Assembly (NCBI RefSeq): GCF_002264395.1 | Contig: NZ_NFVA01000026.1 | Location: 1-64,000 of the forward strand | Length of the DNA: 64,000 bases | Source of the DNA: Paenibacillus sp. VTT E-133291 | GTDB taxonomy: Bacteria > Bacillota > Bacilli > Paenibacillales > Paenibacillaceae | Reading direction: 5' to 3' | Shown: positions 1-64,000 of the stretch, in pieces | Numbering within the stretch: the stretch's first letter is position 1 | Layout: the number at the start of each line of letters is the position of its first letter | Notes under the pieces: generated by a model | What the model was told of the DNA's origin: nothing | What the model saw: the letters and a program-made list of their open reading frames with translations, nothing else | Databases searched by the model: none | Translations under genes and position numbers: made by a program

Positions 1-11
1 GGGGGGGGGGG
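1..11. repeat. Homopolymer run of G at the window edge
   Basis: The first eleven bases are all G. Nothing else in the window is like it. It is more likely a contig-edge or sequencing artefact than biology, but I cannot see what lies to the left. Confidence 0.6.
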
Positions 12-28
12 TTATATAAGCCTAAGCT

Positions 29-1717
29 TTAGATCTTAAATTGTTGCACAGCTTCCTGAAGCTTCTTAGCCTGCTCATATAGATGCTGCACGGTTACTGC
101 ATGTCCTTCAAGCTCTATACGTTGACGCTCCGAGTTCTCGGATAGTGTGTCCGCATTTTCTTGGGATCTTGAAGTAATTTGTGCGGTTTCCTCAACGGAA
201 GCACTAACTTCTTCTGTACTTGCTGAGATTTGCTGCGTCGCCGCAGATACAGATTGAATATTCTGATTGATGCTTTGGATCAGAATCAGAAGGTGATTGA
301 AGGCGTCGCCCGCTTCTGAGACCTTACCAACCCCGGAGGCTACCTCAGAATTCACATGGTTCATCTCAGTAACGGAGCGATTCATATCTTCCTGAAGTCC
401 GAGTAGGAAATCACGAATCTGCTCATTCGCATTACGGGATTGTTCGGAAAGCTTGCGTACTTCTCCGGCAACAACGGCAAAGCCGCGTCCATGTTCTCCT
501 GCACGTGCTGCTTCGATCGAAGCATTGAGCGACAGCATTTGGATTTGCTTCGTAATTTCAGTAATACTATGAACGACTTCTCCGATCATTACTGAACGTT
601 CGTTCATAACCTGTAATTGCTCCAGCGACTGCAGGGAGGCGCGTTCAACATGGCGCATTTGCAGAACAGCGCTTTGGGCAATCTCATTACCGCCAATCGC
701 TTCAGCGGAAGCTTCACTAATTTGCTCAGTGACTTCGGTGGCTGCTGAAGCAATATGCTGAATGCCGAAATTGATTTCTTCCATAGCTTTTGAATTATCT
801 AGAGCGCTGCTCGCGATGGTTGTACTACCTCTTCCAATTTCTACAACAGAAGTACTAGAGTGGTCTGCCATTTCATTTAAGACCTCAACACGTTCTCTTA
901 AAGAATTGGAATCGGTGACCACGGTGTTTGAGGTGACGAGTACATGTCCGATCATTTCTTTTAGGCGTAGGGTCATCGCTTGGAAGCTTCTGGATAGCTG
1001 AGCTACCTCATCACTGCCTTGAACCGTTAATTCCTCTGTGAAATCTCCCTCTGCAAGACGGGCACTGTAAGCTGCAAGTTTTGAGATAGGACGGGTTATC
1101 CGCATGCTCATAAACCAGGCGCCAGTTGACCCTATGATCAGCGTTAGCAGAGTGATCCCCGCGCTGGTCCACAGGATACTGTCTGTTTTTTCTTGAATAA
1201 AGCTTACATCACTGCTGATTCCGATAACCATCGTACTTCCGGGAATTCCGATATAAGCTGACTTATGTACACCATGCGAGTCCTTGTATGTATCGCTTAG
1301 TCCACTCTTTCCTTTAAGGGCTTGCTGCATTGCAGAGGATACCTTAACAATTTCCTCGGGCTTTAATTTTGCATCATGATCTACGGACAGAACCTCAGCT
1401 TCCTTGCCTTTTAAATTGAGTAGAAAAATAGTCTCAACCCCATGTTGCTTTCTCTTATCCTGAAAATAGAATTCAAGATTGGTGGCTGCTTGTTCGTTCT
1501 TCTTTAGTGCTTGCTGAGCATGCATTGTATTTATGTTCTTATATACGTCCTGAGCAGCTGCAGTTAGAATTTGATTGATTTGTGGCATGACATAGCTGTT
1601 GAAAATACTGGTGGATATAAAGTAGAAGCTGGTACTTAACAAAAGAGACGTGAGTAATAGAACTACAAATAATAAACGCGTAAATCTGCGACTGATCGAC
1701 TGCTTGAAACGAAACAT
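29..1717 (-). CDS. Methyl-accepting chemotaxis protein (transmembrane chemoreceptor)
   Basis: Membrane chemoreceptor that would pass ligand signals to CheA/CheW. The start is taken at the ATG at 1717, preceded by a GGGGGAG ribosome site; reading from further upstream (to 1825) would add residues with no family support. The 562-residue product has an N-terminal membrane helix (about residues 13-35), an extracytoplasmic sensor region of about 150 residues, a second membrane helix (about 190-210), a HAMP domain, and a long coiled-coil signalling domain. The signalling tip shows the hallmark stretch [20 protein letters not shown]. The ligand cannot be read from the sequence. It stands alone, with no che genes nearby, as is common for Paenibacillus receptors. 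Confidence 0.93.
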
Positions 1718-2065
1718 ATTGTTCTCCCCCTTTTTATGGGCAGTGAAGCCCCATTTCTTTATATCCCTACCGACTGCTAGTGACTGGCAACCTGCAATAT
1801 ATTCCATAGTTATGTAATATATCAACTAAATGGATCGGGAATGAAGTGTTTGATACTATTCTATAGAATTAACCTCTGGATGAATAGTGAAAGTTTTAGT
1901 TTATAGAGCATATTTTTCTGAAAAAGATGAATTATTTCTGACACTTTTAATTTTAGTTAATAAAAATGGGTATAAATACCCATTTCATAAATTGTTTATT
2001 TTTATGGATTGTTTGACGACAGTGTGATAGAGTATTAATGTTTTGTTCCAAAACTTAATGTAAGC
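1718..2065. other. Intergenic region between divergent genes
   Basis: About 350 bases of AT-rich DNA between the chemoreceptor (leftward) and the transporter (rightward). It must hold both promoters. A weak candidate for the rightward gene is TTGTTT at about 2009 with TATTAA 18 bases downstream. I see no gene. Confidence 0.4.
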
Positions 2066-2107
2066 CGCGGTTCGTAACCATCCCGCGTAAACAAAACTAG
2101 GAGGAGT
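2066..2107 (+). promoter_or_regulatory. preQ1-I riboswitch overlapping the ribosome binding site
   Basis: The RNA begins CGCGGUUC, continues with a short loop, closes with CCCGCG to form a five-base-pair P1 stem (2066-2070 with 2083-2087), and then has an A-rich tail ending AAAACUAG (2093-2100) directly against GAGGAG. This is the preQ1-I layout: a GGUUC loop motif, a CCC closing strand, and an A-rich tail that docks into the P1 groove and pairs with the loop. The Shine-Dalgarno sequence lies immediately after the tail, so ligand binding would be expected to block translation. The regulated gene is a queuosine-precursor transporter, which fits the ligand. Confidence 0.85.
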
Positions 2108-2116
2108 TTAAGTAAT

Positions 2117-2830
2117 ATGTTTAATTTGATGTGGGGAGTTTTATTTGTTATTGTCAATTTTGCTTTTTTTCTGCTCTGTTACCGCCTGTTCGGCAAAAGT
2201 GGAATGTATGCCTGGGTAGGTATCGCTACTGTAATTGCTAATATTCAGGTAGCTAAGACGATTGCTATGCCATTTGATATCGTGATGACACTCGGAAATA
2301 CGATGTATGTCACTTTGTATATGACCAGCGATTTGCTTAATGAGAAATATGGAAGAGCAGAAGCACGAAAAGCGGTTTGGTTTGGTTTCTTCACCCTGCT
2401 TATGACGACAGTCATTATGCAGATGGTACTAGTATTTAAGCCACAAGAGACCGATATTGCTCAGTCTTCTTTGGAGACGATCTTTGGGCTGATGCCTCGA
2501 CTAGCGTTGGGTAGTTTAACTGCTTATTTCATTAGTCAGTTCCTAGATGTTCGGTTGTATTCCTGGATTCGCAAATATTACAGCACCTCAAGTCAGCTGT
2601 GGATCCGTTCGAACGGTAGTACGATGGTTAGCTCTTTTGTGGATACACTAATCTTCTGCACCATTGCATTTGCTGGGTTGTATAACTGGAGTGTGTGGTT
2701 TGAAATTTTGCTTACAACGTATCTGGCGAAATTCTTACTAACCGCAGTCGGCACACCTATCTTATATATCGCCCGAACTTTTACTTTTGCTGAAGATGGG
2801 GCATTATCATCCGCTCAAAAGAAAAATTAA
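2117..2830 (+). CDS. yhhQ: Queuosine precursor transporter, YhhQ/VUT family (COG1738)
   Basis: A 237-residue integral membrane protein with about six hydrophobic segments. Family traits include the segment LYMTSDLLNEKYGRAEARKA, where an acidic loop follows the second or third helix, and the late SFVDTLIF segment. E. coli YhhQ imports the queuosine precursors preQ0/preQ1, and the preQ1-I riboswitch directly upstream supports the same substrate here. The ATG at 2117 follows GAGGAG by about ten bases. YhhQ proteins work without an ATPase, so the ECF ATPases further downstream need not be its partners. A strong terminator follows, which makes this a single-gene unit. Confidence 0.9.
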   Translation: MFNLMWGVLFVIVNFAFFLLCYRLFGKSGMYAWVGIATVIANIQVAKTIAMPFDIVMTLGNTMYVTLYMTSDLLNEKYGRAEARKAVWFGFFTLLMTTVIMQMVLVFKPQETDIAQSSLETIFGLMPRLALGSLTAYFISQFLDVRLYSWIRKYYSTSSQLWIRSNGSTMVSSFVDTLIFCTIAFAGLYNWSVWFEILLTTYLAKFLLTAVGTPILYIARTFTFAEDGALSSAQKKN

Positions 2831-2842
2831 ACACAATACAGC

Positions 2843-2884
2843 CAGCGCGTACCGATCATAATCGATGCGCGCTGTTTGATTTTT
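2843..2884 (+). terminator. Rho-independent terminator after yhhQ
   Basis: CAGCGCG (2843-2849) pairs with CGCGCTG (2868-2874), with inner CGAT/ATCG pairing, followed by a T-rich tract. It separates the riboswitch gene from the next operon. Confidence 0.8.
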
Positions 2885-3039
2885 CCAGTCGTAAGAGGCT
2901 TAATCGTTCCATATAAATATGTACATAAAATTAATATAAAGCTAAAATAAGCTATCGTAGCCATTCCAATTGTATCCCATGCAATTCAGAGGTGTGCATA
3001 ATCGGTAGACACAGAAATTACGAACAGGTGTGATGAAGG

Positions 3040-4521
3040 ATGAATCTAGTAGTTCCTATACTGCGTCATGCAGCACAGCAGCCCGACAGTATTGCCTTAA
3101 CCCATAACCAAGCGGGTCATACTTATGCAACATTAGTACAAGCGATGCGGAGAATTGCGAATGGTCTACAGCAAAAGGGTCTGAGACATGACAAAGTCGC
3201 TATTTTATCTACGAATCGCATTGAATTTGTTGAGGTTTTCTTGGGGGCTATTTATGCAGGCTGTGTTCCCATCCCTTTAGATCCCAAGTGGAGTGCAAAC
3301 GAACTGCAGGTTATTATAGAGCAGTGCCAGCCGACAATGATTTTTGCCGAGCCGGAAGCTGCAAAGAATCTGGTCTTCAGGGAGCAAGCGATCCCAACAA
3401 TGATTTTTACAAAAGATCGGACAGGCTCCTATGATCAGTGGCTGGATGCGCTGAAGCCAGAAGCTGAATTGGATGAGACGAATGAATTATTATTTATCGG
3501 CTTCACTTCAGGCACAACTGGACTGCCCAAAGGATATATGCGTACCCATTTATCGTGGTTAAAGAGCTTTGAGGTATCGAGTGCTGCCTTTAAATTGGAC
3601 GCTATGAAGGATGTTTTAGCACCGGGTCCGTTTGTGCATTCGCTGTCCTTGTTCGCTGTAATGCAGAGTCTGTATGGCGGAGCAAACTTTCATATTACGC
3701 AAAAATTTAGCGCCACACAGGTGTTAGAGCTGTGCAAGCAGATTCCGGGTGTGGTGTTGTTTGTTGTACCGACAATGCTTGAATCCATGATGCGGCAGGC
3801 TGTTCCTGGGCAGACGCAGATTGATGCGATTATTAGCTCAGGTGCAAAGTGGTCGGAGTTGTCCAAAAAAAGGGGCATAGAAGTGTTCGCTGGAGCGCGT
3901 CTCTATGAATCCTATGGTTCCTCAGAAGCGAGTTATATTAGTTATTTGGATGTTCTGGAAGAGCATAATCCGAGCTCTGTAGGCAAGCCCTATCCCGGAG
4001 TACAAATTTCCATTCGTGATGAAGAGTTCCGTGAAGTCCCTGCGGGGGAGATTGGGCAGTTATATGTACGAAGTGATATGATATTTCTAGGCTATCATCA
4101 ATTGCCGAACGAGACTGCAGCAGCTTTTCGAGACGGATGGCTTATTTTGGAAGATAATGTTTATCAGGATGAAGCGGGGTACTTATATCTGGCAGGTCGT
4201 TTGAAAAATAGAATTATCACCGGTGGGCTGAACGTTTATCCAGAGGAAATAGAGCGAGTGTTAGAGCATCTTCCTGAAATAGAAGAAGTAATGGTGCTCG
4301 GCGTCCCTGACGATTTTTGGGGAGAACAGTTGGCCGTGCTCGTGAAATGGAATGGTGAAAAGCACTTATCTATAGACGAAATAAAGAATTATTGTCGCCA
4401 GTATTTAGCAAGCTACAAATCGCCGAAGCAGCTGCTGACAGTTGAAGAGTTTATTTATACAAGCAGTGGCAAAATTGCCCGGCAAGCGATGAAAGACTAT
4501 GTGAAAAGAGCGATGGTATGA
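3040..4521 (+). CDS. AMP-forming acyl-CoA ligase (YhfT-like)
   Basis: ANL-superfamily enzyme that would adenylate a carboxylic acid and load it onto CoA. The phosphate-binding loop TSGTTGLPKG is at residues 156-165. The hinge region with GRLKNRIITGGLNVYPEE and the C-terminal catalytic lysine (K478, in SSGKIARQ) are intact. At 493 residues it is of normal length. The stop codon overlaps the thiolase start by four bases. B. subtilis has the same ligase-thiolase pair as yhfT-yhfS, co-transcribed with a biotin S-component gene (established knowledge), so a link to short dicarboxylic or pimelate-like acids is plausible. The acid used cannot be read from the sequence. Confidence 0.88.
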   Translation: MNLVVPILRHAAQQPDSIALTHNQAGHTYATLVQAMRRIANGLQQKGLRHDKVAILSTNRIEFVEVFLGAIYAGCVPIPLDPKWSANELQVIIEQCQPTMIFAEPEAAKNLVFREQAIPTMIFTKDRTGSYDQWLDALKPEAELDETNELLFIGFTSGTTGLPKGYMRTHLSWLKSFEVSSAAFKLDAMKDVLAPGPFVHSLSLFAVMQSLYGGANFHITQKFSATQVLELCKQIPGVVLFVVPTMLESMMRQAVPGQTQIDAIISSGAKWSELSKKRGIEVFAGARLYESYGSSEASYISYLDVLEEHNPSSVGKPYPGVQISIRDEEFREVPAGEIGQLYVRSDMIFLGYHQLPNETAAAFRDGWLILEDNVYQDEAGYLYLAGRLKNRIITGGLNVYPEEIERVLEHLPEIEEVMVLGVPDDFWGEQLAVLVKWNGEKHLSIDEIKNYCRQYLASYKSPKQLLTVEEFIYTSSGKIARQAMKDYVKRAMV

Positions 4522-5669
4522 TAGAAGCAGTAATTGTTATGGCAAAACGTACACCGATTGGCAGGATGGGCGGCTTATTAAGTACATTTGAGCCGGAAGC
4601 ATTACTGGCGCCGCTTATTCAGCATATTGTGGCAGAGACGAGCCTAGCTAAAGAGATGATCGATGATGTCATTATTGGAAATGTGGTCGGTCCGGGTGGA
4701 AATATTGCCCGGGTCGCTGCGCTTGAAGCTGGGCTTCCTGTTTCGGTTCCGGGCGTTACTGTGGATCGGCAGTGCGGTTCTGGGCTAGAGGCTATTAATA
4801 TAGCAGCAAGGCTTATTCAAAGCGGTGCAGGTGAGATTTATTTAGCTGGCGGCGTTGAGAGCACGAGTCGTGCCCCTTGGAAAATGAATAAGCCCCAAAC
4901 CTTGATGGGGGTTCCACAGCTATATACCCGTGCTCATTTTACACCAAGCGCTTACGGTGATCCGGATATGGGGATTGCTGCGGAAAATGTAGCGCGGAAG
5001 TACGGGATTTCACGAGAAGAGCAGGATCAATATGCCTTAAAAAGCCACCAAAAGGCTGTTCATGCTCAGCAAAGCGGCCGGTTTCAGCAGGAGATTGTAC
5101 CTCTTCTGGTTGAGGGGGAGTGGGTGAACACCGACGAATGTCCAAGGGCCAATACGAGCTTGGATAAGCTGCGAATGCTCCCTTCAATTTTTGAAGAAAA
5201 AGGCACTGTCACCGCTGGAAATGCCTGTCCTATTAATGATGGTGCGGCGCTTGTATTAATGATGTCCCGTGAGAAATGTAGGGAACTCAAGCTTAACCCG
5301 ATTCTGCGTATCGTGGATGCGCAAGCGGCAGGTGTAGATCCGAATTATTTAGGTATGGGGCCCATTCCAGCTGTACAAAAGGTATTACATCGTCAACAGC
5401 TGACCATAGCCGATTTAGATATCGTAGAGTTTAATGAAGCCTTTGCTTCGCAAGTGCTAGCCTCACTGAATGAGCTTCAGATCCCACAGGAAAAGGTCAA
5501 TCGTGGAGGAGGCGCATTAGCTATCGGTCATCCATATGGGGCGTCCGGAGCTATTTTAATGACTCGCTTATGTGCTGAAATGCAGCATACGCCTTATAAA
5601 AGGGGACTTGCCACTTTGGGTATTGGCGGAGGTATCGGTTTGGCTACTCTTGTGGAGGCGGTAGAATGA
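4518..5669 (+). CDS. Thiolase family protein (YhfS-like) with the second catalytic Cys replaced by Gly
   Basis: A 383-residue thiolase-fold protein. The nucleophile C86 (in DRQCGSG), the NEAFA motif and H338 (in AIGHPYGASGA) are present. The cysteine normally found in the last motif (TLCIGGG in PhaA/AtoB enzymes) is Gly368 here (TLGIGGG, codon GGT at 5619). The H-to-C spacing of 30 residues matches the family, so the alignment is secure. In classical thiolases that Cys deprotonates the incoming acetyl-CoA, so this protein may use a different condensation, act only in cleavage, or be specialised. It overlaps the ligase (4 bases) and the next gene (4 bases), which indicates translational coupling. 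Confidence 0.9.
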   Translation: MIEAVIVMAKRTPIGRMGGLLSTFEPEALLAPLIQHIVAETSLAKEMIDDVIIGNVVGPGGNIARVAALEAGLPVSVPGVTVDRQCGSGLEAINIAARLIQSGAGEIYLAGGVESTSRAPWKMNKPQTLMGVPQLYTRAHFTPSAYGDPDMGIAAENVARKYGISREEQDQYALKSHQKAVHAQQSGRFQQEIVPLLVEGEWVNTDECPRANTSLDKLRMLPSIFEEKGTVTAGNACPINDGAALVLMMSREKCRELKLNPILRIVDAQAAGVDPNYLGMGPIPAVQKVLHRQQLTIADLDIVEFNEAFASQVLASLNELQIPQEKVNRGGGALAIGHPYGASGAILMTRLCAEMQHTPYKRGLATLGIGGGIGLATLVEAVE

Positions 5670-6067
5670 ACAGCATTCATCATCAGATTTATGTGACTGC
5701 GGAGTGGATATCGGATTATGCACATAGTATTGAGGCACCCGTGCAGACGTATAAGGGCAATCTGATTGCTCCTTCTACGATGCCTATTATTTTTTGGCAG
5801 GCCTTCGATATTCCTTGGCTTAGCAAGGGAGAGCCTTTGCTTCATGGCACTCAGAAATTCTCATATCAAGCACCGATTACGGCAGGGATGACGTTAGATT
5901 GTGAATTAGCATTAACGAGCAAGGCGCAAAAAGATGGCCGGCAGGGCCAACTGACCTTTTACACACATACGCTGGTTTGTAAATGTGAAGACGAGCTTAT
6001 AGTCACCGCAGAAACAGTGTTAATTCGGGTAGGTGATGATCATGATGAGAAAATGTATAACGGCTGA
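5666..6067 (+). CDS. MaoC/hot-dog dehydratase subunit, N-terminal-domain type
   Basis: A 133-residue single hot-dog protein resembling the N-terminal half of MaoC/FAS1-like dehydratases, the non-catalytic partner in HadAB-type enzymes. It has no visible hydratase D-x4-H motif. The start ATG overlaps the thiolase stop, and the 3' end overlaps the next gene, a catalytic-type MaoC domain. I infer that the two products pair into one (R)-specific enoyl-CoA hydratase / 3-hydroxyacyl dehydratase. A thioesterase role for this subunit cannot be excluded. Confidence 0.72.
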   Translation: MNSIHHQIYVTAEWISDYAHSIEAPVQTYKGNLIAPSTMPIIFWQAFDIPWLSKGEPLLHGTQKFSYQAPITAGMTLDCELALTSKAQKDGRQGQLTFYTHTLVCKCEDELIVTAETVLIRVGDDHDEKMYNG

Positions 6068-6383
6068 GGCCATCCGGCTATATGCAGCAGCTTCCCAAGA
6101 TCTGGCCGCGATTCATCTAGATGAGGATGCAGCAGCTAAGGCTGGATTTAAGCGGCCCATTGCGCAGGGGATGTATCTAATGGGATTAGCCCAATCCTTA
6201 TATATCGAGGAGCATCAGGCACAGTGGATCACTCAGTATGAGATGAAATTTCATCAGCCTGTTGAGGTCGACAATGTTGTGATGTTTGATTATGCAGATG
6301 ATGATGCTCTTGTGAAAGTGACCCTTACAACAGAAGCTGGCGATGTTATTGCTACGGGAGCTTTTTCAGTGAAAGAGGTGTAG
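6042..6383 (+). CDS. MaoC-like (R)-specific enoyl-CoA hydratase, catalytic subunit
   Basis: A 113-residue hot-dog protein carrying a recognisable hydratase-2 segment: YAAASQDLAAIHLDEDAA, with the catalytic Asp and His spaced as in the consensus SGDxNPIH, and the usual PIAQGM segment after it. The start is taken at the ATG at 6042, six bases after AGGTG; the preceding GTG and ATG are less well placed. It overlaps the upstream gene by 26 bases. It would hydrate 2-enoyl-CoA or, in the biosynthetic direction, dehydrate 3-hydroxyacyl-CoA. Its partner is probably the preceding subunit. Confidence 0.8.
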   Translation: MMRKCITAEAIRLYAAASQDLAAIHLDEDAAAKAGFKRPIAQGMYLMGLAQSLYIEEHQAQWITQYEMKFHQPVEVDNVVMFDYADDDALVKVTLTTEAGDVIATGAFSVKEV

Positions 6384-6385
6384 TG

Positions 6386-7207
6386 ATGAACAAAGTAGCC
6401 TTAATTACTGGAGCAACCAGAGGGATCGGGCGTAGTATTGCCGTGCAGCTCGGCAAGTCCGGTTATATAGTGGTTGTAAATGGTACAAAACAAGTCTTGA
6501 TCGATGAAGTTGTCCACGAGATTCGACAGGCAGGTGGTGAAGCATTAGGCTACTCTGCTAATGTAGCAGATCCAGTCGCGGTCTCGGTAATGGTAGATGA
6601 GGTTATTGCTCAATACGGTCGTATTGAGGTGTTGATAGCGAACGCTGGAAATTTACAAGATCAGAAATGTCTACGGATGACGGATGAAGAATGGAAGGCT
6701 GTGCTGGATGTGCATTTAAATGGTGCCTATTACAGCATTCAACGTGTACTGCCACATATGCGCCAGACAGGTGGTGATATCCTGTTGATGACCTCAACGG
6801 CTGGATTAACAGGTTCTGTCGGTCAGGTGAATTATAGTGCAGCCAAGGCTGGAATACTCGGAATGATGTGGACTCTCGCAGCGGAGCTGAAGGGCGATGG
6901 AATTAGGGTCAATGCGATTTCACCAGCCGCGTTAACGGATATGACCAGACCTGTCATTGATCACTTGAAAGTGAAACATGCCAGCCGTAATGAACCGTTC
7001 CCGGAGTTCTGGCGAATAGGTGCTCCAGAGGATATTGCTTCTTTCGTAAATGCATTATTGAGCGAGAACGATGCGGATTTAACCGGTGAAATCTTTGCTG
7101 TGAATGGATCAAAAGTGACGAAATGGGAGAAGCCTGCACCTGCATTTTCTGAGAACAGCATCGGGGCATTTTTCGCTACGTGGCACCGTCAAAAGGGGAG
7201 TGAATAA
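6386..7207 (+). CDS. SDR-family 3-oxoacyl reductase / 3-hydroxyacyl dehydrogenase
   Basis: Classical short-chain dehydrogenase of 273 residues: cofactor loop TGATRGIG near the N-terminus, NAGN, catalytic Ser in MTSTAGL, and the Y-x3-K pair in NYSAAK. The order Ser-Tyr-Lys is intact. It resembles FabG and the multifunctional beta-oxidation dehydrogenase family, and its position between a MaoC hydratase and acyl-CoA enzymes fits interconversion of 3-oxo and 3-hydroxyacyl-CoA. The ATG at 6386 has a good GAGGTG site. The C-terminal 40 residues after the fold (about 235-273) are an extension of unknown purpose. Confidence 0.87.
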   Translation: MNKVALITGATRGIGRSIAVQLGKSGYIVVVNGTKQVLIDEVVHEIRQAGGEALGYSANVADPVAVSVMVDEVIAQYGRIEVLIANAGNLQDQKCLRMTDEEWKAVLDVHLNGAYYSIQRVLPHMRQTGGDILLMTSTAGLTGSVGQVNYSAAKAGILGMMWTLAAELKGDGIRVNAISPAALTDMTRPVIDHLKVKHASRNEPFPEFWRIGAPEDIASFVNALLSENDADLTGEIFAVNGSKVTKWEKPAPAFSENSIGAFFATWHRQKGSE

Positions 7208-8008
7208 ATGCTTACCTTCGATCAAGTTCATTTTTATTATAAAAGGGATCAGCCTGTCCTAGAAGATATCAGCTTTACGATAAATGCAGGTGAGTTTGTG
7301 GCGATTGTTGGCGCGAATGGCTCTGGCAAATCCACCATTGCAAAGCTCATGGATGGTTTGTTGCTGCCTCGAAAAGGGTCGATACAGTTTAAGGGCCTAG
7401 ATACCGCAAAGCCAGCTGAGCTTGCAGATATTCATCAGCAAATTGGCTTTGTTTTTCAGAATCCAGAGGATCAATTTATCACCACAACCGTTATGGATGA
7501 GGTGCTTTTTGGTTTGGAGAACCTTCGTGTGCCAAGGGAGGAAATGCGCAGCCGATTGGAGTATGCCTTGCAGGCTGTTCATATGGAGGATTATCTGGAC
7601 GTGATGCCACATCAGCTCTCTGGAGGTCAGAAGCAACGTGTCGCTATTGCGGCTATATTGGCGATGCGCCCGCAAGTCATTATTTTCGACGAAGCCACCT
7701 CTATGCTTGATCCTCAGGGAAGGCAGCAGGTGCTTGCTATTATGCAAGAGCTGCATCGTCAAGGTCTGACCATTATTCAGATCACTCACCATATGGAGGA
7801 AGTGCTTTCAGCAGAACGATTATTACTCCTGCATCAAGGGCGACATGAGTATGATGGTGCTCCACTGGCCTTTTTTAAAATGATGCCTGTTGCGGACTAT
7901 CAATTACAACTACCCTTTGCCGTGCGCGTACATGCATTGCTACATTCAGCAGCGCCGCCAACAGCAGATTGGAAGGGGAACATTCGATCACAATGGTCTA
8001 CCAATTAG
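7208..8008 (+). CDS. ECF transporter ATPase, EcfA1 type
   Basis: Cytoplasmic ABC ATPase of an energy-coupling-factor transporter. Walker A GANGSGKST, Q-loop FVFQNPEDQF, signature LSGGQKQR and Walker B VIIFDEATSMLD are all intact. It starts directly after the SDR stop and overlaps the second ATPase. Housekeeping ecfA genes normally sit by the ribosomal protein rplQ; this extra copy is instead inside an acyl-CoA operon, which suggests a dedicated module. The 266-residue product is of normal length. Confidence 0.92.
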   Translation: MLTFDQVHFYYKRDQPVLEDISFTINAGEFVAIVGANGSGKSTIAKLMDGLLLPRKGSIQFKGLDTAKPAELADIHQQIGFVFQNPEDQFITTTVMDEVLFGLENLRVPREEMRSRLEYALQAVHMEDYLDVMPHQLSGGQKQRVAIAAILAMRPQVIIFDEATSMLDPQGRQQVLAIMQELHRQGLTIIQITHHMEEVLSAERLLLLHQGRHEYDGAPLAFFKMMPVADYQLQLPFAVRVHALLHSAAPPTADWKGNIRSQWSTN

Positions 8009-8850
8009 ATAATTTAAGTGTAAACTATGCTGATCATATAGCTTTACACAATATTAACTGCACTATTACTGCGGGCAAATGGATTTCGATTATCGGTCCC
8101 ACGGGCGCAGGAAAGTCTACCTTTGTCAAAGTGCTGAAGGGCTTGATTCCCAGCGTAAAAGGAGATTACTCCATTGATCATCAGCCTGCTCCCAGAGATG
8201 CCAAAGGACAATTAAAGGTGGTCCCGGAGCTGGGCTTCGTGTTTCAATATCCGGAGCATCAGCTATTCGAAACCACAGTGCAAAAGGAGCTTGCTTTTGC
8301 TCTGAATCTGCAGGGTGCTTCACGCCAGCAAATCACGGAGGCGATTGAAAGGATTTTACCGCAAGTGGGTCTGTCAGAGGGCATTCTCCCGTTAAATCCA
8401 TTCCAACTAAGTGGTGGAGAAAAGCGCCGTGTGGCCATTGCCTCCGTGCTAATGACGAATCCTAAGCTGCTAATTTTGGATGAACCGACAGCTGGGCTAG
8501 ATCCTGCTAGTCAAGTATCCTTGCTGAAGCTACTAAAGACTTGGCAGCAACAAAATCAGCGCACCATTCTCTTCGTTTCGCATCAGATGGAGGATGTTGC
8601 TGAGTACTCGGATGAGGTTTTGGTTTTCCATAAAGGTCAGCTGGAAGGACATTTTGACCCCAGAACACTATTTATAGAAAAGGAAGAATTATTGGTGGAG
8701 CTGGGCTTGTCCATACCTGAACCCGTACAGCTTTTGAAGCTAGTAGAGGAATTATCCGGTCAAAAAATTGAGATTGCTAGCTGTAAAGAGCAGGATATCT
8801 TCGATGCTGTTCTGCCCATTTGGCATTCGAGGGGGCGTCAACATGACTGA
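7993..8850 (+). CDS. ECF transporter ATPase, EcfA2 type
   Basis: The second ATPase of the ECF pair, 285 residues from the ATG at 7993. A GGAAGGGGAA ribosome site lies 12 bases upstream, and a TTG at 7969 is a weaker alternative. Walker A GPTGAGKST, Q-loop FVFQYPEHQLF, signature LSGGEKRR and Walker B LLILDEPTAGLD are intact. It overlaps EcfA1 by 16 bases and EcfT by 8 bases. It should form the A1A2 heterodimer that drives EcfT and a substrate-binding S subunit. Confidence 0.92.
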   Translation: MVYQLDNLSVNYADHIALHNINCTITAGKWISIIGPTGAGKSTFVKVLKGLIPSVKGDYSIDHQPAPRDAKGQLKVVPELGFVFQYPEHQLFETTVQKELAFALNLQGASRQQITEAIERILPQVGLSEGILPLNPFQLSGGEKRRVAIASVLMTNPKLLILDEPTAGLDPASQVSLLKLLKTWQQQNQRTILFVSHQMEDVAEYSDEVLVFHKGQLEGHFDPRTLFIEKEELLVELGLSIPEPVQLLKLVEELSGQKIEIASCKEQDIFDAVLPIWHSRGRQHD

Positions 8851-9649
8851 TTCCGTAATTGTGGGTCAATATGTGGAGACGCATTCGATTTTCCATCGTT
8901 TAGATCCCCGTACAAAACTTGTTAGTATCATGATTCTCATGCTTAGCTTTCTGATGCTTGGAACAGGGCTTAGCTATGCAGTTGCAACCTTTTTTGTAAT
9001 CGGAATTTTACTGCTGTCAAAGGTTCCTATTCAATTCTTTTGGCGAGGACTACGGCCGCTATTATTTATTTTGCTGTTTACCTTCATGTACAATGCCGTG
9101 TTCACCAAAGGAACGATTATCCTCTGGTCTTGGTCATTTATTGAGGTAACAGAAGAGGGACTGCGAACAGGATTACGTTTTGTTTGGCGTATTGTATTGC
9201 TCATCTTATTAGCCTCAGTATTAACGTTAACAACTAAACCGCTAGACTTAGCATATGGTCTTGAAAAGCTGCTTGCACCTCTATCCAAAATGGGGGTGCC
9301 CGTAGAACAATTCTCCTTAATGATAGTGATTGCGATCCGGTTTATTCCTACCATCAAGGAGGAGCTGGATCGTATTCTTCTCGCACAAAAGGCTAGGGGG
9401 TATGATCTTACAGCATTATCACTGCCTAAACGGATATTTGCTTATGTCCCGATTATTATTCCTTTGCTCTTCACGACGATTCAACGTGCTGAACAGCTAA
9501 GCTATGCGATTGATGCGCGTGCTTATGGAAATGGTAAAGGAAGAACTTCTTATAGGGTATTACAATTTCAGCAAATGGATTATCTGGCAGGGGGAATTGC
9601 TCTTTTATTTGCTGTGATTCTGCTGTGGTTAAAGATAGGAAAGGTATAG
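8843..9649 (+). CDS. ECF transporter transmembrane subunit EcfT
   Basis: Integral membrane coupling subunit of 268 residues from the ATG at 8843. It follows GAGGGGGCG and overlaps the EcfA2 stop. Several hydrophobic segments lie in the first 150 residues. The cytoplasmic coupling helices carry the two Ala-Arg motifs of the family (AQKARGYDL and IDARAYGNG). It links the A1A2 ATPases to an S subunit. No S-subunit gene is present in the operon. Confidence 0.9.
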   Translation: MTDSVIVGQYVETHSIFHRLDPRTKLVSIMILMLSFLMLGTGLSYAVATFFVIGILLLSKVPIQFFWRGLRPLLFILLFTFMYNAVFTKGTIILWSWSFIEVTEEGLRTGLRFVWRIVLLILLASVLTLTTKPLDLAYGLEKLLAPLSKMGVPVEQFSLMIVIAIRFIPTIKEELDRILLAQKARGYDLTALSLPKRIFAYVPIIIPLLFTTIQRAEQLSYAIDARAYGNGKGRTSYRVLQFQQMDYLAGGIALLFAVILLWLKIGKV

Positions 9650-10621
9650 ATGAATATGAAATGGAATACCCGTATTACGGAGTTATTGCAGATAGAGTAT
9701 CCTATTATTCAAGGCGGGCTTGCTTATTTAGGTTATGCAGACCTTGCAGCTGCCGTTTCGAATGCCGGTGGATTGGGTCAGGTTACAGCGATGAGTCTTC
9801 CGAGCGCAGAGGCTTTATGTTCAGAAATAGAACGGGTTCGTACTTTGACCGACAATCCATTTGGCGTTAATTTTGCCATCGGTGTGCATGGTATCGGTTA
9901 TGAAGATCGGGTGCAGGTCGCCATCGACGAGAAGGTTCCCGTGGTGAGTCTCACTGGTGGGAATCCGGCCCCTATACTGGAAATGCTACAGCACACTGAT
10001 ATTAAAACGCTCGTGCTCGTCTCTTCACGCAGACAAGCCCAAAAAGCTGAACAATTAGGTGCTTCTGCGGTTATTGTTGTTGGGCAGGAGGGAGGAGGCC
10101 ACTTGGGGCGTGATGATGTAGGGACTATGGTACTCGTTCCTCAAGTAGTGGATGCGGTTGATATTCCTGTGATTGCTTCAGGCGGGATCGGGGATGGCCG
10201 CGGATGGATGGCGGCCCATGCACTGGGGGCTGAGGGAATTGAAATGGGCACACGATTCGTTGCTACGGTTGAATGTGTTCATGCAGCTGCTTCTTATAAA
10301 AAAGCCCTAGTAGAAAGCTCAGAGTCAGATACAGTCGTAATCAAACGCTCTATTGGAGCACCCGCGCGAGTGCTGCGTAGTGAGTACATAGATAAGATTC
10401 TCGACATTGAGCGTGTGACTCCGACCTATGAAGCCTTAAAAGAATATATTAGCGGTGCAGCCAACAAGCGCTGGATTTATGATGATGTCAAAGAAGAGGG
10501 CATTGGCTGGGCAGGCCAAGTGACAGGGATGATCCATGATATCCCTACAGTCTCGGAACTGATGGGCAGGATGGTCAAAGAGGCAGAGTCGATTCGCGGG
10601 ATGTGGGGAACACAGGCGTGA
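9650..10621 (+). CDS. FabK/nitronate-monooxygenase-like flavoprotein, candidate enoyl-CoA reductase
   Basis: A 323-residue TIM-barrel FMN enzyme of the 2-nitropropane dioxygenase/FabK family: QGGLAYLGYADLAAAVSNAG at the N-terminus, the His-containing flavin motif QEGGGHLG in the middle, and ASGGIGDGRG further on. Family members are nitronate monooxygenases, FabK enoyl-ACP reductases, or acyl-CoA-acting enzymes such as mycobacterial IpdC. The context (ligase, thiolase, hydratase, ketoreductase) favours an enoyl-CoA reductase, which would complete a chain-elongation cycle. This is inference. It starts directly after the ecfT stop and is the last gene of the operon. Confidence 0.8.
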   Translation: MNMKWNTRITELLQIEYPIIQGGLAYLGYADLAAAVSNAGGLGQVTAMSLPSAEALCSEIERVRTLTDNPFGVNFAIGVHGIGYEDRVQVAIDEKVPVVSLTGGNPAPILEMLQHTDIKTLVLVSSRRQAQKAEQLGASAVIVVGQEGGGHLGRDDVGTMVLVPQVVDAVDIPVIASGGIGDGRGWMAAHALGAEGIEMGTRFVATVECVHAAASYKKALVESSESDTVVIKRSIGAPARVLRSEYIDKILDIERVTPTYEALKEYISGAANKRWIYDDVKEEGIGWAGQVTGMIHDIPTVSELMGRMVKEAESIRGMWGTQA

Positions 10622-10675
10622 GGATGCTTATCGGACTAAATTTATGGGGAGCGATGGTGTGGCTAATCCGAGGCG

Positions 10676-11455
10676 TTATGCAAAAGAAGATAATAATTGG
10701 TTGAATCTATCACGCTCCTCCAAAAAAGGGCAAAGGCCGCTGTATTGGAATGGAACTAATTGCGAATTTTTAATCAGCTTATTTGTTTCCTGAGCTTGGG
10801 TAAACGGAACGACTTTATCATGAATTCCATGAATAATTAATGTGGGCACATCGATCTGTCCAAGATCGTTGTAAACATTTTCGTCTCTTAGCGTGACCAT
10901 AATGGCGGAAGTCGACCAATTCGCAACTTGTAAACCCATTAGAAAGAACCATTCGGATTTCGCTTCAGAAATGTACTGAAAGAAAAAAATTCCCGTTTGG
11001 TCTTGCAGCATTTTCGGACGGTCATTGTTTGTCTCTTCGATGATTTTATTCGTAAATTCTTTTGGAACACTTGATGGAGACGCAGCGTCGATCAGGACGA
11101 GTTTTGATACCCCGTACCCTTTATAACGAGCCATATAACGAATTGAGATCGCTCCTCCGGTAGAGTGTCCTGCAAGTGTTATGTTTTTTAGCTGTAACGC
11201 TTCGATGACTATACGAAGATCATCTGCTAATCTATCGAAACCGTAACCATCGAATGGTTTATCCGAATTGCCGTATCCTCTCCAGTCTATTCCGATACAA
11301 CGATATCCGAGCTTCGGAAGGAAATTGAACTGATATTCGAACTGGTTATGGTTTAGCGGCCATCCATGAATAAAAAGTATCGTTTTATTTCCCTTCGGAT
11401 TGATGTCATCTATAAATACTTTTACGCCCGGTTCCACAGTAACGAAGTATCCCAA
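10676..11455 (-). CDS. Alpha/beta-hydrolase-fold protein lacking the catalytic histidine
   Basis: A 259-residue protein similar to chloroperoxidase- and esterase-type hydrolases: oxyanion-region FIHGWPLNHNQFEYQ, nucleophile elbow GHSTGG, and acid region IIHGIHDKVVP. The usual C-terminal motif SGHxPFxEE reads SGLCPFLEE, so the catalytic His is Leu241 (codon CTT; CAT would be His). It may be inactive, a binding protein, or a base error. The preferred start is the TTG at 11455, five bases after GAGGTGA; a TTG at 11512 would extend it without a ribosome site. It converges on the ECF operon and is not part of it. Confidence 0.8.
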   Translation of the reverse strand: MGYFVTVEPGVKVFIDDINPKGNKTILFIHGWPLNHNQFEYQFNFLPKLGYRCIGIDWRGYGNSDKPFDGYGFDRLADDLRIVIEALQLKNITLAGHSTGGAISIRYMARYKGYGVSKLVLIDAASPSSVPKEFTNKIIEETNNDRPKMLQDQTGIFFFQYISEAKSEWFFLMGLQVANWSTSAIMVTLRDENVYNDLGQIDVPTLIIHGIHDKVVPFTQAQETNKLIKNSQLVPFQYSGLCPFLEERDRFNQLLSSFA

Positions 11456-11630
11456 GTGTATCACCTCATTTTTTTTAATGTATTTCCCCGTTAAGATATT
11501 CGCCCTAGGCAAGGTTAATGCCTAATTTCGGCGTCAAATTGGGTTAAGATAGTACGTAGAGATTTCTGAGGAATAGCTTGAGTGAAACAATTTCTTCAGA
11601 TCATTGAGCTCAAGGGGTACGTTAGTGGAA

Positions 11631-11658
11631 AAACGGTTGCTTAGGCAGCCGTTTTTTT
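11631..11658 (+). terminator. Terminator-like hairpin with T-tract
   Basis: AAACGGTTGC pairs with GCAGCCGTTT around a TTAG loop and is followed by seven or more T residues. No rightward gene precedes it, so it may end a leader or small RNA, or be left over from a lost gene. Confidence 0.6.
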
Positions 11659-11663
11659 ATTTG

Positions 11664-11689
11664 TTCAACTAACGGGCAGTTTAGTTGAA
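11664..11689. repeat. Perfect nine-base inverted repeat
   Basis: TTCAACTAA (11664-11672) and TTAGTTGAA (11681-11689) flank an eight-base CGGGCAGT loop just after the terminator-like hairpin. It could be a mobile-element remnant end or an operator. Confidence 0.6.
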
Positions 11690-11866
11690 AAGAACATGCT
11701 ATAGTTTTCTTGTGAACAACAAACTCGCGAAATTCCAAGTCGGTATTTCTATATAATAGACATCAAGATGTCTTTATCGTCTGTTTCTCCTATATTAACT
11801 GTGGTAAATTATGGAGAGTACTTATTTAAATGTCTTAGAAGAAAATGACTAGGGGAGAAATACTTC

Positions 11867-14800
11867 GTGGAAACTCACTCATCCAAATATCAAATGAAAA
11901 AGAGCTATATAATATTATTGCTAGTTTTCATATTAGTTATTTTAACCGGTTTTCGCATTTTATGGATGGAAGCGTTTCAATATCCCAAACAGGCGTCAAT
12001 TCATAATGGGCAATTCGATTTACGCAATTGGAATGCAGAAGATGGCAGCATTCACTTACTTGATGGGGAATGGGAGTTTTATCCCTCGCAATGGTTGATA
12101 GATGGTAGTCGGCAACAATTGTTAGGCGATAATGCGCCAAGGCTCATTCAGGTACCGGGAGGATGGAGTGAAGTTTTGCATGCTGACAAGCCATCTCCAT
12201 ACGGGTATGGCTCTTATCGTTTGCTTCTTTATGTAGACCCGGCGAAGCATCTTAATTATAGTATTCGTGTACCCAGTGTACGCACTGCATCAGAATTATA
12301 TGTAAACGGTCGATTACTTACTAAATCTGGACATGTGGCGACAACAAAGGATGAATATATTTCGAAGGACCTACCTTATTCTACAACCTTTACAGCAGAT
12401 GACAACGGTGTAATCGAACTCGTGATTCAGGCGGCAAATTATGTGGATAGTCGAAGCGGGGGCATTGTCCGATCCATAAAATTCGGTTCAGAAGAAGCCA
12501 TTGCCAAAGAGATGAAGGCTTCCATTTTTATGCAGTTTTTGGCAGCAATTATTTTTATTATGCATGCTGTCTATGCACTTATTTTGTATTTGATAGGAAA
12601 TAAGGAAAAGAAGCTGCTTTATTTTAGTTTGCTTGCATTCTGTGTAACGATCACGAGTGTCTTTAGTACGGATGAGAAGTTGTTCCATCAGTTATTTTAC
12701 ATTGGAATTGATTGGGATTTTAGGCTGACTAATATTGCTTTCGTTATTGCAGCCTATGCTTTGCTCCAGTGTACGAATCATCGCGAGCTTCCGTATTGGC
12801 GTAGGATGTACCCTGTCTATAAAATAATGAATCTAGGGACTGCCGGCATCACGTTGTTTTTAAATCCAACTCAGGTGATCATGCTCTTCCCTATTTATTA
12901 TGTATTAGGTGGTACTGCTGCAGTTATAACGCTGATTACGATGTTTAAAAAATTAATTAAAGATTTAAAGAGCAATCTTTTACTGCTTTTCTCTTTTCTT
13001 GCGTTGATGAACTATGCTCTTTGGTCGTTAATCTTGCTGGATAGCGGTTTGAGTCTTGTCTACTATCCGTTCGATATGATTATTGCGATAGCTTGTTTAG
13101 CCTCTGTATGGTTTAAAGATTATTTTATTATGCATGCGAACACGAAAGAGCTTGCGAAAACATTGCAAAGGATGAATGACCATAAAGATCAATTCCTAGC
13201 AAATACTTCTCATGAATTTAAAAATCCGCTTCATAGTATTCTTAATATGTCACAATCCGTTTTAAAACGGGAGCGGCATTTGTTGCAGGAAAGGAGTATC
13301 AAAGAGCTTGAAACGCTTTTATCTGTAGGACGTCGAATGACATTGATATTAGACGATTTGATTGATGTGATGAGTTTACGGGAAGGCAATCCGCGCATAC
13401 ACAAAAGAGTCATATATATTCAGCCAATTGTGACCGGAGTACTTGATATGCTGCAATTAAATGCAGATGTGAAGTCTGTAAAAATTGCAAATCAAATTCC
13501 TGAAGATTTTCCTCCAGTATATGCGGATGAGAACCGGGTTGTTCAAATCGTTTTCAATTTACTTCATAATGCTGTGAAATATACGAATGATGGGGTCATT
13601 TCGATTCAAGCTTTTGTAAAAGATGGACGAGCCTATATCGTTATTGCTGATACCGGGATCGGAATGGATGAGAACATGCTTAAGCGCCTATTCCGTCCGT
13701 ACGAGCAAGCCAGCACGAATGAGACTATGATTGATGGTGGCTTTGGGTTGGGTTTAAGTATAAGCAAACAACTGGTTGAGCTTCATGGAGGTACGTTAGT
13801 AGTGTCCTCTGTTTTAGGAGAGGGCTCAAAATTCACATTTTCATTAAGGCTAGCAGGTTTGGACGCGGAGGAAGAGAATGATGTGACCAACTCATTTGAA
13901 CCATTACAATCCATGCCGATTCAAGAAATAGCCTCCTCAGTGTATATGGAAAAAGTGAAAATTCCGCCAGCTACGAATCAAACAACTTTAATAGAAATGA
14001 ATCGTGAACGTCCGATCCTATTAGTTGTTGATGATGATCCTGTCAACCTTCAAGTACTTGAAGCCATACTACCACCAGACGAATATGATTTAACAATGGT
14101 AACGAGCGGTAAAGAGGCATTAGCTGTACTGGACACTAAGGAATGGGATCTGGTCATCTCCGATATCATGATGCCACAGATGTCCGGTTATGAGCTGACA
14201 CGAATGATTCGTGAGCGGTTTACACTCACGGAGCTCCCTGTATTGCTCCTTACCGCAAGAAGCCAACCGAAAGATATTCAGAGCGGCTTTATAGCGGGGG
14301 CAAACGATTATGTGACGAAGCCAGTGGAAGCAATAGAAATAAAATCGCGGATTGAGGCGTTAGCTACGATTAAACAATCCGTTCGAGAACAACTGCGATT
14401 AGAAGCTGCATGGCTGCAAGCGCAAATCCAGCCTCATTTTATATTTAATGCGTTGAATGCTGTAACAGCTTTAAGTGATATTAATTTGGATAAGATGCGT
14501 ATTTTGCTCGATGAATTCAGCAATTTTCTGAGGAATAAATTTGAATTTCAAAACATGGATAGGCTTGTTTCGATAGAAGAGGAGTTAAGTCTAGTACGTT
14601 CTTATCTATATATTGAAAAGGTTCGGTTTGAAGAAAGGTTACAGGTTATTTGGGAGACAGATGACAGTGGAGACATAAAAGTCCCATTTCTTACGATCCA
14701 GCCTCTCGTTGAAAATGCGATAAGACATGGCATAATGAAGCGCAATCGTGGGGGAACGATTCTTATTCGGATTTCTGTCTATGAGACGCATGCAGAGATA

Positions 14801-15019
14801 ACCGTTGAAGACGATGGGGACGGAATAGACGAAGTCCAATTGCAACGAATATTAGAAAGGAAAGCAGATAGTCGTTCAGGCGTCGGATTGATTAATACGG
14901 ATCTGCGATTAAAACGGCACTTTGGAACAGGACTCCATATCACAAGTACGTTAGGTACAGGGACAAAGGTAACTTTTCATGTACATAACAGGTTGAATAG
15001 CGGGGATAAAGCTAGGTGA
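11867..15019 (+). CDS. Hybrid sensor kinase: 7TMR-DISM sensor, HisKA/HATPase, receiver, and a LytS-type second kinase
   Basis: A 1050-residue signalling protein. Order: N-terminal helix (about 12-32); extracytoplasmic jelly-roll-like domain (about 45-215); seven-helix 7TMR-DISM-type membrane region (about 220-420); HisKA with H about 448 (in NTSHEFKNPLHS); HATPase (about 530-655); receiver with D about 766 (in VISDIMMPQMSG); then a LytS-type HisKA with H about 857 (in IQPHFIFNALNA) and a second HATPase to the end. It therefore holds two different histidine kinase modules around one receiver. The GTG start follows AGGGGAG. No separate response regulator is adjacent, so the output partner is unknown. 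The extracellular fold suggests a carbohydrate-like ligand, which is inference. Confidence 0.9.
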   Translation: METHSSKYQMKKSYIILLLVFILVILTGFRILWMEAFQYPKQASIHNGQFDLRNWNAEDGSIHLLDGEWEFYPSQWLIDGSRQQLLGDNAPRLIQVPGGWSEVLHADKPSPYGYGSYRLLLYVDPAKHLNYSIRVPSVRTASELYVNGRLLTKSGHVATTKDEYISKDLPYSTTFTADDNGVIELVIQAANYVDSRSGGIVRSIKFGSEEAIAKEMKASIFMQFLAAIIFIMHAVYALILYLIGNKEKKLLYFSLLAFCVTITSVFSTDEKLFHQLFYIGIDWDFRLTNIAFVIAAYALLQCTNHRELPYWRRMYPVYKIMNLGTAGITLFLNPTQVIMLFPIYYVLGGTAAVITLITMFKKLIKDLKSNLLLLFSFLALMNYALWSLILLDSGLSLVYYPFDMIIAIACLASVWFKDYFIMHANTKELAKTLQRMNDHKDQFLANTSHEFKNPLHSILNMSQSVLKRERHLLQERSIKELETLLSVGRRMTLILDDLIDVMSLREGNPRIHKRVIYIQPIVTGVLDMLQLNADVKSVKIANQIPEDFPPVYADENRVVQIVFNLLHNAVKYTNDGVISIQAFVKDGRAYIVIADTGIGMDENMLKRLFRPYEQASTNETMIDGGFGLGLSISKQLVELHGGTLVVSSVLGEGSKFTFSLRLAGLDAEEENDVTNSFEPLQSMPIQEIASSVYMEKVKIPPATNQTTLIEMNRERPILLVVDDDPVNLQVLEAILPPDEYDLTMVTSGKEALAVLDTKEWDLVISDIMMPQMSGYELTRMIRERFTLTELPVLLLTARSQPKDIQSGFIAGANDYVTKPVEAIEIKSRIEALATIKQSVREQLRLEAAWLQAQIQPHFIFNALNAVTALSDINLDKMRILLDEFSNFLRNKFEFQNMDRLVSIEEELSLVRSYLYIEKVRFEERLQVIWETDDSGDIKVPFLTIQPLVENAIRHGIMKRNRGGTILIRISVYETHAEITVEDDGDGIDEVQLQRILERKADSRSGVGLINTDLRLKRHFGTGLHITSTLGTGTKVTFHVHNRLNSGDKAR

Positions 15020-15044
15020 TATTTATGTGATTTAATGAGGAGCA

Positions 15045-15355
15045 ACTTGGCTGCTCTATGCTACAGGGAATTACGACGCTATTTACTATGCAGGAGTGAT
15101 CACGGATCCTAAAGTAATGTCTTAGGCGGATTTTGAACGGTGGATTGAGGTAGCTTTTTTTATATGCTATCGGATTTTGTGGTAGCAGTGACTTTGGCAG
15201 AAACGGATATTGCGCAAGAAGTAGCCGATAAATGGATTGCAAGTGGTATAGAGCTGAAAATGTCGACGGGTTGGAATTGTTGCTGCTGGCTGCTCGGAAA
15301 TCGCAAGGATAGTGAATTTTCCGAAGGGAAAAAACCGATATTTTGGATGCGATGA
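15045..15355 (+). pseudogene. Broken DNA alkylation repair (AlkD-like) protein remnant
   Basis: Translation across two frames gives continuous family-like sequence: LLYATGNYDAIYYAGVITDP, then an in-frame TAG after about 80 bases, then ADFERWIEVA, then a frame change to SDFVVAVTLAETDIAQEVAD and KWIASGIELKMSTGW. The continuity, together with a stop and a frameshift, marks a decayed gene. I recognise the KWIASG...GW region as AlkD/HEAT-repeat DNA alkylation repair-like with moderate confidence. Both ends appear to be missing. Confidence 0.6.
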
Positions 15356-15385
15356 GCGAAGAAATATGTGGAAAGGCGGGAGACC

Positions 15386-17059
15386 ATGAACGAACTACAG
15401 GAAGAAGCGCTGGAAGAGATGAAACTGGCAATTTATGAGTGGTTTGAGGAACAAGAGAAACGAAAGGACGTGGAGGGCGCTGTCAAGCGTACCACGCTGC
15501 AAGTGGGCATTTTTAACGACATTGTGCTGGATTATCGACCGGGTAGGACTAGCGTTGCCAGTTCGGATTTTAGAAGGAATGCTTCAGGGCGCAAGTCGAT
15601 GAAGGCATCTCCTTTTACACAGGAGGAGGTCTTGCATGAGGTGCAGCCTCGGTTGACGAGCATCGTAAGGGAGAAGCTGGACAAGTTGCATACGTCGGCC
15701 TTTATCGACTACCGGTTTACCTTAAAGGGAAGATTCGCAACGGCAGACGGGCCCGTGAGATTAACGGTGTTTGAAATCGTATATGAAGAGAAAAAGCGGC
15801 AGCTTCTGGAGCGGGTTGAGTCCTATATCGAGCAAAAACTGGAGAAGGGCGCTTACCCGACAAAGCCGTTAGAAACTTTCTTTTTGACACGCCATCTGTT
15901 GGACCCGTATTTGTTCAACGAACCGGACGTCGGACGGACGATTGCTATATTTGACCGGATTCAGGCGTTGAATAAAGAACGGGCGCAAGCGCTGAGGGAG
16001 CATCGAAGCGATATCATTCGAGCTTTAACCCACTGGACCGAGGAAGTATTCCTGCCACGTCACTATGATGTTACCCTTTCCGAATACAGAACCAATGAAA
16101 ATGGAATCAAGCCGGATAAGGCTCTCAAGCATATGGATGAGCCGAACCAGCCTATCGATCTGCTGTTGTACGGCGCTGTGATGATTCTTCGTTACGAGCC
16201 AAGTTACAGTAAAGCCAAGGGCATGACTTTTCTGGAGCTTGCGAGGCAGCTGGGCAGCGGCAAAGCCGGACGCATGTTGAAGGAAGGTAGCGACACCTTC
16301 GCGCGAGAAGACGTTCATCTGCGTGACGAGTTGACTGAATGCAAGGCTAACGATGTGTTTTCCATCATTACGGTCGTTATTCGTAAAGAAGAGGCTGGTG
16401 CGTACGAACGGGCGATTTCGTTCATTCTCTCCCTACTCCGGAAGGGTTTCCCAAAAAGCTACAAAATCAAGCTAAAATCCAGCGTGAGAGAGGCATTACC
16501 TATTAAAGGACTTGCCAAATCGGATACGCATCGTTTTTTCGCAAATGCACTGGCCTATTCCGAGCTGTATCCGTTATTGGAGGAATACGCTCGTGAGGCG
16601 ATGGAAGAGTTTGTGTGGTACGAGGATACGGAAGGTGAGAAAAGCGTCATGCCGGGCAGTTATGCCGTATTCGGGCTGGGACTCGCGGACGAGCGCTATT
16701 TTCCGTTGGTAGAGACCTACATGGCCCTTGTAGACGAGGAGCATCAGTTGGTGCAGGACAAGTTCACAGCTGTTTTCGCCGAGACCCATGGCATAACCGA
16801 ACGCTCGATGCCCGCCTTGATCGCTTGCCTGCGTTGCTCTCATGATTCGCTGAAGCTGAGGATTCAGCCTGAACTGGAAAGTGAAGACAAGCTATCGCTA
16901 TTGGTGCAGCATGTCGAGGCTTTACCGAATTACGAGGCCGAACGAGTGCTGTATCCGATTTTGGGCAAGGCGGAGAAGCTGGCTGCATTGGCTCGAAAGG
17001 CGCAGGAACCGCGTAAGGAGCTGTTCCTTCGATTGCTAAAGGCAGCGGAACAAGCTTGA
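15386..17059 (+). CDS. Uncharacterised protein, DUF6138-like
   Basis: A soluble, charged 557-residue protein with no signal peptide or membrane helix. It resembles the DUF6138 family known from Bacillus and Paenibacillus; the function is unknown. The start is taken at the ATG at 15386, behind GGCGGGAG; a GTG at 15368 is possible. It is mostly alpha-helical by composition, rich in Glu, Arg and Leu. Base composition and codon use look richer in G+C than its neighbours, and a broken gene precedes it, so the region may have been acquired or rearranged. Confidence 0.6.
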   Translation: MNELQEEALEEMKLAIYEWFEEQEKRKDVEGAVKRTTLQVGIFNDIVLDYRPGRTSVASSDFRRNASGRKSMKASPFTQEEVLHEVQPRLTSIVREKLDKLHTSAFIDYRFTLKGRFATADGPVRLTVFEIVYEEKKRQLLERVESYIEQKLEKGAYPTKPLETFFLTRHLLDPYLFNEPDVGRTIAIFDRIQALNKERAQALREHRSDIIRALTHWTEEVFLPRHYDVTLSEYRTNENGIKPDKALKHMDEPNQPIDLLLYGAVMILRYEPSYSKAKGMTFLELARQLGSGKAGRMLKEGSDTFAREDVHLRDELTECKANDVFSIITVVIRKEEAGAYERAISFILSLLRKGFPKSYKIKLKSSVREALPIKGLAKSDTHRFFANALAYSELYPLLEEYAREAMEEFVWYEDTEGEKSVMPGSYAVFGLGLADERYFPLVETYMALVDEEHQLVQDKFTAVFAETHGITERSMPALIACLRCSHDSLKLRIQPELESEDKLSLLVQHVEALPNYEAERVLYPILGKAEKLAALARKAQEPRKELFLRLLKAAEQA

Positions 17060-17158
17060 CGATAGGGAGGCTATCCTGTGTGAAGATCATTTGCAAATTT
17101 GCATACCATGTCAAAAAACCTTGAGAAGACGATCGAAGTATTAAGAGCGTTAAGCGAA

Positions 17159-17191
17159 GGAGCATGCCGCGGCAGCTCCTTTTACTTTTTT
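17159..17191 (+). terminator. Rho-independent terminator
   Basis: GGAGC and GCTCC flank an inner palindrome TGCCGCGGCA, followed by TTTTACTTTTTT. Confidence 0.8.
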
Positions 17192-17687
17192 CGCCGCTAG
17201 CCCCGTTACGGTGAACCTTACCATAAGTGACATGTGATAGATCTTTTGAAACAAGAAGCCGAAAACTTCTGAATTTTTGTAGAGATTTCAAACACGTTTA
17301 TCATAATAAAAAATACACCTACAGCGATTGGGGATTAGAAAACTTATAACTGAGAGAGAATTCTGGAAAATACAACTGCAGTTGTTAGGAATGTATTTTA
17401 ACACAAAGTTTTTGAACAAACGGGAAACATTAGTTCAATGACAATAGCAGCAGTCTACTTATTTTTCAAAAGCTGGCGATTCTTCAATTCAAAAACCACG
17501 CTAAATCAGCAGCTCCAGTCTGATACTTTATTTTCACTGAACAGCTCGTTTCTATTCAAGCGCTAATATAATGCGGAAATGGCAGATGAAATGTTGAAAC
17601 TCACTTATAAAACAAGAGTTTGTAAGGTTGAAAGGGATTATAGATTTGAAAGGGTCTGAACAAGTCGAGTATGGTGCGGGAAAAAGA

Positions 17688-17756
17688 GAAAGCCCATCAC
17701 AATAAGTTGAAAGGGATTCTTTTTCAACTTATTAGGGATGGGCTTTCTTTGATTTT
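17688..17756. terminator. Bidirectional terminator
   Basis: GAAAGCCCATC (17688-17698) pairs with GATGGGCTTTC (17737-17747), with inner ATAAGTTGAAA/TTTCAACTTAT pairing. T-rich tracts flank both sides. It serves the leftward peptidase gene. Confidence 0.8.
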
Positions 17757-17770
17757 AATATTTTTCTTTT

Positions 17771-18865
17771 CTACAAATGAAGAATAGTCAGTTCCTTAGG
17801 GAAGCTTGTTAAGGTCTCTGCACCTTCAGCAGTAATAATTAAATCATCTTCGATACGCACACCTGCTAGTCCAGGCACATAAATTCCTGGCTCAACGGTG
17901 AACACATTACCGATCTCGATAATGTCATCGTTCTGACCATGAAGTGACGGATATTCATGAACATCCATTCCCAGTCCGTGTCCGACACGGTGCAAGAAAT
18001 ACTCCCCGAATCCGGCTTCTTCAATCACATCACGCGCAGCTTTGTCGACAGAACCGAAGGGAGCTCCAGGATTGGAAGCGGCGATTCCAGCTTCGTTGGC
18101 AGCCAGCACGGTGTTATAGATCGTGATTAGCTTGTCGTCCACGGATTCAATAGCAAAGGTACGTGTAATATCAGAAGCATAACCATCAGCATACACCCCA
18201 ATATCAAACATCAGGAAGTCGCCTGGCTGAATGACCCGGTTGCCTGGAACACCGTGAGGCAGGGCAGTTTTAGGACCAGAAAGCACCATAGTATCGAAGG
18301 AAGGGCCGGAAGCGCCAACCTTTTTCATTAGATATTCCAGTTCCGCTACTAAATCGTTTTCTGTAACGCCTGTTTTTACATGGGTAAGCACGCGGCGCAA
18401 AGCTTCCTCAACTAGCTCAGCGGCATGTTTCATGCGCTTAACTTCATCGGGGGTCTTTTTGGAGCGCATGCTGCGCAGCAATGGACCTATATCACTAAAA
18501 CCTTCTGCTGGAACGGCTGCGGTTAGATGCTCAAAACGGGCTACTGAGAAATGTTCCTTCTCTATACCAAGAGTACCTAGCTTACTGCTGCCGAAACAAT
18601 CTTTAAGCAGGTTATAAGGATTATCAGTGTCACTATGGGTTATGATTTTGGTGACCGAAGAAGCTGCTTGAGCCGCTTCTGCATCTAGTGCGGGTAGAAT
18701 GAGCATTGGCTCTTCTCCGCGTATCAACAGCAGACCGAGAAAACGTTCATGCGGATCGCTGGCGAATCCGGTTAAGTAGTAGACATGTTTGGGATCTGTT
18801 ACGAGCAGTGCATCAAGGCCTTCGCCCGCCATTTGCTGCTCTAGGCTTGTCAGAGCATTATTCAT
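17771..18865 (-). CDS. M24-family Xaa-Pro peptidase (prolidase/PepQ-like)
   Basis: A 364-residue cytosolic aminopeptidase of the pita-bread fold that cleaves Xaa-Pro bonds. The N-terminal creatinase-like domain (about 1-130) is followed by the catalytic domain with all five metal ligands visible: Asp in MFDIGVY, Asp in SDITRTF, His in HRVGHGLG, Glu in TVEPGIY and Glu in RIEDD. The ATG at 18865 follows GAAAGGGG. It is a single gene with its own terminator. The exact substrate (dipeptide or longer) is not decided by the sequence. Confidence 0.92.
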   Translation of the reverse strand: MNNALTSLEQQMAGEGLDALLVTDPKHVYYLTGFASDPHERFLGLLLIRGEEPMLILPALDAEAAQAASSVTKIITHSDTDNPYNLLKDCFGSSKLGTLGIEKEHFSVARFEHLTAAVPAEGFSDIGPLLRSMRSKKTPDEVKRMKHAAELVEEALRRVLTHVKTGVTENDLVAELEYLMKKVGASGPSFDTMVLSGPKTALPHGVPGNRVIQPGDFLMFDIGVYADGYASDITRTFAIESVDDKLITIYNTVLAANEAGIAASNPGAPFGSVDKAARDVIEEAGFGEYFLHRVGHGLGMDVHEYPSLHGQNDDIIEIGNVFTVEPGIYVPGLAGVRIEDDLIITAEGAETLTSFPKELTILHL

Positions 18866-19157
18866 AGTTGGTGTTCCCCTTTCAACTTCACGATTAGAAC
18901 TGCAATATTCCTATTATAGATCAAAAATAGACTAGACGCACGAGACGGACTACATCTATCGTTGGCTAATCCTAACATGCCTATTCGCAAGCATTCCGTA
19001 AACAATGATGCATATTGGATCACCTATACTTTTAAAACCTGACAAGAAGCTTTTCTTGAGCCTACTAGTTGGTGTAACATAATCTTTAATATACTTCTTG
19101 CAAGGTTAGGCGGAAGCTTATTGGGGTACGGTTGTTGAGAGAGGAGTGATTCTTGGA

Positions 19158-20000
19158 ATGAGAGGTAAAATTGCACTTGTAACTGGAGCAAATTCCGGTA
19201 TGGGGTTAGCGACGACAGTTGAACTGGCTCGCAAGGGAGCCAAAGTCATTATGGTATGCCGTAATCGCCAGCGTGGAGAGGAAGCACTGGCTGCCGCCAA
19301 GCAAAAGAGCCACTCCGAGGATATCGAGCTGATGTTGTGCGATCTGGCCTCGCTGGAGAGCATTCGCAGTTTTGCGGAGGAATTCACCCGGGAATATCCG
19401 ATTCTAGATATACTCATCAATAACGCTGGGGTAGTCACGATTAAGCGTCAGCTTACGAAGAACGGCTTTGAGATGGATCTTGGTGTGAACCATTTGGGTC
19501 ATTTTTTGCTAACGAATCTGTTACTGGAGCCTTTAAAAGCAGCAGAGCAAGGCCGTATCGTTGTGGTTGCTTCCGGTGCTTACAAAATAGGTGCACTTCA
19601 CTATGAAGATCCAACCCTCGCACGCCGTTTCAATCCCGCAAAAGCTTATGCTCGATCCAAGTTAGCCAATATACTGTTCACGAAAGAGTTGGCAGCACGC
19701 CTGCAAGGGACAAGAGTAACGGTGAATTGCGTGCATCCAGGAGCAGTGGGCACAAATATAGGTGTTAACCGGGAGACAGGCTTCGGCAAGTCGATCCTTA
19801 AGCTGCTGTCATACTTCTTTTTAACTCCTGAACAAGGAGCCGATACTGCGATCTATTTGGCTACAGAACCGGATTTGCAAGAGGTAACCGGTCAATATTA
19901 TTATCGACGAAAGAATCAGGAGCTGACTCCCAGAGCACAGAATAAACAAGAGGCGCAGCGGCTGTGGCGATGGAGCCAGGAGCAGGTAGGCCTGAGTTAA
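19158..20000 (+). CDS. SDR-family oxidoreductase, retinol-dehydrogenase-like
   Basis: A 280-residue short-chain dehydrogenase: TGANSGMG cofactor loop, NNAGV, catalytic Ser in VVASGAYK, and YARSKLAN with the Y-x3-K pair. The family resembles RDH/WW-domain oxidoreductases; the substrate is unknown. The start is taken at the ATG at 19158, after AGAGGAG; a GTG at 19146 would add four residues. A GNAT gene follows after 25 bases, so the two may be co-transcribed. Confidence 0.85.
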   Translation: MRGKIALVTGANSGMGLATTVELARKGAKVIMVCRNRQRGEEALAAAKQKSHSEDIELMLCDLASLESIRSFAEEFTREYPILDILINNAGVVTIKRQLTKNGFEMDLGVNHLGHFLLTNLLLEPLKAAEQGRIVVVASGAYKIGALHYEDPTLARRFNPAKAYARSKLANILFTKELAARLQGTRVTVNCVHPGAVGTNIGVNRETGFGKSILKLLSYFFLTPEQGADTAIYLATEPDLQEVTGQYYYRRKNQELTPRAQNKQEAQRLWRWSQEQVGLS

Positions 20001-20025
20001 TTAACACATTTGGAGGAATCAAGGG

Positions 20026-20529
20026 ATGAATTGGGAGAATAGCAGGATTGAAGATGCAAAACCTACAGACTTAGCAGCTATTGTGGAGATTTATAACTCA
20101 ACGATTGCTGGACGGATGGTAACTGCGGATCTGGAACCTATTACTGCTGCAGACAGAGAAAAATGGTTCAATGAACATAACAGCCATCATCGTCCTTTAT
20201 GGGTACTTAGGCAGGGAGATGAGATTGCGGCATGGTTCAGCTTTCAATCCTTCTATGGTCGTCCAGCGTATAATGCAACAGCAGAAATTAGTGTATACGT
20301 GAGTGAAAAGTTCCGTGGTGGTGGAGCCGGTAGAATTCTTTTGAAAGAGGCCATTGAGAAAGCACCTAGTCTCGGCATTAAGAATCTAGTTGGTTTTGTG
20401 TTCGGACATAATGATCCGAGCCTTGGTTTGCTAGAAAAATTCGGTTTTAAGCAGTGGGGATTACTACCCGGTGTAGCAGAGTTGGATGGTATAGAACGTG
20501 ATTTAGTGATTGTTGGACTTAAAATCTAA
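20026..20529 (+). CDS. GNAT acetyltransferase, phosphinothricin-acetyltransferase-like
   Basis: A 167-residue GNAT protein close in layout to the Pat/Bar/YncA group: [10 protein letters not shown] near the N-terminus, [19 protein letters not shown] as the acetyl-CoA-binding segment, and [11 protein letters not shown] near the C-terminus. It would acetylate an amine such as an amino-acid analogue; methionine sulfone and phosphinothricin are used by relatives. A GGAGG site precedes the ATG. It converges on the HxlR regulator. Confidence 0.87.
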
Positions 20530-20547
20530 TAACCGCAATTGAAACGC

Positions 20548-20892
20548 TTACATTTTAAGTGTTGAGCTTGCGCTATTGGTGTCACAATCAATCCATATTT
20601 TTGACCAACGCTGCAAATCTCGGATAACGTTCTCCAGGGCAAGTCCTTTATCCGTTAAGGAATATTGGATCCGCACAGGTGTCTCAGGGAATACTTCTCG
20701 AAGGACAATCCCTTCCAGTTCCAGCTCTTTAAGTCGTTCGGAGAGCAGTCTTCCACTGATGGGTAAGGCTGCTTCAATCACATTGAAACGTTGCGGTCCT
20801 TGGAGGAGCTGGTAGATAATTAAACCTGTCCAACGCCTGCCGATAATATCCATACTTTTTTGTAGCTGGGGACATAAATCAGTGGACTTCAT
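20548..20892 (-). CDS. HxlR-family winged-helix transcriptional regulator
   Basis: A 114-residue DNA-binding protein. The family core is clear: CPQLQKSMDIIGRRWTGLII, FNVIEAALPISGRLLSERLK, and the wing region RIQYSLTDKG. HxlR proteins are dimeric repressors or activators, often sensing electrophiles or redox through an N-terminal Cys; one Cys is present here. The start is taken at the ATG at 20892, after AGAGGTGA. No adjacent divergent target is obvious apart from yqkE. Confidence 0.88.
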   Translation of the reverse strand: MKSTDLCPQLQKSMDIIGRRWTGLIIYQLLQGPQRFNVIEAALPISGRLLSERLKELELEGIVLREVFPETPVRIQYSLTDKGLALENVIRDLQRWSKIWIDCDTNSASSTLKM

Positions 20893-20983
20893 ATGGCTCA
20901 CCTCTTAGTGAACATTATAAACGAAAAGACCATTAATTTAAACAAATTCCAATTTAATTCATTACTAGAAAGGGTGATTGACA

Positions 20984-21244
20984 GTGGCTAAAAAAAAGAA
21001 AATGCCTACCACTCCGCGTCCTGCTGCGACCGATGGACCAGCTACGCTAAAAGACCTGCTGAGCAGTGATGTTCTTGGAAAGCTGAAGGCGCAATCTGAT
21101 GCGCTGAAAGCGGAAGAGAATGACCGCAAGGAAGCTGCTCGTAAAGTGGTGGAAGATCAGCGGAAAGCTGAGCAAAAGCGGCTTGAAAATGATTTTGCAC
21201 ATCTGTTGGAGAACAGTAATCAGGATTGGCATAAATATAAATAA
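20984..21244 (+). CDS. yqkE: YqkE family protein (DUF3886)
   Basis: An 86-residue, very charged, coiled-coil-like protein: lysine-rich start, DLLSSDVLGKLKAQSDALKA, an Arg/Lys/Glu-rich middle, and the end QDWHKYK. It resembles B. subtilis YqkE, whose function is unknown. The GTG at 20984 follows AAAGGGTGAT; a TTG at 20978 is possible. A terminator follows. Confidence 0.75.
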   Translation: MAKKKKMPTTPRPAATDGPATLKDLLSSDVLGKLKAQSDALKAEENDRKEAARKVVEDQRKAEQKRLENDFAHLLENSNQDWHKYK

Positions 21245-21279
21245 CTGATATAGCTAGCGGAAAAAAGATCATGAGATAA

Positions 21280-21309
21280 AGAGATGCCTATTAGGGTGTC
21301 TCTTTTTTA
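21280..21309 (+). terminator. Terminator after yqkE
   Basis: AGAGATGCC and GGTGTCTCT form a nine-pair stem (two G-U pairs) followed by TTTTTT. Confidence 0.7.
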
Positions 21310-21357
21310 ATGTTATTTATTAAATTCAATTGTTTTAAAATTTACTATACGAAAGGG

Positions 21358-21386
21358 TTGACCCTCAAAGTGGGCTTAGGTATAAT
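21358..21386 (+). promoter_or_regulatory. Sigma-A promoter of the siderophore importer
   Basis: TTGACC (21358-21363) and TATAAT (21381-21386) with a 17-base spacer. It lies directly upstream of a Fur box and about 90 bases before yclN. Confidence 0.8.
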
Positions 21387-21401
21387 CGAACATAGTGCAA
21401 A

Positions 21402-21416
21402 TGAAAATCATTATCA
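21402..21416 (+). promoter_or_regulatory. Fur box
   Basis: TGAAAATCATTATCA matches the 7-1-7 Fur consensus TGATAATnATTATCA at all but one defined position. It covers the expected transcription start region, so iron-bound Fur should repress the operon. Confidence 0.85.
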
Positions 21417-21477
21417 ATGCCGATACTATCATCTATTTCCCAAACGATTTAACTATTAAACAGATAAGGAACAACTC

Positions 21478-22425
21478 ATGAAACTAAAATATTTGTCCCT
21501 ACTTCTAATAGTCTTTTCATTTATATCTTTGTTTATAGGCGTAAAAGACATTTCACCTTTGGATCTTTTTTCGCTTACGGAATCTCAGATGCAGACTCTG
21601 CTAGTCAGCCGGATTCCACGCTTAGCTGCACTGATTATAGCTGGTGTAAGCATGAGTATTGCCGGATTAATTATGCAGCAATTATCACGAAATAAATTCG
21701 TTTCTCCAACTACAGCGGGCACGATGGATTCCGCGAAATTCGGTATTCTCGTGTCCCTGATGCTGTTCGCAGGGGCGACACCGATGCAGAAGCTGCTCGT
21801 TGCTTTTGTTTTTGCCCTACTGGGAACATTTATATTTATGAGAATCTTAGATCGGATCAAGTTCAAGGATAGTATTTTTATCCCGCTGGTCGGACTCATG
21901 TTCGGGAACATTGTAGGCTCGATTACTACATTTTTTGCTTACAAAAATGATTTGGTTCAGAATATCTCATCTTGGATGCTTGGCGATTTCTCAACGATTA
22001 TTAAGGGACAGTACGAATTAATCTATCTCAGTATTCCCCTTGTCATTCTCGCGTATGTTTTCGCCAATAAGTTCACCGTAGCCGGTATGGGGGAGGATTT
22101 CTCTGTCAATCTCGGTATGAACTACAAAGCGGTTGTAAACGTAGGATTGGTGATTGTAGCGTTAATCTCTTCTGTTGTTATTTTAACCGTAGGTACGATT
22201 CCATTCCTGGGTCTTGTTGTACCTAACATAGTAACGCTATACATAGGCGATAACTTGAAAAAAAATCTGGCACATACAGCCATTCTCGGTGCGGTGTTCC
22301 TCCTGTTCTGTGATATTCTGGGCAGGCTCATTATATATCCATACGAAATATCCATCAGTCTCACGGTAGGCGTCATCGGAAGTGGTCTGTTTATCTACTT
22401 GCTGATGAGAAGAAAGGCGAATTAG
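21478..22425 (+). CDS. yclN: Iron-siderophore ABC permease (YclN-like)
   Basis: A FecCD-family permease of 315 residues with about nine to ten membrane helices and the family segment PRLAALIIAGVSMSIAGLIM near the N-terminus. In B. subtilis YclNOPQ imports petrobactin; the same gene order (two permeases, ATPase, binding lipoprotein) is found here. A Fur box lies upstream. The ATG follows AAGGA. The stop abuts yclO. Confidence 0.85.
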   Translation: MKLKYLSLLLIVFSFISLFIGVKDISPLDLFSLTESQMQTLLVSRIPRLAALIIAGVSMSIAGLIMQQLSRNKFVSPTTAGTMDSAKFGILVSLMLFAGATPMQKLLVAFVFALLGTFIFMRILDRIKFKDSIFIPLVGLMFGNIVGSITTFFAYKNDLVQNISSWMLGDFSTIIKGQYELIYLSIPLVILAYVFANKFTVAGMGEDFSVNLGMNYKAVVNVGLVIVALISSVVILTVGTIPFLGLVVPNIVTLYIGDNLKKNLAHTAILGAVFLLFCDILGRLIIYPYEISISLTVGVIGSGLFIYLLMRRKAN

Positions 22426-22427
22426 TG

Positions 22428-23372
22428 ATGAAGACGAAACTAACGATATTATCCTTAAGCGCTGTTGCTCTCATCGTCTTGTTTATGACCTATCATGTTA
22501 TGGGAAATTGGGATTATGTTCTGCCCAGTCGGGGAAGAAAGCTGGCGGCCATTTTAATTACCGGAGCGGTGATAGCTGTCTCTACCATAGTTTTTCAGAG
22601 CATTACGAACAACCGGATTTTGACACCTAGTATTTTGGGGCTAGATTCTTTGTACATGTTGATCCAGACGTTCGGTGTATACGCCTTAGGCTCATCAAAT
22701 ATGACGTTTATGAATAAAAATGTGAATTTCTTGTTCTCAGCTTGCATCATGGTTCTGTTCTCAGGTGTGCTGTATAAGCTAATGTTCCGCAGAGAAGGTC
22801 AAAACATATACTTCCTGCTGCTCGTAGGACTTATCATGGGAACGATGTTCCAGAGTGCATCTTCTTTTATGGAAGTGCTCATTGATCCGAATGAATTCCT
22901 GATTCTACAAGGGAAAATGTTCGCCAGCTTCAACAACGTCAGCAGTGATCTACTGATATTGTCTACAGTTGTATTAGCGTTAACTACGCTGTATTTCATG
23001 AGATTTGTGAAGTATTTAGATGTTATTTCTTTAGGAAAAGATGAAGCCATTAACTTAGGGATCAATTATGACTATGTAGTCAAAAGACTGTTAGTTATTG
23101 TATCCATCTACGTTTCGATATCAACGGCTTTAGTAGGGCCGATCACTTTCTTGGGTTTACTAGTGGCCAATGTGGGGCATCAGTTGTTCCGTACGTATAA
23201 GCATTCCTATCTGATTCCCGGCACGATTTTGCTAAGTATTATTGCGCTTGTCGGGGGACAGTTTCTAGTTGAACGTGTGTTTGGATTCACTACTACGGTT
23301 AGTGTAATCATTAATTTTGCAGGTGGCGTCTACTTTGTCTATCTGCTGTTAAAGGAGAATAAGTCGTGGTAG
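22428..23372 (+). CDS. yclO: Iron-siderophore ABC permease (YclO-like)
   Basis: The second FecCD-type permease, 314 residues. It carries the typical early segment (RKLAAILITGAVIAVSTIVF) and the coupling region near INLGINYDYV. It should form the heterodimeric channel with YclN. The ATG at 22428 is two bases after the yclN stop, behind AGAAAGG. Its 3' end overlaps the ATPase gene by seven bases. Confidence 0.85.
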   Translation: MKTKLTILSLSAVALIVLFMTYHVMGNWDYVLPSRGRKLAAILITGAVIAVSTIVFQSITNNRILTPSILGLDSLYMLIQTFGVYALGSSNMTFMNKNVNFLFSACIMVLFSGVLYKLMFRREGQNIYFLLLVGLIMGTMFQSASSFMEVLIDPNEFLILQGKMFASFNNVSSDLLILSTVVLALTTLYFMRFVKYLDVISLGKDEAINLGINYDYVVKRLLVIVSIYVSISTALVGPITFLGLLVANVGHQLFRTYKHSYLIPGTILLSIIALVGGQFLVERVFGFTTTVSVIINFAGGVYFVYLLLKENKSW

Positions 23373-24121
23373 AAGTTAAGCATGTAACCAAGCGTTATGG
23401 CGGAGTTACCGTTGTTGACGATGTGTCTTTATCCATTAAAAAGGGTGCAATCACCTCGTTTATCGGCCCTAACGGCGCTGGTAAAAGCACGTTGCTCTCC
23501 ATGATCAGTAGACTTATCTCTAAAGACGCGGGGGAAGTACTGATCGAAGGGAAGGAAATTGGCAGCTGTAAGAGTAATGTGCTTGCTCGTAAAATATCGG
23601 TGCTAAAGCAGTCCAATCATATCAGCGTTCGTCTTACTGTGAAGGAACTTGTTTCTTTCGGAAGGTTCCCATATTCACAGGGAAAGCTCACACCTGAGGA
23701 TCGGGCGTTCGTTGACGAAGCGATTGCTTATATGGACCTTCAAGAGATGCAGGATAAATATATTGATCAGCTAAGCGGTGGACAACGCCAGAGAGCATAT
23801 ATTGCAATGGTTATGGCCCAGGATACGGAGTATATTTTGCTCGATGAACCACTCAACAATCTGGATATGAAACATTCTGTACAAATTATGAAGGTGTTAC
23901 GCCGATTGGTAGAAGAGAAGGGCAAGACGATTGTGCTCGTCATTCATGATATTAATTTCGCTTCTTGTTACTCTGACTACATTGTAGCGCTCAAGAATGG
24001 GCGGGTAGCTTCATCGGGTACGGTAGATGAAATTATTGATACAGCAGTGCTTAGGGATGTATATGACATGGATATCCCTATAGAAACAATAGGTGGTCGT
24101 AAAATTGGTGTCTATTTTTAA
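23366..24121 (+). CDS. yclP: Siderophore ABC transporter ATPase (YclP-like)
   Basis: A 251-residue ABC ATPase of the iron-siderophore type: Walker A GPNGAGKST, signature LSGGQRQRAYIAMVMAQD, Walker B YILLDEPLNNLD, H-loop VIHDINFA. The GTG start overlaps yclO and follows AAAGGAG. It powers the YclNO channel. Confidence 0.9.
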   Translation: MVEVKHVTKRYGGVTVVDDVSLSIKKGAITSFIGPNGAGKSTLLSMISRLISKDAGEVLIEGKEIGSCKSNVLARKISVLKQSNHISVRLTVKELVSFGRFPYSQGKLTPEDRAFVDEAIAYMDLQEMQDKYIDQLSGGQRQRAYIAMVMAQDTEYILLDEPLNNLDMKHSVQIMKVLRRLVEEKGKTIVLVIHDINFASCYSDYIVALKNGRVASSGTVDEIIDTAVLRDVYDMDIPIETIGGRKIGVYF

Positions 24122-24244
24122 ACAAGATGCCGCTTCCATTCGGAAATTATTATGACGTAACGCATGAAGTGAAAGGCGCCAGCTTCCTTGACGTATACGC
24201 GAATAATTCAAATAGCTTGACTATAAATTATAGGGGTGAATGTT

Positions 24245-25237
24245 TTGAAGAAGAACGTATCTTTACTAATCATGACAGTGTTTCTTGCCGTAATCTTGGC
24301 GGCCTGTGGCTCCAATAATGCAGCAACTTCAGATAATAATACAGCAGCGGCAGGCAATACAGAGGCTACTACTGCACCGAATACAGAATCCAAAGAGCTT
24401 ACTATTAAGCATGAACTTGGAGAAATTACGATTAAGAGTAACCCGCAGAAAGTGGTTGTATTTGACTTCGGTACACTCGATACTTTGGATAAACTGGGCG
24501 TAGAGGTGACTGGAGTGCCTCAAAGTAATGTACCCTCTTATCTCTCTAAATATAGTGATGCCAAATATGAGAATGTCGGTGGTTTGAAAGAGCCTGACTT
24601 CGAAAAAATAAATAGTCTTTCTCCTGATCTGATCATCATTTCCGGCAGACAGCAAGATTCTTATGATGAATTCAGCAAAATTGCACCTACATTGTACGTT
24701 GCTGTAGATAATGCGAATTACATGGAATCTTTCACGAAAAATGTGAAGACGCTGGGCCAAATTTTTGGCAAGGAAGCTGAAGTAGAGACTGAACTTACTG
24801 CTATTAATGACTCCGTTAAAGCTCTGAATGAGAAAGCTAAAGCAGATGGTAAAAAATCTCTTATTATTCTCGCCAATGAAGGAAAAATCAGTGCGTATGG
24901 TTCTGGTTCCCGTTTCGGTATTATCCATGATGTATTCGGATTTGCACAAGCGGATGATAAAATCGAAGTATCCACTCATGGTCAAAGCGTATCTTATGAA
25001 TATGTAGCCGACAAGAATCCGGATTATCTGTTCGTAGTAGATAGAGATGCGGCTGTGAAGAGTGACGGCAGCAAATCCGGTTCAGCGAAGGATGCAGTTG
25101 AGAACGATCTCGTGAAGAACACAAATGCTTTTAAAAACGGTAAAATCATTTATCTTGATCCTAACTACTGGTACTTGTCCGGTGGCGGTTTAATCTCTGT
25201 TAGCGAAATGCTCAAAGAAGTTGAAGTTGTTCTGTAA
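24245..25237 (+). CDS. yclQ: Siderophore-binding lipoprotein (YclQ-like)
   Basis: A 330-residue surface lipoprotein with signal peptide and lipobox LAAC. After a low-complexity Asn/Thr linker comes a class III binding-protein fold with the family segment PQKVVVFDFGTLDTLDKLGV. B. subtilis YclQ binds petrobactin and related catecholates. The TTG at 24245, six bases after GGGGTG, gives the best signal peptide start; a GTG at 24236 is possible. A gap of about 120 bases separates it from yclP. A terminator follows. Confidence 0.85.
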   Translation: MKKNVSLLIMTVFLAVILAACGSNNAATSDNNTAAAGNTEATTAPNTESKELTIKHELGEITIKSNPQKVVVFDFGTLDTLDKLGVEVTGVPQSNVPSYLSKYSDAKYENVGGLKEPDFEKINSLSPDLIIISGRQQDSYDEFSKIAPTLYVAVDNANYMESFTKNVKTLGQIFGKEAEVETELTAINDSVKALNEKAKADGKKSLIILANEGKISAYGSGSRFGIIHDVFGFAQADDKIEVSTHGQSVSYEYVADKNPDYLFVVDRDAAVKSDGSKSGSAKDAVENDLVKNTNAFKNGKIIYLDPNYWYLSGGGLISVSEMLKEVEVVL

Positions 25238-25255
25238 GCAGAGTAACTTGGGAAG

Positions 25256-25299
25256 GCCTGTTGGCAGGAGTAATACTCCTTGTCAGCAGGCTTTTTTTT
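25256..25299 (+). terminator. Terminator of the ycl operon
   Basis: GCCTG and CAGGC, with inner pairing around TTGGCAGGAGTAATACTCC, followed by eight T residues. Confidence 0.85.
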
Positions 25300-25350
25300 G
25301 CTTTTTTCCATAGAATTACTGGTATATTCATACTAGTTGCTAAATTTAGC

Positions 25351-25376
25351 TGTAACTTTTTATGCGAGTATACGTG
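25351..25376 (+). promoter_or_regulatory. Possible self-recognised ECF sigma promoter
   Basis: TGTAAC, 16 bases, then CGTG resembles the TGAAAC-N16-CGTC pattern read by SigM/SigW-like factors. It sits about 20 bases before the sigma gene, as expected for autoregulation. Confidence 0.4.
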
Positions 25377-25397
25377 GTTAGGTTAAGGGGGGAGTGC

Positions 25398-25901
25398 ATG
25401 AAGCGAAATTCACTGGATGAAATATATCAGATGTATGTGATGGATATTTACCGCTATTTGCGCTCCCTTAGTGGTGATCATCACGCGGCCGAAGATTTAA
25501 TGCAGGAGACCTTTTACCGTGCTTATTTATATTTGGAGGATTGTAAAGACGAGAAGATTAAGCCATGGTTGTTCCGTGTCGCGTACAACGCCTTTATAGA
25601 TTACAAGCGGAAGGAAGGGCGCAGCACCGTTCAGAGCGAGGAGTTTTTTAAACAGCTCGCCCATCCAGATACCACGGAAAGCACGCTGCTTCGGCAGGAA
25701 CGTTGGGAAGAGATGAGAATTGCGATAGGTGAGCTACCGGACAATCAGAGGCATGCACTGCTACTACATGATTTTCATGGTCTTAGTTATCTGGAGGCAT
25801 CGGACATTATGAATGTGGGTCTGTCCCAATATAAGATCTTAATCTTTCGAGCTAGACAGAAGCTGCGTGAAGCAGAGCGGAGGCGGAATGAACATGAGTG
25901 A
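25398..25901 (+). CDS. ECF-type RNA polymerase sigma factor
   Basis: A 167-residue sigma-70 family factor with region 2 (YQMYVMDIYRYLRSLSG and the following DLMQETFYRAY) and region 4 (LPDNQRHALLLHDFHGLSY). No sigma-1 or sigma-3 region is present, which is typical of ECF factors. The start is taken at the ATG at 25398, after GGGGGGAG. The next gene encodes a membrane anti-sigma-like protein, and their reading frames overlap by 14 bases. The general resemblance is to the SigM/SigY type. The signal is unknown; cell-envelope stress is a reasonable guess. Confidence 0.9.
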   Translation: MKRNSLDEIYQMYVMDIYRYLRSLSGDHHAAEDLMQETFYRAYLYLEDCKDEKIKPWLFRVAYNAFIDYKRKEGRSTVQSEEFFKQLAHPDTTESTLLRQERWEEMRIAIGELPDNQRHALLLHDFHGLSYLEASDIMNVGLSQYKILIFRARQKLREAERRRNEHE

Positions 25902-27087
25902 GGCGTTCAAGGAGAAGTTAAGAAGGTATGGCGAAGGTACTCTTACAGACGAGGATAGGGATGAAGTGGAGCGCGAACTGGAGAAGATGGAAGCTTATCA
26001 GGCTTACCTGGATGAACTCATGGGTGAAGAAAAGCTCTCTTCAGGCGAGAAGAAGAATATAGAATTCGGAAAAGGTAAGAGAAACAAACCCGGCAAGGAA
26101 AAAAAGATCATCCGCCGCGGTAAATGGAGAGCCCGTATATCGAATACTTTAACGGTAATTTCTGCGTTCTTAATATTCTTGATTATTTGCAGTATTATCA
26201 GTGCGATATTTTATGGTACTGGGGAGAGAGTAGAGAAATACCGTGATGTTGTTTCTTCCGCTATCGCTGTTTCACAGCCGAATACGATCGTCCATTTGAG
26301 TAGTGATGCGGGTCCATTTTTTAGTATGAATCTGCAGGGTGGAATAATAAAACAAATTGGTGATGCACGGATTAATGTTGGAGATTATTCGATGAAGTTT
26401 CTATTAGGCTGGCCTAGAATCTATAGTTATTCATGGACATATGAACGCAGTGGGACAGGTAATTACTTTGTCTACCCCATTGAGAACCAGCTTGCAGAAA
26501 ATAGAATGGATGACAGCAGTGAGTGGGAAAAACTAGAGAAGCTCCCTGAGGGTACGGTAGGAGAAGCCTATTTGTCTTTTGAGCAATTTTTTACGACAGA
26601 TGAGCTGTTGAAGAATTTTCAGCATAAGAATCTTGAGCTTTTGTGGTTCGCAGCAGATACAGGTCCAAGGACACAAGAGCCATTAATAAATGATCCATTA
26701 GGATTTCCAAGTACGCCCATCTGGCATGCGGATGATATGAAGGTGACACAAGAATCAAAGAAAAAGTGGGGTTGGTTTGGAGGGGTGACTAGCCGCACGA
26801 GTGTTTCTCCATCTTTTAACTCATATGGGGATGGTGAGCTGCGTAATGCAAACTTCCTAAAGACATTACGCTTGTTGCAGGAGCATAAGTCCATCGCCAA
26901 TAAGGTGATTCCGTTCATTGATCTGGATGATTCCATTAGGTATATAGAGAAGAATGGAGTTAAGCTCTATGGAGCTGTTGTAACCGGTCCGGTGAAAGAA
27001 CTGCTCAAGTTGAAGGAAGAAACATGGATCAATAACATACATGTTGAGGAAGTAAGACTATGGAATTGGCGGGATAGAGAGAACTGA
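25888..27087 (+). CDS. Membrane anti-sigma factor with Sigma_reg_N/C-like domains
   Basis: A 399-residue single-pass protein. The cytoplasmic N-terminal part (about 1-85) includes YGEGTLTDEDRDEVERELEK, which resembles the N-terminal domain of YhdL-type anti-sigma factors. One membrane helix follows (about 92-112), then a large extracytoplasmic domain. It should hold the preceding sigma factor at the membrane and release it on a signal. Start choices are the ATG at 25888 or 25894; GGAGG lies just before. The overlap with the sigma gene supports tight coupling. Confidence 0.78.
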   Translation: MNMSEAFKEKLRRYGEGTLTDEDRDEVERELEKMEAYQAYLDELMGEEKLSSGEKKNIEFGKGKRNKPGKEKKIIRRGKWRARISNTLTVISAFLIFLIICSIISAIFYGTGERVEKYRDVVSSAIAVSQPNTIVHLSSDAGPFFSMNLQGGIIKQIGDARINVGDYSMKFLLGWPRIYSYSWTYERSGTGNYFVYPIENQLAENRMDDSSEWEKLEKLPEGTVGEAYLSFEQFFTTDELLKNFQHKNLELLWFAADTGPRTQEPLINDPLGFPSTPIWHADDMKVTQESKKKWGWFGGVTSRTSVSPSFNSYGDGELRNANFLKTLRLLQEHKSIANKVIPFIDLDDSIRYIEKNGVKLYGAVVTGPVKELLKLKEETWINNIHVEEVRLWNWRDREN

Positions 27088-27152
27088 GTGAGGATGCCAA
27101 AGATCTAAGAAGGTAGTAAGTGTCAAGGATTGTCTGTTATGATTTAAATCTC

Positions 27153-27192
27153 AGCCGGATATGCCCTGTGGTGGTGGGGTATACCCGGCTTT
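27153..27192 (+). terminator. Hairpin after the anti-sigma gene
   Basis: AGCCGG and CCGGCT close a long stem with inner TATGCCC/GGGGTATA pairing. The T-tract is weak, so termination is likely but not certain. Confidence 0.5.
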
Positions 27193-27346
27193 GTTGACTA
27201 AAGAGACACTATTGAGCTAGCACGGGAGCGGAAGAAGTCACAGAACTTGCTTCTCGCTGAAGCAAATCGTACAATTATTTGAATAATAGATTTATGGATA
27301 TGTGTGATAACCAACGTTGAGTATGATAGATTAGGAGCTGAGATCT

Positions 27347-27853
27347 ATGAAAGTAGGAGTCGTATCTGATACACATATGTCAAGAATGGCTAAGTCTCTG
27401 CCTAAGGCACTGATTGCAGAGTTTCAACATGTGGATTTAATCTTGCATCTTGGTGATTGGGTGAGTATGGGAATCTATGATTTGCTGTCAGAACTAGCAC
27501 CGGTAGAGGGGATTGCCGGAAATAATGATGGGGATGAGATCATTGCGCGTTTCGGAGAGCGCAAGATCATTACCCTTGAAGGAATCAGGATTGGCATGGT
27601 ACATGGACATACGCCACATTCCCGTAAAGGAACGGATGGGAACGCACTGCTTGCTTTTGCGAATGATGAGGTGGACTGTATTCTCTTTGGTCATTCACAT
27701 CAGCCCTTGCTAAGAGAGGAGAATGGTATCCTGCTATTTAATCCAGGTTCTCCTACAGATAAGCGGCGTGAGAAATTGTATTCTTTCGGAATTTTAGATA
27801 TCGAAGCGGGTAAAGTTAGTGCCCGGCATGTGTTCTACGATTCAAAGGAATAA
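27347..27853 (+). CDS. Metallophosphoesterase, YfcE/MJ0936 family
   Basis: A 168-residue calcineurin-like phosphodiesterase with every metal-binding motif in order: SDTH, LGDW, GNND, VHGH and FGHSH, and NPGSP near the end. Relatives hydrolyse phosphodiesters in vitro; the cellular substrate is unknown. The start is the ATG at 27347, behind TAGGAG. It stands alone, with other single genes after it. Confidence 0.92.
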   Translation: MKVGVVSDTHMSRMAKSLPKALIAEFQHVDLILHLGDWVSMGIYDLLSELAPVEGIAGNNDGDEIIARFGERKIITLEGIRIGMVHGHTPHSRKGTDGNALLAFANDEVDCILFGHSHQPLLREENGILLFNPGSPTDKRREKLYSFGILDIEAGKVSARHVFYDSKE

Positions 27854-27953
27854 GGCTTGATTGTCCAAATCATTCGGCGTTCTCTCCATGGTGAACGGCT
27901 CGGTAACCCTTTACAATGAGGTTAAAACGGGCGAAGCCAGAAAGTGAGCGCTG

Positions 27954-28418
27954 ATGATGAAGAATTATCGTATAGAACGAGTGGTTTGGGATGATTTAGA
28001 ACGGCTCATCCCATTATTTGATGAGTATCGAGTATTTTATGGAGCAGCCTCAGATCAGGAAGGTGCACGAGCCTTCTTAGCCGACAGACTAAAGCTGAAT
28101 GAATCTGTGATCCTTATGGTGGTTGAGGGGGAAGGTGATGAGAAACGCGCGTGGGGCTTCACACAGCTCTATCCTTCTTTTTCATCGGTTACGATGGAGC
28201 GCCTCTGGATACTAAATGATTTGTTCGTTACTGCTGAAATCCGTGGGCAAGGGCTAGGAGCTATGCTACTGGAAAGTGCTAGAGATTATGCGGTCTCTAC
28301 GAATACGAAGGGCTTATCCCTGACAACGATGACGGAGAATGTGGGGGCGCAGCTGTTATATGAAGCGCATGGCTACATTCGGGATGATGAATTTTTTACC
28401 TATAACCTTTTTTTCTAA
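27954..28418 (+). CDS. GNAT-family N-acetyltransferase
   Basis: A 154-residue GNAT domain: LNDLFVTAEIRGQGLGAMLL is the acetyl-CoA-binding motif, with GAQLLYEAHGYIRDDEFFTY at the C-terminus. The N-terminal ERVVWDDLERLIPLFDEYRV is typical of small-molecule or protein-amine acetyltransferases. The ATG may be 27954 or 27957; the ribosome site is weak. The substrate is not known. A HAD phosphatase gene follows 36 bases later. Confidence 0.85.
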   Translation: MMKNYRIERVVWDDLERLIPLFDEYRVFYGAASDQEGARAFLADRLKLNESVILMVVEGEGDEKRAWGFTQLYPSFSSVTMERLWILNDLFVTAEIRGQGLGAMLLESARDYAVSTNTKGLSLTTMTENVGAQLLYEAHGYIRDDEFFTYNLFF

Positions 28419-28454
28419 AGCAGCTAGAGAGAAAGACGAGTAAGGGGCGTTAAA

Positions 28455-29165
28455 GTGGAAACAAGTCATAAGTTAGCAATCTTTTTTGACCTCGATGATA
28501 CGTTGTATGATCATCTGGTACCATTTAAAGAAGCGGTACGGGAAGTGCTCAGCCCAGATGAGAGTAGTCTGGACTTTGCGGAATTATTCTATAAAGTGAG
28601 ACATCATAGCGATGTGTTGTGGCCGATGTATTTGCGCGGTGAGATTCCGCTTGAAGAGACGAGGGTGCGCCGGTTGGAGCTTGCTTTTGCCGAGTATGGT
28701 TTGCAGATTGATCGTGATCAAGCCACAGCGGTTCAAGCGGCATATATTGGACGTCAATATACGATTCAGATGATTGATGGCGTGCGTGAGCATCTTGAAC
28801 GATTTATTGCGGACGGTCATAAGGTAGGCATTATTACGAATGGACCAAAGGATCATCAGATGAGTAAGATTCGTGGGCTAGGCTTAGATCAGATTATTCC
28901 CGAGGACATGATCTTTATTTCTGATGCTGTAGGTCTTGCTAAACCGGACCCGGAAATATTCATACACGTAAACAAAAAAACTGGTACTTTGGCGGACAAT
29001 TCGCTTTATATAGGGGATACTTGGGCTAACGATGTAGTTGGAGCACTTGCGGCTGGATGGAAGGTTTGTTGGTACAATCCGAGAGGAAGACAACCAGCTA
29101 CGGATCATAAGCCTAGTTATATTTTTACTAATTATAAGGAATTTGGGGAGCTTCCTTTGGTGTGA
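28455..29165 (+). CDS. HAD-superfamily hydrolase (HAD-IA, phosphatase-like)
   Basis: A 236-residue HAD protein: motif I FFDLDDTLYDH, motif II IITNGPKD, motif III Lys in AKPDPEIF, motif IV YIGDTWANDVVGA. The layout matches YjjG-type nucleotidase or phosphoglycolate-phosphatase-like enzymes; the substrate cannot be assigned. The GTG start follows AAGGGGCG. A terminator follows. Confidence 0.9.
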   Translation: METSHKLAIFFDLDDTLYDHLVPFKEAVREVLSPDESSLDFAELFYKVRHHSDVLWPMYLRGEIPLEETRVRRLELAFAEYGLQIDRDQATAVQAAYIGRQYTIQMIDGVREHLERFIADGHKVGIITNGPKDHQMSKIRGLGLDQIIPEDMIFISDAVGLAKPDPEIFIHVNKKTGTLADNSLYIGDTWANDVVGALAAGWKVCWYNPRGRQPATDHKPSYIFTNYKEFGELPLV

Positions 29166-29190
29166 GAGAACAAGTACTCCAAAGATATTA

Positions 29191-29234
29191 GAAAGCCATG
29201 CGAGAGAAATCTGCGCATGGCTTTCATTATTTTA
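29191..29234. terminator. Terminator between convergent genes
   Basis: GAAAGCCATGCG (29191-29202) pairs perfectly with CGCATGGCTTTC (29214-29225), followed by ATTATTTT. It serves the HAD gene and possibly the converging RCC1 gene. Confidence 0.85.
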
Positions 29235-29237
29235 TAA

Positions 29238-30089
29238 CTAGTTTCCGGGGAGTTGGATGCCGCGCCACCCGCTTACATCGCATTGACCCTGTTCGTGATT
29301 ACCCACAGCAACCACGGTACCGTCCGATTTAAGACCGATGGTATGAGTGCAACCTGCCGCTACGGCCACCATATCGCGCCAGTCACTTATATTGCATTCG
29401 CCGTACTTATTCCAACCCACAGCAACCACGGTACCATCTGATTTAAGACCGATGGTATGATGACTGCCTGCCGCTATAGCCACAATACCATGCCAGCCGT
29501 TTACATTGCATTGGCCTTCATGATTTCGACCCGCAGCAATCACCGTACCGTCCGATTTAAGACCGACTGTATGAAGGTAACCCGCCGCTATAGCTATTAT
29601 GTCATGCCAATCATTTACATTGCGTTGGCCATACCGATTATTACCCACAATTGTCACCGTGCTGTCCGATTTAAGACCGACTGTATGCCAATCACCAGCC
29701 GCAACTGCTACTATATCACGCCAGTCACTTACATTGCATTGGCCTTCATTATTTCGACCTACAGCAACCACGGTACCATCCGATTTAAGCCCGACGGTAC
29801 GACGCCAACCCGCGGCAACCCTCACAATATTAGTCCAGTCGCTTACATCGCATTGGTCATACTTATTCCAACCCACAGCTGCCACCGTACCATCTGATTT
29901 AAGCCCGACGGTATGAGCATTACCGATATGAGCATTACCCGCAGCAACCGCTATCATATCGCACCAGCTGCTTACATCGCATTGGCCATATTTATTATCA
30001 CCCACAGCCGTCACCGTGCCGTCCGAATTAAGCAGGGCGGTATGACGATAACCCGCTGCAATGGAGGGTAGGGTTTTCACAAGGTTCAT
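29238..30089 (-). CDS. RCC1/BLIP-II-like seven-repeat beta-propeller protein
   Basis: A 283-residue protein built from seven tandem repeats of about 38 residues with the theme VAAGxxHTVGLKSDGTVVAV followed by Gly-x-Asn-x3-Gly-Gln-Cys-x-Val-Ser-Asp-Trp. Seven repeats suggest a closed seven-bladed propeller like RCC1 or the beta-lactamase inhibitor BLIP-II. No signal peptide or membrane helix is seen, so it is probably cytoplasmic or leaderless. Blade 2 has a five-residue insertion from a 15-base tandem duplication (29912-29941). It is likely a protein-binding scaffold; the partner is unknown. Nearly every repeat has a Cys. Confidence 0.85.
   Translation of the reverse strand: MNLVKTLPSIAAGYRHTALLNSDGTVTAVGDNKYGQCDVSSWCDMIAVAAGNAHIGNAHTVGLKSDGTVAAVGWNKYDQCDVSDWTNIVRVAAGWRRTVGLKSDGTVVAVGRNNEGQCNVSDWRDIVAVAAGDWHTVGLKSDSTVTIVGNNRYGQRNVNDWHDIIAIAAGYLHTVGLKSDGTVIAAGRNHEGQCNVNGWHGIVAIAAGSHHTIGLKSDGTVVAVGWNKYGECNISDWRDMVAVAAGCTHTIGLKSDGTVVAVGNHEQGQCDVSGWRGIQLPGN
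29912..29941 (-). repeat. 15-base in-frame tandem duplication in the RCC1-like gene
   Basis: The plus strand carries TATGAGCATTACCGA followed at once by TATGAGCATTACCCG. In protein terms GNAHIGNAHT repeats the GNAH part. It looks like a recent slippage event. Confidence 0.85.
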
Positions 30090-30187
30090 AAATTTCGCTC
30101 CTTAGTTGATGGTAGATGTGTACCATTGTAGGACAAATCCCCATTAAAACACAGTTCTTTCTTCTTCAAATCTTACGTTTGTCTATT

Positions 30188-30239
30188 AAAAAAGCTTGCT
30201 CCCTAGAAGCCAACTCGGCTCTAAGGGACAAGCTTTTTT
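30188..30239 (-). terminator. Terminator after apbE
   Basis: AAAAAAGCTTG (30188-30198) pairs with CAAGCTTTTTT (30229-30239), with inner TCCCT/AGGGA and AGCC/GGCT pairing. It reads in both directions. Confidence 0.88.
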
Positions 30240-30242
30240 CGT

Positions 30243-31349
30243 TTACTCTGCGAAGCTGTATGTTGGATCTGTAAGGTTCATTCTTTCTTTTATGCCTTTA
30301 GTAGCATAGATCTTGTTGTCGTCGGTAATAAAGAAAGCTTCAACACCTTCAGGTAAAGCTTCAAGATATTTCATACCCTCTTCAATTCCCATCAAGAATA
30401 CCCCAGTAGATAAGGCATCTGCATCTGTTGCATTCGGGCTCATAATGGTAAGGCTTTTGAGACCGTTCTGTGAAGGATATCCTGTGCGTGGATCAAGGAT
30501 ATGATGGTAACGAACATTGTCCTGCATAAAATACCGTTCGTAAACACCAGAAGCATCGATGACCTCATCTGAGATTTTAATGGTTCCTAGCTGAGTACCA
30601 CGGCTTTGATCTGGATCCTGCAATCCGATATTCCATTCCGTTCCGTTTGGCTTTTTACCGAGGGCAATAATACTGCTGCCTCCGAGGTTAATCATAGCGC
30701 TATTAAGACCTTGCTCTTTCAAATAATCAGCGATACGGTCTGCAGCATAACCTTTACCAATGCCGCCTAGATCTAACACCATATTTTCCTTCATTAGCTT
30801 TACAGTTTTCGCAGCTTCATCAATTTCAACGTCCTTGTAATTGGTTAGACTCTTGGCTTTATCAATATCTGCTTGGGGAGGAACTTTATCTCCGCCACTA
30901 CCGATATTCCAAAGATCGATTAGCGGACCGATTGTAGGATCAAACAGCCCGTCCATTTCCTTTGCGTATTGTATGGATTGTTTAATTACATCCAGGGTTT
31001 CGTCAGAAACAACAACCGCTTCTTTTCCTGCTGCCTGATTGATTGCGTATGTCTCTCCACCTTCTTTGGTGCGGCTAAGCTCCATATCCATTCGCTCCAG
31101 CATGTGCTGGATATCGTCCATATTTTTCTGTTCTACAGTAGCACCAAACACTTTGATATTCACAACAGTGTCATAAATATAAAAGGTCTGAGAAAGAGAT
31201 TTTTCCTCTCCTTTTCCGGATGTTGTTGCGCTACCCGTAGTTCCCGCTGTCTTATCGTCCTTATCTTTAGTAATTAGCCAAGCGCCGACAGCAATGACGA
31301 CGATGACGATTACAACGAGGATCAGCGTCGTTTTTTTGTTCTTGAACAT
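30243..31349 (-). CDS. apbE: FAD:protein FMN transferase ApbE, membrane-anchored
   Basis: A 368-residue flavin transferase that attaches FMN to a Thr of redox proteins such as NqrB/RnfG-type subunits. The family motifs are present: DLGGIGKGYAADRI, the metal site in DASGVYERYF, HHILDPRTGYP and DADALST. The N-terminus has one uncleaved membrane helix (about 7-28) and no lipobox Cys, so it is anchored rather than lipidated. The linker after it is Thr/Gly/Ser-rich. No flavinylation substrate gene lies next to it. Confidence 0.9.
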   Translation of the reverse strand: MFKNKKTTLILVVIVIVVIAVGAWLITKDKDDKTAGTTGSATTSGKGEEKSLSQTFYIYDTVVNIKVFGATVEQKNMDDIQHMLERMDMELSRTKEGGETYAINQAAGKEAVVVSDETLDVIKQSIQYAKEMDGLFDPTIGPLIDLWNIGSGGDKVPPQADIDKAKSLTNYKDVEIDEAAKTVKLMKENMVLDLGGIGKGYAADRIADYLKEQGLNSAMINLGGSSIIALGKKPNGTEWNIGLQDPDQSRGTQLGTIKISDEVIDASGVYERYFMQDNVRYHHILDPRTGYPSQNGLKSLTIMSPNATDADALSTGVFLMGIEEGMKYLEALPEGVEAFFITDDNKIYATKGIKERMNLTDPTYSFAE

Positions 31350-31469
31350 ATTCCACCATCCATAAAGTTAGTTTCTAAAACAAATCACATTATTTATATC
31401 ATACCCCAGATAACAAGTTGATGGAAATCAAATTCATGACATATTAAGGGATAAGTCGGTCAGCATAAC

Positions 31470-31498
31470 AAAAAAAGCCCCGTATCCTGATTCGGAGC
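31470..31498 (-). terminator. Terminator after the GT2 gene
   Basis: On the minus strand GCTCCG pairs with CGGGGC around a ten-base loop and is followed by seven T residues. Confidence 0.7.
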
Positions 31499-31530
31499 AG
31501 CGCTGTAGATTTAGAATAAAACGATGCTAT

Positions 31531-32463
31531 TTAATCGAGCATATATTCACTGTATTTGTTCTTGCGAGGGTTTAATACGAAGAGGATACCTTTGGCATAT
31601 CCGCTAACGGCTTTGAAATTCCGTTTTAGGGTTTCTTTAACCGTCAGACAAGACAATGTCCAGATCAAGGCAGCATAATTCATTAATGGAGCTTTTCGCA
31701 AGTTGAGTAGATAGTAGTGATTAATGGCTGTAGCTTGTGCTACAACGCCCGCTTTATCGCGAGAGCCTGGCGACTCATGATGGATGATTTTCATGGCGGG
31801 ATTAATCACAAGCTTGCCATAGCGGCTGGCTAAATGGGATAGATAAATATCCTCGGCTATGGAATAGCTTGTCATCCATGGATAGGGCTTAATATCACGC
31901 AGTGCCGAGCGCCGGAAGGACATATTGCAGCCGTGAAAAAAATCAGTTTCAAATACCTGCTTCTTCTCTCCCCAAAGGAATTGCGAGCCTGCAAACATAC
32001 TTGCCGACAATCTGCCTGGTGACCCGGACATTTGTCCGGTTAGCATACCGAATAGCCTGCTTGGCATGCTGCTATGTATACCTTTGGCTACACCACCTAC
32101 ACCAACAATAGAGTCGTCGGCTGTATAAGTATCTAACAATCGTCGAATATATAAGGGGTCATTTAATTCTGCATCGTCATCTAAATGGAGCACGATTTCT
32201 GCATGGATCAGCCCTAGCGCTTCGTAACGGGAAAGCCAGAGACCAGGCTTAGTTTTGCGATGATAATGGAGTTCAGCCTGTGGTAATCCTTGTAGTATTT
32301 CAGAATAATAAGCTAATCTGTCTTTAGGGATCTCACCGTCGTCCATAATCCATAGCTCGATAGAGATATCTTTAAGATTTGTCTGCTTGCCAATGGACTC
32401 TATGCACACCGTAAGGTCATTGATTCGGTTGCGAGTAGGAATCACTATAGATAGATCATGCAT
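31531..32463 (-). CDS. GT2-family glycosyltransferase
   Basis: A 310-residue GT-A enzyme that transfers a sugar from a nucleotide donor. The start SIVIPTRNRINDL is the GT2 nucleotide-binding strand. LHLDDDAEL is the DxD-type metal motif. FFHGCNMSFRRSAL and SIAEDIYLSHL give the acceptor and catalytic-base region. The C-terminal part is hydrophobic and may sit on the membrane. The ATG follows GGGAGAT. No polysaccharide cluster surrounds it, so the product is unknown. Confidence 0.87.
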   Translation of the reverse strand: MHDLSIVIPTRNRINDLTVCIESIGKQTNLKDISIELWIMDDGEIPKDRLAYYSEILQGLPQAELHYHRKTKPGLWLSRYEALGLIHAEIVLHLDDDAELNDPLYIRRLLDTYTADDSIVGVGGVAKGIHSSMPSRLFGMLTGQMSGSPGRLSASMFAGSQFLWGEKKQVFETDFFHGCNMSFRRSALRDIKPYPWMTSYSIAEDIYLSHLASRYGKLVINPAMKIIHHESPGSRDKAGVVAQATAINHYYLLNLRKAPLMNYAALIWTLSCLTVKETLKRNFKAVSGYAKGILFVLNPRKNKYSEYMLD

Positions 32464-32735
32464 ATCTTAATCTCCCTTCAGGACTTCTTTTGTCCGCTCA
32501 CCTGAATGCAGTTATCCGGCGAAATGTGGTTACCTTGATTCTATCGTTCCTGAAGAAGAGCGTATATACCACTTTCGTATACTTTTAGTGCAGCTCAGGT
32601 CTAAATGAAATTATTTTAATAAAAGTTAAGTTTGTGTTTTTCGGTTTTTAACTATATAATAGTAAGCGACGAATATTTAGTTATCAATCTTATTAAGCAG
32701 TTACAAATGAACAATAATAATAGGAGGTTTTTTTC

Positions 32736-33458
32736 ATGAGAATAGATATTTGGTCCGATTATGCGTGTCCATTTTGTTATATTGGTAAAAGACGTTTGGA
32801 GAATGCGCTGAGTCAGTTCCCGAACAGAGATCAAGTAGAGGTGGTATTCCGTAGTTTTCAACTGGATCCGCATGCAAAATTGAATGAGACTCAGAGTATT
32901 CATGAGATGCTGGCTTCCAAATACGGAATGACGATTGAAAAAGCAAAAGCAATGAACGCACAGCTGACTGAGCAAGCCCAAGATGTGGGATTGGATTTCC
33001 AATTCGATACGATGAAGCATACGAATACTTTTGATAGTCACCGCCTAAGTCACTTTGCAAGCTCCAAGGGAAAAGGGGCAGAAATGTCCGAACGTCTGCT
33101 ACGTGCTTACTTTACGGATTCATTGAATCTTGGAGACCGCAGTGTACTTGCTACACTTGCTGCTGAGGTAGGGCTGGATGAGGCAGAAGTAACGGCAATG
33201 CTGGAGACGGATGCTTATACAGATGAAGTGAATGGTGATATCGAAGAAGGAAGCCGTCTGAATATTACCGGTGTACCATTCTTCGTGTTCAACAATAAAT
33301 ATGCGTTATCCGGTGCACAGCCAGGACCTGTATTTACAGAGGTATTGGATACCGTGTGGGCAGAAGAGCAAGCAGGGCCAACACTGCAAGTGGTGGGCAA
33401 AGGACAATCTGATGCATCCACAGATGATGGCTGCGCAGATGGATCTTGCAGCATATAA
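32736..33458 (+). CDS. DsbA-family oxidoreductase, FrnE-like
   Basis: A 240-residue thioredoxin-fold protein with an insert: IWSDYACPFCYIGKRRLE has the CPFC redox centre, HRLSHFASSKG is in the helical insert, and GVPFFVF carries the cis-Pro. No signal peptide is seen, so it acts in the cytosol. FrnE-type proteins reduce or isomerise disulfides in oxidative stress. The C-terminal tail DDGCADGSCSI adds two cysteines. A very strong TAGGAGG site precedes the ATG. Confidence 0.9.
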   Translation: MRIDIWSDYACPFCYIGKRRLENALSQFPNRDQVEVVFRSFQLDPHAKLNETQSIHEMLASKYGMTIEKAKAMNAQLTEQAQDVGLDFQFDTMKHTNTFDSHRLSHFASSKGKGAEMSERLLRAYFTDSLNLGDRSVLATLAAEVGLDEAEVTAMLETDAYTDEVNGDIEEGSRLNITGVPFFVFNNKYALSGAQPGPVFTEVLDTVWAEEQAGPTLQVVGKGQSDASTDDGCADGSCSI

Positions 33459-33473
33459 AGTTCAAATAGTGTG

Positions 33474-33513
33474 GAGAAGAAGAGATGGAGAAGTATCCAT
33501 TTCTTCTTTTTTT
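33474..33513 (+). terminator. Terminator after the FrnE-like gene
   Basis: GAAGAAGAGATGGA pairs imperfectly with TCCATTTCTTC and is followed by seven T residues. Confidence 0.7.
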
Positions 33514-33549
33514 AGTTCCGAAACGCTGCTCTGTTGTACACACTACAAA

Positions 33550-33585
33550 GACAAGCGCCCCCGGATAGATTCGGGAGCGCTTGTC
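33550..33585 (-). terminator. Terminator after the oleate hydratase gene
   Basis: GACAAGCGC pairs with GCGCTTGTC, with an inner CCCG/CGGG stem. On the minus strand it is followed by TTTGT. The T-tract is short. Confidence 0.65.
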
Positions 33586-33599
33586 TCTTTATGAGGTGT

Positions 33600-35195
33600 T
33601 TATCTAAAAGAAGTGATAAAGCTTGTGAACAACGTGCGGACATCGTACTGATGCTGATTAATTGGCTCGATAGGCCGATTAATACCAAGCAGTGTGTACA
33701 CTGCAGTTCTTGCTGCTCGGATAGAGTATTCTTCGGTGAATACAACATCATCTGGAATTTCGCAATATTGTCCAACGAAGGCAAGGTTAGTGGAGCCTTC
33801 AGGAACTACTTTAGGTCGGTCACTGTTTAATCTAGGCATGAATTGTGAAGTGATATAAGGCATCATACATGGAATACAATTGGCGGTTGCCATAATCTCG
33901 TCCTTATGTTCTTCGAAATGAAGATGACCGATTAATTCTTCCATAATTTCTTCACCGGTACATTCGCTCATTTTCTTCTTCACGAAGTCGCCTACGTTGT
34001 CAGGGTACAAACCGTAACCCCAGAATACTTTTACATGGTCTGGTTGATTGCGGAAATGCGGTTGGAAAGCTAAGACAACGGACATTAACCAGCTCGAATC
34101 TTTAAAGGTAACCAATGCGCCAGTACCTGCACGATTACGAGTGAATTTCTCCATGAGATCGAAAAATTTGGAATCTTGGAAGGTCACGGTAAAGGATTCC
34201 CATTTCGAACCATCGACATGATCATCGAAGGATGATGGATTGCCAAGTCCAGGTTTTTTGGCGGCGATGTTCTCCCATAATTTCCACGAGCTTCCCTTGC
34301 CGTTGAGACGTGGGGCAGAGGTCATGGAACCTAGGCTGGAGCCTTCGGTCATAGAGCCGTTCGTGACGATTACGATATCGTCTTCATTTATGTTAATAAC
34401 GTCGGCTACACCTTGGCGTAGGACGTTCATTTGGGTGACGGTAATGCCATCTCCATCTTTGAACTGCAGGTCGGTTACTGTACATTTCAGTGTAAAGTCT
34501 ACGCCGAAGCCTTCAAGATATTTGTGCATAGGTAAGATGATAGAATCATACTGGTTATATGGAGTGCGGGTTACGCCTTCCAGGGTTTGAATTCTTGGGA
34601 ACTCATGAACGAAGCGAATCATATATCGTTTAAGCTCTACAGCGCTATGCCAAGGTTGGAAGGCGAAAGTAGTAGCCCACATATACCAGAAGTTCGTAGT
34701 GAAAAAGTGTGGACCAAACCAGTCGTTAATCCGGGCTTTTCCCATTTTTTCTTCTGGTGTAATAATCAATTTACCCATCGCAAGCCGGTCAGCCATATCA
34801 AAGCCCATGGATAATACATCTTCCACCTCACCGTTGCGGTTTACGAGTCTAGCGTTAGCATGTGTTGGATTGGCGGTATCGAATTCTATAATCTCTTCTC
34901 TAACGGATTTCTCTGGATAGTCGAGGGAGGGAATCGACATGAGTAAATCCCATGTATTCTCATAGGTCTCATCGTTGAGCATCCGGCCACCGCGAATGAC
35001 ATAACCGTGCTCAGCGTCACCTGCGCCGTCGTTGCTGCCACCGAGAATCTTCATCTCTTCAATAATGTGAATGTTCTGTCCCGGAAAGTCACAGTCTCTG
35101 ACCAGGTAAGCCGCGCCCGCTAAGGATGCAATTCCGCCACCGACAAAATAAACCTGTTTATTACCGTACTCTTTTTTCACAATGGTCGCCTCCAA
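33600..35195 (-). CDS. ohyA: Oleate hydratase (FAD-dependent fatty acid hydratase)
   Basis: A 531-residue flavoprotein that adds water to the 9-10 double bond of oleic and related acids to give 10-hydroxy acids, a step that detoxifies unsaturated fatty acids. The FAD-binding loop VGGGIASLAGAAYL is near the N-terminus. Family stretches NFWYMWATTFAFQPWHSAVE and the late MPYITSQFMPRL are clear. The substrate-site motif reads RGGRMLNDETYENTWD. The Staphylococcus/Elizabethkingia type has RGGREMENHFE, so this copy resembles the Rhodococcus-type subgroup where Glu is replaced by Met. It is shorter than the 590-residue type. A TetR-type gene lies upstream. Confidence 0.92.
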   Translation of the reverse strand: MEATIVKKEYGNKQVYFVGGGIASLAGAAYLVRDCDFPGQNIHIIEEMKILGGSNDGAGDAEHGYVIRGGRMLNDETYENTWDLLMSIPSLDYPEKSVREEIIEFDTANPTHANARLVNRNGEVEDVLSMGFDMADRLAMGKLIITPEEKMGKARINDWFGPHFFTTNFWYMWATTFAFQPWHSAVELKRYMIRFVHEFPRIQTLEGVTRTPYNQYDSIILPMHKYLEGFGVDFTLKCTVTDLQFKDGDGITVTQMNVLRQGVADVININEDDIVIVTNGSMTEGSSLGSMTSAPRLNGKGSSWKLWENIAAKKPGLGNPSSFDDHVDGSKWESFTVTFQDSKFFDLMEKFTRNRAGTGALVTFKDSSWLMSVVLAFQPHFRNQPDHVKVFWGYGLYPDNVGDFVKKKMSECTGEEIMEELIGHLHFEEHKDEIMATANCIPCMMPYITSQFMPRLNSDRPKVVPEGSTNLAFVGQYCEIPDDVVFTEEYSIRAARTAVYTLLGINRPIEPINQHQYDVRTLFTSFITSFR

Positions 35196-35213
35196 GTTGT
35201 TGTTGAAATAATC

Positions 35214-35271
35214 ACACTCTTAATGTAAATCAACTCCAATTTCGAAGGTATAATCAATCCTTTTAGAGTGT
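35214..35271 (-). promoter_or_regulatory. Inverted repeat in the oleate hydratase upstream region
   Basis: ACACTCT (35214-35220) and AGAGTGT (35265-35271) flank the likely promoter of the hydratase gene. It could be a split operator for the TetR-type regulator upstream. No protein-binding evidence exists. Confidence 0.35.
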
Positions 35272-35312
35272 ATGGTTTTTAGTCATTACGGTCCATATGT
35301 CTAGTTTTTAGA

Positions 35313-35345
35313 CAAAAAAACCGTTGAACCCAAAGGTTACAACGG
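35313..35345 (-). terminator. Terminator overlapping the 3' end of the TetR gene
   Basis: On the minus strand CCGTTG (within the last codons) pairs with CAACGG and is followed by seven T residues. It separates the TetR gene from the hydratase gene. Confidence 0.75.
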
Positions 35346-35906
35346 CTTATTCTCATATTTGTGCAAAGCTTTTAGAAAATTCCCCTCAATAAGTACACTT
35401 AGCTTCTCGATAATGTGATCAGGATGCTCTTTCATACCATCTCTCATCCACTGAATGACGAGGCCTGTGAACGCCAGTGTATAAAAGTTAGCAATAAAAT
35501 GCTTATCTTCGTGGCTAACTTCCATCCCGGCGGACAGTTCGTTTATGACACCCATAATGAGGTCGTTCGTCACTTCGTATAGATACGCATCCAGATGATT
35601 TCTACCCAGTGAGTTCAAGGTGTTGCAGCAAAAGGTTTTATTTCGTTCGATATAGCAGAAAATTCTATAAAAACCGTCCGTCCACGTACTGTAGCTACGA
35701 TACTGGGCGATGCTCTCTACAGCCTCGGTCTTATAGATCCAACCCAGTAAATCAAATATATCCTGAAAATGATAATAGAAGGTTTGTCTATTTAGTCCGC
35801 AATGGTCCACGAGCTGTTTGACTGTAATTTTATTGAGCGATGTATGTTCCATTAGTTCTTTTAAGGAATGAGACAATGCATTTTTGGTGAGAAAAGAATT
35901 GGACAA
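35337..35906 (-). CDS. TetR/AcrR-family regulator, DhaS-like C-terminus
   Basis: A 189-residue regulator with the helix-turn-helix segment NKITVKQLVDHCGLNRQTFY followed by YHFQDIFDLLGWIYK. The C-terminal domain looks like the TetR_C_8 (DhaS) type. The start is uncertain: the TTG at 35906 has GGAGGAG 11 bases upstream, while the GTG at 35942 overlaps the preceding gene. It may control oleate hydratase downstream, but a terminator lies between them. The ligand is unknown. Confidence 0.82.
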   Translation of the reverse strand: MSNSFLTKNALSHSLKELMEHTSLNKITVKQLVDHCGLNRQTFYYHFQDIFDLLGWIYKTEAVESIAQYRSYSTWTDGFYRIFCYIERNKTFCCNTLNSLGRNHLDAYLYEVTNDLIMGVINELSAGMEVSHEDKHFIANFYTLAFTGLVIQWMRDGMKEHPDHIIEKLSVLIEGNFLKALHKYENKPL

Positions 35907-35926
35907 CGTTCTATCATCTCCTCCAT

Positions 35927-36322
35927 TCAAGCTTTTGGCCACTGCTTAACCAGTAGACGAATGCCTTCTGCCAACAAACCAAGTGCAAATCCGCCACATG
36001 TAAAAAAGAAAAAAGCTAGGAATCCCGCGAGATCCTCCCAACCGGACATCTCTCTATAGGTGTAGCTTAGCATAAGTACCGAACCGATAAGTATTCCTGT
36101 TGTAGTGATGAACCAGAGTAATCGAGCGCCGAGCCACCCTAAAGCATTGACGATACCAGATACGACAACAGAAAAAAGTGCGAAGCGAAGTAAGAGTGTG
36201 ACATCCCAAGCGTGAGCCATCATTACAAATCTGTGCACTATGAAGAGCATCCATAGAACAACACCATAAACAGCCATCCAGATCAACCAGCGATTACTTT
36301 TGGCAGCAGGCAGGAATTTCAT
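35927..36322 (-). CDS. Small integral membrane protein, unknown
   Basis: A 131-residue protein with about four hydrophobic segments (roughly 10-30, 40-62, 65-85, 98-120). I do not recognise a family. The ATG follows GAGGTGA. It is directly upstream of the TetR gene on the same strand and probably shares its mRNA. Confidence 0.65.
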   Translation of the reverse strand: MKFLPAAKSNRWLIWMAVYGVVLWMLFIVHRFVMMAHAWDVTLLLRFALFSVVVSGIVNALGWLGARLLWFITTTGILIGSVLMLSYTYREMSGWEDLAGFLAFFFFTCGGFALGLLAEGIRLLVKQWPKA

Positions 36323-36369
36323 TTCTTGCTCACCTCTTTATCCAAAGTAAAAACGGTGTGCAGCAGGAA

Positions 36370-36891
36370 TTATACGGAGAAAGATTCCAGCTCTTCTACA
36401 CTTTGCAGAAGATGATTCAGCAGGTTCGGAATGTCGTCCATTTGCTCCTCAGTGATCTGTCTTTTGAATCGCAGCTCAATGCAGTTATTGTAGGTTTCAC
36501 CTTCTTGACCATAAATGAAGCTTAATGACTGTACGGGCTGGAATTCAGGCCCCCAGATGGCTTTGAGAATACTCTCGATTGCCTGACATTCTGCGGGGAT
36601 ATCTTCAATTTCCATATAAAAACGTAACGAAAGATTGCAGCCGGGATCCATGTTAGGCACTTCCAATATTTCATCGCTAAGATCTTTCACAGAGGAAGTT
36701 AGGAAGACTTCGGCGGTTACGCTCCTGCCAGCAGTTAATTGGAAGGAGAGGCTGAACTCTCTGGACATCAAAGCCATATTGAGAAGGTCGGAACGATCCG
36801 TAACTACCAAAATTCCGTCCAGGTTATCATAGTCATAGATTTGGTTCTCAAAAGCAATTTTAATATTATCGAAAACAGTAGGATGGAACAA
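36370..36891 (-). CDS. Conserved hypothetical protein
   Basis: A soluble acidic protein of about 173 residues with the theme FDNIKIAFENQIYDYDNLDG at its N-terminus and ELRFKRQITEEQMDDIPNLL near its end. No known motif, signal peptide or membrane helix is seen. The TTG at 36891 is eight bases after AGAAGG; a GTG at 36900 is the alternative. The function is unknown. Confidence 0.6.
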   Translation of the reverse strand: MFHPTVFDNIKIAFENQIYDYDNLDGILVVTDRSDLLNMALMSREFSLSFQLTAGRSVTAEVFLTSSVKDLSDEILEVPNMDPGCNLSLRFYMEIEDIPAECQAIESILKAIWGPEFQPVQSLSFIYGQEGETYNNCIELRFKRQITEEQMDDIPNLLNHLLQSVEELESFSV

Positions 36892-36944
36892 TAATGGCAC
36901 CTTCTTTGTTTATTAGTATTGTAACATGATCTAAATAGAAGTGA

Positions 36945-36982
36945 AAAAGATGCCCAAGGACCATATGGACCGGGCATCTTTT
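36945..36982 (-). terminator. Bidirectional terminator
   Basis: AAAAGATGCCC and GGGCATCTTTT form a perfect 11-pair stem with inner CCATATGG. Confidence 0.88.
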
Positions 36983-36987
36983 GTGTG

Positions 36988-37407
36988 TTACTCCATGACC
37001 TTGAACATGCCCGTCATACCGGGGGCGTGATTCTGAAAGCCGTATCGCTCATAAAAGGTATTATTGGCGTGTGATGCAAACAGTCCTACGAAAGCCCCTG
37101 TAAAAGAATGAGATCGAATATAGCGTAGTAGCTGCTCAATAATGACATTACCAATGCCTTGGCCCTGAAATTGGGGAAGCACGGCTACGTCCTGAATATA
37201 GAAATACATATGACCATCGCCGACGATCCGCCCCATACCGATAACCTTATCATCCTGTACAACGACCATCCCATACACCGAGTGAGCCAGAGAGGCTGCG
37301 GTCATTTCTGTATTCACGTTCCCCCAACCGACAGCTTCCCATAAGGAGGCATGCTCCTCAGTCGTGGGTAAACGTTCAAACCATTCATAATGATGTGCTG
37401 TTGTCAT
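36988..37407 (-). CDS. GNAT-family N-acetyltransferase
   Basis: A 139-residue GNAT protein: IQDVAVLPQFQGQGIGNVII is the acetyl-CoA-binding motif and FYERYGFQNHAPGMTGM is the C-terminal motif. The N-terminal YEWFERLPTTEEHASLWEAV resembles the Ypea/YjgM-type small GNATs. The ATG at 37407 follows GGGTGATT. The substrate is unknown. Confidence 0.88.
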   Translation of the reverse strand: MTTAHHYEWFERLPTTEEHASLWEAVGWGNVNTEMTAASLAHSVYGMVVVQDDKVIGMGRIVGDGHMYFYIQDVAVLPQFQGQGIGNVIIEQLLRYIRSHSFTGAFVGLFASHANNTFYERYGFQNHAPGMTGMFKVME

Positions 37408-37516
37408 AGCTAATCACCCATTCTTTATTAAGTTATCATAGCGATTGTAGTGTAGTTGTAGTAAGCTCCACTGTAATCAGCCCCCTTAGGATGAGTGGGT
37501 ATTCACTGTGATCTTG

Positions 37517-38497
37517 TTAGTTCGCAGGTGCAGGTGCGGTATATTTCAGGAATGTCTTCGGAATAGGGCTTTCGAAGGTCATTAACTCTCCTGTAGTAGG
37601 ATGAATAAAAGAAAGTACACGAGCATGCAGACCGAGACGGCCCACCGTTTTGGTCTCTGCACCATACTTCTTGTCTCCTGCGATTGGATGCCCGATATCT
37701 GCCATATGAACACGAATCTGATTTTTGCGTCCAGTTTCAAGCTTTACCTCAAGCAACGAGAAGTGGCGGTTCGCCTGAATGAGCTTATAATGTGTGATCG
37801 CATGTAGACCGTCGCCTTCATGAGGACTGGAGTACATTTTCAGCGTAGAGGTTTCTTTTAGCCAAGAACTCACTGTACCTTCAGGTCTTTTGACGGCGCC
37901 TTCGACTAGTGCTACGTAAGAACGTTCTTTAACTGTATCCTTCCACGTAGTTTGCAGGGCTTGCTGGATCCGTTCGCTTTTGGCAAACATCATCACTCCA
38001 GAAGTATCGCGATCCAAGCGGTGTACAACAAAGATACGGTTCTTAGGATTGCTGGTGCGGACATGCTCCATAAGCTGGCGGTAAGCTGTCAATTCATTTT
38101 CTTCCGCAGTGGCAATGGATAGCAGTCCAGCATCCTTCTGAATAATGATTAGATCATCATCCTCATGCACAATGGTAAGTCCGATCATTTCAGCTGTTTG
38201 TACAGGCTTCTCTTGATCTATCGTCACAGTTTGACCCGAGTGTAATTGGAAATTATGTTGTGTGACGACCTTACCGTTCACAGATACTTGTCCGCGCGAA
38301 AGGATGGATTTAATCGCATTTCGTCCACGACCTGTGATGTGAGTAAGTAAGAAAGGCAACAGCTCAGAAGGTTCATTTACAGTAAAAGACTTGGGTGCTG
38401 CAGGTGCTTTAGCTTTATGATTAAGCTTACCAGTTGGCTTGCTATGGGAACGAGTACCTCTTTTGGTTGTTTCTTTAGAATTTTTTCTTGAGTTCAT
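37517..38497 (-). CDS. RluA-family RNA pseudouridine synthase
   Basis: A 326-residue enzyme that isomerises uridine in rRNA or tRNA. A basic Lys/Thr-rich N-terminal tail (about 1-40) is followed by an S4 RNA-binding domain (about 45-105) and the catalytic domain with the motif HRLDRDTSGVMMFAK, whose Asp is the nucleophile. GRKNQIRVHMADIGHPIAGD is also typical. The target uridine cannot be told from sequence. The ATG follows GGACGGAG. Confidence 0.9.
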   Translation of the reverse strand: MNSRKNSKETTKRGTRSHSKPTGKLNHKAKAPAAPKSFTVNEPSELLPFLLTHITGRGRNAIKSILSRGQVSVNGKVVTQHNFQLHSGQTVTIDQEKPVQTAEMIGLTIVHEDDDLIIIQKDAGLLSIATAEENELTAYRQLMEHVRTSNPKNRIFVVHRLDRDTSGVMMFAKSERIQQALQTTWKDTVKERSYVALVEGAVKRPEGTVSSWLKETSTLKMYSSPHEGDGLHAITHYKLIQANRHFSLLEVKLETGRKNQIRVHMADIGHPIAGDKKYGAETKTVGRLGLHARVLSFIHPTTGELMTFESPIPKTFLKYTAPAPAN

Positions 38498-38590
38498 GAC
38501 TGCATTCTCCGTCCTTTAATATTGTACTCCTCAATATACCATGGGCGGTTAAGAAATACTATGTGAAGGGCAGCAAGAAACGCATTCGAT

Positions 38591-38779
38591 TTATAGATAG
38601 AATAGCTGAGCTAGTCCAATAAGCAGGAATAAGCTGAGATATATCCAACCTATCACATTAGCGTATTTCTTTTCCCGGTGCATAGCATTGACCGCATATA
38701 TTTTAGTATCCACAGTAAGCAACAGAACACCGGAGATCAGCAGCGCAACAATTACAAAGGTTAGCTGGTGATAGAACAT
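38591..38779 (-). CDS. Small membrane protein at the end of the germination operon
   Basis: A 62-residue protein with two hydrophobic segments (about 4-22 and 42-60) separated by a charged loop (MHREKKYANV). The start is the ATG at 38779, behind GGAGG. It lies 24 bases after gerC on the same strand. Similar small proteins sit next to some ger operons and may help the receptor; I cannot assign a function. Confidence 0.6.
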   Translation of the reverse strand: MFYHQLTFVIVALLISGVLLLTVDTKIYAVNAMHREKKYANVIGWIYLSLFLLIGLAQLFYL

Positions 38780-38803
38780 AGTAGAGCCTCCTATAAATAT
38801 CAT

Positions 38804-40027
38804 TTAATTTTCTTTCAGACCTACTCTCTCGATGTGCGTCTTCACATTAATCTCTATACTGAGATTGGAATACTGCTGCTCCCAGTCATGTTTGTCACGA
38901 ATATGGGCTTTCCAGTAGGAGGGAGCATATGCGCGAATATATTCCCCCATGCCAAAGACATCAGAATGCGCTTGCTGCGTATCTTGGATAAGATCATTAA
39001 AGATACGTAGTACTCTCTTATCAAAAATGTCTTCAATCTTTTCTAAAGAACGGCTGGAATCGATATGGATATCACTACGTAAATGCTCATCTAAAGCCGC
39101 CTTTAAAGAGATGTTATAAATGATATGAGGTTTGCCCTCTTTGAACTGAACTTTCACTCTCGTGAAACGGTCGTTGACCTTGAGCATCACCGGACCGAAT
39201 TCTTCCGCATTGAAAAGATCAGAATATCCCCCGGGATTAATCCCCTTCATGGCCATATATGCACCAATTTCTATAGGAATTGTCGAACCCACCATTAACC
39301 CGCCGCTAAAATAAGCTAGGCCTTTAATCATGATATTGTCTTCCTGGTGTAATGACACGTAGGGCAGATAACCACTTTCCCCCCATTTGGAATCAGCTGA
39401 CCAGAATACACCTAAATAATTTGCGGGGAATTTTCCTGACGTTACCGCTTTTTCCATGGTGGAGAGGATGTAAAGGGTCGGCACTCGCTGCAGCGGAGGA
39501 TTAATATCCATAAATTTAGCGGCCTCCCCTTCGGATACTAGCAGCCAGGTCCGGCGACGGACTTCTGGATTACGCCGTAAATAATCATTTAAGTCATCCA
39601 TGCTTTTTCTTGCAACATCCTCACTTATAATAATCACTCGTAAATGAATCAGATACCTTGGATCGGAGATTTGCTGCTGTAAATTGTTCATGGCATCATC
39701 TAATGTGTATCCATATACTTCTACGACCCATACCGGATTTTGATTTCCGCCTCCGCCTTCACCCCCACTGCCTGGCCCGAGTGGAACTCTTCCTGGTACC
39801 GCAATTTGGGCGGTCACACGGATTTGGGGAAGGTTAATATTTGCGCTTTTTAGATGAGTGGTTTGATCATCATTTATTTTGCTGTCTGAAGGGACGGAAT
39901 CAATGGATAACCCTAGCACCAATGCACGATCTTCAATTTCAAGCTGATCCCAGCAACCTGCGAGCAAGCCAGACAGGAGTGAGAGAATAAATATAAGGAC
40001 TACTCGCTTGTAATTTTTTTTATTCAT
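38804..40027 (-). CDS. GerC-family spore germination lipoprotein (Ger(x)C)
   Basis: A 407-residue lipoprotein with lipobox LAGC (in GLLAGCWDQLEIEDRALVLG) and the family segment around PRYLIHLRVIIISEDVARKS. It is the C subunit of a germinant receptor in the spore inner membrane. It overlaps the GerB gene by eight bases. The Gly-rich stretch at about residues 85-95 (GPGSGGEGGGGNQ) is an unusual insertion. Confidence 0.9.
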   Translation of the reverse strand: MNKKNYKRVVLIFILSLLSGLLAGCWDQLEIEDRALVLGLSIDSVPSDSKINDDQTTHLKSANINLPQIRVTAQIAVPGRVPLGPGSGGEGGGGNQNPVWVVEVYGYTLDDAMNNLQQQISDPRYLIHLRVIIISEDVARKSMDDLNDYLRRNPEVRRRTWLLVSEGEAAKFMDINPPLQRVPTLYILSTMEKAVTSGKFPANYLGVFWSADSKWGESGYLPYVSLHQEDNIMIKGLAYFSGGLMVGSTIPIEIGAYMAMKGINPGGYSDLFNAEEFGPVMLKVNDRFTRVKVQFKEGKPHIIYNISLKAALDEHLRSDIHIDSSRSLEKIEDIFDKRVLRIFNDLIQDTQQAHSDVFGMGEYIRAYAPSYWKAHIRDKHDWEQQYSNLSIEINVKTHIERVGLKEN

Positions 40028-41132
40028 GTGAAATGGCTCCTTTATGCCGGATTAGAGAGACTAACCATAATAAAAGAGGATAGACGGTCAAAAAAACCAA
40101 ACCGATTATGCCTGTAGTGCTGGCAAATGTATTGACCTGAAAAATATCTCTCGGCAAAAGTGAAAAAATGAAGATAAGTGGAAATGCGAAGCTGGAGATC
40201 AGACGGTGATCCTTGTGTCGCAACACTTGTTGCAGAGAGTATGCGGCTAAGTAGTAGTTCGTAAAGATAGTAGTAAATATAGAAATCACCCAAATAATAA
40301 TAAAAAGAGCATCAAACCGTTCTAATAATCCTGCACCGATGGATATGGAGCGAGCTGCTTCCAGGGTGGGATAGGAAAGCAATTTGGTTTCTTGAGCTCC
40401 AAACATGCCTAAAGTGACCCAAACGATCATTACATAAATGAACCCGATGATACCAAGCGCAAAAGTGCCTGCTTTAAGGGCTTGTTGAGGTTTTTTCATT
40501 AGAGGAACCAATAGGATGATGACAAATGTGCCCTGATAAAGGGCGGCCGACGCAATTGTTCCTTTGGAAAAGCTTGAAAAGGTGGTGTAGTTTCCGGTGA
40601 GGGGAAGTAAGTTTAGAACATCAACATTTTTCATAGCTACCAATACAATTGCGACAACAGATAAAAGAATAAAAGGTAAATAAAAAACATGTACATAAGT
40701 GAATTTCACAATATTTCTACGAATTGATAAGGCAACCAGTAGGAGCATTAAAAGAATTACTGCTTCTAAAGGTGTCTTTTTAAAAACAACCGCAATACAT
40801 ACTTCTCCGAATTGGCGCATGGTAATCCCGGCAGAGAAAGCAAAAAACAAAGAAATAAGAATGGAGAAAATATCCGCGAGCCCAGTTCCGAGAAGGCGGC
40901 GGCTGAATACGAACAACGTTTCGTTCGGGAATTTTCGGCAGACAGCCGCTGTAAACCAGCAACCCAAAAAAGCAACAGGTACACCAGAAGCCGTTACGAG
41001 CGGTGCACCACTGTCTCCGGCTTCAGCCATATAACGAGGAATACTTAAGATTCCTATTCCTATAATCGTACTGACGATTACAGCCATGACTTGGATTGTT
41101 GATATGGGGCGGTTACTATTCATCAGCTTCAC
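40020..41132 (-). CDS. GerB-family spore germination permease
   Basis: A 370-residue APC-like transporter with about ten membrane segments; ISTIQVMAVIVSTIIGIGIL and PRYMAEAGDSGAPLVTASG are typical of GerAB/GerKB. It is the B subunit of a germinant receptor, where the germinant binds. The gene overlaps GerA by 17 bases and GerC by eight. Confidence 0.92.
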   Translation of the reverse strand: MKLMNSNRPISTIQVMAVIVSTIIGIGILSIPRYMAEAGDSGAPLVTASGVPVAFLGCWFTAAVCRKFPNETLFVFSRRLLGTGLADIFSILISLFFAFSAGITMRQFGEVCIAVVFKKTPLEAVILLMLLLVALSIRRNIVKFTYVHVFYLPFILLSVVAIVLVAMKNVDVLNLLPLTGNYTTFSSFSKGTIASAALYQGTFVIILLVPLMKKPQQALKAGTFALGIIGFIYVMIVWVTLGMFGAQETKLLSYPTLEAARSISIGAGLLERFDALFIIIWVISIFTTIFTNYYLAAYSLQQVLRHKDHRLISSFAFPLIFIFSLLPRDIFQVNTFASTTGIIGLVFLTVYPLLLWLVSLIRHKGAISHE

Positions 41133-42729
41133 TTTTCTCCTTAAAAATCAGATCGGTATGCATTTTGGGGATATCCTTGGCAAGAAGATCAGGATCAGGT
41201 GTATTGAGAAAGCTTGGACGACTTCGCATCCACCATAAAGGTGCCCGAACGATACTATCCTTAAGATCCTTCCATACTGTAGGAACAAAGGGTGTCATGT
41301 AAGGAACACCAAAAGATTCCAGGAATAATAAGTGGTTAACAATAACAATCGTGCCAAGCATTACTCCGTACAAGCCGAAGCAGCCTGCCAATATGATCAA
41401 TGGGAATCTAAGCATTCTTGAAGAGATAGCGGCATTGTAAGCGGGTGTGGCAAATGACCCTATGGTCGTTATAGCGACAACAACTACGGTAGTTGGACTC
41501 GCCAGACCTGCTGCTACGGCAGCCTGGCCAATGACAAGCACACCTACAATAGACAGAGCCCCGCCAATCATTTGCGGTAAGCGAATGGTTGCTTCACGCA
41601 GCACCTCCATGAAGACTTCCATAATCAGAACTTCCAATACGGCCGGAAAGGGTACACCAGCTCTTGCACCTGTTATAGCTACGGCGAACTCTGTAGGCAG
41701 CAGCTCAGGATTGAAAGAGATGATGGACACATATAAAGCTGGAAAGAAGAGGGAGAATAATAAGGCAATCAGGCGGATCATTCGTAGGAGGCTTCCTACG
41801 ATAAAACGTTCCGTGTAATCATCCGTCGTCTGAAAGAATTGATTGAAAAGTGCCGGGACGATGAGGCAGAAAGGTGAGCCGTCTACAAGGATGATGACTC
41901 GTCCTTCTAATAAAGAGGCTATAGATTTATCCGGGCGTTCGGTTGGCTGAACCTGCGGAAAAGGGGACAGGGGATGATCTTCTATGAATTGCTCGATATA
42001 ACCCGAATCAAGGATGCCATCTACATTTATAGCTGACAATCTCTTCATCACTTTTTGAACTAGTCCTGGATTAGCTATTCCTTCGATATAACAGACAGCT
42101 ACTTTTGAGCGCGTCCGCACGCCAAGAGGAGCAGTTACAACACGAAAATCCGGCGTTTGCAGTCGGTAGCGAAGCAAGGAGAGATTGGATTGTAAATTCT
42201 CTATAAACCCATCACGCGAACCGCGTATGACTTGCTCAGTTTGAGGTTGCTCAATGCTACGATGCTCAATTTTACGCAGATTGAAATACAGGGCCTGATC
42301 CATGCCATCTACAATTAGAACTACATTTCCCTCCAACAGGATGGAGGCTAGAGCGTTTAGATCCTTAGTTCGGTTCCCTTGTGTTACTTGTACTGTCATA
42401 CTCCAGATGTAATCAGGTAGATCCTTTAGATCTTCTGGAATTTCTGAGGGGGCGGAGGAAACATTCATTAATGGTTTTAAAACATAGTTCTGAATTTGAT
42501 TCTGATCCACCACAGAAGAAAAAAAGATAATAGACGCATCATGTCTACCGTACACTTTGAAGTTACGGACTATGAGGTCGCTGTCTTCTCCAAAAACTTG
42601 TCGAATGAAGCTTACATTGTTCTTCATGCTGGAATCCAGTGGCTTTACCGGACGATTGTCCTGGGCAGAGGACTCTTTGTGTGCAGGCTTATGTTTAAAG
42701 GAGGTATATTTTTGTTTCCAATTTTGCAC
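41116..42729 (-). CDS. GerA-family spore germination protein
   Basis: A 537-residue A subunit of a germinant receptor: a hydrophilic N-terminal domain (about 1-300), then about five membrane helices and a cytoplasmic tail. The stretch GRVIILVDGSPFCLIVPALF is a family signature. The GTG at 42729 follows AAAGGTGG. It is the first gene of a gerA-B-C operon. The germinant specificity is unknown. I saw no convincing sigma-G promoter upstream. Confidence 0.92.
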   Translation of the reverse strand: MQNWKQKYTSFKHKPAHKESSAQDNRPVKPLDSSMKNNVSFIRQVFGEDSDLIVRNFKVYGRHDASIIFFSSVVDQNQIQNYVLKPLMNVSSAPSEIPEDLKDLPDYIWSMTVQVTQGNRTKDLNALASILLEGNVVLIVDGMDQALYFNLRKIEHRSIEQPQTEQVIRGSRDGFIENLQSNLSLLRYRLQTPDFRVVTAPLGVRTRSKVAVCYIEGIANPGLVQKVMKRLSAINVDGILDSGYIEQFIEDHPLSPFPQVQPTERPDKSIASLLEGRVIILVDGSPFCLIVPALFNQFFQTTDDYTERFIVGSLLRMIRLIALLFSLFFPALYVSIISFNPELLPTEFAVAITGARAGVPFPAVLEVLIMEVFMEVLREATIRLPQMIGGALSIVGVLVIGQAAVAAGLASPTTVVVVAITTIGSFATPAYNAAISSRMLRFPLIILAGCFGLYGVMLGTIVIVNHLLFLESFGVPYMTPFVPTVWKDLKDSIVRAPLWWMRSRPSFLNTPDPDLLAKDIPKMHTDLIFKEKSEADE

Positions 42730-42890
42730 GGTCGCTCCACCTTTCTATGAAATCACTCTTCTTAAAGCTTGGCTTAAAAGAAGGCCTTTTATGTAAATAT
42801 TTCAAAGGAAGAACATGGTGACCATAGTTAAGGAGTGTTGCTCAATACACTTTTGACCGCTAAACTAAAGATAGAAACGCTTAAGGGGTT

Positions 42891-44735
42891 ATGAGAGATA
42901 TGATGATGCAAACACCTACTATGGAACAGGCGCAGGCTGAGCTGCAAAAATATTACGGTTATCCGGATTTTCGGGATGGTCAGAAGAAGATTGTTCAGAA
43001 CTTGCTGGAAGGGCGCGACACGCTGGGGATTCTTCCTACGGGAGGTGGGAAATCGATTTGCTATCAAGTTCCCGCACTGCTGCTTCCTGGGCTGACACTG
43101 GTGATCTCACCATTGATTTCACTGATGAAGGATCAGGTCGATGCATTAACCACGGCGGGTATTCCGGCAGCCTTTATTAATAGCACGTTAAGCGGGAAAG
43201 AAGTAAATGAGCGGATTCGTGCTGCCCGTCGCGGCGATTTGAAGCTGCTTTATGTTGCGCCCGAAAGGCTAGAGCTGGACTGGTTCCGACTGGAAATGGC
43301 TGAGCTGGCAATTTCCTGTGTAGCTGTGGATGAGGCACACTGTGTATCTCAGTGGGGGCATGATTTCCGCACAAGCTATTTGTCGGTGTCGCCATTTGTG
43401 AATGAGCTGCCAGAACGGCCAATCTTGGCTGCATTTACAGCGACGGCAACACCAGAGGTTATGGAGGACATGGTTCGGCTGCTGCGTCTGCGCGAGCCGG
43501 GTATTTTCATGACTGGACTCGGAAGAGATAATCTAGCGATGTCTGTGTTACGTGGGGAGAATAAGCGGGAATTCGTTATGGATTACACAGCGACGCATTC
43601 TCATCAGCCGGGTATTGTATATGCGGCTACACGCAAAGAAGTGGATGATCTATATCAAAGGCTGCAGGCTTCAGGAATAGCGGCAGGCCGCTATCATGCA
43701 GGTATGAATGATCAGGAGCGGGCAGATAGCCAGGAAGGCTTCCTATATGACGATATCCGGGTCATGGTGGCCACAAATGCTTTTGGGATGGGGATTGATA
43801 AATCCAATGTCCGGTATGTCATTCATTATAATATGCCGAAGAATATGGAAGCTTATGTTCAGGAAGCGGGTCGTGCGGGTCGTGACGGTGAGCCTAGTGA
43901 GTGTATCCTGCTCTTTAGTGCGCAGGATATTATGACACAGAAGTTCCTGATCGAGCAGAATCCGCAGGATACGGACCGTAAAGCTAACGAATATCGCAAG
44001 CTTCAGCAAATGATTGATTATTGTTATACTACCCGCTGCTTGCGCAGTGCCCAGCTGGATTACTTCGGTGAGGCGCATGAAGACAAGTTATGCGGCATTT
44101 GCAGCTCATGTACAGATGAACGAGAGCTTATAGATATGACCGTAGATGCGCAAAAGATATTCTCTTGCATCCACCGTATGCGGGAACGTTATGGAGTAGC
44201 ATTAGTGGCTTCTGTGCTGAAAGGCTCTCGTAATCAGAAAGTGATGCAATATGGTTTTGACAAACTGCCGACCCATGGGGCATTGTCGAGCCGGACAGAG
44301 AAGGAAATCTCGGAGAGCATTAATGTGCTGATCTCAGAGGGATATCTGGTCTTGTCGGAAGGACAGTATCCAGTAGTACGGCTACAGCCTTTAGCTGCTG
44401 AGGTACTGCGTGGACAACGTGAGGTTACGCAGCGGGTGGCACGACCATCACGAGTAGGCGCGGCATCCGGCACGCGAGTTCGTAGTCGTGGGCATGACCT
44501 GTCACCTTCGGCGGTCAATGAGACCGTCTTTGAGCAGCTTCGTCTGATCCGGAGAGAGTTGGCGGGACGTGAGCATGTGCCCTCATATATCATTTTTAAT
44601 GATGCTACGTTGCGTGAGATGAGTGTGGTTTGCCCGCAGACCGAAGCGGAAATGCTGAGAGTGAAGGGCGTAGGGGAAGTGAAATACCGGAAGTACGGTA
44701 AAGCATTCCTAGAGTTTTTTCAAAATGAAATGTAG
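42891..44735 (+). CDS. recQ: RecQ-family ATP-dependent DNA helicase
   Basis: A 614-residue 3'-5' helicase for recombination and repair. Walker A is in GILPTGGGKS (residues 46-55). DEAHCVSQWGHDFR is the RecQ motif II and aromatic loop. GMGIDKSNVR and QEAGRAGRDG are motifs V and VI. The RQC zinc-binding region holds Cys in CYTTRCLRSAQ and LCGICSSC. An HRDC domain fills the end. Start choices are the ATG at 42891, 42900 or 42903. The next gene begins 15 bases later. Confidence 0.93.
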   Translation: MRDMMMQTPTMEQAQAELQKYYGYPDFRDGQKKIVQNLLEGRDTLGILPTGGGKSICYQVPALLLPGLTLVISPLISLMKDQVDALTTAGIPAAFINSTLSGKEVNERIRAARRGDLKLLYVAPERLELDWFRLEMAELAISCVAVDEAHCVSQWGHDFRTSYLSVSPFVNELPERPILAAFTATATPEVMEDMVRLLRLREPGIFMTGLGRDNLAMSVLRGENKREFVMDYTATHSHQPGIVYAATRKEVDDLYQRLQASGIAAGRYHAGMNDQERADSQEGFLYDDIRVMVATNAFGMGIDKSNVRYVIHYNMPKNMEAYVQEAGRAGRDGEPSECILLFSAQDIMTQKFLIEQNPQDTDRKANEYRKLQQMIDYCYTTRCLRSAQLDYFGEAHEDKLCGICSSCTDERELIDMTVDAQKIFSCIHRMRERYGVALVASVLKGSRNQKVMQYGFDKLPTHGALSSRTEKEISESINVLISEGYLVLSEGQYPVVRLQPLAAEVLRGQREVTQRVARPSRVGAASGTRVRSRGHDLSPSAVNETVFEQLRLIRRELAGREHVPSYIIFNDATLREMSVVCPQTEAEMLRVKGVGEVKYRKYGKAFLEFFQNEM

Positions 44736-44750
44736 AGAAGGTCGTGTAGC

Positions 44751-46658
44751 ATGAAAATCATCCTAACCACATTAAACGCCAAATATATCCATACCTCACT
44801 GGCAATTCGTTTGCTTAAAGCCTACAGTGAGCATGAATTTAATGATATTCATTTAGTGGAGTACACCATCAAAGATCCCGTGATGAATATCGTGTCCGAC
44901 TTGTTTCAGAAACGGCCAGATGTGATTGGCTTCTCTTGTTATATCTGGAATATCGAGGAGACGCTCAAGCTGATCGGAATTCTTAAGCAAGTGATGCCCG
45001 AGGTTACGATTGTTCTCGGAGGTCCGGAAGTTTCTTATGAGCCGCTGCATTGGATGAAGAGAGAAGCTGGCATTGATTTTATCGTCAACGGAGATGGAGA
45101 AGAGACCTTCCATCATCTGCTGCAGGAGCTGAGAGACGACCGTAAATTTCATTTTGTGTACGGAGCTGCTTATCGTAAGGGTGAGGAGATCATTGTAAAT
45201 CCACCACGTCCCAAAAGCGATCTAAATACGCTGCCTACACCGCATCGTTTTCCAGAGGATATTCCAGATTTGAGCAAACGTATTGTTTATTTTGAGACAA
45301 GTCGTGGGTGCCCGTTTAACTGTCAATTTTGTTTATCCAGTATTGAGGTTGGCGTACGTTACTATGATATTGAACGAGTGAAGTCTGATTTACTCTATTT
45401 AATTGAAAATGGTGCCAAAATCATTAAATTTTTGGACCGCACCTTCAATATCAACCGCAACTATGCGATGGAAATGTTTCAATTCCTGATCGATAATCAT
45501 CAAGGCTGTGTGTTCCAGTTTGAAATTACAGCAGATATCATGCGGCCAGAAGTTCTGGATTTCCTGTCGAACAATGCGCCACCGGGCATCTTTAGGTTCG
45601 AGATTGGTGTACAGTCTACGAACGATGAGACGAACGAGCTCGTTAAACGTCGCCAGAATTTCAAGAAGCTGTCTCGTACGGTAATGAAGATCAAGGAAAG
45701 TCGCAATATCGATCAGCATCTAGATTTGATCGCGGGGCTTCCTATGGAGGATTACACCACCTTCCGCAAAACGTTTAATGATGTATTCGTTATGGAGCCA
45801 GAAGAGCTGCAGCTTGGTTTCCTTAAAATGCTTCGCGGGACGGGTCTGCGTGCACAGGCGGCAAAATATGAGTATACGTATATGGAACATGCCCCTTACG
45901 AAATCCTTAGCAGTCATATGATGACCTTCTCGGATATTATCCGCTTGAAGCGGCTTGAGGATGTGCTGGAGAAATACTGGAACAGCCACCGGATGGACCA
46001 TACGGCCAAATATTTGATCCGTCATGTGTTTGATTCGCCATTCGATTTCTTCCAGGAGTTCGGTGACTATTGGGAGGAGAGAGGCTGGCAAAAGATTGGG
46101 CATCAGCTGGAAGATCTCTTTATCCGTTTGCAGTCCTTCTTGATAGATCGTGGGACTCCATCTATGGATATTATTACGGGGCTAATGAAGCTTGATTATT
46201 TCCTAGGACACAAGTATAAGCCTCGCAAAATCTGGTGGGATTTCGTGCTGGATAAGTCGGATTGGTCGAGTTACTTGAGGGATATCGCTGCTAATCCGGG
46301 TCAAATCTCTGCACAGTTGGCAGAAGCCGGACTCAGTGAAAGAGAGCTGCAAAAATATACGGTGCTTGAAGTGCTACCGTTCTCGCTTGAAGCTGTACTG
46401 GAATCCATCAGCGGTCTACGGGCGGATGGGGGTTCAGAGGAAGAGGAAGAGGACAATGCTGTCGATGGGGCTGTACCTTCTCCTGAGTCATTAATAATGG
46501 GAGTTACAGAGCGTAGTTTAGAAGAGTCTGTCCAAACCACAAGCTCTGCTGTAGCCGTAGCTGAACCAACTTCCGTTCCCGAAGGTCGCACGCTGCTAAT
46601 TGTAATGTATCAGCAGAACGAGAGCCAACGCGCTCAGTATTATACGTTACCTTTGTAA
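44751..46658 (+). CDS. B12-binding-domain radical SAM protein (DUF4080)
   Basis: A 635-residue enzyme. The N-terminal cobalamin-binding-like domain (about 1-135) is followed by a radical SAM core with the cluster motif CPFNCQFC (in ETSRGCPFNCQFCLSSIEVG) and a DUF4080-type C-terminal region with conserved Trp/His. It ends in a low-complexity acidic linker (about residues 560-575, EEEEEDNAVDG) and a Ser/Thr/Val-rich tail. It is probably a methyl transfer or rearrangement enzyme; the substrate is unknown. It likely shares an mRNA with recQ. Confidence 0.88.
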   Translation: MKIILTTLNAKYIHTSLAIRLLKAYSEHEFNDIHLVEYTIKDPVMNIVSDLFQKRPDVIGFSCYIWNIEETLKLIGILKQVMPEVTIVLGGPEVSYEPLHWMKREAGIDFIVNGDGEETFHHLLQELRDDRKFHFVYGAAYRKGEEIIVNPPRPKSDLNTLPTPHRFPEDIPDLSKRIVYFETSRGCPFNCQFCLSSIEVGVRYYDIERVKSDLLYLIENGAKIIKFLDRTFNINRNYAMEMFQFLIDNHQGCVFQFEITADIMRPEVLDFLSNNAPPGIFRFEIGVQSTNDETNELVKRRQNFKKLSRTVMKIKESRNIDQHLDLIAGLPMEDYTTFRKTFNDVFVMEPEELQLGFLKMLRGTGLRAQAAKYEYTYMEHAPYEILSSHMMTFSDIIRLKRLEDVLEKYWNSHRMDHTAKYLIRHVFDSPFDFFQEFGDYWEERGWQKIGHQLEDLFIRLQSFLIDRGTPSMDIITGLMKLDYFLGHKYKPRKIWWDFVLDKSDWSSYLRDIAANPGQISAQLAEAGLSERELQKYTVLEVLPFSLEAVLESISGLRADGGSEEEEEDNAVDGAVPSPESLIMGVTERSLEESVQTTSSAVAVAEPTSVPEGRTLLIVMYQQNESQRAQYYTLPL

Positions 46659-46666
46659 TAGTTCCA

Positions 46667-46699
46667 TATAGATCGCTCCTTTGGGGCGGTCTATTTTTG
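46667..46699 (+). terminator. Terminator of the recQ unit
   Basis: ATAGATCGCTCC pairs with GGGGCGGTCTAT around a TTTG loop, followed by five T residues. Confidence 0.8.
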
Positions 46700-46734
46700 T
46701 TTTATATGCAAGGTTTACCTGCTAAATTTAGTGT

Positions 46735-46895
46735 TATTGGGCCCGTATGACCTTACATGTGTGATTTCTCCACAATTGTGAGTCCGAAAATGATGGTGGG
46801 GGAGTAATGGTTGCCTAAAAGCATCCATGTATCCGAAAAAGAGGGGAGGGGCTAGGATTAACGAGTGTGGTAAATTGCTCACAACCCAAAACGAA
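46735..46895. other. Intergenic region with possible repeat-like sequence
   Basis: Non-coding stretch containing TCCGAAAA twice (near 46791 and 46831) and purine-rich strands. It looks like an intergenic repeat fragment, but I cannot confirm other copies. Confidence 0.3.
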
Positions 46896-46931
46896 GAGCA
46901 GCGATCCCCAATAACGGGAGGATGGCTGCTC
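46896..46931 (-). terminator. Terminator after the lipase-like gene
   Basis: GAGCAGC and GCTGCTC close a long stem with inner GATCC/GGAT and CCC/GGG pairing. On the minus strand it is followed by TTCGTTTT. Confidence 0.75.
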
Positions 46932-46951
46932 CGAAAAACCTCGTTTTTCTC

Positions 46952-47902
46952 TTAACTTGTAGTCGTAACCTCAGAAGGGAGATGCTGTTCTAGCCAGTTA
47001 AGCACATCGGCCGTAACCTGATCCCGGTTCACCTCATTAAGCATTTCATGCCTGCCACCTGGATAGAGCCGATACTCTACGTCCGATATCCCTCGCTTCT
47101 TGTACAGCTCCGCAAGACGAGGAATGCCTTGTCCGCTCATCCCTACAGGATCCTTATCCCCACCAAAGATATAAATGGGCTTACTTGTACATAATGTCCT
47201 AAGTGATTCCTCGGTATGGATCTCCCTTAGGAGGTGGAAAAACCCACGGAAAAAGCGTGTTGTACAAATAGCGCCACAGAATGGATCGGAAATGTACTTA
47301 TCTACTTCCGCATCATCGCTGCTCAGCCAGTCATATGCTGTTCTTACGGGAGAAAAAGCACGGTTGTAACTGCCGAATACTAAGCTGTTTAGTAGTACAC
47401 TGCGGTGATGTTCACCCTTTAACTTGAGCTGTGCACTAGCCAGAGATTCTCCAAGGCGCAGCATACCGCGAGGACCATTTGTACCGCTTAGGATAAATCC
47501 TGCATAGATTTCGTTACCCTCTTCACACATCAGCTTTTGAGCCAGAAAGGAACCCATACTATGAGCGAATAGAAAGATAGGCTTACCTTCATGTTTGGAG
47601 AGTGCTTTGGCTGCTACCTGGAGCAGATTGCGCCGCATCCAATAGAATCCGTCCTCCCCAACATCGCCAAGCAGATCGACTTGACCAGCGGTTTTACCAT
47701 GTCCCCGGTGGTCATTAACATATACTGCATAACCTACTCCTGTTAAGGCTTCCGCAAAACGAGCATAACGGACAGCTGTTTCACACATACCGTGAGAAAT
47801 TTGCACGATTCCTCTAACTGGCACATCGGATTCAGGTAACCATTCATAGACATGGATATTTACACCTATGGGATCCGTTAGGGTAAAACTATTTTCCTTC
47901 AT
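46952..47902 (-). CDS. Alpha/beta hydrolase, monoacylglycerol-lipase-like (S33)
   Basis: A 316-residue serine hydrolase. ISHGMCETAVRYARFAEAL is the oxyanion region, FAHSMGS holds the nucleophile, GGDKDPVG the Asp and GGRHEML the His. The family includes monoacylglycerol lipases and lysophospholipases. No signal peptide is seen. The ATG follows AGGAGG. The native substrate is not certain. Confidence 0.9.
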   Translation of the reverse strand: MKENSFTLTDPIGVNIHVYEWLPESDVPVRGIVQISHGMCETAVRYARFAEALTGVGYAVYVNDHRGHGKTAGQVDLLGDVGEDGFYWMRRNLLQVAAKALSKHEGKPIFLFAHSMGSFLAQKLMCEEGNEIYAGFILSGTNGPRGMLRLGESLASAQLKLKGEHHRSVLLNSLVFGSYNRAFSPVRTAYDWLSSDDAEVDKYISDPFCGAICTTRFFRGFFHLLREIHTEESLRTLCTSKPIYIFGGDKDPVGMSGQGIPRLAELYKKRGISDVEYRLYPGGRHEMLNEVNRDQVTADVLNWLEQHLPSEVTTTS

Positions 47903-47929
47903 GGTCCATTCCTCCTAAAGGTTCTCGAC

Positions 47930-48898
47930 TTATGGTAAATAAGAGCGAAGCACAGTAGAATGACCTTCGATAGCGTAACGGCCGAGACTGGAAGGAATCA
48001 GATAGCATTCTCCTGCAGCATAAGGCTGGGAGCCGCCATCCCAAGTAAGATGTCCGCTGCCTTCACAGATGACTAGAATAGTGAAGCTGTCTTCTGTAGT
48101 GGTGAGGCCCCATGAACCATTTACGATTCCTTTTTCTACGATGAAATATGGCGAAGCGGCAAGTTGCAGCCACTCACCAGGTACTGCGTTATCTGTCTTC
48201 ATTGAAGTAGCCCCAGCGCCTTCATAAGCTGTAACATTAAGTGAATCCTCAATATGAAGCTCACGTGGCTTTCCGTCCAGGCCTGGACGGTCATAGTCAT
48301 AAATTCGGTATGTAGTGTCGGAATTTTGCTGGATCTCTGCTACAACGACACCAGCGCATAACGCATGAACGGTTCCGGCTGGAATATAGAAGGAGTCTCC
48401 TGCAGAGACAGATACTTCTTGAAGGCTATCCATAACAGTGCCTTTTTCCAGTGCTTCGCGCAATGTTTCACGATCCACGCCTTCTTTAAGACCATAGATG
48501 ATTTTGGCACCTGGCTTAGCGTCTAACACGTACCACATCTCTGTTTTGCCCAGTTCACCTTGTGGCAATCCCTCATAATCATCTGTAGGGTGGACTTGAA
48601 CGGAAAGATTGTCGTTGCAGTCCAGCAATTTGATTAGTAGAGGAAATCTTCCACCCGTTTCAGAAATCCCTTTGCTTCCGAACCATTCATGGCCGAACTG
48701 CTCACGAATTTGATCTAACCCTTGGCCGGCTAACTCTCCGTTTACTACTGAAGACGTTCCATTCGCGTGATCGGCGATCATCCAGCCTTCGCCAATATGT
48801 CCTTCTGGCAGATCTAGGCCGAATTTCTCCAGCGCGCGGCCTCCCCAGACACGTTCTTTAAACTCCGGTTGAAATTTCAAAGGATATGGTTGAGTCAT
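47930..48898 (-). CDS. manA: Class I mannose-6-phosphate isomerase
   Basis: A 322-residue cupin enzyme interconverting mannose-6-phosphate and fructose-6-phosphate. Zinc ligands are visible in LSVQVHPTD, GKTEMWYVLD and AGTVHALC. FQPEFKERVWGGRALEKFGL at the start is the family opener. This short form is the one in Firmicutes. The ATG follows GGAAGGAAG. It probably shares its mRNA with the lipase-like gene 28 bases downstream. Confidence 0.93.
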   Translation of the reverse strand: MTQPYPLKFQPEFKERVWGGRALEKFGLDLPEGHIGEGWMIADHANGTSSVVNGELAGQGLDQIREQFGHEWFGSKGISETGGRFPLLIKLLDCNDNLSVQVHPTDDYEGLPQGELGKTEMWYVLDAKPGAKIIYGLKEGVDRETLREALEKGTVMDSLQEVSVSAGDSFYIPAGTVHALCAGVVVAEIQQNSDTTYRIYDYDRPGLDGKPRELHIEDSLNVTAYEGAGATSMKTDNAVPGEWLQLAASPYFIVEKGIVNGSWGLTTTEDSFTILVICEGSGHLTWDGGSQPYAAGECYLIPSSLGRYAIEGHSTVLRSYLP

Positions 48899-48944
48899 TA
48901 CTACATCTTCCTTCCCAAATATAAAATTGTTTGATGCTTACAGT

Positions 48945-49547
48945 TTAAGAGGGGATTCCTTTTTTCTTTTCAAGCGCAATCAAATAAGGTGAATCCGTGC
49001 GCTGAAGCTGACGATAAACAATGCTTTGTGCTACCTTTTGGGAAACAGCTGCTGCCCAAGATTCAACGGCATCGGCTTCTTTATCTCCGCCAGCATGGCC
49101 GGGATAAAGAACCGCCGTGATGATCCCGCCTGGACGCAGTAACTGGAGAGAAGCTTCCAAGGCTGCAATGGAGCTGCCCGGCTCAGTAATGATGTTCTTG
49201 TCGGCATCTCCTGAAGGCAAGTATCCTAGGTTGAACATTACAGCTCCAACGGTGCCATGCCAGTTCGCTGGAACAGCTTCAGCCATTTCTGCGTGACTAC
49301 GTTCCAGCAAAGTGACGGTGGCGAGCGAGGGAGCTTCCTCTCTTGCAAGCCGCAGGCGCTCTTTAGCCAGCTTCAGCGCTGCAGCTTGAATGTCAAAGCC
49401 GTAGACTTCACCGCGAACTCCGACCATTTTGGCTAGAAAAAGCGTATCAGCACCAGTACCTACAGTGGCATCAATTGCACGCTCACCTATAGTTAGCCGC
49501 TCAGAGATTAATTTATGAGCAAAGCTTAGAACGGACATGAAGCCCAT
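48945..49547 (-). CDS. mnmM: tRNA mnm5s2U34-type methyltransferase (YtqB/MnmM)
   Basis: A 200-residue class I methyltransferase. SAM-binding sites are seen in IDATVGTGADTLFLA and GFDIQAAAL, and the family motif is FNLGYLPSGD. B. subtilis YtqB (MnmM) methylates 5-aminomethyl-2-thiouridine in tRNA, forming mnm5s2U. The start overlaps the ytqA stop by one base (TAATG), with GGAGG eight bases upstream. The pair is conserved in B. subtilis in the same order. Confidence 0.88.
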   Translation of the reverse strand: MGFMSVLSFAHKLISERLTIGERAIDATVGTGADTLFLAKMVGVRGEVYGFDIQAAALKLAKERLRLAREEAPSLATVTLLERSHAEMAEAVPANWHGTVGAVMFNLGYLPSGDADKNIITEPGSSIAALEASLQLLRPGGIITAVLYPGHAGGDKEADAVESWAAAVSQKVAQSIVYRQLQRTDSPYLIALEKKKGIPS

Positions 49548-50503
49548 TAGCTTTTCCTCCAATACTTACCCTGCCAAGTATCGCGAGCAACAAGCTCAGC
49601 GTCAATGGCATTTAGCACTTCCCACTTTTTGAGACTCCACAACGGACCGACTAAGAGATCCCGAGGAGCGTCACCAGTCAAGCGATGTACAATCATCTCA
49701 GGGGGCAGAATTTCGAGTGAATCAACAATCAGCTTCACATACTCGTCCTGTTCCATGAACCGCAGCAGTCCGGCTTCGTACTGCTTCACCATGGGTGTTT
49801 TACGCATGAGATGTAGCAGGTGAATCTTAATTCCTTGGACATCCATACGAGCGACAGCAGATACCGTTTCCAGCATCATTTCATGCGTCTCCTGTGGGAG
49901 GCCGTGAATGATATGGGTACAGATACGAATGCCGTGACGCCGCAGCTTATCAACAGCCTCTAAATAACACTGGGTATCATGGGCCCGATTAATAAGCTCA
50001 GAAGTGGAGTCGTGTATAGTCTGAAGCCCCATTTCTACCCACAGATAGGTGCGCTCGTTTAGCTCTGCTAAATATTCGACAACATCATCTGGCAAACAGT
50101 CAGGCCGTGTAGCAATAGAAAGTCCAACGACACCGGGCTGCTGCAAAATCTCTTCGAAATATTCTCTAAGCTCTTCGACCGGAGCGTACGTATTCGTATA
50201 GGCCTGAAAATATCCGATGTATTTAGCGTTTGGCCATTTTAGATGCTGCTTATCACGGATATTATTAAATTGGGTGACGAGATTATCTCGGCGACTTCCT
50301 GCAAAATCACCAGAACCTCTGGCACTGCAAAATGTACAACCACCTTTAGCGATGGAGCCGTCACGGTTGGGACAGGTAAAGCCAGCATCAAGCATAACTT
50401 TGAATACCTTGGTGTTCAAATGTTCACGCATTTCGTAATTCCAGGTATGAAAACGTTTATCTCCCCAAAGCTGCGGAGGAGTAGTGTATTGAAGATTAGA
50501 CAC
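49547..50503 (-). CDS. ytqA: Radical SAM protein YtqA (TIGR01212 family)
   Basis: A 318-residue radical SAM enzyme. The cluster cysteines are in a long-spaced motif, C-x11-C-x2-C (CPNRDGSIAKGGCTFC). GLSIATRPDCLPDDVVEYLA and VEMGLQTIHDSTSELINRAH are typical. It is next to mnmM, so a role in tRNA wobble-uridine modification is inferred. The start is the GTG at 50503 behind AAAGGAG; a longer reading upstream has no family support. Confidence 0.88.
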   Translation of the reverse strand: MSNLQYTTPPQLWGDKRFHTWNYEMREHLNTKVFKVMLDAGFTCPNRDGSIAKGGCTFCSARGSGDFAGSRRDNLVTQFNNIRDKQHLKWPNAKYIGYFQAYTNTYAPVEELREYFEEILQQPGVVGLSIATRPDCLPDDVVEYLAELNERTYLWVEMGLQTIHDSTSELINRAHDTQCYLEAVDKLRRHGIRICTHIIHGLPQETHEMMLETVSAVARMDVQGIKIHLLHLMRKTPMVKQYEAGLLRFMEQDEYVKLIVDSLEILPPEMIVHRLTGDAPRDLLVGPLWSLKKWEVLNAIDAELVARDTWQGKYWRKS

Positions 50504-50825
50504 GAGGAGCTCCTTTCTGAAAATATAAACATGGATAAGTATCCTTATCCTTATATTTTTCTGAGACGGATGGCATCCTTTATAAAAGAACACGCAGCCG
50601 TTTCTTATAACCCAATACATTGTATCAAAAAACAGAGCTCGGCGTAACATTCACTCACGGTACTGGCATGAAAATAGGCCGAAAGTAAGGCGATTTCAAC
50701 TTGAAAATGCTTACATAGTATGTTATATTCAGAGTGTGAAAAGCTGCTGTGGCATAAAGAAATTCAGCCAGGAGTTCATAATTTCGTGTCGTCCGATCCA
50801 TAATAATAACCGTGAGGTGATAGCA

Positions 50826-50996
50826 ATGAATTCTCAAACGGTATATGCTGAGGGTAAAGATTCGATTGAAGTCCACTTAACGCCAGATGAAGCCCTTGCA
50901 CTAACAGGCGTGGAATTTAACGGCAACCCTAAGATCAAGACAGATGCACAGCGTAAAATTCGCAGCGCATTCGAAAAAAAGACATTTGCCAAATAG
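50826..50996 (+). CDS. Small conserved hypothetical protein
   Basis: A 56-residue soluble protein (LTPDEALALTGVEFNGNPKI in the middle, KIRSAFEKKTFAK at the end). It has a strong GAGGTGATAGCA ribosome site before the ATG and its own terminator, so it is likely real. No family is recognised. Confidence 0.65.
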   Translation: MNSQTVYAEGKDSIEVHLTPDEALALTGVEFNGNPKIKTDAQRKIRSAFEKKTFAK

Positions 50997-51064
50997 CTCA
51001 AACACAAAGTAGATCCTAATCTACCGGATAAGAATGAGCCTTAATACCAAATATACACAACGAA

Positions 51065-51117
51065 GGAATTCCCCTGGATAGCTCATTTAAGAGCTGAACC
51101 AGAGAATTCCTTTTTCT
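51065..51117 (+). terminator. Terminator after the small protein gene
   Basis: GGAATTC..CTGG pairs with CCAG..AATTCC, with an inner AGCTC/GAGCT stem, followed by TTTTTCTTTTTT. Confidence 0.85.
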
Positions 51118-51208
51118 TTTTTACCCCAATCCCTTTACTTTTCGGGACAATTTCGGCACAATATTGCAAGTGACAGTTATCGTATAAGAGATAATCGGAG
51201 GAATACCT

Positions 51209-51925
51209 ATGCGTTTACGCGGAAGAAAAGGAATACGTGAAAGTTTGGAAGAACAGACCGATCTAGTCATTCTAGACCCTCGGAGTTATAAAGGTGAGTG
51301 GTCCAAGCTGTTTGGAAATGATCATCCGATCCATGTGGAGTTCGGAATGGGCAAGGGACAGTTTATCAGTCAAATGAGCTTTAAATATCCCGATATTAAT
51401 TTTATCGGCGTTGATATGTATGATGAGCTGATCCGCCGTGCTGGAGATAAGGCTAGAGCAGTATGGGAGCCGGCAGGTCATGAGACGCCGCCTAACCTGA
51501 AATTGGCACTCGCCAATATTGATTATGCAGAGGAAGTATTTACTCCAGGAGAACTGGAACGAATTTATCTTAACTTTAGTGATCCGTGGCCGAAGAGTAA
51601 GCATGCTCGTCGTCGTTTGACACACCCGCGTTTTCTTGACAAATATCGGGGGCTGCTAAGCGACTTAGGTGAAATTCATTTGAAAACAGATTCCCGAAGC
51701 CTATTTGAATTCTCATTAAATGCATTTGCGGACTTTGGTTTACAGATGAAAAATATCTCGTTAGACCTACATGCGGACGGGATCATAAATGAGGATCATA
51801 TTATGACAGAATACGAGACGAAATTTGTCGGACGCGGCGTGAATATCCATCGTTGTGAGGCCATTGTAGGTGCGGAAGCGCTCAAGCAGTATCAAGCTAC
51901 CCGTTTGGACAAATACCGGTTGTAG
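51209..51925 (+). CDS. trmB: tRNA (guanine-46-N7)-methyltransferase
   Basis: A 238-residue SAM-dependent enzyme that makes m7G46 in tRNA. HVEFGMGKGQFISQM is the SAM-binding motif. NFSDPWPKSKHARRRLTHPR is the family signature with the catalytic Asp. YETKFVGRGVNIHRCEA closes the fold. The ATG follows TCGGAGG. It is a single gene with a terminator. Confidence 0.95.
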   Translation: MRLRGRKGIRESLEEQTDLVILDPRSYKGEWSKLFGNDHPIHVEFGMGKGQFISQMSFKYPDINFIGVDMYDELIRRAGDKARAVWEPAGHETPPNLKLALANIDYAEEVFTPGELERIYLNFSDPWPKSKHARRRLTHPRFLDKYRGLLSDLGEIHLKTDSRSLFEFSLNAFADFGLQMKNISLDLHADGIINEDHIMTEYETKFVGRGVNIHRCEAIVGAEALKQYQATRLDKYRL

Positions 51926-51962
51926 TTACAAAGCACTGCTCCTAAAGACATGCTTCAATAAT

Positions 51963-52000
51963 AAAGCAGCAGCCTCCAAGTGGTTTGGAGGCTGCTGCTT
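51963..52000. terminator. Bidirectional terminator between trmB and the glycosyltransferase
   Basis: AAAGCAGCAGCCTCCAA pairs perfectly with TTGGAGGCTGCTGCTTT around a GTGGT loop. It serves both converging genes. Confidence 0.9.
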
Positions 52001-52011
52001 TATTTTGTTAA

Positions 52012-53127
52012 CTATTCCAATAATTCGATAATGCTCTGAGCACATTGCAATGGGTGGTAACGGGCGATTTCCTCGAGATGAAGTTTTCGCTTATTCTGCA
52101 CATCCTCGTAGTTGTTTAAGAGACGCTCCATCCACATTACGACTACGTCTAAAGACTCAATCGGCTCTCCGAAACCTGCTGCGGTAAAATAACGGCAATT
52201 TTCCTCCTCCTGCCCGGGCAGAGGGTTATAGAAAAGCATCGGTATTCCTTTAGCGAGCCCTTCACTGCAGGTCATCCCACCCGGTTTTGTGACGAGCAGA
52301 TCGGACACCTCCATCAGCTTGTCAATCTCACGCGTAAAACCGATCAAGGAAATATTAGGATGATTATAACGTGAGTCCTCTTTCATTTCCTGAAGAAGCT
52401 CTTCATTCTTGCCGAGACAGAAAACAATCTGAATCTTCTCACGCCATTCCGCCAGACAGGCATTTACAACCTGATCGTTCATGATCCCCCAGCCGCCGCC
52501 CATGACTAGTACTGTTGGCATAACCTTGAGATTGAATTGCTGTCGAATCTCCTGCTTTCCAGGGTGCTGCCAAAAGTTAGGATGTACGGGTATCCCTGTA
52601 ACCTGAATTTTCGCAGCAGGAATGTTTCGCATACGCAATTTGGATTTAACCTCTGGTGTTGATACCAGATATCGGTCTACCTCTGGACTGATCCAGCTGG
52701 CATGTGCGTCATAATCCGTTATAACAGTTACGAGTGGCACCTTTAGGGTGGGATCCACTCGCTTAAGACGAGATACTACAGCACCCGGAATGAAGTGTGT
52801 GCAGACAATAACGTCAGGTTTCAACTGCATGACAACATTTTTGGTATGCGTATAAAATATACGATGCAGGGCAAGCGTGGTAAGACGATTAAATGATTTT
52901 TGGTGACGATAGACATACCCCATCAGCTTTGGCTGAGTCGTTACCGTCTTACGGTAAGCGGACAGAATAATGGGGGCCATTTTGGGATTTAGGAAGTTCC
53001 CAAGTTCTAGCACCTTCGTTTGTAAATTAGGTGACAGTTGGCGCAAACTGCTCGACAGCGCATAAGCTGCTTGAGTATGTCCTGCTCCAAAGCCTTCTGA
53101 AAGTATTAAAATTCTTTTTTTTTGCAA
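52012..53127 (-). CDS. MGDG-synthase/UgtP-like processive diacylglycerol glucosyltransferase
   Basis: A GT28-type glycosyltransferase of about 371 residues. ILILSEGFGAGHTQAAYAL is the N-terminal glycolipid synthase motif. The C-terminal nucleotide-sugar site shows LLVTKPGGMTCSEGLAKGIP and NPLPGQEEENCRYF. The likely product is glucosyl-diacylglycerol in the membrane, the anchor for lipoteichoic acid in Bacillus. I place the start at the TTG at 53127 with AGGTGA six bases upstream; an ATG at 53169 is possible. A PAP2 phosphatase gene precedes it, which fits lipid metabolism. Confidence 0.88.
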   Translation of the reverse strand: MQKKRILILSEGFGAGHTQAAYALSSSLRQLSPNLQTKVLELGNFLNPKMAPIILSAYRKTVTTQPKLMGYVYRHQKSFNRLTTLALHRIFYTHTKNVVMQLKPDVIVCTHFIPGAVVSRLKRVDPTLKVPLVTVITDYDAHASWISPEVDRYLVSTPEVKSKLRMRNIPAAKIQVTGIPVHPNFWQHPGKQEIRQQFNLKVMPTVLVMGGGWGIMNDQVVNACLAEWREKIQIVFCLGKNEELLQEMKEDSRYNHPNISLIGFTREIDKLMEVSDLLVTKPGGMTCSEGLAKGIPMLFYNPLPGQEEENCRYFTAAGFGEPIESLDVVVMWMERLLNNYEDVQNKRKLHLEEIARYHPLQCAQSIIELLE

Positions 53128-53176
53128 TTTTGATTCACCTATTCTCAAAGGTTTTCCCGGTTTAACCATATATTCT

Positions 53177-53704
53177 TCAGATCCATAAGGCTATGGTGCC
53201 CGCTGCAACACTGGTTCCGATCACTAAGCCTGCAAAGACATCGGATGGATAATGTAATCCCAGATAAATGCGTGAAAACCCGACAATACAGGCCAGTGGC
53301 AGCAGAATAACGGTCAAGGCAGGAAATGCTACCATATATGGGACCGTTGAAGCAAAGATAGCTGTAGTATGACCAGAAGGAAAAGAATGATCCTTTAATG
53401 GATTACGAAATGTGTTCGTATCCGGTAACGCCAGATAAGGCCGCATGCGTGGATACAGTTTCTTGGCGACAGCAACGGGCAAATGGCTAACAGCTAGAGC
53501 CGTCATTGCTTGCAGGCTAGCGGTTCTCCATGGCTGAGGAGCAAGTACCCATATCAATATGTTGATAACAATTGTGCTTGTAGCTCCACCCAAATGAGTG
53601 AGATAGAAGAGCCAAAAGTTCAGAAAACGATTATGCATTCGTCCGTTGATCCACTTAAAAAGGTGCCGCTCCCAGAGATGTAGCTTCATGAATAAATGTC
53701 TCAT
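53177..53704 (-). CDS. PAP2-family lipid phosphatase
   Basis: A 175-residue membrane phosphatase with about five helices and all three catalytic motifs: KKLYPRMRPYL (C1), PSGHT (C2) and SRIYLGLHYPSDV (C3). Members dephosphorylate phosphatidate, undecaprenyl pyrophosphate or phosphatidylglycerol phosphate; the substrate is not set by sequence. It is followed on the same strand by a glycolipid synthase. Confidence 0.9.
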   Translation of the reverse strand: MRHLFMKLHLWERHLFKWINGRMHNRFLNFWLFYLTHLGGATSTIVINILIWVLAPQPWRTASLQAMTALAVSHLPVAVAKKLYPRMRPYLALPDTNTFRNPLKDHSFPSGHTTAIFASTVPYMVAFPALTVILLPLACIVGFSRIYLGLHYPSDVFAGLVIGTSVAAGTIALWI

Positions 53705-53845
53705 ATCTTGTCCCTCCGCCAGTCGGCTACCAATAACAGGTGCTTATGAGCAGTCCGTTCTTTTGCATTAGATCTGTCTTAATCATACTTTTTAAAGGTA
53801 GTCCATTTCAAGGAAAAGCTCAGTTTTGCTAGAAATTTGCTAGTT

Positions 53846-53874
53846 TTGACTTAGAGCCGCTAACGCCGTACAAT
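53846..53874 (+). promoter_or_regulatory. Sigma-A promoter upstream of the membrane glycosyltransferase
   Basis: TTGACT (53846-53851) and TACAAT (53869-53874) with a 17-base spacer. It gives a leader of about 230 bases. The intergenic region 53705-54107 shows nothing else I can identify. Confidence 0.65.
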
Positions 53875-54107
53875 GATTCAAGCGGACTAAACATGTTTAA
53901 AAGGGTAAGAGATAAATAAGGATCCGAAATAATGGAATCCATACAATTCTTTTAAACAACACATATAAAAATTGTGAAGTCTGCCTAGAATAAGAATACT
54001 CTTGGTCTATTGTTAAGGGATGCAACAAAAGGGTCAGAAGGAACGTCAAGCAAACTAGAGAGAAAAAAAAGAACACCGAGAGTGAAAAAAGGGGGCATCA
54101 AAAGGTC

Positions 54108-55346
54108 ATGACAGACGCACTGTTTGTTACGCTCCAAGTGATTTTGGCAGCAATCGCAGTATATCAGTTTACCTTTTCGTTATTTGGTCTGCACAAGAAA
54201 AAGACAAAGACAAAGTATAAGCCAGAAAAAACATTTGCAGTACTTGTTGCTGCACATAACGAGGAAGAAGTCGTCGGCGCGTTAATGGAGAACCTGAAGC
54301 AGCTTAACTATCCTTCAGAACTGTTTGACGTATTTGTAATTTGTGACAATTGTACAGATGGTACAGCTCGTATTGTTCGAGAGCACGGAATGAATGCTTG
54401 TGTCCGTACGAACCCGAATCTACGTGGTAAAGGTTATGCCATTGAATGGATGCTCAAGGAGCTTTGGAGCATGCCGCGTCAATATGACGCAGTTGTAATG
54501 TTTGATGCCGATAACCTGGCACATACTGAATTCCTAATGGAGATGAATAATGATCTTTGTTCAGGAGCGCGTGTTATTCAAGGTTATATTGATACCAAGA
54601 ATCCAGAAGATTCCTGGATTACTGCAGCGTATGGTGTCTCGTATTGGTATATTAACCGTTTGTGGCAACTTTCACGCCATAATTTGAATATGGCGAACTT
54701 CCTTGGCGGAACAGGAATGTGTTTCGAGACCAATCTCCTTAAAGAGATGGGCTGGGGAGCTACAAGCCTGGTTGAGGATCTGGAGTTTACGATGCGCAGT
54801 GCATCACACGGTGTATATCCTAAGTTCAACTATGACGCAAAGGTATTTGATGAGAAGCCTCTAACTTTCAAGGCCTCTTCAAGACAGCGTCTGCGCTGGA
54901 TGCAAGGACACTTCACTGTAGCTCGTCGTTATTTTTTCCCATTACTTTGGCAAAGTATTAAAGAACGTAGCTTAACGAAGTTTGACCTTGCTCTTTACGG
55001 AGCAAATGTGTACATTGTTTTGCTCACTTTCTTGATGACGGCGGTAATGTGGGTAGATATGGCTCTCTTTAACGGCCCGAATATCGCTAATATTTACGGA
55101 AGCTTGCCAGTTTGGCTCGGTTTCCTTGCGATCGGTTTGAATCTGGTGACCTTTGGGATCGCGATGGCTTTGGAGAAGGTTAAATTTAAGAAGGTGTACG
55201 CTTATCTGGTGTTCTTCCCAATTTACCTCATCTCTTGGTATCCTATTACGTTCTATGCGTTCTTCACGCAGAACAACAAGCAGTGGAGCCATACCAAGCA
55301 TACGCGTGTCGTAAGACTTGAAGAAGTGCAAAGCAAGCAGGTTTAA
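54108..55346 (+). CDS. Membrane-bound GT2 glycosyltransferase
   Basis: A 412-residue processive-type glycosyltransferase: N-terminal helix (about 5-27), GT-A domain with the opener FAVLVAAHNEEEVVGALM, the metal motif VMFDADNLAH, the catalytic base region SLVEDLEFTMR, and the SSRQRLRWMQGH motif seen in cellulose/hyaluronan synthase-like enzymes. Three to four C-terminal membrane helices follow. It would make or export an exopolysaccharide or glycolipid; the product is unknown. A possible weak ribosome site is GGGGGC. Confidence 0.88.
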   Translation: MTDALFVTLQVILAAIAVYQFTFSLFGLHKKKTKTKYKPEKTFAVLVAAHNEEEVVGALMENLKQLNYPSELFDVFVICDNCTDGTARIVREHGMNACVRTNPNLRGKGYAIEWMLKELWSMPRQYDAVVMFDADNLAHTEFLMEMNNDLCSGARVIQGYIDTKNPEDSWITAAYGVSYWYINRLWQLSRHNLNMANFLGGTGMCFETNLLKEMGWGATSLVEDLEFTMRSASHGVYPKFNYDAKVFDEKPLTFKASSRQRLRWMQGHFTVARRYFFPLLWQSIKERSLTKFDLALYGANVYIVLLTFLMTAVMWVDMALFNGPNIANIYGSLPVWLGFLAIGLNLVTFGIAMALEKVKFKKVYAYLVFFPIYLISWYPITFYAFFTQNNKQWSHTKHTRVVRLEEVQSKQV

Positions 55347-55373
55347 GACATTTCAGAATGTTGAATAAAAGAA

Positions 55374-55402
55374 TTGACACTCCGTTTGGAGTGGTGTATA
55401 GT
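55374..55402 (+). promoter_or_regulatory. Sigma-A promoter of the infC operon
   Basis: TTGACA (55374-55379) and TATAGT (55397-55402) with a 17-base spacer. It starts a long leader before infC. Confidence 0.85.
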
Positions 55403-55408
55403 ATTCAA

Positions 55409-55565
55409 GTACGCAAATCATAGGGATTGCAAGAAGAAGCACCTGCTTCTCACCTGACTGGCATATTCGCCGGCTGGTTTTGATCTCAATGCTTTATGAA
55501 TGTTAATGTTCATGAACGTTGATCAAACACGGGGTGTCGGGTGTTACCGGCACCCCTTTTTTATG
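55409..55565 (+). promoter_or_regulatory. L20-type ribosomal protein leader with terminator
   Basis: The leader holds GAAGAAGCACCTGCTTCTCAC and the CTGACTGGC/GCCGGCTGG region, which resemble the Bacillus infC-rpmI-rplT leader that binds ribosomal protein L20. It ends in a terminator hairpin (GGGGTGTCGG with CCGGCACCCC, 55531-55556) and six to seven T residues. Excess L20 should favour termination. Confidence 0.75.
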
Positions 55566-55610
55566 GAGTATGGCAGTAAAGTTGTTAAAAAGATCCGGAG
55601 GTGGAGAGTT

Positions 55611-56123
55611 ATCAGTAAGGAACATATGATCAATGATGAAATTCGGGCCAAAGAGGTACGGTTGGTTGGTGCGGAAGGCGAACAAATCGGAATTAAACCG
55701 ATCCGCGAAGCGTTGCAAATGGCGATCGATCTTAATCTAGATTTAGTCAATGTAGCACCGCAGGCTAAGCCGCCGGTATGCCGCATCATGGATTACGGCA
55801 AGTTCCGTTATGAAACGCAGAAGAAAGAGAAGGAAGCGCGTAAAAACCAGAAGATCGTTGATATCAAGGAAGTCTGGTTCCGTGCTAACATTGAGGAACA
55901 TGATTATCAAACCAAGTTCCGCAATGTGATCAAGTTCTTGGGTGAAGGCGATAAAGTGAAGTGCTCCGTACGTTTCCGCGGACGTGAGATTACTCATGCG
56001 AATATCGGCCAGAAAATCCTCGAGCGTGTTAAAAACGAAGTGGCTGATATTTCTGTTGTTGAGCGCCAGCCTAAGCTGGAAGGCCGCAGCATGATTATGA
56101 TTTTGGCTCCTAAAGCCCAATAA
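55611..56123 (+). CDS. infC: Translation initiation factor IF-3, apparent ATC start
   Basis: A 170-residue IF-3. The family stretches NDEIRAKEVRLVGAEGEQIG and APQAKPPVCRIMDYGKFRYE are unmistakable. The product aligned with Bacillus IF-3 starts at ISKEHM, where the codon is ATC at 55611. GGAGGTGG lies eight bases upstream. The first in-frame ATG (55626) is too far from the ribosome site. Rare start codons (usually AUU) let IF-3 control its own synthesis. First gene of infC-rpmI-rplT. Confidence 0.92.
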   Translation: MSKEHMINDEIRAKEVRLVGAEGEQIGIKPIREALQMAIDLNLDLVNVAPQAKPPVCRIMDYGKFRYETQKKEKEARKNQKIVDIKEVWFRANIEEHDYQTKFRNVIKFLGEGDKVKCSVRFRGREITHANIGQKILERVKNEVADISVVERQPKLEGRSMIMILAPKAQ

Positions 56124-56183
56124 ATATGGAGTCACTTGCTTATCTGCAATTTGGCGCCGCATAATATTCAAGGAGGAAACACC

Positions 56184-56384
56184 ATGCCTAAGATGAAAAC
56201 ACATAGCAGCCTGAAAGGCCGCTTTAAAATTACCGGAACTGGTAAAGTAACACGTTACAAAGCTCACAAAAACCACTTGCTGTCCCACAAATCTAAACGC
56301 GCTAAGCGCGTTCTGAACGGTAATCCAGTAATGGCCCCTGGGGATGTAAGACGTTTGAAACAAGGATTGGCTAACTTGAAATAG
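56184..56384 (+). CDS. rpmI: 50S ribosomal protein L35
   Basis: A 66-residue basic ribosomal protein starting [17 protein letters not shown]. The ATG at 56184 follows AAGGAGG. Length and motif are normal. Second gene of the operon. Confidence 0.97.
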
Positions 56385-56415
56385 TTTATCACACATTTTT
56401 GGGAGGTTTATTAAT

Positions 56416-56775
56416 ATGGCAAGAGTTAAGGGCGGATTTGTAGTTCGTCGTAGACATAAAAAAGTGTTGAAATTGGCAAAAGGTTATTTCGGTTCTAAAC
56501 ACCGCATTTTTAAAACAGCTAAAGAACAAGTAATGAAATCGATGGTTTACGCTTACCGTGACCGTCGTCAAACTAAACGTAACTTCCGCAGACTGTGGAT
56601 CGTTCGTATTAATGCAGCAGCTCGTTTGAACGGTCTTTCTTACAGCAAACTTGTATACGGCCTGAAATTGGCTGGTGTAGAAGTTAACCGTAAGATGCTG
56701 GCTGATCTGGCTGTAAATGATCTTAACGCATTCAACTCCTTGGCTGGTATTGCTAAAGAGAAAATCAACGCGTAA
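56416..56775 (+). CDS. rplT: 50S ribosomal protein L20
   Basis: A 119-residue ribosomal protein ([20 protein letters not shown] at the start). It is the assembly factor that also binds the operon leader as a repressor in Bacillus. Third gene, with a terminator after it. Confidence 0.97.
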
Positions 56776-56792
56776 GTGTTGTGACATAATAG

Positions 56793-56834
56793 AAAAGCAC
56801 CGCCTGCGGGTTGCCCATGCAGCGGTGCTTTTTT
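56793..56834 (+). terminator. Terminator of infC-rpmI-rplT
   Basis: AAAAGCACCGC pairs with GCGGTGCTTTT, followed by T residues. Confidence 0.88.
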
Positions 56835-56914
56835 GTGTGGTATGAAGTGTGCAGCATGGCGAGAGAATTCTCTGCCGCAATAAAAATGAGAATAAAACTC
56901 TGCTTTAGGCAGAG

Positions 56915-57457
56915 TTATTCCCAGTATTTTATTGTATTGAGCTCAGCAGCAAGTTTTTTACTGATGGTTCTTCTCACTTTGCGCAACTCAGAACGTTCAT
57001 TTGCTGATTCGTTGATCAGTTTTTCTTCGTCGGTCTCTGGGATAATGGCAGGAACCGGAGTTGGAGTGCCATCCTCCTCGACTGCAACAAAGGTGAGAAA
57101 TGAAGTGGCGGCGACGGCGCGCTCACCAGTGTATAAATTTTCTGAAATGATCTTTACAAATACCTCTATGCTTGTACGCCCAGTCCAAGAAACAAAGGAT
57201 TCGAAGCATACGGAGTCTGTAGGTCGAATGGGTCTTAAGAAGTCAACAGAGTCTGTAGAGGCTGTGACGACATTGGCACGGCAATGGCGCATAGCTGAGA
57301 TGGAGGCTACTTCGTCAATGCCGCTCATGAGCTTGCCGCCAAATAATGTCTTGTGATTATTAACATCATTAGGGAAAACACGTCCGGTTTTGAAAACGCG
57401 GGATTCACGGCAATATTTAAAAGCCGGCATCGTTTGTGGATTTTTTTCATCGGTCAT
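56915..57457 (-). CDS. Acyl-CoA thioesterase, YkhA-like hot-dog protein
   Basis: A 180-residue hot-dog thioesterase. The stretch RVFPNDVNNHKTLFGGKLMS has the catalytic Asp-containing region of the TesB/YkhA type. FVSWTGRTSIEVFVKIISEN is typical. It hydrolyses acyl-CoA, probably medium to long chain. The start is the ATG at 57457, after GAAAGGAAG. Confidence 0.9.
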   Translation of the reverse strand: MTDEKNPQTMPAFKYCRESRVFKTGRVFPNDVNNHKTLFGGKLMSGIDEVASISAMRHCRANVVTASTDSVDFLRPIRPTDSVCFESFVSWTGRTSIEVFVKIISENLYTGERAVAATSFLTFVAVEEDGTPTPVPAIIPETDEEKLINESANERSELRKVRRTISKKLAAELNTIKYWE

Positions 57458-57495
57458 ATCTGATAACTTCCTTTCAATGCAAATACTAAGCAATC

Positions 57496-57524
57496 ATAAT
57501 AATAGAAAACACATAAGTGTGCAA
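57496..57524 (-). promoter_or_regulatory. Sigma-A promoter of the thioesterase gene
   Basis: On the minus strand TTGCAC, 17 bases, then TATTAT, about 40 bases before the ATG. Confidence 0.6.
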
Positions 57525-57648
57525 TAATATTTGTATTGTGTTGGAATACTATACAAAGATAAATAAGGTTTTCTAACATCATTCAAACATAATGATAACA
57601 CGTCGTGTCATGGAAAGCGGTTACTTACGAAAAAGTACAAATAATTAT

Positions 57649-57661
57649 TGACCTGAGGTCA
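57649..57661. promoter_or_regulatory. Palindrome TGACCTGAGGTCA upstream of nupN
   Basis: A perfect five-base inverted repeat with a three-base centre, about 100 bases before nupN. It could be an operator, but no regulator is known for it here. Confidence 0.4.
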
Positions 57662-57764
57662 TTTATGGACTGGATTTTAGATTTTATTGCAGTTATAATT
57701 TGATCTATGGAATGTCCAAGTAGAACACAGATGACATCCAATATTTTAAGGGGGATCACATTCA

Positions 57765-58820
57765 ATGAAAAAAGTCTTCAAACTATCTCTTGTAATGATG
57801 CTGGCATTAACAGTTGTTTTGGCTGGTTGTGGAAACAACAACGCTAAGAATGCTGCAAATGGCGAGACGAATGCAGGAACAAATGGCGGAACAAATGCCG
57901 CAAAATCTGATTTCAAATTTGGTATGGTTACTGACATCGGTGGCGTAAACGATAAATCGTTTAACCAATCCGCATGGGAAGCACTACAAGCTCTTGAAAA
58001 AGAAACAGGTTCTTCCGTTAAATATTTGCAAAGTAAATCCAATGCTGACTATGAGCCAAACCTTAACCAATTCGTTAAGGATGGCTATAACTTGACTTGG
58101 GGTATTGGTTTTGATCTTGGCGACGCAATTAAGAAAGTTGCTGGTGAGAACGCCAACGCTAACTTGGCAATTATCGATAGCGTAGTAGAGGCTCCTAACG
58201 TAGCATCCGTTACTTTCTCTGAGAATGAAGGTTCCTTCTTGGTTGGTGTGGTTGCTGGTTTGACTACAAAAACTAACAAAGTAGCTTTTATTGGCGGTAT
58301 GGAAAGCCCGGTAATCAAACGTTTTGAAGTAGGATTCAAAGCTGGTGTTGCGGCAGTTAAACCTGATGCAAAAGTTACTATTACTTATGCAGGTGCATAC
58401 GACAAACCGGATACTGGTAAATCCCTTGCAGCTACATTGTATAACGATGGTAATGACATCATCTTCCCTGCTGCTGGTGCAACAGGAAATGGCGTCTTCA
58501 ACGAAGCTAAATCCCGTAACAAAGCTGGCGGTGCTAAAGTATGGGTTATCGGTGTAGACAAAGACCAATCCATTGAATTTGGTACAGACGTAACTTTGAC
58601 TTCCATGATCAAACGTGTTGACGAAGCTGTTAAGAAGGTTTCCAAAGAAGTAATCGATGGTACTTTCAAAGGTGGTACTACAACTGTTCTTGGTTTGAAA
58701 GACAATGGTGTAGGTATCTCTGATACATCTAAAGTTAACGTTTCTGAAGAGATTTTGGCTAAAGTTGAAGATTTCAAAAAACAAATCATTGATGGAACAA
58801 TTACAGTTCCTACCGAGTAA
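57765..58820 (+). CDS. nupN: BMP-family nucleoside-binding lipoprotein (NupN-like)
   Basis: A 351-residue lipoprotein with lipobox LAGC (in ALTVVLAGCGNNN). The family stretches GMVTDIGGVNDKSFNQSAWE and the late VIGVDKDQS region are clear. In B. subtilis NupNOPQ imports guanosine. A strong AAGGGGG site precedes the ATG. Two hairpins separate it from nupO. Confidence 0.88.
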   Translation: MKKVFKLSLVMMLALTVVLAGCGNNNAKNAANGETNAGTNGGTNAAKSDFKFGMVTDIGGVNDKSFNQSAWEALQALEKETGSSVKYLQSKSNADYEPNLNQFVKDGYNLTWGIGFDLGDAIKKVAGENANANLAIIDSVVEAPNVASVTFSENEGSFLVGVVAGLTTKTNKVAFIGGMESPVIKRFEVGFKAGVAAVKPDAKVTITYAGAYDKPDTGKSLAATLYNDGNDIIFPAAGATGNGVFNEAKSRNKAGGAKVWVIGVDKDQSIEFGTDVTLTSMIKRVDEAVKKVSKEVIDGTFKGGTTTVLGLKDNGVGISDTSKVNVSEEILAKVEDFKKQIIDGTITVPTE

Positions 58821-58860
58821 GATCTCCCTTTTATTTATCGGATCACAATAAGAAATAAGC

Positions 58861-58903
58861 AACAAGGAATAAGGCCGGTTATGCGCTGGCCTTATTCCTT
58901 GTT
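58861..58903 (+). other. Perfect 16-base-pair hairpin without a U-tract
   Basis: AACAAGGAATAAGGCC (58861-58876) pairs fully with GGCCTTATTCCTTGTT (58888-58903). It is followed by AAAGC, not T. It may protect the 3' end of a processed nupN mRNA or act as a partial terminator. Confidence 0.8.
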
Positions 58904-58924
58904 AAAGCACTGGTTATGATAAGT

Positions 58925-58970
58925 TAGACACAGTTATACCGTCTTGAAAAGGGCGGTACATCCGTGTCTA
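58925..58970 (+). other. Second hairpin between nupN and nupO
   Basis: TAGACAC (58925-58931) and GTGTCTA (58964-58970) flank an inner ACCGTC/GGCGGT stem. It lies just before the nupO ribosome site and could affect its translation. Confidence 0.6.
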
Positions 58971-59006
58971 CATGGTAGTTATATATTCTGTGATGAGGGT
59001 GATTCC

Positions 59007-60545
59007 ATGAGTGCTGCGGCTCCTGTCGTAGAGTTGAAGCAAATCACAAAACGATTTCCCGGTATTGTTGCTAACGATTCCATTAGTTTGACGTTAAAGA
59101 AGGGTGAGATTCTTGCACTGCTTGGTGAGAATGGTGCAGGTAAATCAACCTTAATGAATATCGTTTTTGGATTGTATCAACCGGATGAAGGAAGTATTGA
59201 AATCGACGGGAAACCGGTTGTAATTGATAATCCCAATAAAGCGATCGAGCTTGGTATTGGTATGGTGCATCAGCATTTCAAGCTCGTGGAGCCTTTTACG
59301 GTTACCGAGAATATTGTTCTTGGGATGGAGCCGAAGAAAGGTCTTAAAATTGACTATAAATCCGCTGCGGAACAGGTTCGGAAGCTATCGGAGCAATATG
59401 GCCTGCAAGTGAATCCAAATGCCGTTATTCATGACATTTCTGTTGGTATGCAACAAAGGGTAGAAATTATGAAGACCCTGTACCGCGGAGCGGATATTCT
59501 CATATTTGATGAGCCGACTGCAGTACTTACGCCTCAAGAAATTACGGAATTGATGGCGATTATGAAGCGGCTTGTTGCAGAGGGAAAATCGATTATCCTG
59601 ATTACGCATAAGCTTAAAGAAATTATGCAAATATCTGATCGGGTCACCATTATTAGACGAGGAAAAGTAATCGATACCGTAAATACCGCAGATACTAATC
59701 CGAATGAACTGGCTGAGAAGATGGTTGGACGCGGCGTAACCTTCAAGGTAGCTAAGAAGGCCCCTGAGGTTGGTGAAACTGTACTCGAGCTGAAGGATGT
59801 GAACAGTAAGAGTAAAGATGGTGTCTCGGTGCTCGACGGTCTTAGCTTTGATGTGAAAGCCGGAGAAATTCTCGGAATAGCCGGTGTAGATGGCAATGGA
59901 CAGAGTGAACTGATTCAGGCCATTACGGGTCTGCGTAAAATTGATTCTGGTTCTATTCAGGTGTCCGGGAACGAGATTGCTAATTTATCCCCGCGCAAGA
60001 TTACGGAGATGAATGTGTCTCATATTCCAGAAGACCGTCATAAGCATGGTTTGGTGCTTGACTTCTCAGTAAGTGAGAATATGGTTCTGGAAACTTACTA
60101 TAAGAGTCCATATAACAAAAACGGCTTTATGCAAAATGATGTCATTGATAAGTATGCTGAAGGTCTTGTGGAGCAGTTTGATGTGCGTACACCTTCAATT
60201 CAGACCAAAGCACGTTCTTTATCCGGCGGAAATCAACAGAAAGCGATTATTGCTCGGGAAATAGATAAAGATCCGACATTACTTATTGCAGCGCAACCAA
60301 CACGCGGTCTAGATGTTGGGGCTATCGAGTTTGTTCAAAAGCAGCTCATTGCACAGCGTGACCAAGGAAAAGCTGTATTGCTCATTTCGTTTGAATTGGA
60401 CGAGATTATGAATGTATCAGACAGAATTGCTGTTATCTATGAAGGCAAAATTGTCGGTGAAGTGTTCCCGCAGGATACGAATGACCAGGAACTGGGTCTT
60501 ATGATGGCAGGCAGCTTGAAGCGGGGAGGTAAGGCAGTTGAATAA
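59007..60545 (+). CDS. nupO: Nucleoside ABC transporter ATPase with two ABC domains (NupO-like)
   Basis: A 512-residue double ATPase. The first domain has GENGAGKST and the signature SVGMQQRVEIMK. The second has a degenerate Walker A (VDGNGQSEL) and the signature LSGGNQQKAIIAREI. This asymmetry is typical of the sugar/nucleoside family. The ATG at 59007 follows GATGAGGGTGATTCC. Confidence 0.92.
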   Translation: MSAAAPVVELKQITKRFPGIVANDSISLTLKKGEILALLGENGAGKSTLMNIVFGLYQPDEGSIEIDGKPVVIDNPNKAIELGIGMVHQHFKLVEPFTVTENIVLGMEPKKGLKIDYKSAAEQVRKLSEQYGLQVNPNAVIHDISVGMQQRVEIMKTLYRGADILIFDEPTAVLTPQEITELMAIMKRLVAEGKSIILITHKLKEIMQISDRVTIIRRGKVIDTVNTADTNPNELAEKMVGRGVTFKVAKKAPEVGETVLELKDVNSKSKDGVSVLDGLSFDVKAGEILGIAGVDGNGQSELIQAITGLRKIDSGSIQVSGNEIANLSPRKITEMNVSHIPEDRHKHGLVLDFSVSENMVLETYYKSPYNKNGFMQNDVIDKYAEGLVEQFDVRTPSIQTKARSLSGGNQQKAIIAREIDKDPTLLIAAQPTRGLDVGAIEFVQKQLIAQRDQGKAVLLISFELDEIMNVSDRIAVIYEGKIVGEVFPQDTNDQELGLMMAGSLKRGGKAVE

Positions 60546-61611
60546 GTTCAAAAAAATCTTCACAACTGACAGCTATATCGTTCCTCTTGTCGCCATCGTA
60601 CTTGGTTTTCTTGTGGGAGCAATAGTTATGCTTATGGGTGGTTATGATCCGATAACTGCTTACTCCGCACTGTTCTCACGTGTATTTGGTAACTTGTACA
60701 ACTTTGGTGAAGCCGTGCGCGAAATGACGCCATTAATGCTCACTGGTTTAGCCGTAGCCTTTGCATTTCGTTCAGGGATGTTTAATATCGGGGCAGATGG
60801 ACAAGTGATGATTGGTATGACGGCTGCGACCGTGGTGGGTATTAAATTTGCAGCCTTGCCAGGATTCATCTTAGTTCCGCTTGCTGTTATTATAGCTGGG
60901 TTATGTGGAGGTCTGTGGGCTGGTATCGCCGGCTATTTGAAGGCTAAACGTGGGATTAATGAAGTTATTACCACAATCATGTTAAACTGGGTTGCTCTAT
61001 ACTTGTCGAATTATATTGTAAGAGCATTTCTATTACTTCCGGGACAGAATCGTTCCGAGGATATTCCAGCTTCTCTTTCTATGACATTCTTGAATTCGTT
61101 ATTTGACAATGCACGTCTGCACTGGGGAACAGCTATCGCCCTTGCTGCAGCAGTATTCTTCTATGTCTACTTATGGAAGACTAAGCAAGGATATGAAATG
61201 CGTGCTGTTGGTTACAATCCTCATGCTGCCGAGTACGCAGGTATGAATGTTGGCCGTAACGTTGTAAAGGCAATGTTCATAAGCGGAGTGTTTGCAGGGT
61301 TGGCTGGAGCAGGAGAGGTACTGGGTGTATTCCATTATCAATCTGTGTTCGCGGCATCACCAGGATATGGATTTGATGGTATCGCAGTAGCTCTTCTTGG
61401 TTTAACACATCCACTTGGTGTTGTTCTAGCTGCGATTCTCTATGGTACGTTGACTTATGGTTCTGCGGGAATGAGTTTTGCTGCAGATGTTCCTCCGGAA
61501 CTTATTCGTATCGTTATAGGTTCAATCATATTCTTTATTGCGGCACAAGGGATTGTACGCTGGGTGCTTAAGCCCTTTTACTTCAAGCGCAAGAAAGAGA
61601 AGGTGTTATAG
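60538..61611 (+). CDS. nupP: Nucleoside ABC transporter permease (NupP-like)
   Basis: A 357-residue membrane protein with about ten helices; FRSGMFNIGADGQVMIGM is the family motif. The TTG start overlaps the nupO stop by eight bases. It pairs with NupQ to form the channel. Confidence 0.9.
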   Translation: MNKFKKIFTTDSYIVPLVAIVLGFLVGAIVMLMGGYDPITAYSALFSRVFGNLYNFGEAVREMTPLMLTGLAVAFAFRSGMFNIGADGQVMIGMTAATVVGIKFAALPGFILVPLAVIIAGLCGGLWAGIAGYLKAKRGINEVITTIMLNWVALYLSNYIVRAFLLLPGQNRSEDIPASLSMTFLNSLFDNARLHWGTAIALAAAVFFYVYLWKTKQGYEMRAVGYNPHAAEYAGMNVGRNVVKAMFISGVFAGLAGAGEVLGVFHYQSVFAASPGYGFDGIAVALLGLTHPLGVVLAAILYGTLTYGSAGMSFAADVPPELIRIVIGSIIFFIAAQGIVRWVLKPFYFKRKKEKVL

Positions 61612-62568
61612 ATGGATCTGCAGACGTTAGGTCAACTGCTTAATACAACGCTTGTTTTTTCCACAGCGCTTATTTTTGCCTCACTTGGCGGCATCTTCTC
61701 TGAACGCTCTGGTGTCGTAAATATTGGACTTGAAGGTTTGATGATGTTTGGTGCGTTTGCAGCAGCAGTAGGTGGTTATTATGCTCAAGATGCAGGAATG
61801 GGTGAATGGGCTCCTTGGATTGGCGTACTATGTGCTATGGCCGTCGGAGTACTTGGTTCACTGATTCATGCGGTTGCATCTATTACCTTTAAATCAGATC
61901 AGACGATCAGTGGTACGGTTATTAACTTTTTAGCCGCAGGTAGTACACTTTACATGGTAAAGCTGCTATTTGATGGATCTGCTGAAACTCCGCTAATCGA
62001 TGGATTTAACAAAGTTGCAATTCCTGGACTCTCCAAGATTCCAGTGATCGGTGAAGGGATATTCAATTCCTATCCGACCACTTATCTAGCCATCGTGCTG
62101 GTTATCGTTATTTATTTCGTTTTGTTTAAAACGCCATTTGGACTGCGTTTACGTGCAGTAGGTGAGCATCCTAGTGCTGCAGACACCTTAGGTGTCAAGG
62201 TTAACCGGATGAGATATATCGGTGTAATGCTTAGTGGATTGATGGCTGGTATCGGTGGCGCTACAATCACTCTAACTACAACCGGAACTTTTGGCCATAA
62301 TACGATTTCTGGTCAAGGTTTTATCGCGATTGCAGCGATGATCTTTGGTAAATGGAATCCGCTCGGTGCCTTTGGTGCTGCGGTATTCTTCGGATTCTCC
62401 CAAGCGATTCGTAACTATGTTCAATTGTTTGAGTGGTCAAAAGATATCCCACAAGAGTTCATCTTTATGATCCCTTATGTATTGACAGTCATTGTGCTTG
62501 TAGCTGCTGTAGGTCGTTCCGCTGCTCCTAAGGCATTAGGTCAGCCTTACGATCCTGGTAAACGCTAG
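61612..62568 (+). CDS. nupQ: Nucleoside ABC transporter permease (NupQ-like)
   Basis: A 318-residue membrane protein with about eight helices; SERSGVVNIGLEGLMMFG is the family motif. It starts directly after the nupP stop. Last gene of the operon. Confidence 0.9.
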   Translation: MDLQTLGQLLNTTLVFSTALIFASLGGIFSERSGVVNIGLEGLMMFGAFAAAVGGYYAQDAGMGEWAPWIGVLCAMAVGVLGSLIHAVASITFKSDQTISGTVINFLAAGSTLYMVKLLFDGSAETPLIDGFNKVAIPGLSKIPVIGEGIFNSYPTTYLAIVLVIVIYFVLFKTPFGLRLRAVGEHPSAADTLGVKVNRMRYIGVMLSGLMAGIGGATITLTTTGTFGHNTISGQGFIAIAAMIFGKWNPLGAFGAAVFFGFSQAIRNYVQLFEWSKDIPQEFIFMIPYVLTVIVLVAAVGRSAAPKALGQPYDPGKR

Positions 62569-62599
62569 ATCTTTTCGATTTTTTACTTATATCATTACG

Positions 62600-62640
62600 A
62601 AGCCGCATTTCCGGACTTTTTCCGGAAATGCGGCTTTTTT
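62600..62640 (+). terminator. Terminator of the nup operon
   Basis: AAGCCGCATTTCCGGA pairs perfectly with TCCGGAAATGCGGCTT, followed by T residues. Confidence 0.92.
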
Positions 62641-62768
62641 GGTTAGGGTCGATATGGATAAACATAAGAGGAGAGGGCAAGTGTACAGGCGAAGGTTCTT
62701 TTGTGCGAATAAACTGTATTGAAGATGGTGGAAATCAGAGGTTTGCAAAACTTTTTGGAGGGGATATT

Positions 62769-63110
62769 ATGACTAAACCAGTTACGAAAAAGCAGGTTAT
62801 GAGGCTCATTGGCAAACAGATCATCGCTATGAAAAAAGATGGCACACAGGTTACTGGAAAACTGCTTCGTGTATCAGGAAATCGTCTTATTTTGCAACGT
62901 GTAAGTGGTAAAAAAGTACAAACCAAAGCAATCATTCCATTAGTGTTGTTTGATTTGCTCGCCGTTGGTACTGCCCCTTATGCTTATGGTGGAGGTTATG
63001 GCGGTGGCTATGGCGGAGCTACACCTTATGGTGGCGGTTACGGATATGGAACTCCTTATGGAGGTTATGGGTACGGAGGCACACCATATCCACCTTTTGG
63101 ATTCTTTTAA
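62769..63110 (+). CDS. Gly/Tyr-rich protein with a basic beta-rich head, candidate spore-surface protein
   Basis: A 113-residue protein. The first half (about 1-65) is basic with IGKQIIAMKKDGTQVTGKLL, which looks like an LSm/SH3-like fold. The second half is nearly all Gly, Tyr, Pro and Thr in repeats such as GGGYGGGYGG. No signal peptide is seen. Such tails occur in spore coat and adhesive proteins, so spore or surface location is a guess. The ATG follows GGAGGGG. Confidence 0.65.
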   Translation: MTKPVTKKQVMRLIGKQIIAMKKDGTQVTGKLLRVSGNRLILQRVSGKKVQTKAIIPLVLFDLLAVGTAPYAYGGGYGGGYGGATPYGGGYGYGTPYGGYGYGGTPYPPFGFF

Positions 63111-63132
63111 GTTCCGATAAGTGCTGCTTTGG

Positions 63133-63579
63133 CTAGGAGAATCGTTTCTCAAGCTCGTAACAAAAACTTAGCGATTGATAACGGGCTACGCTGTAGCCCA
63201 ATTTTCGATAAAAGGCTAGCGCTGCTGCATTCCCTAGGTCGACGGATACCTTAGAACGATGACAACCGCGAGAAAGTGCAAATCTTTCTGCTCGATCCAT
63301 GAGCATATTTCCCAAGTGTTTTCGCCGAGCATCTGGTGCAATGGCTAGCATATCGATGTAGAGTAAATCCCCATGCAACAAAAAATGGACAAACCCGTTT
63401 GGATCGCTTTCATAGTCGGGACAGGTGACAAGGGTGATTCCGTGTCCCAGACGACGGGGCAAATCCTTTTTGATTTTAGTGATTTCAGTTTGCGGCAGAT
63501 GAGATAATGGAACGAGCTGTCGCTCGATTAAATCAAAAATAACAACGTCATCCTGCTTCGGTCGACGATAACGAATCAT
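63133..63579 (-). CDS. GNAT-family N-acetyltransferase
   Basis: A 148-residue GNAT protein: IDMLAIAPDARRKHLGNMLM is the acetyl-CoA-binding motif and ALAFYRKLGYSVARY the C-terminal motif. The start is the ATG at 63579, after GAAAGGGG. The substrate is unknown. Confidence 0.88.
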   Translation of the reverse strand: MIRYRRPKQDDVVIFDLIERQLVPLSHLPQTEITKIKKDLPRRLGHGITLVTCPDYESDPNGFVHFLLHGDLLYIDMLAIAPDARRKHLGNMLMDRAERFALSRGCHRSKVSVDLGNAAALAFYRKLGYSVARYQSLSFCYELEKRFS

Positions 63580-63684
63580 AGAGCGTCCCCTTTCCACGCA
63601 TTGTCGTACATCATATGTTGGGAGAAGGGCAGGCGTTCCGAGAGGGTAGAAGCAGGAGTTGTGACAATTTTAAAAATATGGGTA

Positions 63685-63713
63685 TTGACTATCCGTGTTA
63701 GGAATCATATAAT
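63685..63713 (+). promoter_or_regulatory. Sigma-A promoter of the T-box transcript
   Basis: TTGACT (63685-63690) and TATAAT (63708-63713) with a 17-base spacer. Confidence 0.85.
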
Positions 63714-63721
63714 GTGTCTAA

Positions 63722-64000
63722 ACATTTTAACGAACATACATGTATCGGCAATGATGAGGACGAAGTTTTAAGGGCTCTTTTGCTCAGAGAGTGTGAGGAT
63801 TTGCTGCAACCTCCACCGGAATCCCTTATATACGAGCTCACCTCGGAGCTGTTTCCCTGAAAGGTCCACTGGCTAGAGTGGTGGAATTATTAGGGGGAAT
63901 CGTTTAGTCCGCGTTACGGACTTCAGGTTACAGAGATTAGGGCCCTTGCCTACATCGATGGATTTTTGTATACCTGATAAGGTGTTGCATCGCGAGATGT
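63722..64000 (+). promoter_or_regulatory. T-box leader, apparent leucine (CUC) specifier, cut by the window end
   Basis: The leader shows T-box stem I features: CTCAGAGAGTG, the GAGGATTTGCTGCAACCTC hairpin, and a specifier region GAGCTCACCTCGGAGC in which CTC (63837-63839) falls at the expected specifier place. The later TCCGCGTTACGGACT is a common middle stem. At the end AAGGTGTTGCATCGCGAG looks like a variant of the T-box antiterminator sequence. The controlled gene lies beyond 64000 and is likely leuS or a branched-chain amino acid gene. It would be switched on when tRNA-Leu is uncharged. Confidence 0.72.

Follow-up and report, generated by a model that had tools for sequence, protein, structure and literature searches.

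The nine genes examined in the window (the whole analysed stretch of 64,000 nucleotides from Paenibacillus sp. VTT E-133291) belong to an operon of the type bioY-ligase-thiolase-hadA-hadB-ketoreductase-ecfA1-ecfA2-ecfT-fabK, which has lost its own bioY in the source lineage. Our favoured explanation, put forward tentatively from sequence comparisons, is that imported bisnorbiotin-like vitamers may be re-extended to biotin by the operon's enzymes. Slightly more doubtful is the wider proposal that auxotrophs possess a new salvage pathway, in which a BioY-ECF importer would serve a dedicated lengthening set with the widespread yhfT-yhfS pair as its core.

Operon structure and the deleted bioY

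The gene families and tight packing described in the earlier note agreed with the ORF list and with the Pfam and NCBIfam matches (Table 1). The ligase and thiolase ORFs overlap by 4 bases, and the window order (ligase, thiolase, hadA-like, hadB-like, SDR, ecfA1, ecfA2, ecfT, and fabK-like) was kept across many genomes in the neighbourhood comparison. The dN/dS ratios, calculated as a simple Nei-Gojobori estimate against three relatives, were 0.05-0.27 for each of the nine genes, indicating purifying selection and ruling out a decaying remnant. Because the gene order is kept and every gene is under purifying selection, the operon is a real functional unit. Within the genus, the ligase was found in 38 genomes, 34 of which were read with wide flanks and four (G079, G102, G103, and G116) over 4.5 kb only. 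The full enzyme set was carried by 21 same-genus genomes, including a fragmented draft (G023) whose nine genes were found in pieces. Two genomes are each represented by two loci (L024 and L197; L026 and L019).

Table 1. Coordinates of the operon, its genes, and its upstream neighbours in the window
Feature	Position	Strand	Basis
PreQ1 riboswitch ahead of queT (neighbour, outside the operon)	2061..2106	+	Rfam RF00522, 42.7 bits, above gathering score
queT/yhhQ-type queuosine-precursor transporter (neighbour)	2117..2830	+	TIGR00697, 194.5 bits, above cut-off
Terminator-like hairpin with T-rich tail, between queT and the operon	2839..2885	+	RNA fold of 2838-2885, -21.2 kcal/mol
bioY deletion scar	2988..3008	+	Ribosome-site-like AGAGG, then the final three codons of bioY and TAG stop (2997-3008)
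Nine-ORF operon	3040-10621	+	ORF list; neighbours overlap or abut
Acyl-CoA ligase, YhfT-like, AMP-binding	3040..4521	+	PF00501, PF13193
Thiolase-fold condensing enzyme, YhfS-like	4518..5669	+	Cys86, Asn306, and His338 present; Gly368 in place of the second catalytic Cys
HadA-like hot-dog protein without catalytic Asp-His pair	5666..6067	+	PF13452; weak HadA match
MaoC-type hot-dog hydratase/dehydratase, HadB-like	6045..6383	+	PF01575; alternative GTG start at 6033
FabG-like SDR ketoreductase	6383..7207	+	PF00106, PF13561; TIGR01830, 202 bits, below cut-off
EcfA1 ATPase	7208..8008	+	TIGR04520, 320.8 bits, above cut-off; 72% to L168 ecfA1
EcfA2 ATPase	7993..8850	+	TIGR04521, 267.7 bits, below cut-off of 330; 74% to L168 copy
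EcfT, CbiQ-family membrane component	8843..9649	+	PF02361; 70% to L168 copy
FabK/NMO-type FMN enoyl reductase candidate	9650..10621	+	PF03060

Ahead of the ligase, window positions 2781-2993 and 2988-3100 matched the two ends of the intact bioY of the close relative L213 with 92 and 94% identity, respectively. The operon's own bioY was thus deleted in place in the source lineage, with its final codons left behind, which is why no S-component gene lies inside the operon. The adjacency to bioY that marks a YhfT-YhfS module was not found in the window operon; the only BioY that could partner its EcfA1, EcfA2, and EcfT is encoded in trans, on contig 191 beside birA. Neither the loss of bioY nor the cysteine missing from the thiolase was within the view of the earlier note. 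The ECF genes were compared with those of a bioY-ecfA1-ecfA2-ecfT operon (L168). One genome (G016) carries such a unit without any of the enzymes, and a similar unit occurs in relatives; therefore, the ECF core probably belongs to BioY. A second ECF core was observed on contig 268 of the source genome. Read-through from the preQ1-riboswitch/queT unit is disfavoured by the strong T-tailed hairpin in between, although this is unproven, as the hairpin was missing from the list of a pattern scanner restricted to other stem/loop forms.

Biotin transport, regulation, and synthesis genes in relatives

The link to biotin genes raised in the earlier note was borne out in relatives. The homologous operons are headed by bioY, often divergent from birA, and bioY lay immediately 5' of the ligase in 30 of the 38 same-genus ligase genomes. 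The same linkage was observed in Psychrobacillus, Fictibacillus, two named Bacillus species, and Bacillus sp. BHET2, as well as at each of the ten ligase loci read in alphaproteobacteria. BirA sites, which the note had suggested looking for in homologous operons, were also recovered: among 33 Bacillota regions ahead of bioY, 28 had a BirA-box-like operator at a threshold of 13 of 16 that was chosen after the scores were seen, the set including two from one genome (L024 and L197) and two that are ligase-free (L001 and L168). Across ten genomes, 12 exact matches to the BirA pattern were found, 10 of them at bioY or a bio operon, whereas the reversed control gave 6 matches. No BirA box was seen ahead of the window operon or in L014, L015, and L213, and the sites in L018, L025, L030, and L206 fell below the threshold.

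BioB was found in none of the 21 full-set same-genus genomes and in 27 of the 79 others. Counting the four partially read genomes, all BioB-free, as full set gave 0/25 versus 27/75 (p 0.00015 in a statistic that ignores the relatedness of the genomes). A BioA over the cut-off was found in 5 of 100 genus genomes, none of them full-set, and no BioD over the cut-off was detected in the 11 full-set genomes tested or in Psychrobacillus, which carries the enzyme set minus fabK and likewise has no BioB. With no BioB, BioD, or BioA over the cut-offs in its genome, the source bacterium is, by gene content, a predicted biotin auxotroph. Two kinds of weaker match were rejected. BioA-like aminotransferases scored 310-354 bits, under the 405-bit cut-off, in a search that gave a match at E 1e-90 in 66 of 100 genomes; BioB-like matches of ~100 bits were also under the cut-off, and several genomes pair them with a ~490-residue radical-SAM match ~9 kb away, a pairing that we presume to be HydE and HydG.

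These counts bear on the route proposed in the earlier note, in which glutaryl-CoA or a similar diacid would be lengthened to pimeloyl-CoA for biotin synthesis. The biotin link of the homologous operons speaks for such a route, and BioZ performs an analogous step with glutaryl-CoA and malonyl-ACP (PMC11089781, accessible part); the same part of that source gives the origin of pimelate in B. subtilis as unknown. A lysine of the ligase (Lys270), also found in the alphaproteobacterial relatives, might hold the second carboxylate. However, the full-set hosts have no BioB with which to turn a pimelate precursor into biotin; BioA over the cut-off is absent as well, as is BioD in the 11 tested. Ligase and BioB occur together in only two genomes of the genus, and neither retains the thiolase or any of the reducing enzymes: G096 carries a bio operon, and in G123 bioB has no bio neighbour. 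Among alphaproteobacteria, BioB occurred in one of ten bearers and 3 of 16 non-bearers, which is no contrast. The proposal thus failed for the full-set hosts, and we regard it as very unlikely for this operon; for yhfT-yhfS in prototrophs, a pimeloyl-CoA route is possible.

Enzymes and the predicted direction of the pathway

The gene set fits a putative series of ligation, condensation, ketoreduction, dehydration, and enoyl reduction. The thiolase passes the TIGR01930 subfamily cut-off, and it retains the nucleophilic cysteine and the histidine of the catalytic set, with glycine in place of the other cysteine. This second cysteine was absent from all 48 distinct ligase-linked thiolases, which span two phyla and retain the nucleophilic cysteine and histidine, and was present in three of four thiolases unlinked to a ligase. 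The base that deprotonates acetyl-CoA is thereby missing, so the two-carbon donor would most simply come from decarboxylation of malonyl-CoA or malonyl-ACP, a proposal drawn from the missing cysteine only. The open-access literature searched yielded no account of thiolases lacking Cys378 and using malonyl-CoA.

The same observations weigh on the main rival, which we consider rather unlikely: that low biotin, and hence low acetyl-CoA carboxylase activity, leads BirA to release bioY together with enzymes that activate, lengthen, or remodel fatty acids while sparing malonyl-CoA. The BirA-box-like sites of the relatives agree with this adaptation of lipids, as do the best NCBIfam names, which are generic acyl-CoA synthetases, and yhfT-yhfS of S. 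aureus is stated to be BirA-repressed in the portion of PMC6391492 available, a finding that also speaks for salvage. Sparing malonyl-CoA, however, needs a thiolase acting on acetyl-CoA, and all linked copies lack the base cysteine; nor would lipid adaptation predict that only BioB-free genomes of the genus carry the complete set.

In the hot-dog pair, the profile search with the HadA-like protein returned HadA or UPF0336-family chains only (E 0.02 to 0.36), while the HadB-like protein matched HadB, R-specific enoyl-CoA hydratases, and HtdX, and its Asp23 and His28 (counted from GTG) were invariant in 8 aligned rows. The residue pattern of the pair thus agrees with HadAB, although the profile matches are weak and the scores lie below the HadA and HadB cut-offs. 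The enoyl reductase candidate scored well under the FabK cut-off (275.6 of 453.1 bits for TIGR03151), and its closest solved relative is a FabK.

This gene set favours a predicted reductive chain lengthening over catabolism. Ligases and thiolases of the types present here also serve beta-oxidation, whether of an unrelated acid or of biotin's side chain, but family searches of the nine genes found no acyl-CoA dehydrogenase, and the operon has an R-type hydratase and a FabK-like reductase. The thiolase lacks its second cysteine, and a BirA operator would induce the genes in scarcity rather than excess, which also counts against catabolism; we give this reading the lowest probability of those considered.

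Reduced versions of the operon, whose absences were rechecked by tblastn, point to the ligase. Four same-genus genomes (L205, L209, L245, and L246) carry bioY, the ligase, and ecfA1-A2-T without the thiolase or the remaining enzymes, and the ligase dN/dS was 0.18-0.27 among L204, L205, L245, and L246 and 0.20 for L209 against L203. A ligase kept alone and under selection may have its own purpose, which is a point against salvage by lengthening. It might act as a trap, keeping imported biotin or a vitamer inside the cell by conversion into a CoA ester; the other enzymes would then have been added to it. The presence of the ligase in every reduced version is in line with a trap, but the conserved complete condensing and reducing set of 20 readable genomes would be left unexplained, and BirA works on free biotin; we therefore consider it improbable. 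The ligase tree has long branches outside the genus.

Relation to known systems and proposed salvage

Among the closest known counterparts is the BirA-regulated bioY/yhfT-yhfS system of B. subtilis and S. aureus, which resembles the window operon in its BioY-linked ligase and thiolase and in the BirA boxes of the relatives. The resemblance noted earlier holds for the families and the bioY-linked relatives, although not for equivalog membership: PRK07638 and PRK06690 are among the two best NCBIfam matches of the window pair, but the ligase (435.1 of 518 bits) and the thiolase (435.6 of 498 bits) both fall under these cut-offs. A B. wudalianchiensis pair beside bioY exceeds both, and the likeness to the B. 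subtilis and S. aureus system was judged from this pair and the equivalogs. Compared with yhfT-yhfS, the window operon also encodes the HadAB-like pair, the SDR, the enoyl reductase resembling FabK, and an ECF core of its own, and it lacks bioY and a visible BirA box in a host without BioB. In the accessible parts of the sources, BioY-linked, BirA-repressed ligase-thiolase pairs are already known but described only as putative. The open-access literature searched held no description of an ECF/biotin/acyl-CoA ligase/thiolase operon, nor of the complete enzyme set or the missing cysteine, nor of bacterial re-use of bisnorbiotin; as most subscription papers lie outside this literature, this is weak evidence of novelty.

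Other systems share parts of the arrangement. In the alphaproteobacterial loci (L031-L034 and L241), an ATPase and a T component (matching ABC_tran and CbiQ in L032) adjoin BioY and are followed by the ligase-thiolase pair; we take this transporter to be BioMNY, which has one ATPase in place of EcfA1 and EcfA2 and no reducing enzymes in its loci. KASIII and BioZ condense by decarboxylation of a malonyl thioester, and the BioZ pathway is similar in outline, with an activated acid, a decarboxylating condensation (inferred for the window), FAS-type reduction, and a biotin context. BioZ is FabH-like, however, whereas the window enzyme is of the thiolase fold without one cysteine and its hosts have no BioB, hence no pimelate route. 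Mycobacterial HadAB likewise consists of two side-by-side small hot-dog proteins, of which only one has the catalytic Asp-His, but similarity to the window pair is low, far under the HadA and HadB cut-offs.

In the favoured salvage, BioY encoded in trans and the ECF core of the operon would import biotin and probably related vitamers. The ligase would activate the carboxylic acid, and the thiolase-fold enzyme would condense it with a two-carbon unit from malonyl-CoA or malonyl-ACP. Reduction by the SDR, dehydration by the HadAB-like pair, and reduction by the FabK-like flavoprotein would complete one cycle of acyl-thioester lengthening. A ring-bearing substrate would be the most useful, because the full-set hosts lack BioB. 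Bisnorbiotin and tetranorbiotin are products of biotin beta-oxidation and could be re-lengthened to biotin in one and two rounds, respectively. The direction, the extender unit, the substrate, and the release of free biotin are what we infer here. Bisnorbiotin is a genuine biotin metabolite according to the human data in the available part of PMC9106636, and the accessible text of PMC9561691 provides a precedent for vitamer salvage by auxotrophs, namely lone bioB with desthiobiotin. There, as proposed here, an auxotroph retains a piece of biotin chemistry for a vitamer, although lone bioB performs sulfur insertion and not side-chain extension.

Several observations count against this salvage. 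No feature of the ligase or of the other operon sequences specifically recognises the biotin ring, and Lys270 could equally bind a second carboxylate. The operon has no conserved thioesterase for biotin release; an alpha/beta hydrolase on the opposite strand after fabK was considered, but it occurs in the window and L248 and not in L014, L015, or L213. Shorter operon versions are found in BioB-bearing genomes (Fictibacillus and three Bacillus). The missing BirA boxes of the window operon and some relatives, the 6 reversed-control matches, and a BioB contrast that is uncorrected for relatedness in the genus and absent in the alphaproteobacteria also weigh against salvage.

A thiolase-fold family without the base cysteine, spread over two phyla, is of interest in its own right. 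The full reaction set in hosts unable to use pimelate narrows the candidate substrates and makes the question of yhfT-yhfS directly testable. If the salvage reading is true, soil bacteria could draw on the breakdown products of a vitamin as a source of that vitamin, and auxotrophy assigned from bioABDF alone would have to be re-examined.

Organization of the operon and its surroundings

In the source genome of the window (G000; 7.08 Mb in 285 contigs), the nine-gene operon described in the earlier note was recovered as a run of nine ORFs, and Pfam and NCBIfam confirmed the families of their products: a ligase, a thiolase, a HadA-like and a MaoC/HadB-like hot-dog protein, a FabG-like SDR, EcfA1, EcfA2, EcfT, and a FabK/NMO flavoprotein. 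Purifying selection acts on the enzyme genes as well as on those of the ECF core. A PreQ1 riboswitch and a queuosine-precursor transporter gene lie just upstream, and a hairpin (-21.2 kcal/mol) with a T-rich tail sets this transporter unit apart from the operon. Elsewhere in the window, one ORF encodes repeated 'VAAG..HTVGLKSDGTVVAVG' units and appeared RCC1-like by eye.

Coordinates of the operon and of other features in the window and related loci
Feature	Source	Position	Strand	Remark
Nine ORFs of the operon	window	3040-10621	+	overlapping or zero gap
PreQ1 riboswitch, then transporter	window	2061-2830
Queuosine-precursor transporter	window	2117-2830		upstream of operon, 3' of riboswitch
Repeat ORF	window	29238-30089	-
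Second ECF core	L249 (G000 contig 268)	2959-6077
CHY zinc-finger protein	L017	12174-12497
CHY zinc-finger protein	L025	16605-16910
CHY zinc-finger protein	L168	9432-9737
CHY zinc-finger protein	L196	4556-4903
CHY zinc-finger protein	L198	5173-5496
CHY zinc-finger protein	L199	11030-11353
Ligase fragment	L221 (G112)	526-885
Exact BirA-pattern site	G001	3695050
Exact BirA-pattern site	G008, contig 14

Association with bioY and BirA

The ligase was found in 38 of 100 same-genus genomes, and bioY stood directly 5' of it in 30 of these, in many cases with birA divergent from bioY; the remaining eight were G000, G001, G007, G023, G096, G102, G103, and G119. This neighbourhood comparison confirms, and strengthens, the link to biotin proposed in the earlier note. 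The genus member G016 carries bioY-ecfA1-ecfA2-ecfT without the enzymes; therefore, the ECF core is that of BioY, and the enzyme genes lie between bioY and ecfA1, except for fabK, which comes last. Outside the genus, the enzyme/ECF set runs as far as ecfT in Psychrobacillus, and the arrangements were bioY-ligase-thiolase-hadA-hadB in Fictibacillus, bioY-ligase-thiolase-SDR in Bacillus sp. BHET2, and bioY-ligase-thiolase in B. badius and B. wudalianchiensis. In all 10 alphaproteobacterial ligase loci read, bioY precedes ligase-thiolase, and several also carry ATPase and T-component genes ahead of this block. Several of the related operons, and also an enzyme-free one (L168), encode a small CHY zinc-finger protein (family PF05495 by a test of the L199 copy) directly 3' of ecfT; the window's first 12 kb yielded no such gene. 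The second ECF core of G000 is preceded by a PF07456 (heptaprenyl diphosphate synthase component I) gene at the S-component position.

The bioY upstream regions were scored against the BirA operator of Bacillota (a pair of half-sites at a spacing of 12-18), with a match level of 13/16 and 200 shuffles as a control. The earlier note had suggested looking for BirA sites in homologous operons, and BirA-box-like operators scoring at least 13/16 were found in 28 of 33 Bacillota bioY regions, the loci below this level being L018, L025, L030, L206, and L213 (the bioY-bearing locus of a close relative). Among the 28, 23 scores were reached by none of the 200 shuffles and the other 5 by 1 to 9. Such operators occurred in none of four alphaproteobacterial bioY regions and in none of three ligase-upstream regions where the operon's bioY is missing (the window, L014, and L015). 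The exact pattern gave 12 sites in ten genomes versus 6 for the reversed control, so counts alone say little; placement is more informative, with 10 of the 12 immediately 5' of bioY or a bio operon and two elsewhere (in G001 and G008; see table). G010 had no exact site and G000 a single one, at bioY. According to excerpts of PMC6391492, S. aureus yhfT-yhfS was shown to be BirA-repressed, as is also stated in excerpts of PMC7235819 and PMC11089781.

The sole BioY gene of G000 lies away from the operon, divergent from birA (whose product has biotin ligase and HTH domains), with a BirA-box-like operator between the two. In the close relative G112, whose ligase is 93% identical, the gene order is queT, bioY, ligase; both ends of this bioY can be aligned to the window's 209-base gap, in which the gene body is gone but the stop codon and the three codons before it are kept. 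G119, G007, and G001 also lack bioY, with different break points, and G001 retains a 70-base stretch. Given these break points and the well-supported nesting of G112 within this clade in the ligase tree, bioY was lost at least twice, unless G112 regained it, while the enzymes and ECF genes stayed under selection. A ligase fragment in G112 (43% over 67 residues), 3' of the birA-linked bioY, suggests that two operon copies were once together in one genome.

Features of the enzymes

Alignment of the thiolase-fold protein of the window with solved thiolases showed that the nucleophilic Cys86, Asn306, and His338 are kept and that Gly368 occupies the second catalytic Cys position of two aligned thiolases. 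Among 52 distinct thiolase-fold proteins from the loci, the second Cys was absent in all 48 ligase-linked ones (37 Cys-Asn-His-Gly, 9 Cys-Met-His-Ala, 1 Cys-His-His-Ala, and 1 Cys-Asn-His-Ala), and in the small control of four unlinked proteins it was present in three and replaced by Leu in one. Changing this Cys to Gly in the Zoogloea thiolase reportedly nearly abolished condensation because acetyl-CoA was no longer deprotonated. With a malonyl thioester as extender, CO2 loss would give the carbanion and thereby bypass the missing Cys, and this is the mechanism proposed here for the condensing enzyme.

The HadB-like protein has an Asp-His pair with a spacing of five, unchanged across eight rows, and its profile matches are R-specific hydratases and HadB. 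Its HadA-like partner lacks this pair and gave weak matches to HadA or UPF0336-family chains only. The nearest chain to the FabK-like protein is a FabK, yet the score is far below the family cut-off. The set most likely forms a complete lengthening cycle running in the biosynthetic sense. Ligase Lys270 (motif SGAK or SGGK; GGAP in FadD13) recurs in 90% or more of the relatives from either phylum, hinting at a common unusual substrate, the identity of which is not given by the residue.

Distribution of biotin synthesis genes and possible function

The full set from ligase to fabK was found in 20 readable genus genomes and the fragmented draft G023. Among 13 others with wide flanks, whose gene absences were rechecked, three lacked fabK only, two lacked fabK and the hot-dog pair, three had ligase and thiolase, four had ligase, bioY, and ECF genes, and one (G096) had the ligase alone. 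BioB exceeded the cut-off in 27 of 100 genus genomes: 0/21 full-set versus 27/79 other genomes (Fisher p 0.0007), and 2/38 genomes with any ligase versus 25/62 without (p 7e-5), both uncorrected for relatedness. In the two exceptions, G096 (with a bioADBFHC-like operon) and G123 (with bioB and no other bio genes nearby), the ligase is the only operon enzyme remaining. BioA exceeded the cut-off in five of the 100 genomes, none of them full-set, and BioD in none of 11 full-set genomes tested nor in Psychrobacillus. Outside the genus, Psychrobacillus lacked BioB, and Fictibacillus and three Bacillus had it. In alphaproteobacteria, some represented by metagenome bins, BioB occurred in 1/10 ligase genomes versus 3/16 ligase-free genomes (order of G067), which is no contrast; most bearers lack BioB.

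The absence of BioB from all 21 full-set genus genomes speaks against the earlier proposal that the operon could lengthen a short dicarboxylate to pimeloyl-CoA in these hosts. Ring precursors are useless to a host without BioB; therefore, the substrate must carry the ring if the product is biotin. Soil bacteria produce bisnorbiotin. Conversion to biotin would take one cycle from bisnorbiotin and two from tetranorbiotin, an exact fit. Bisnorbiotin is a documented biotin metabolite in the human data excerpted from PMC9106636.

A lone bioB is known to serve desthiobiotin salvage, according to an excerpt of PMC9561691. Within the genus, lone bioB is found mainly where the operon is missing, a pattern that resembles an alternative strategy. 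In 22 genus genomes, BioB was observed without BioA, a combination consistent with salvage of desthiobiotin, the five BioA genomes all being among the 27 with BioB; bioY was absent in 8 of the 9 BioB genomes among 37 also checked for bioY. In Fictibacillus and Bacillus sp. BHET2 (L112 and L114), an extra, distant bioY (~30% to that of G000) adjoins bioB, an arrangement suggestive of both uptake and conversion of desthiobiotin.

We hypothesize that the operon may salvage shortened biotins to biotin, a tentative reading whose chief doubts include the ligase-only genomes and the shorter operon versions in BioB genomes. The operon is a new, extended form of the known ligase-thiolase module, and the salvage hypothesis is testable.
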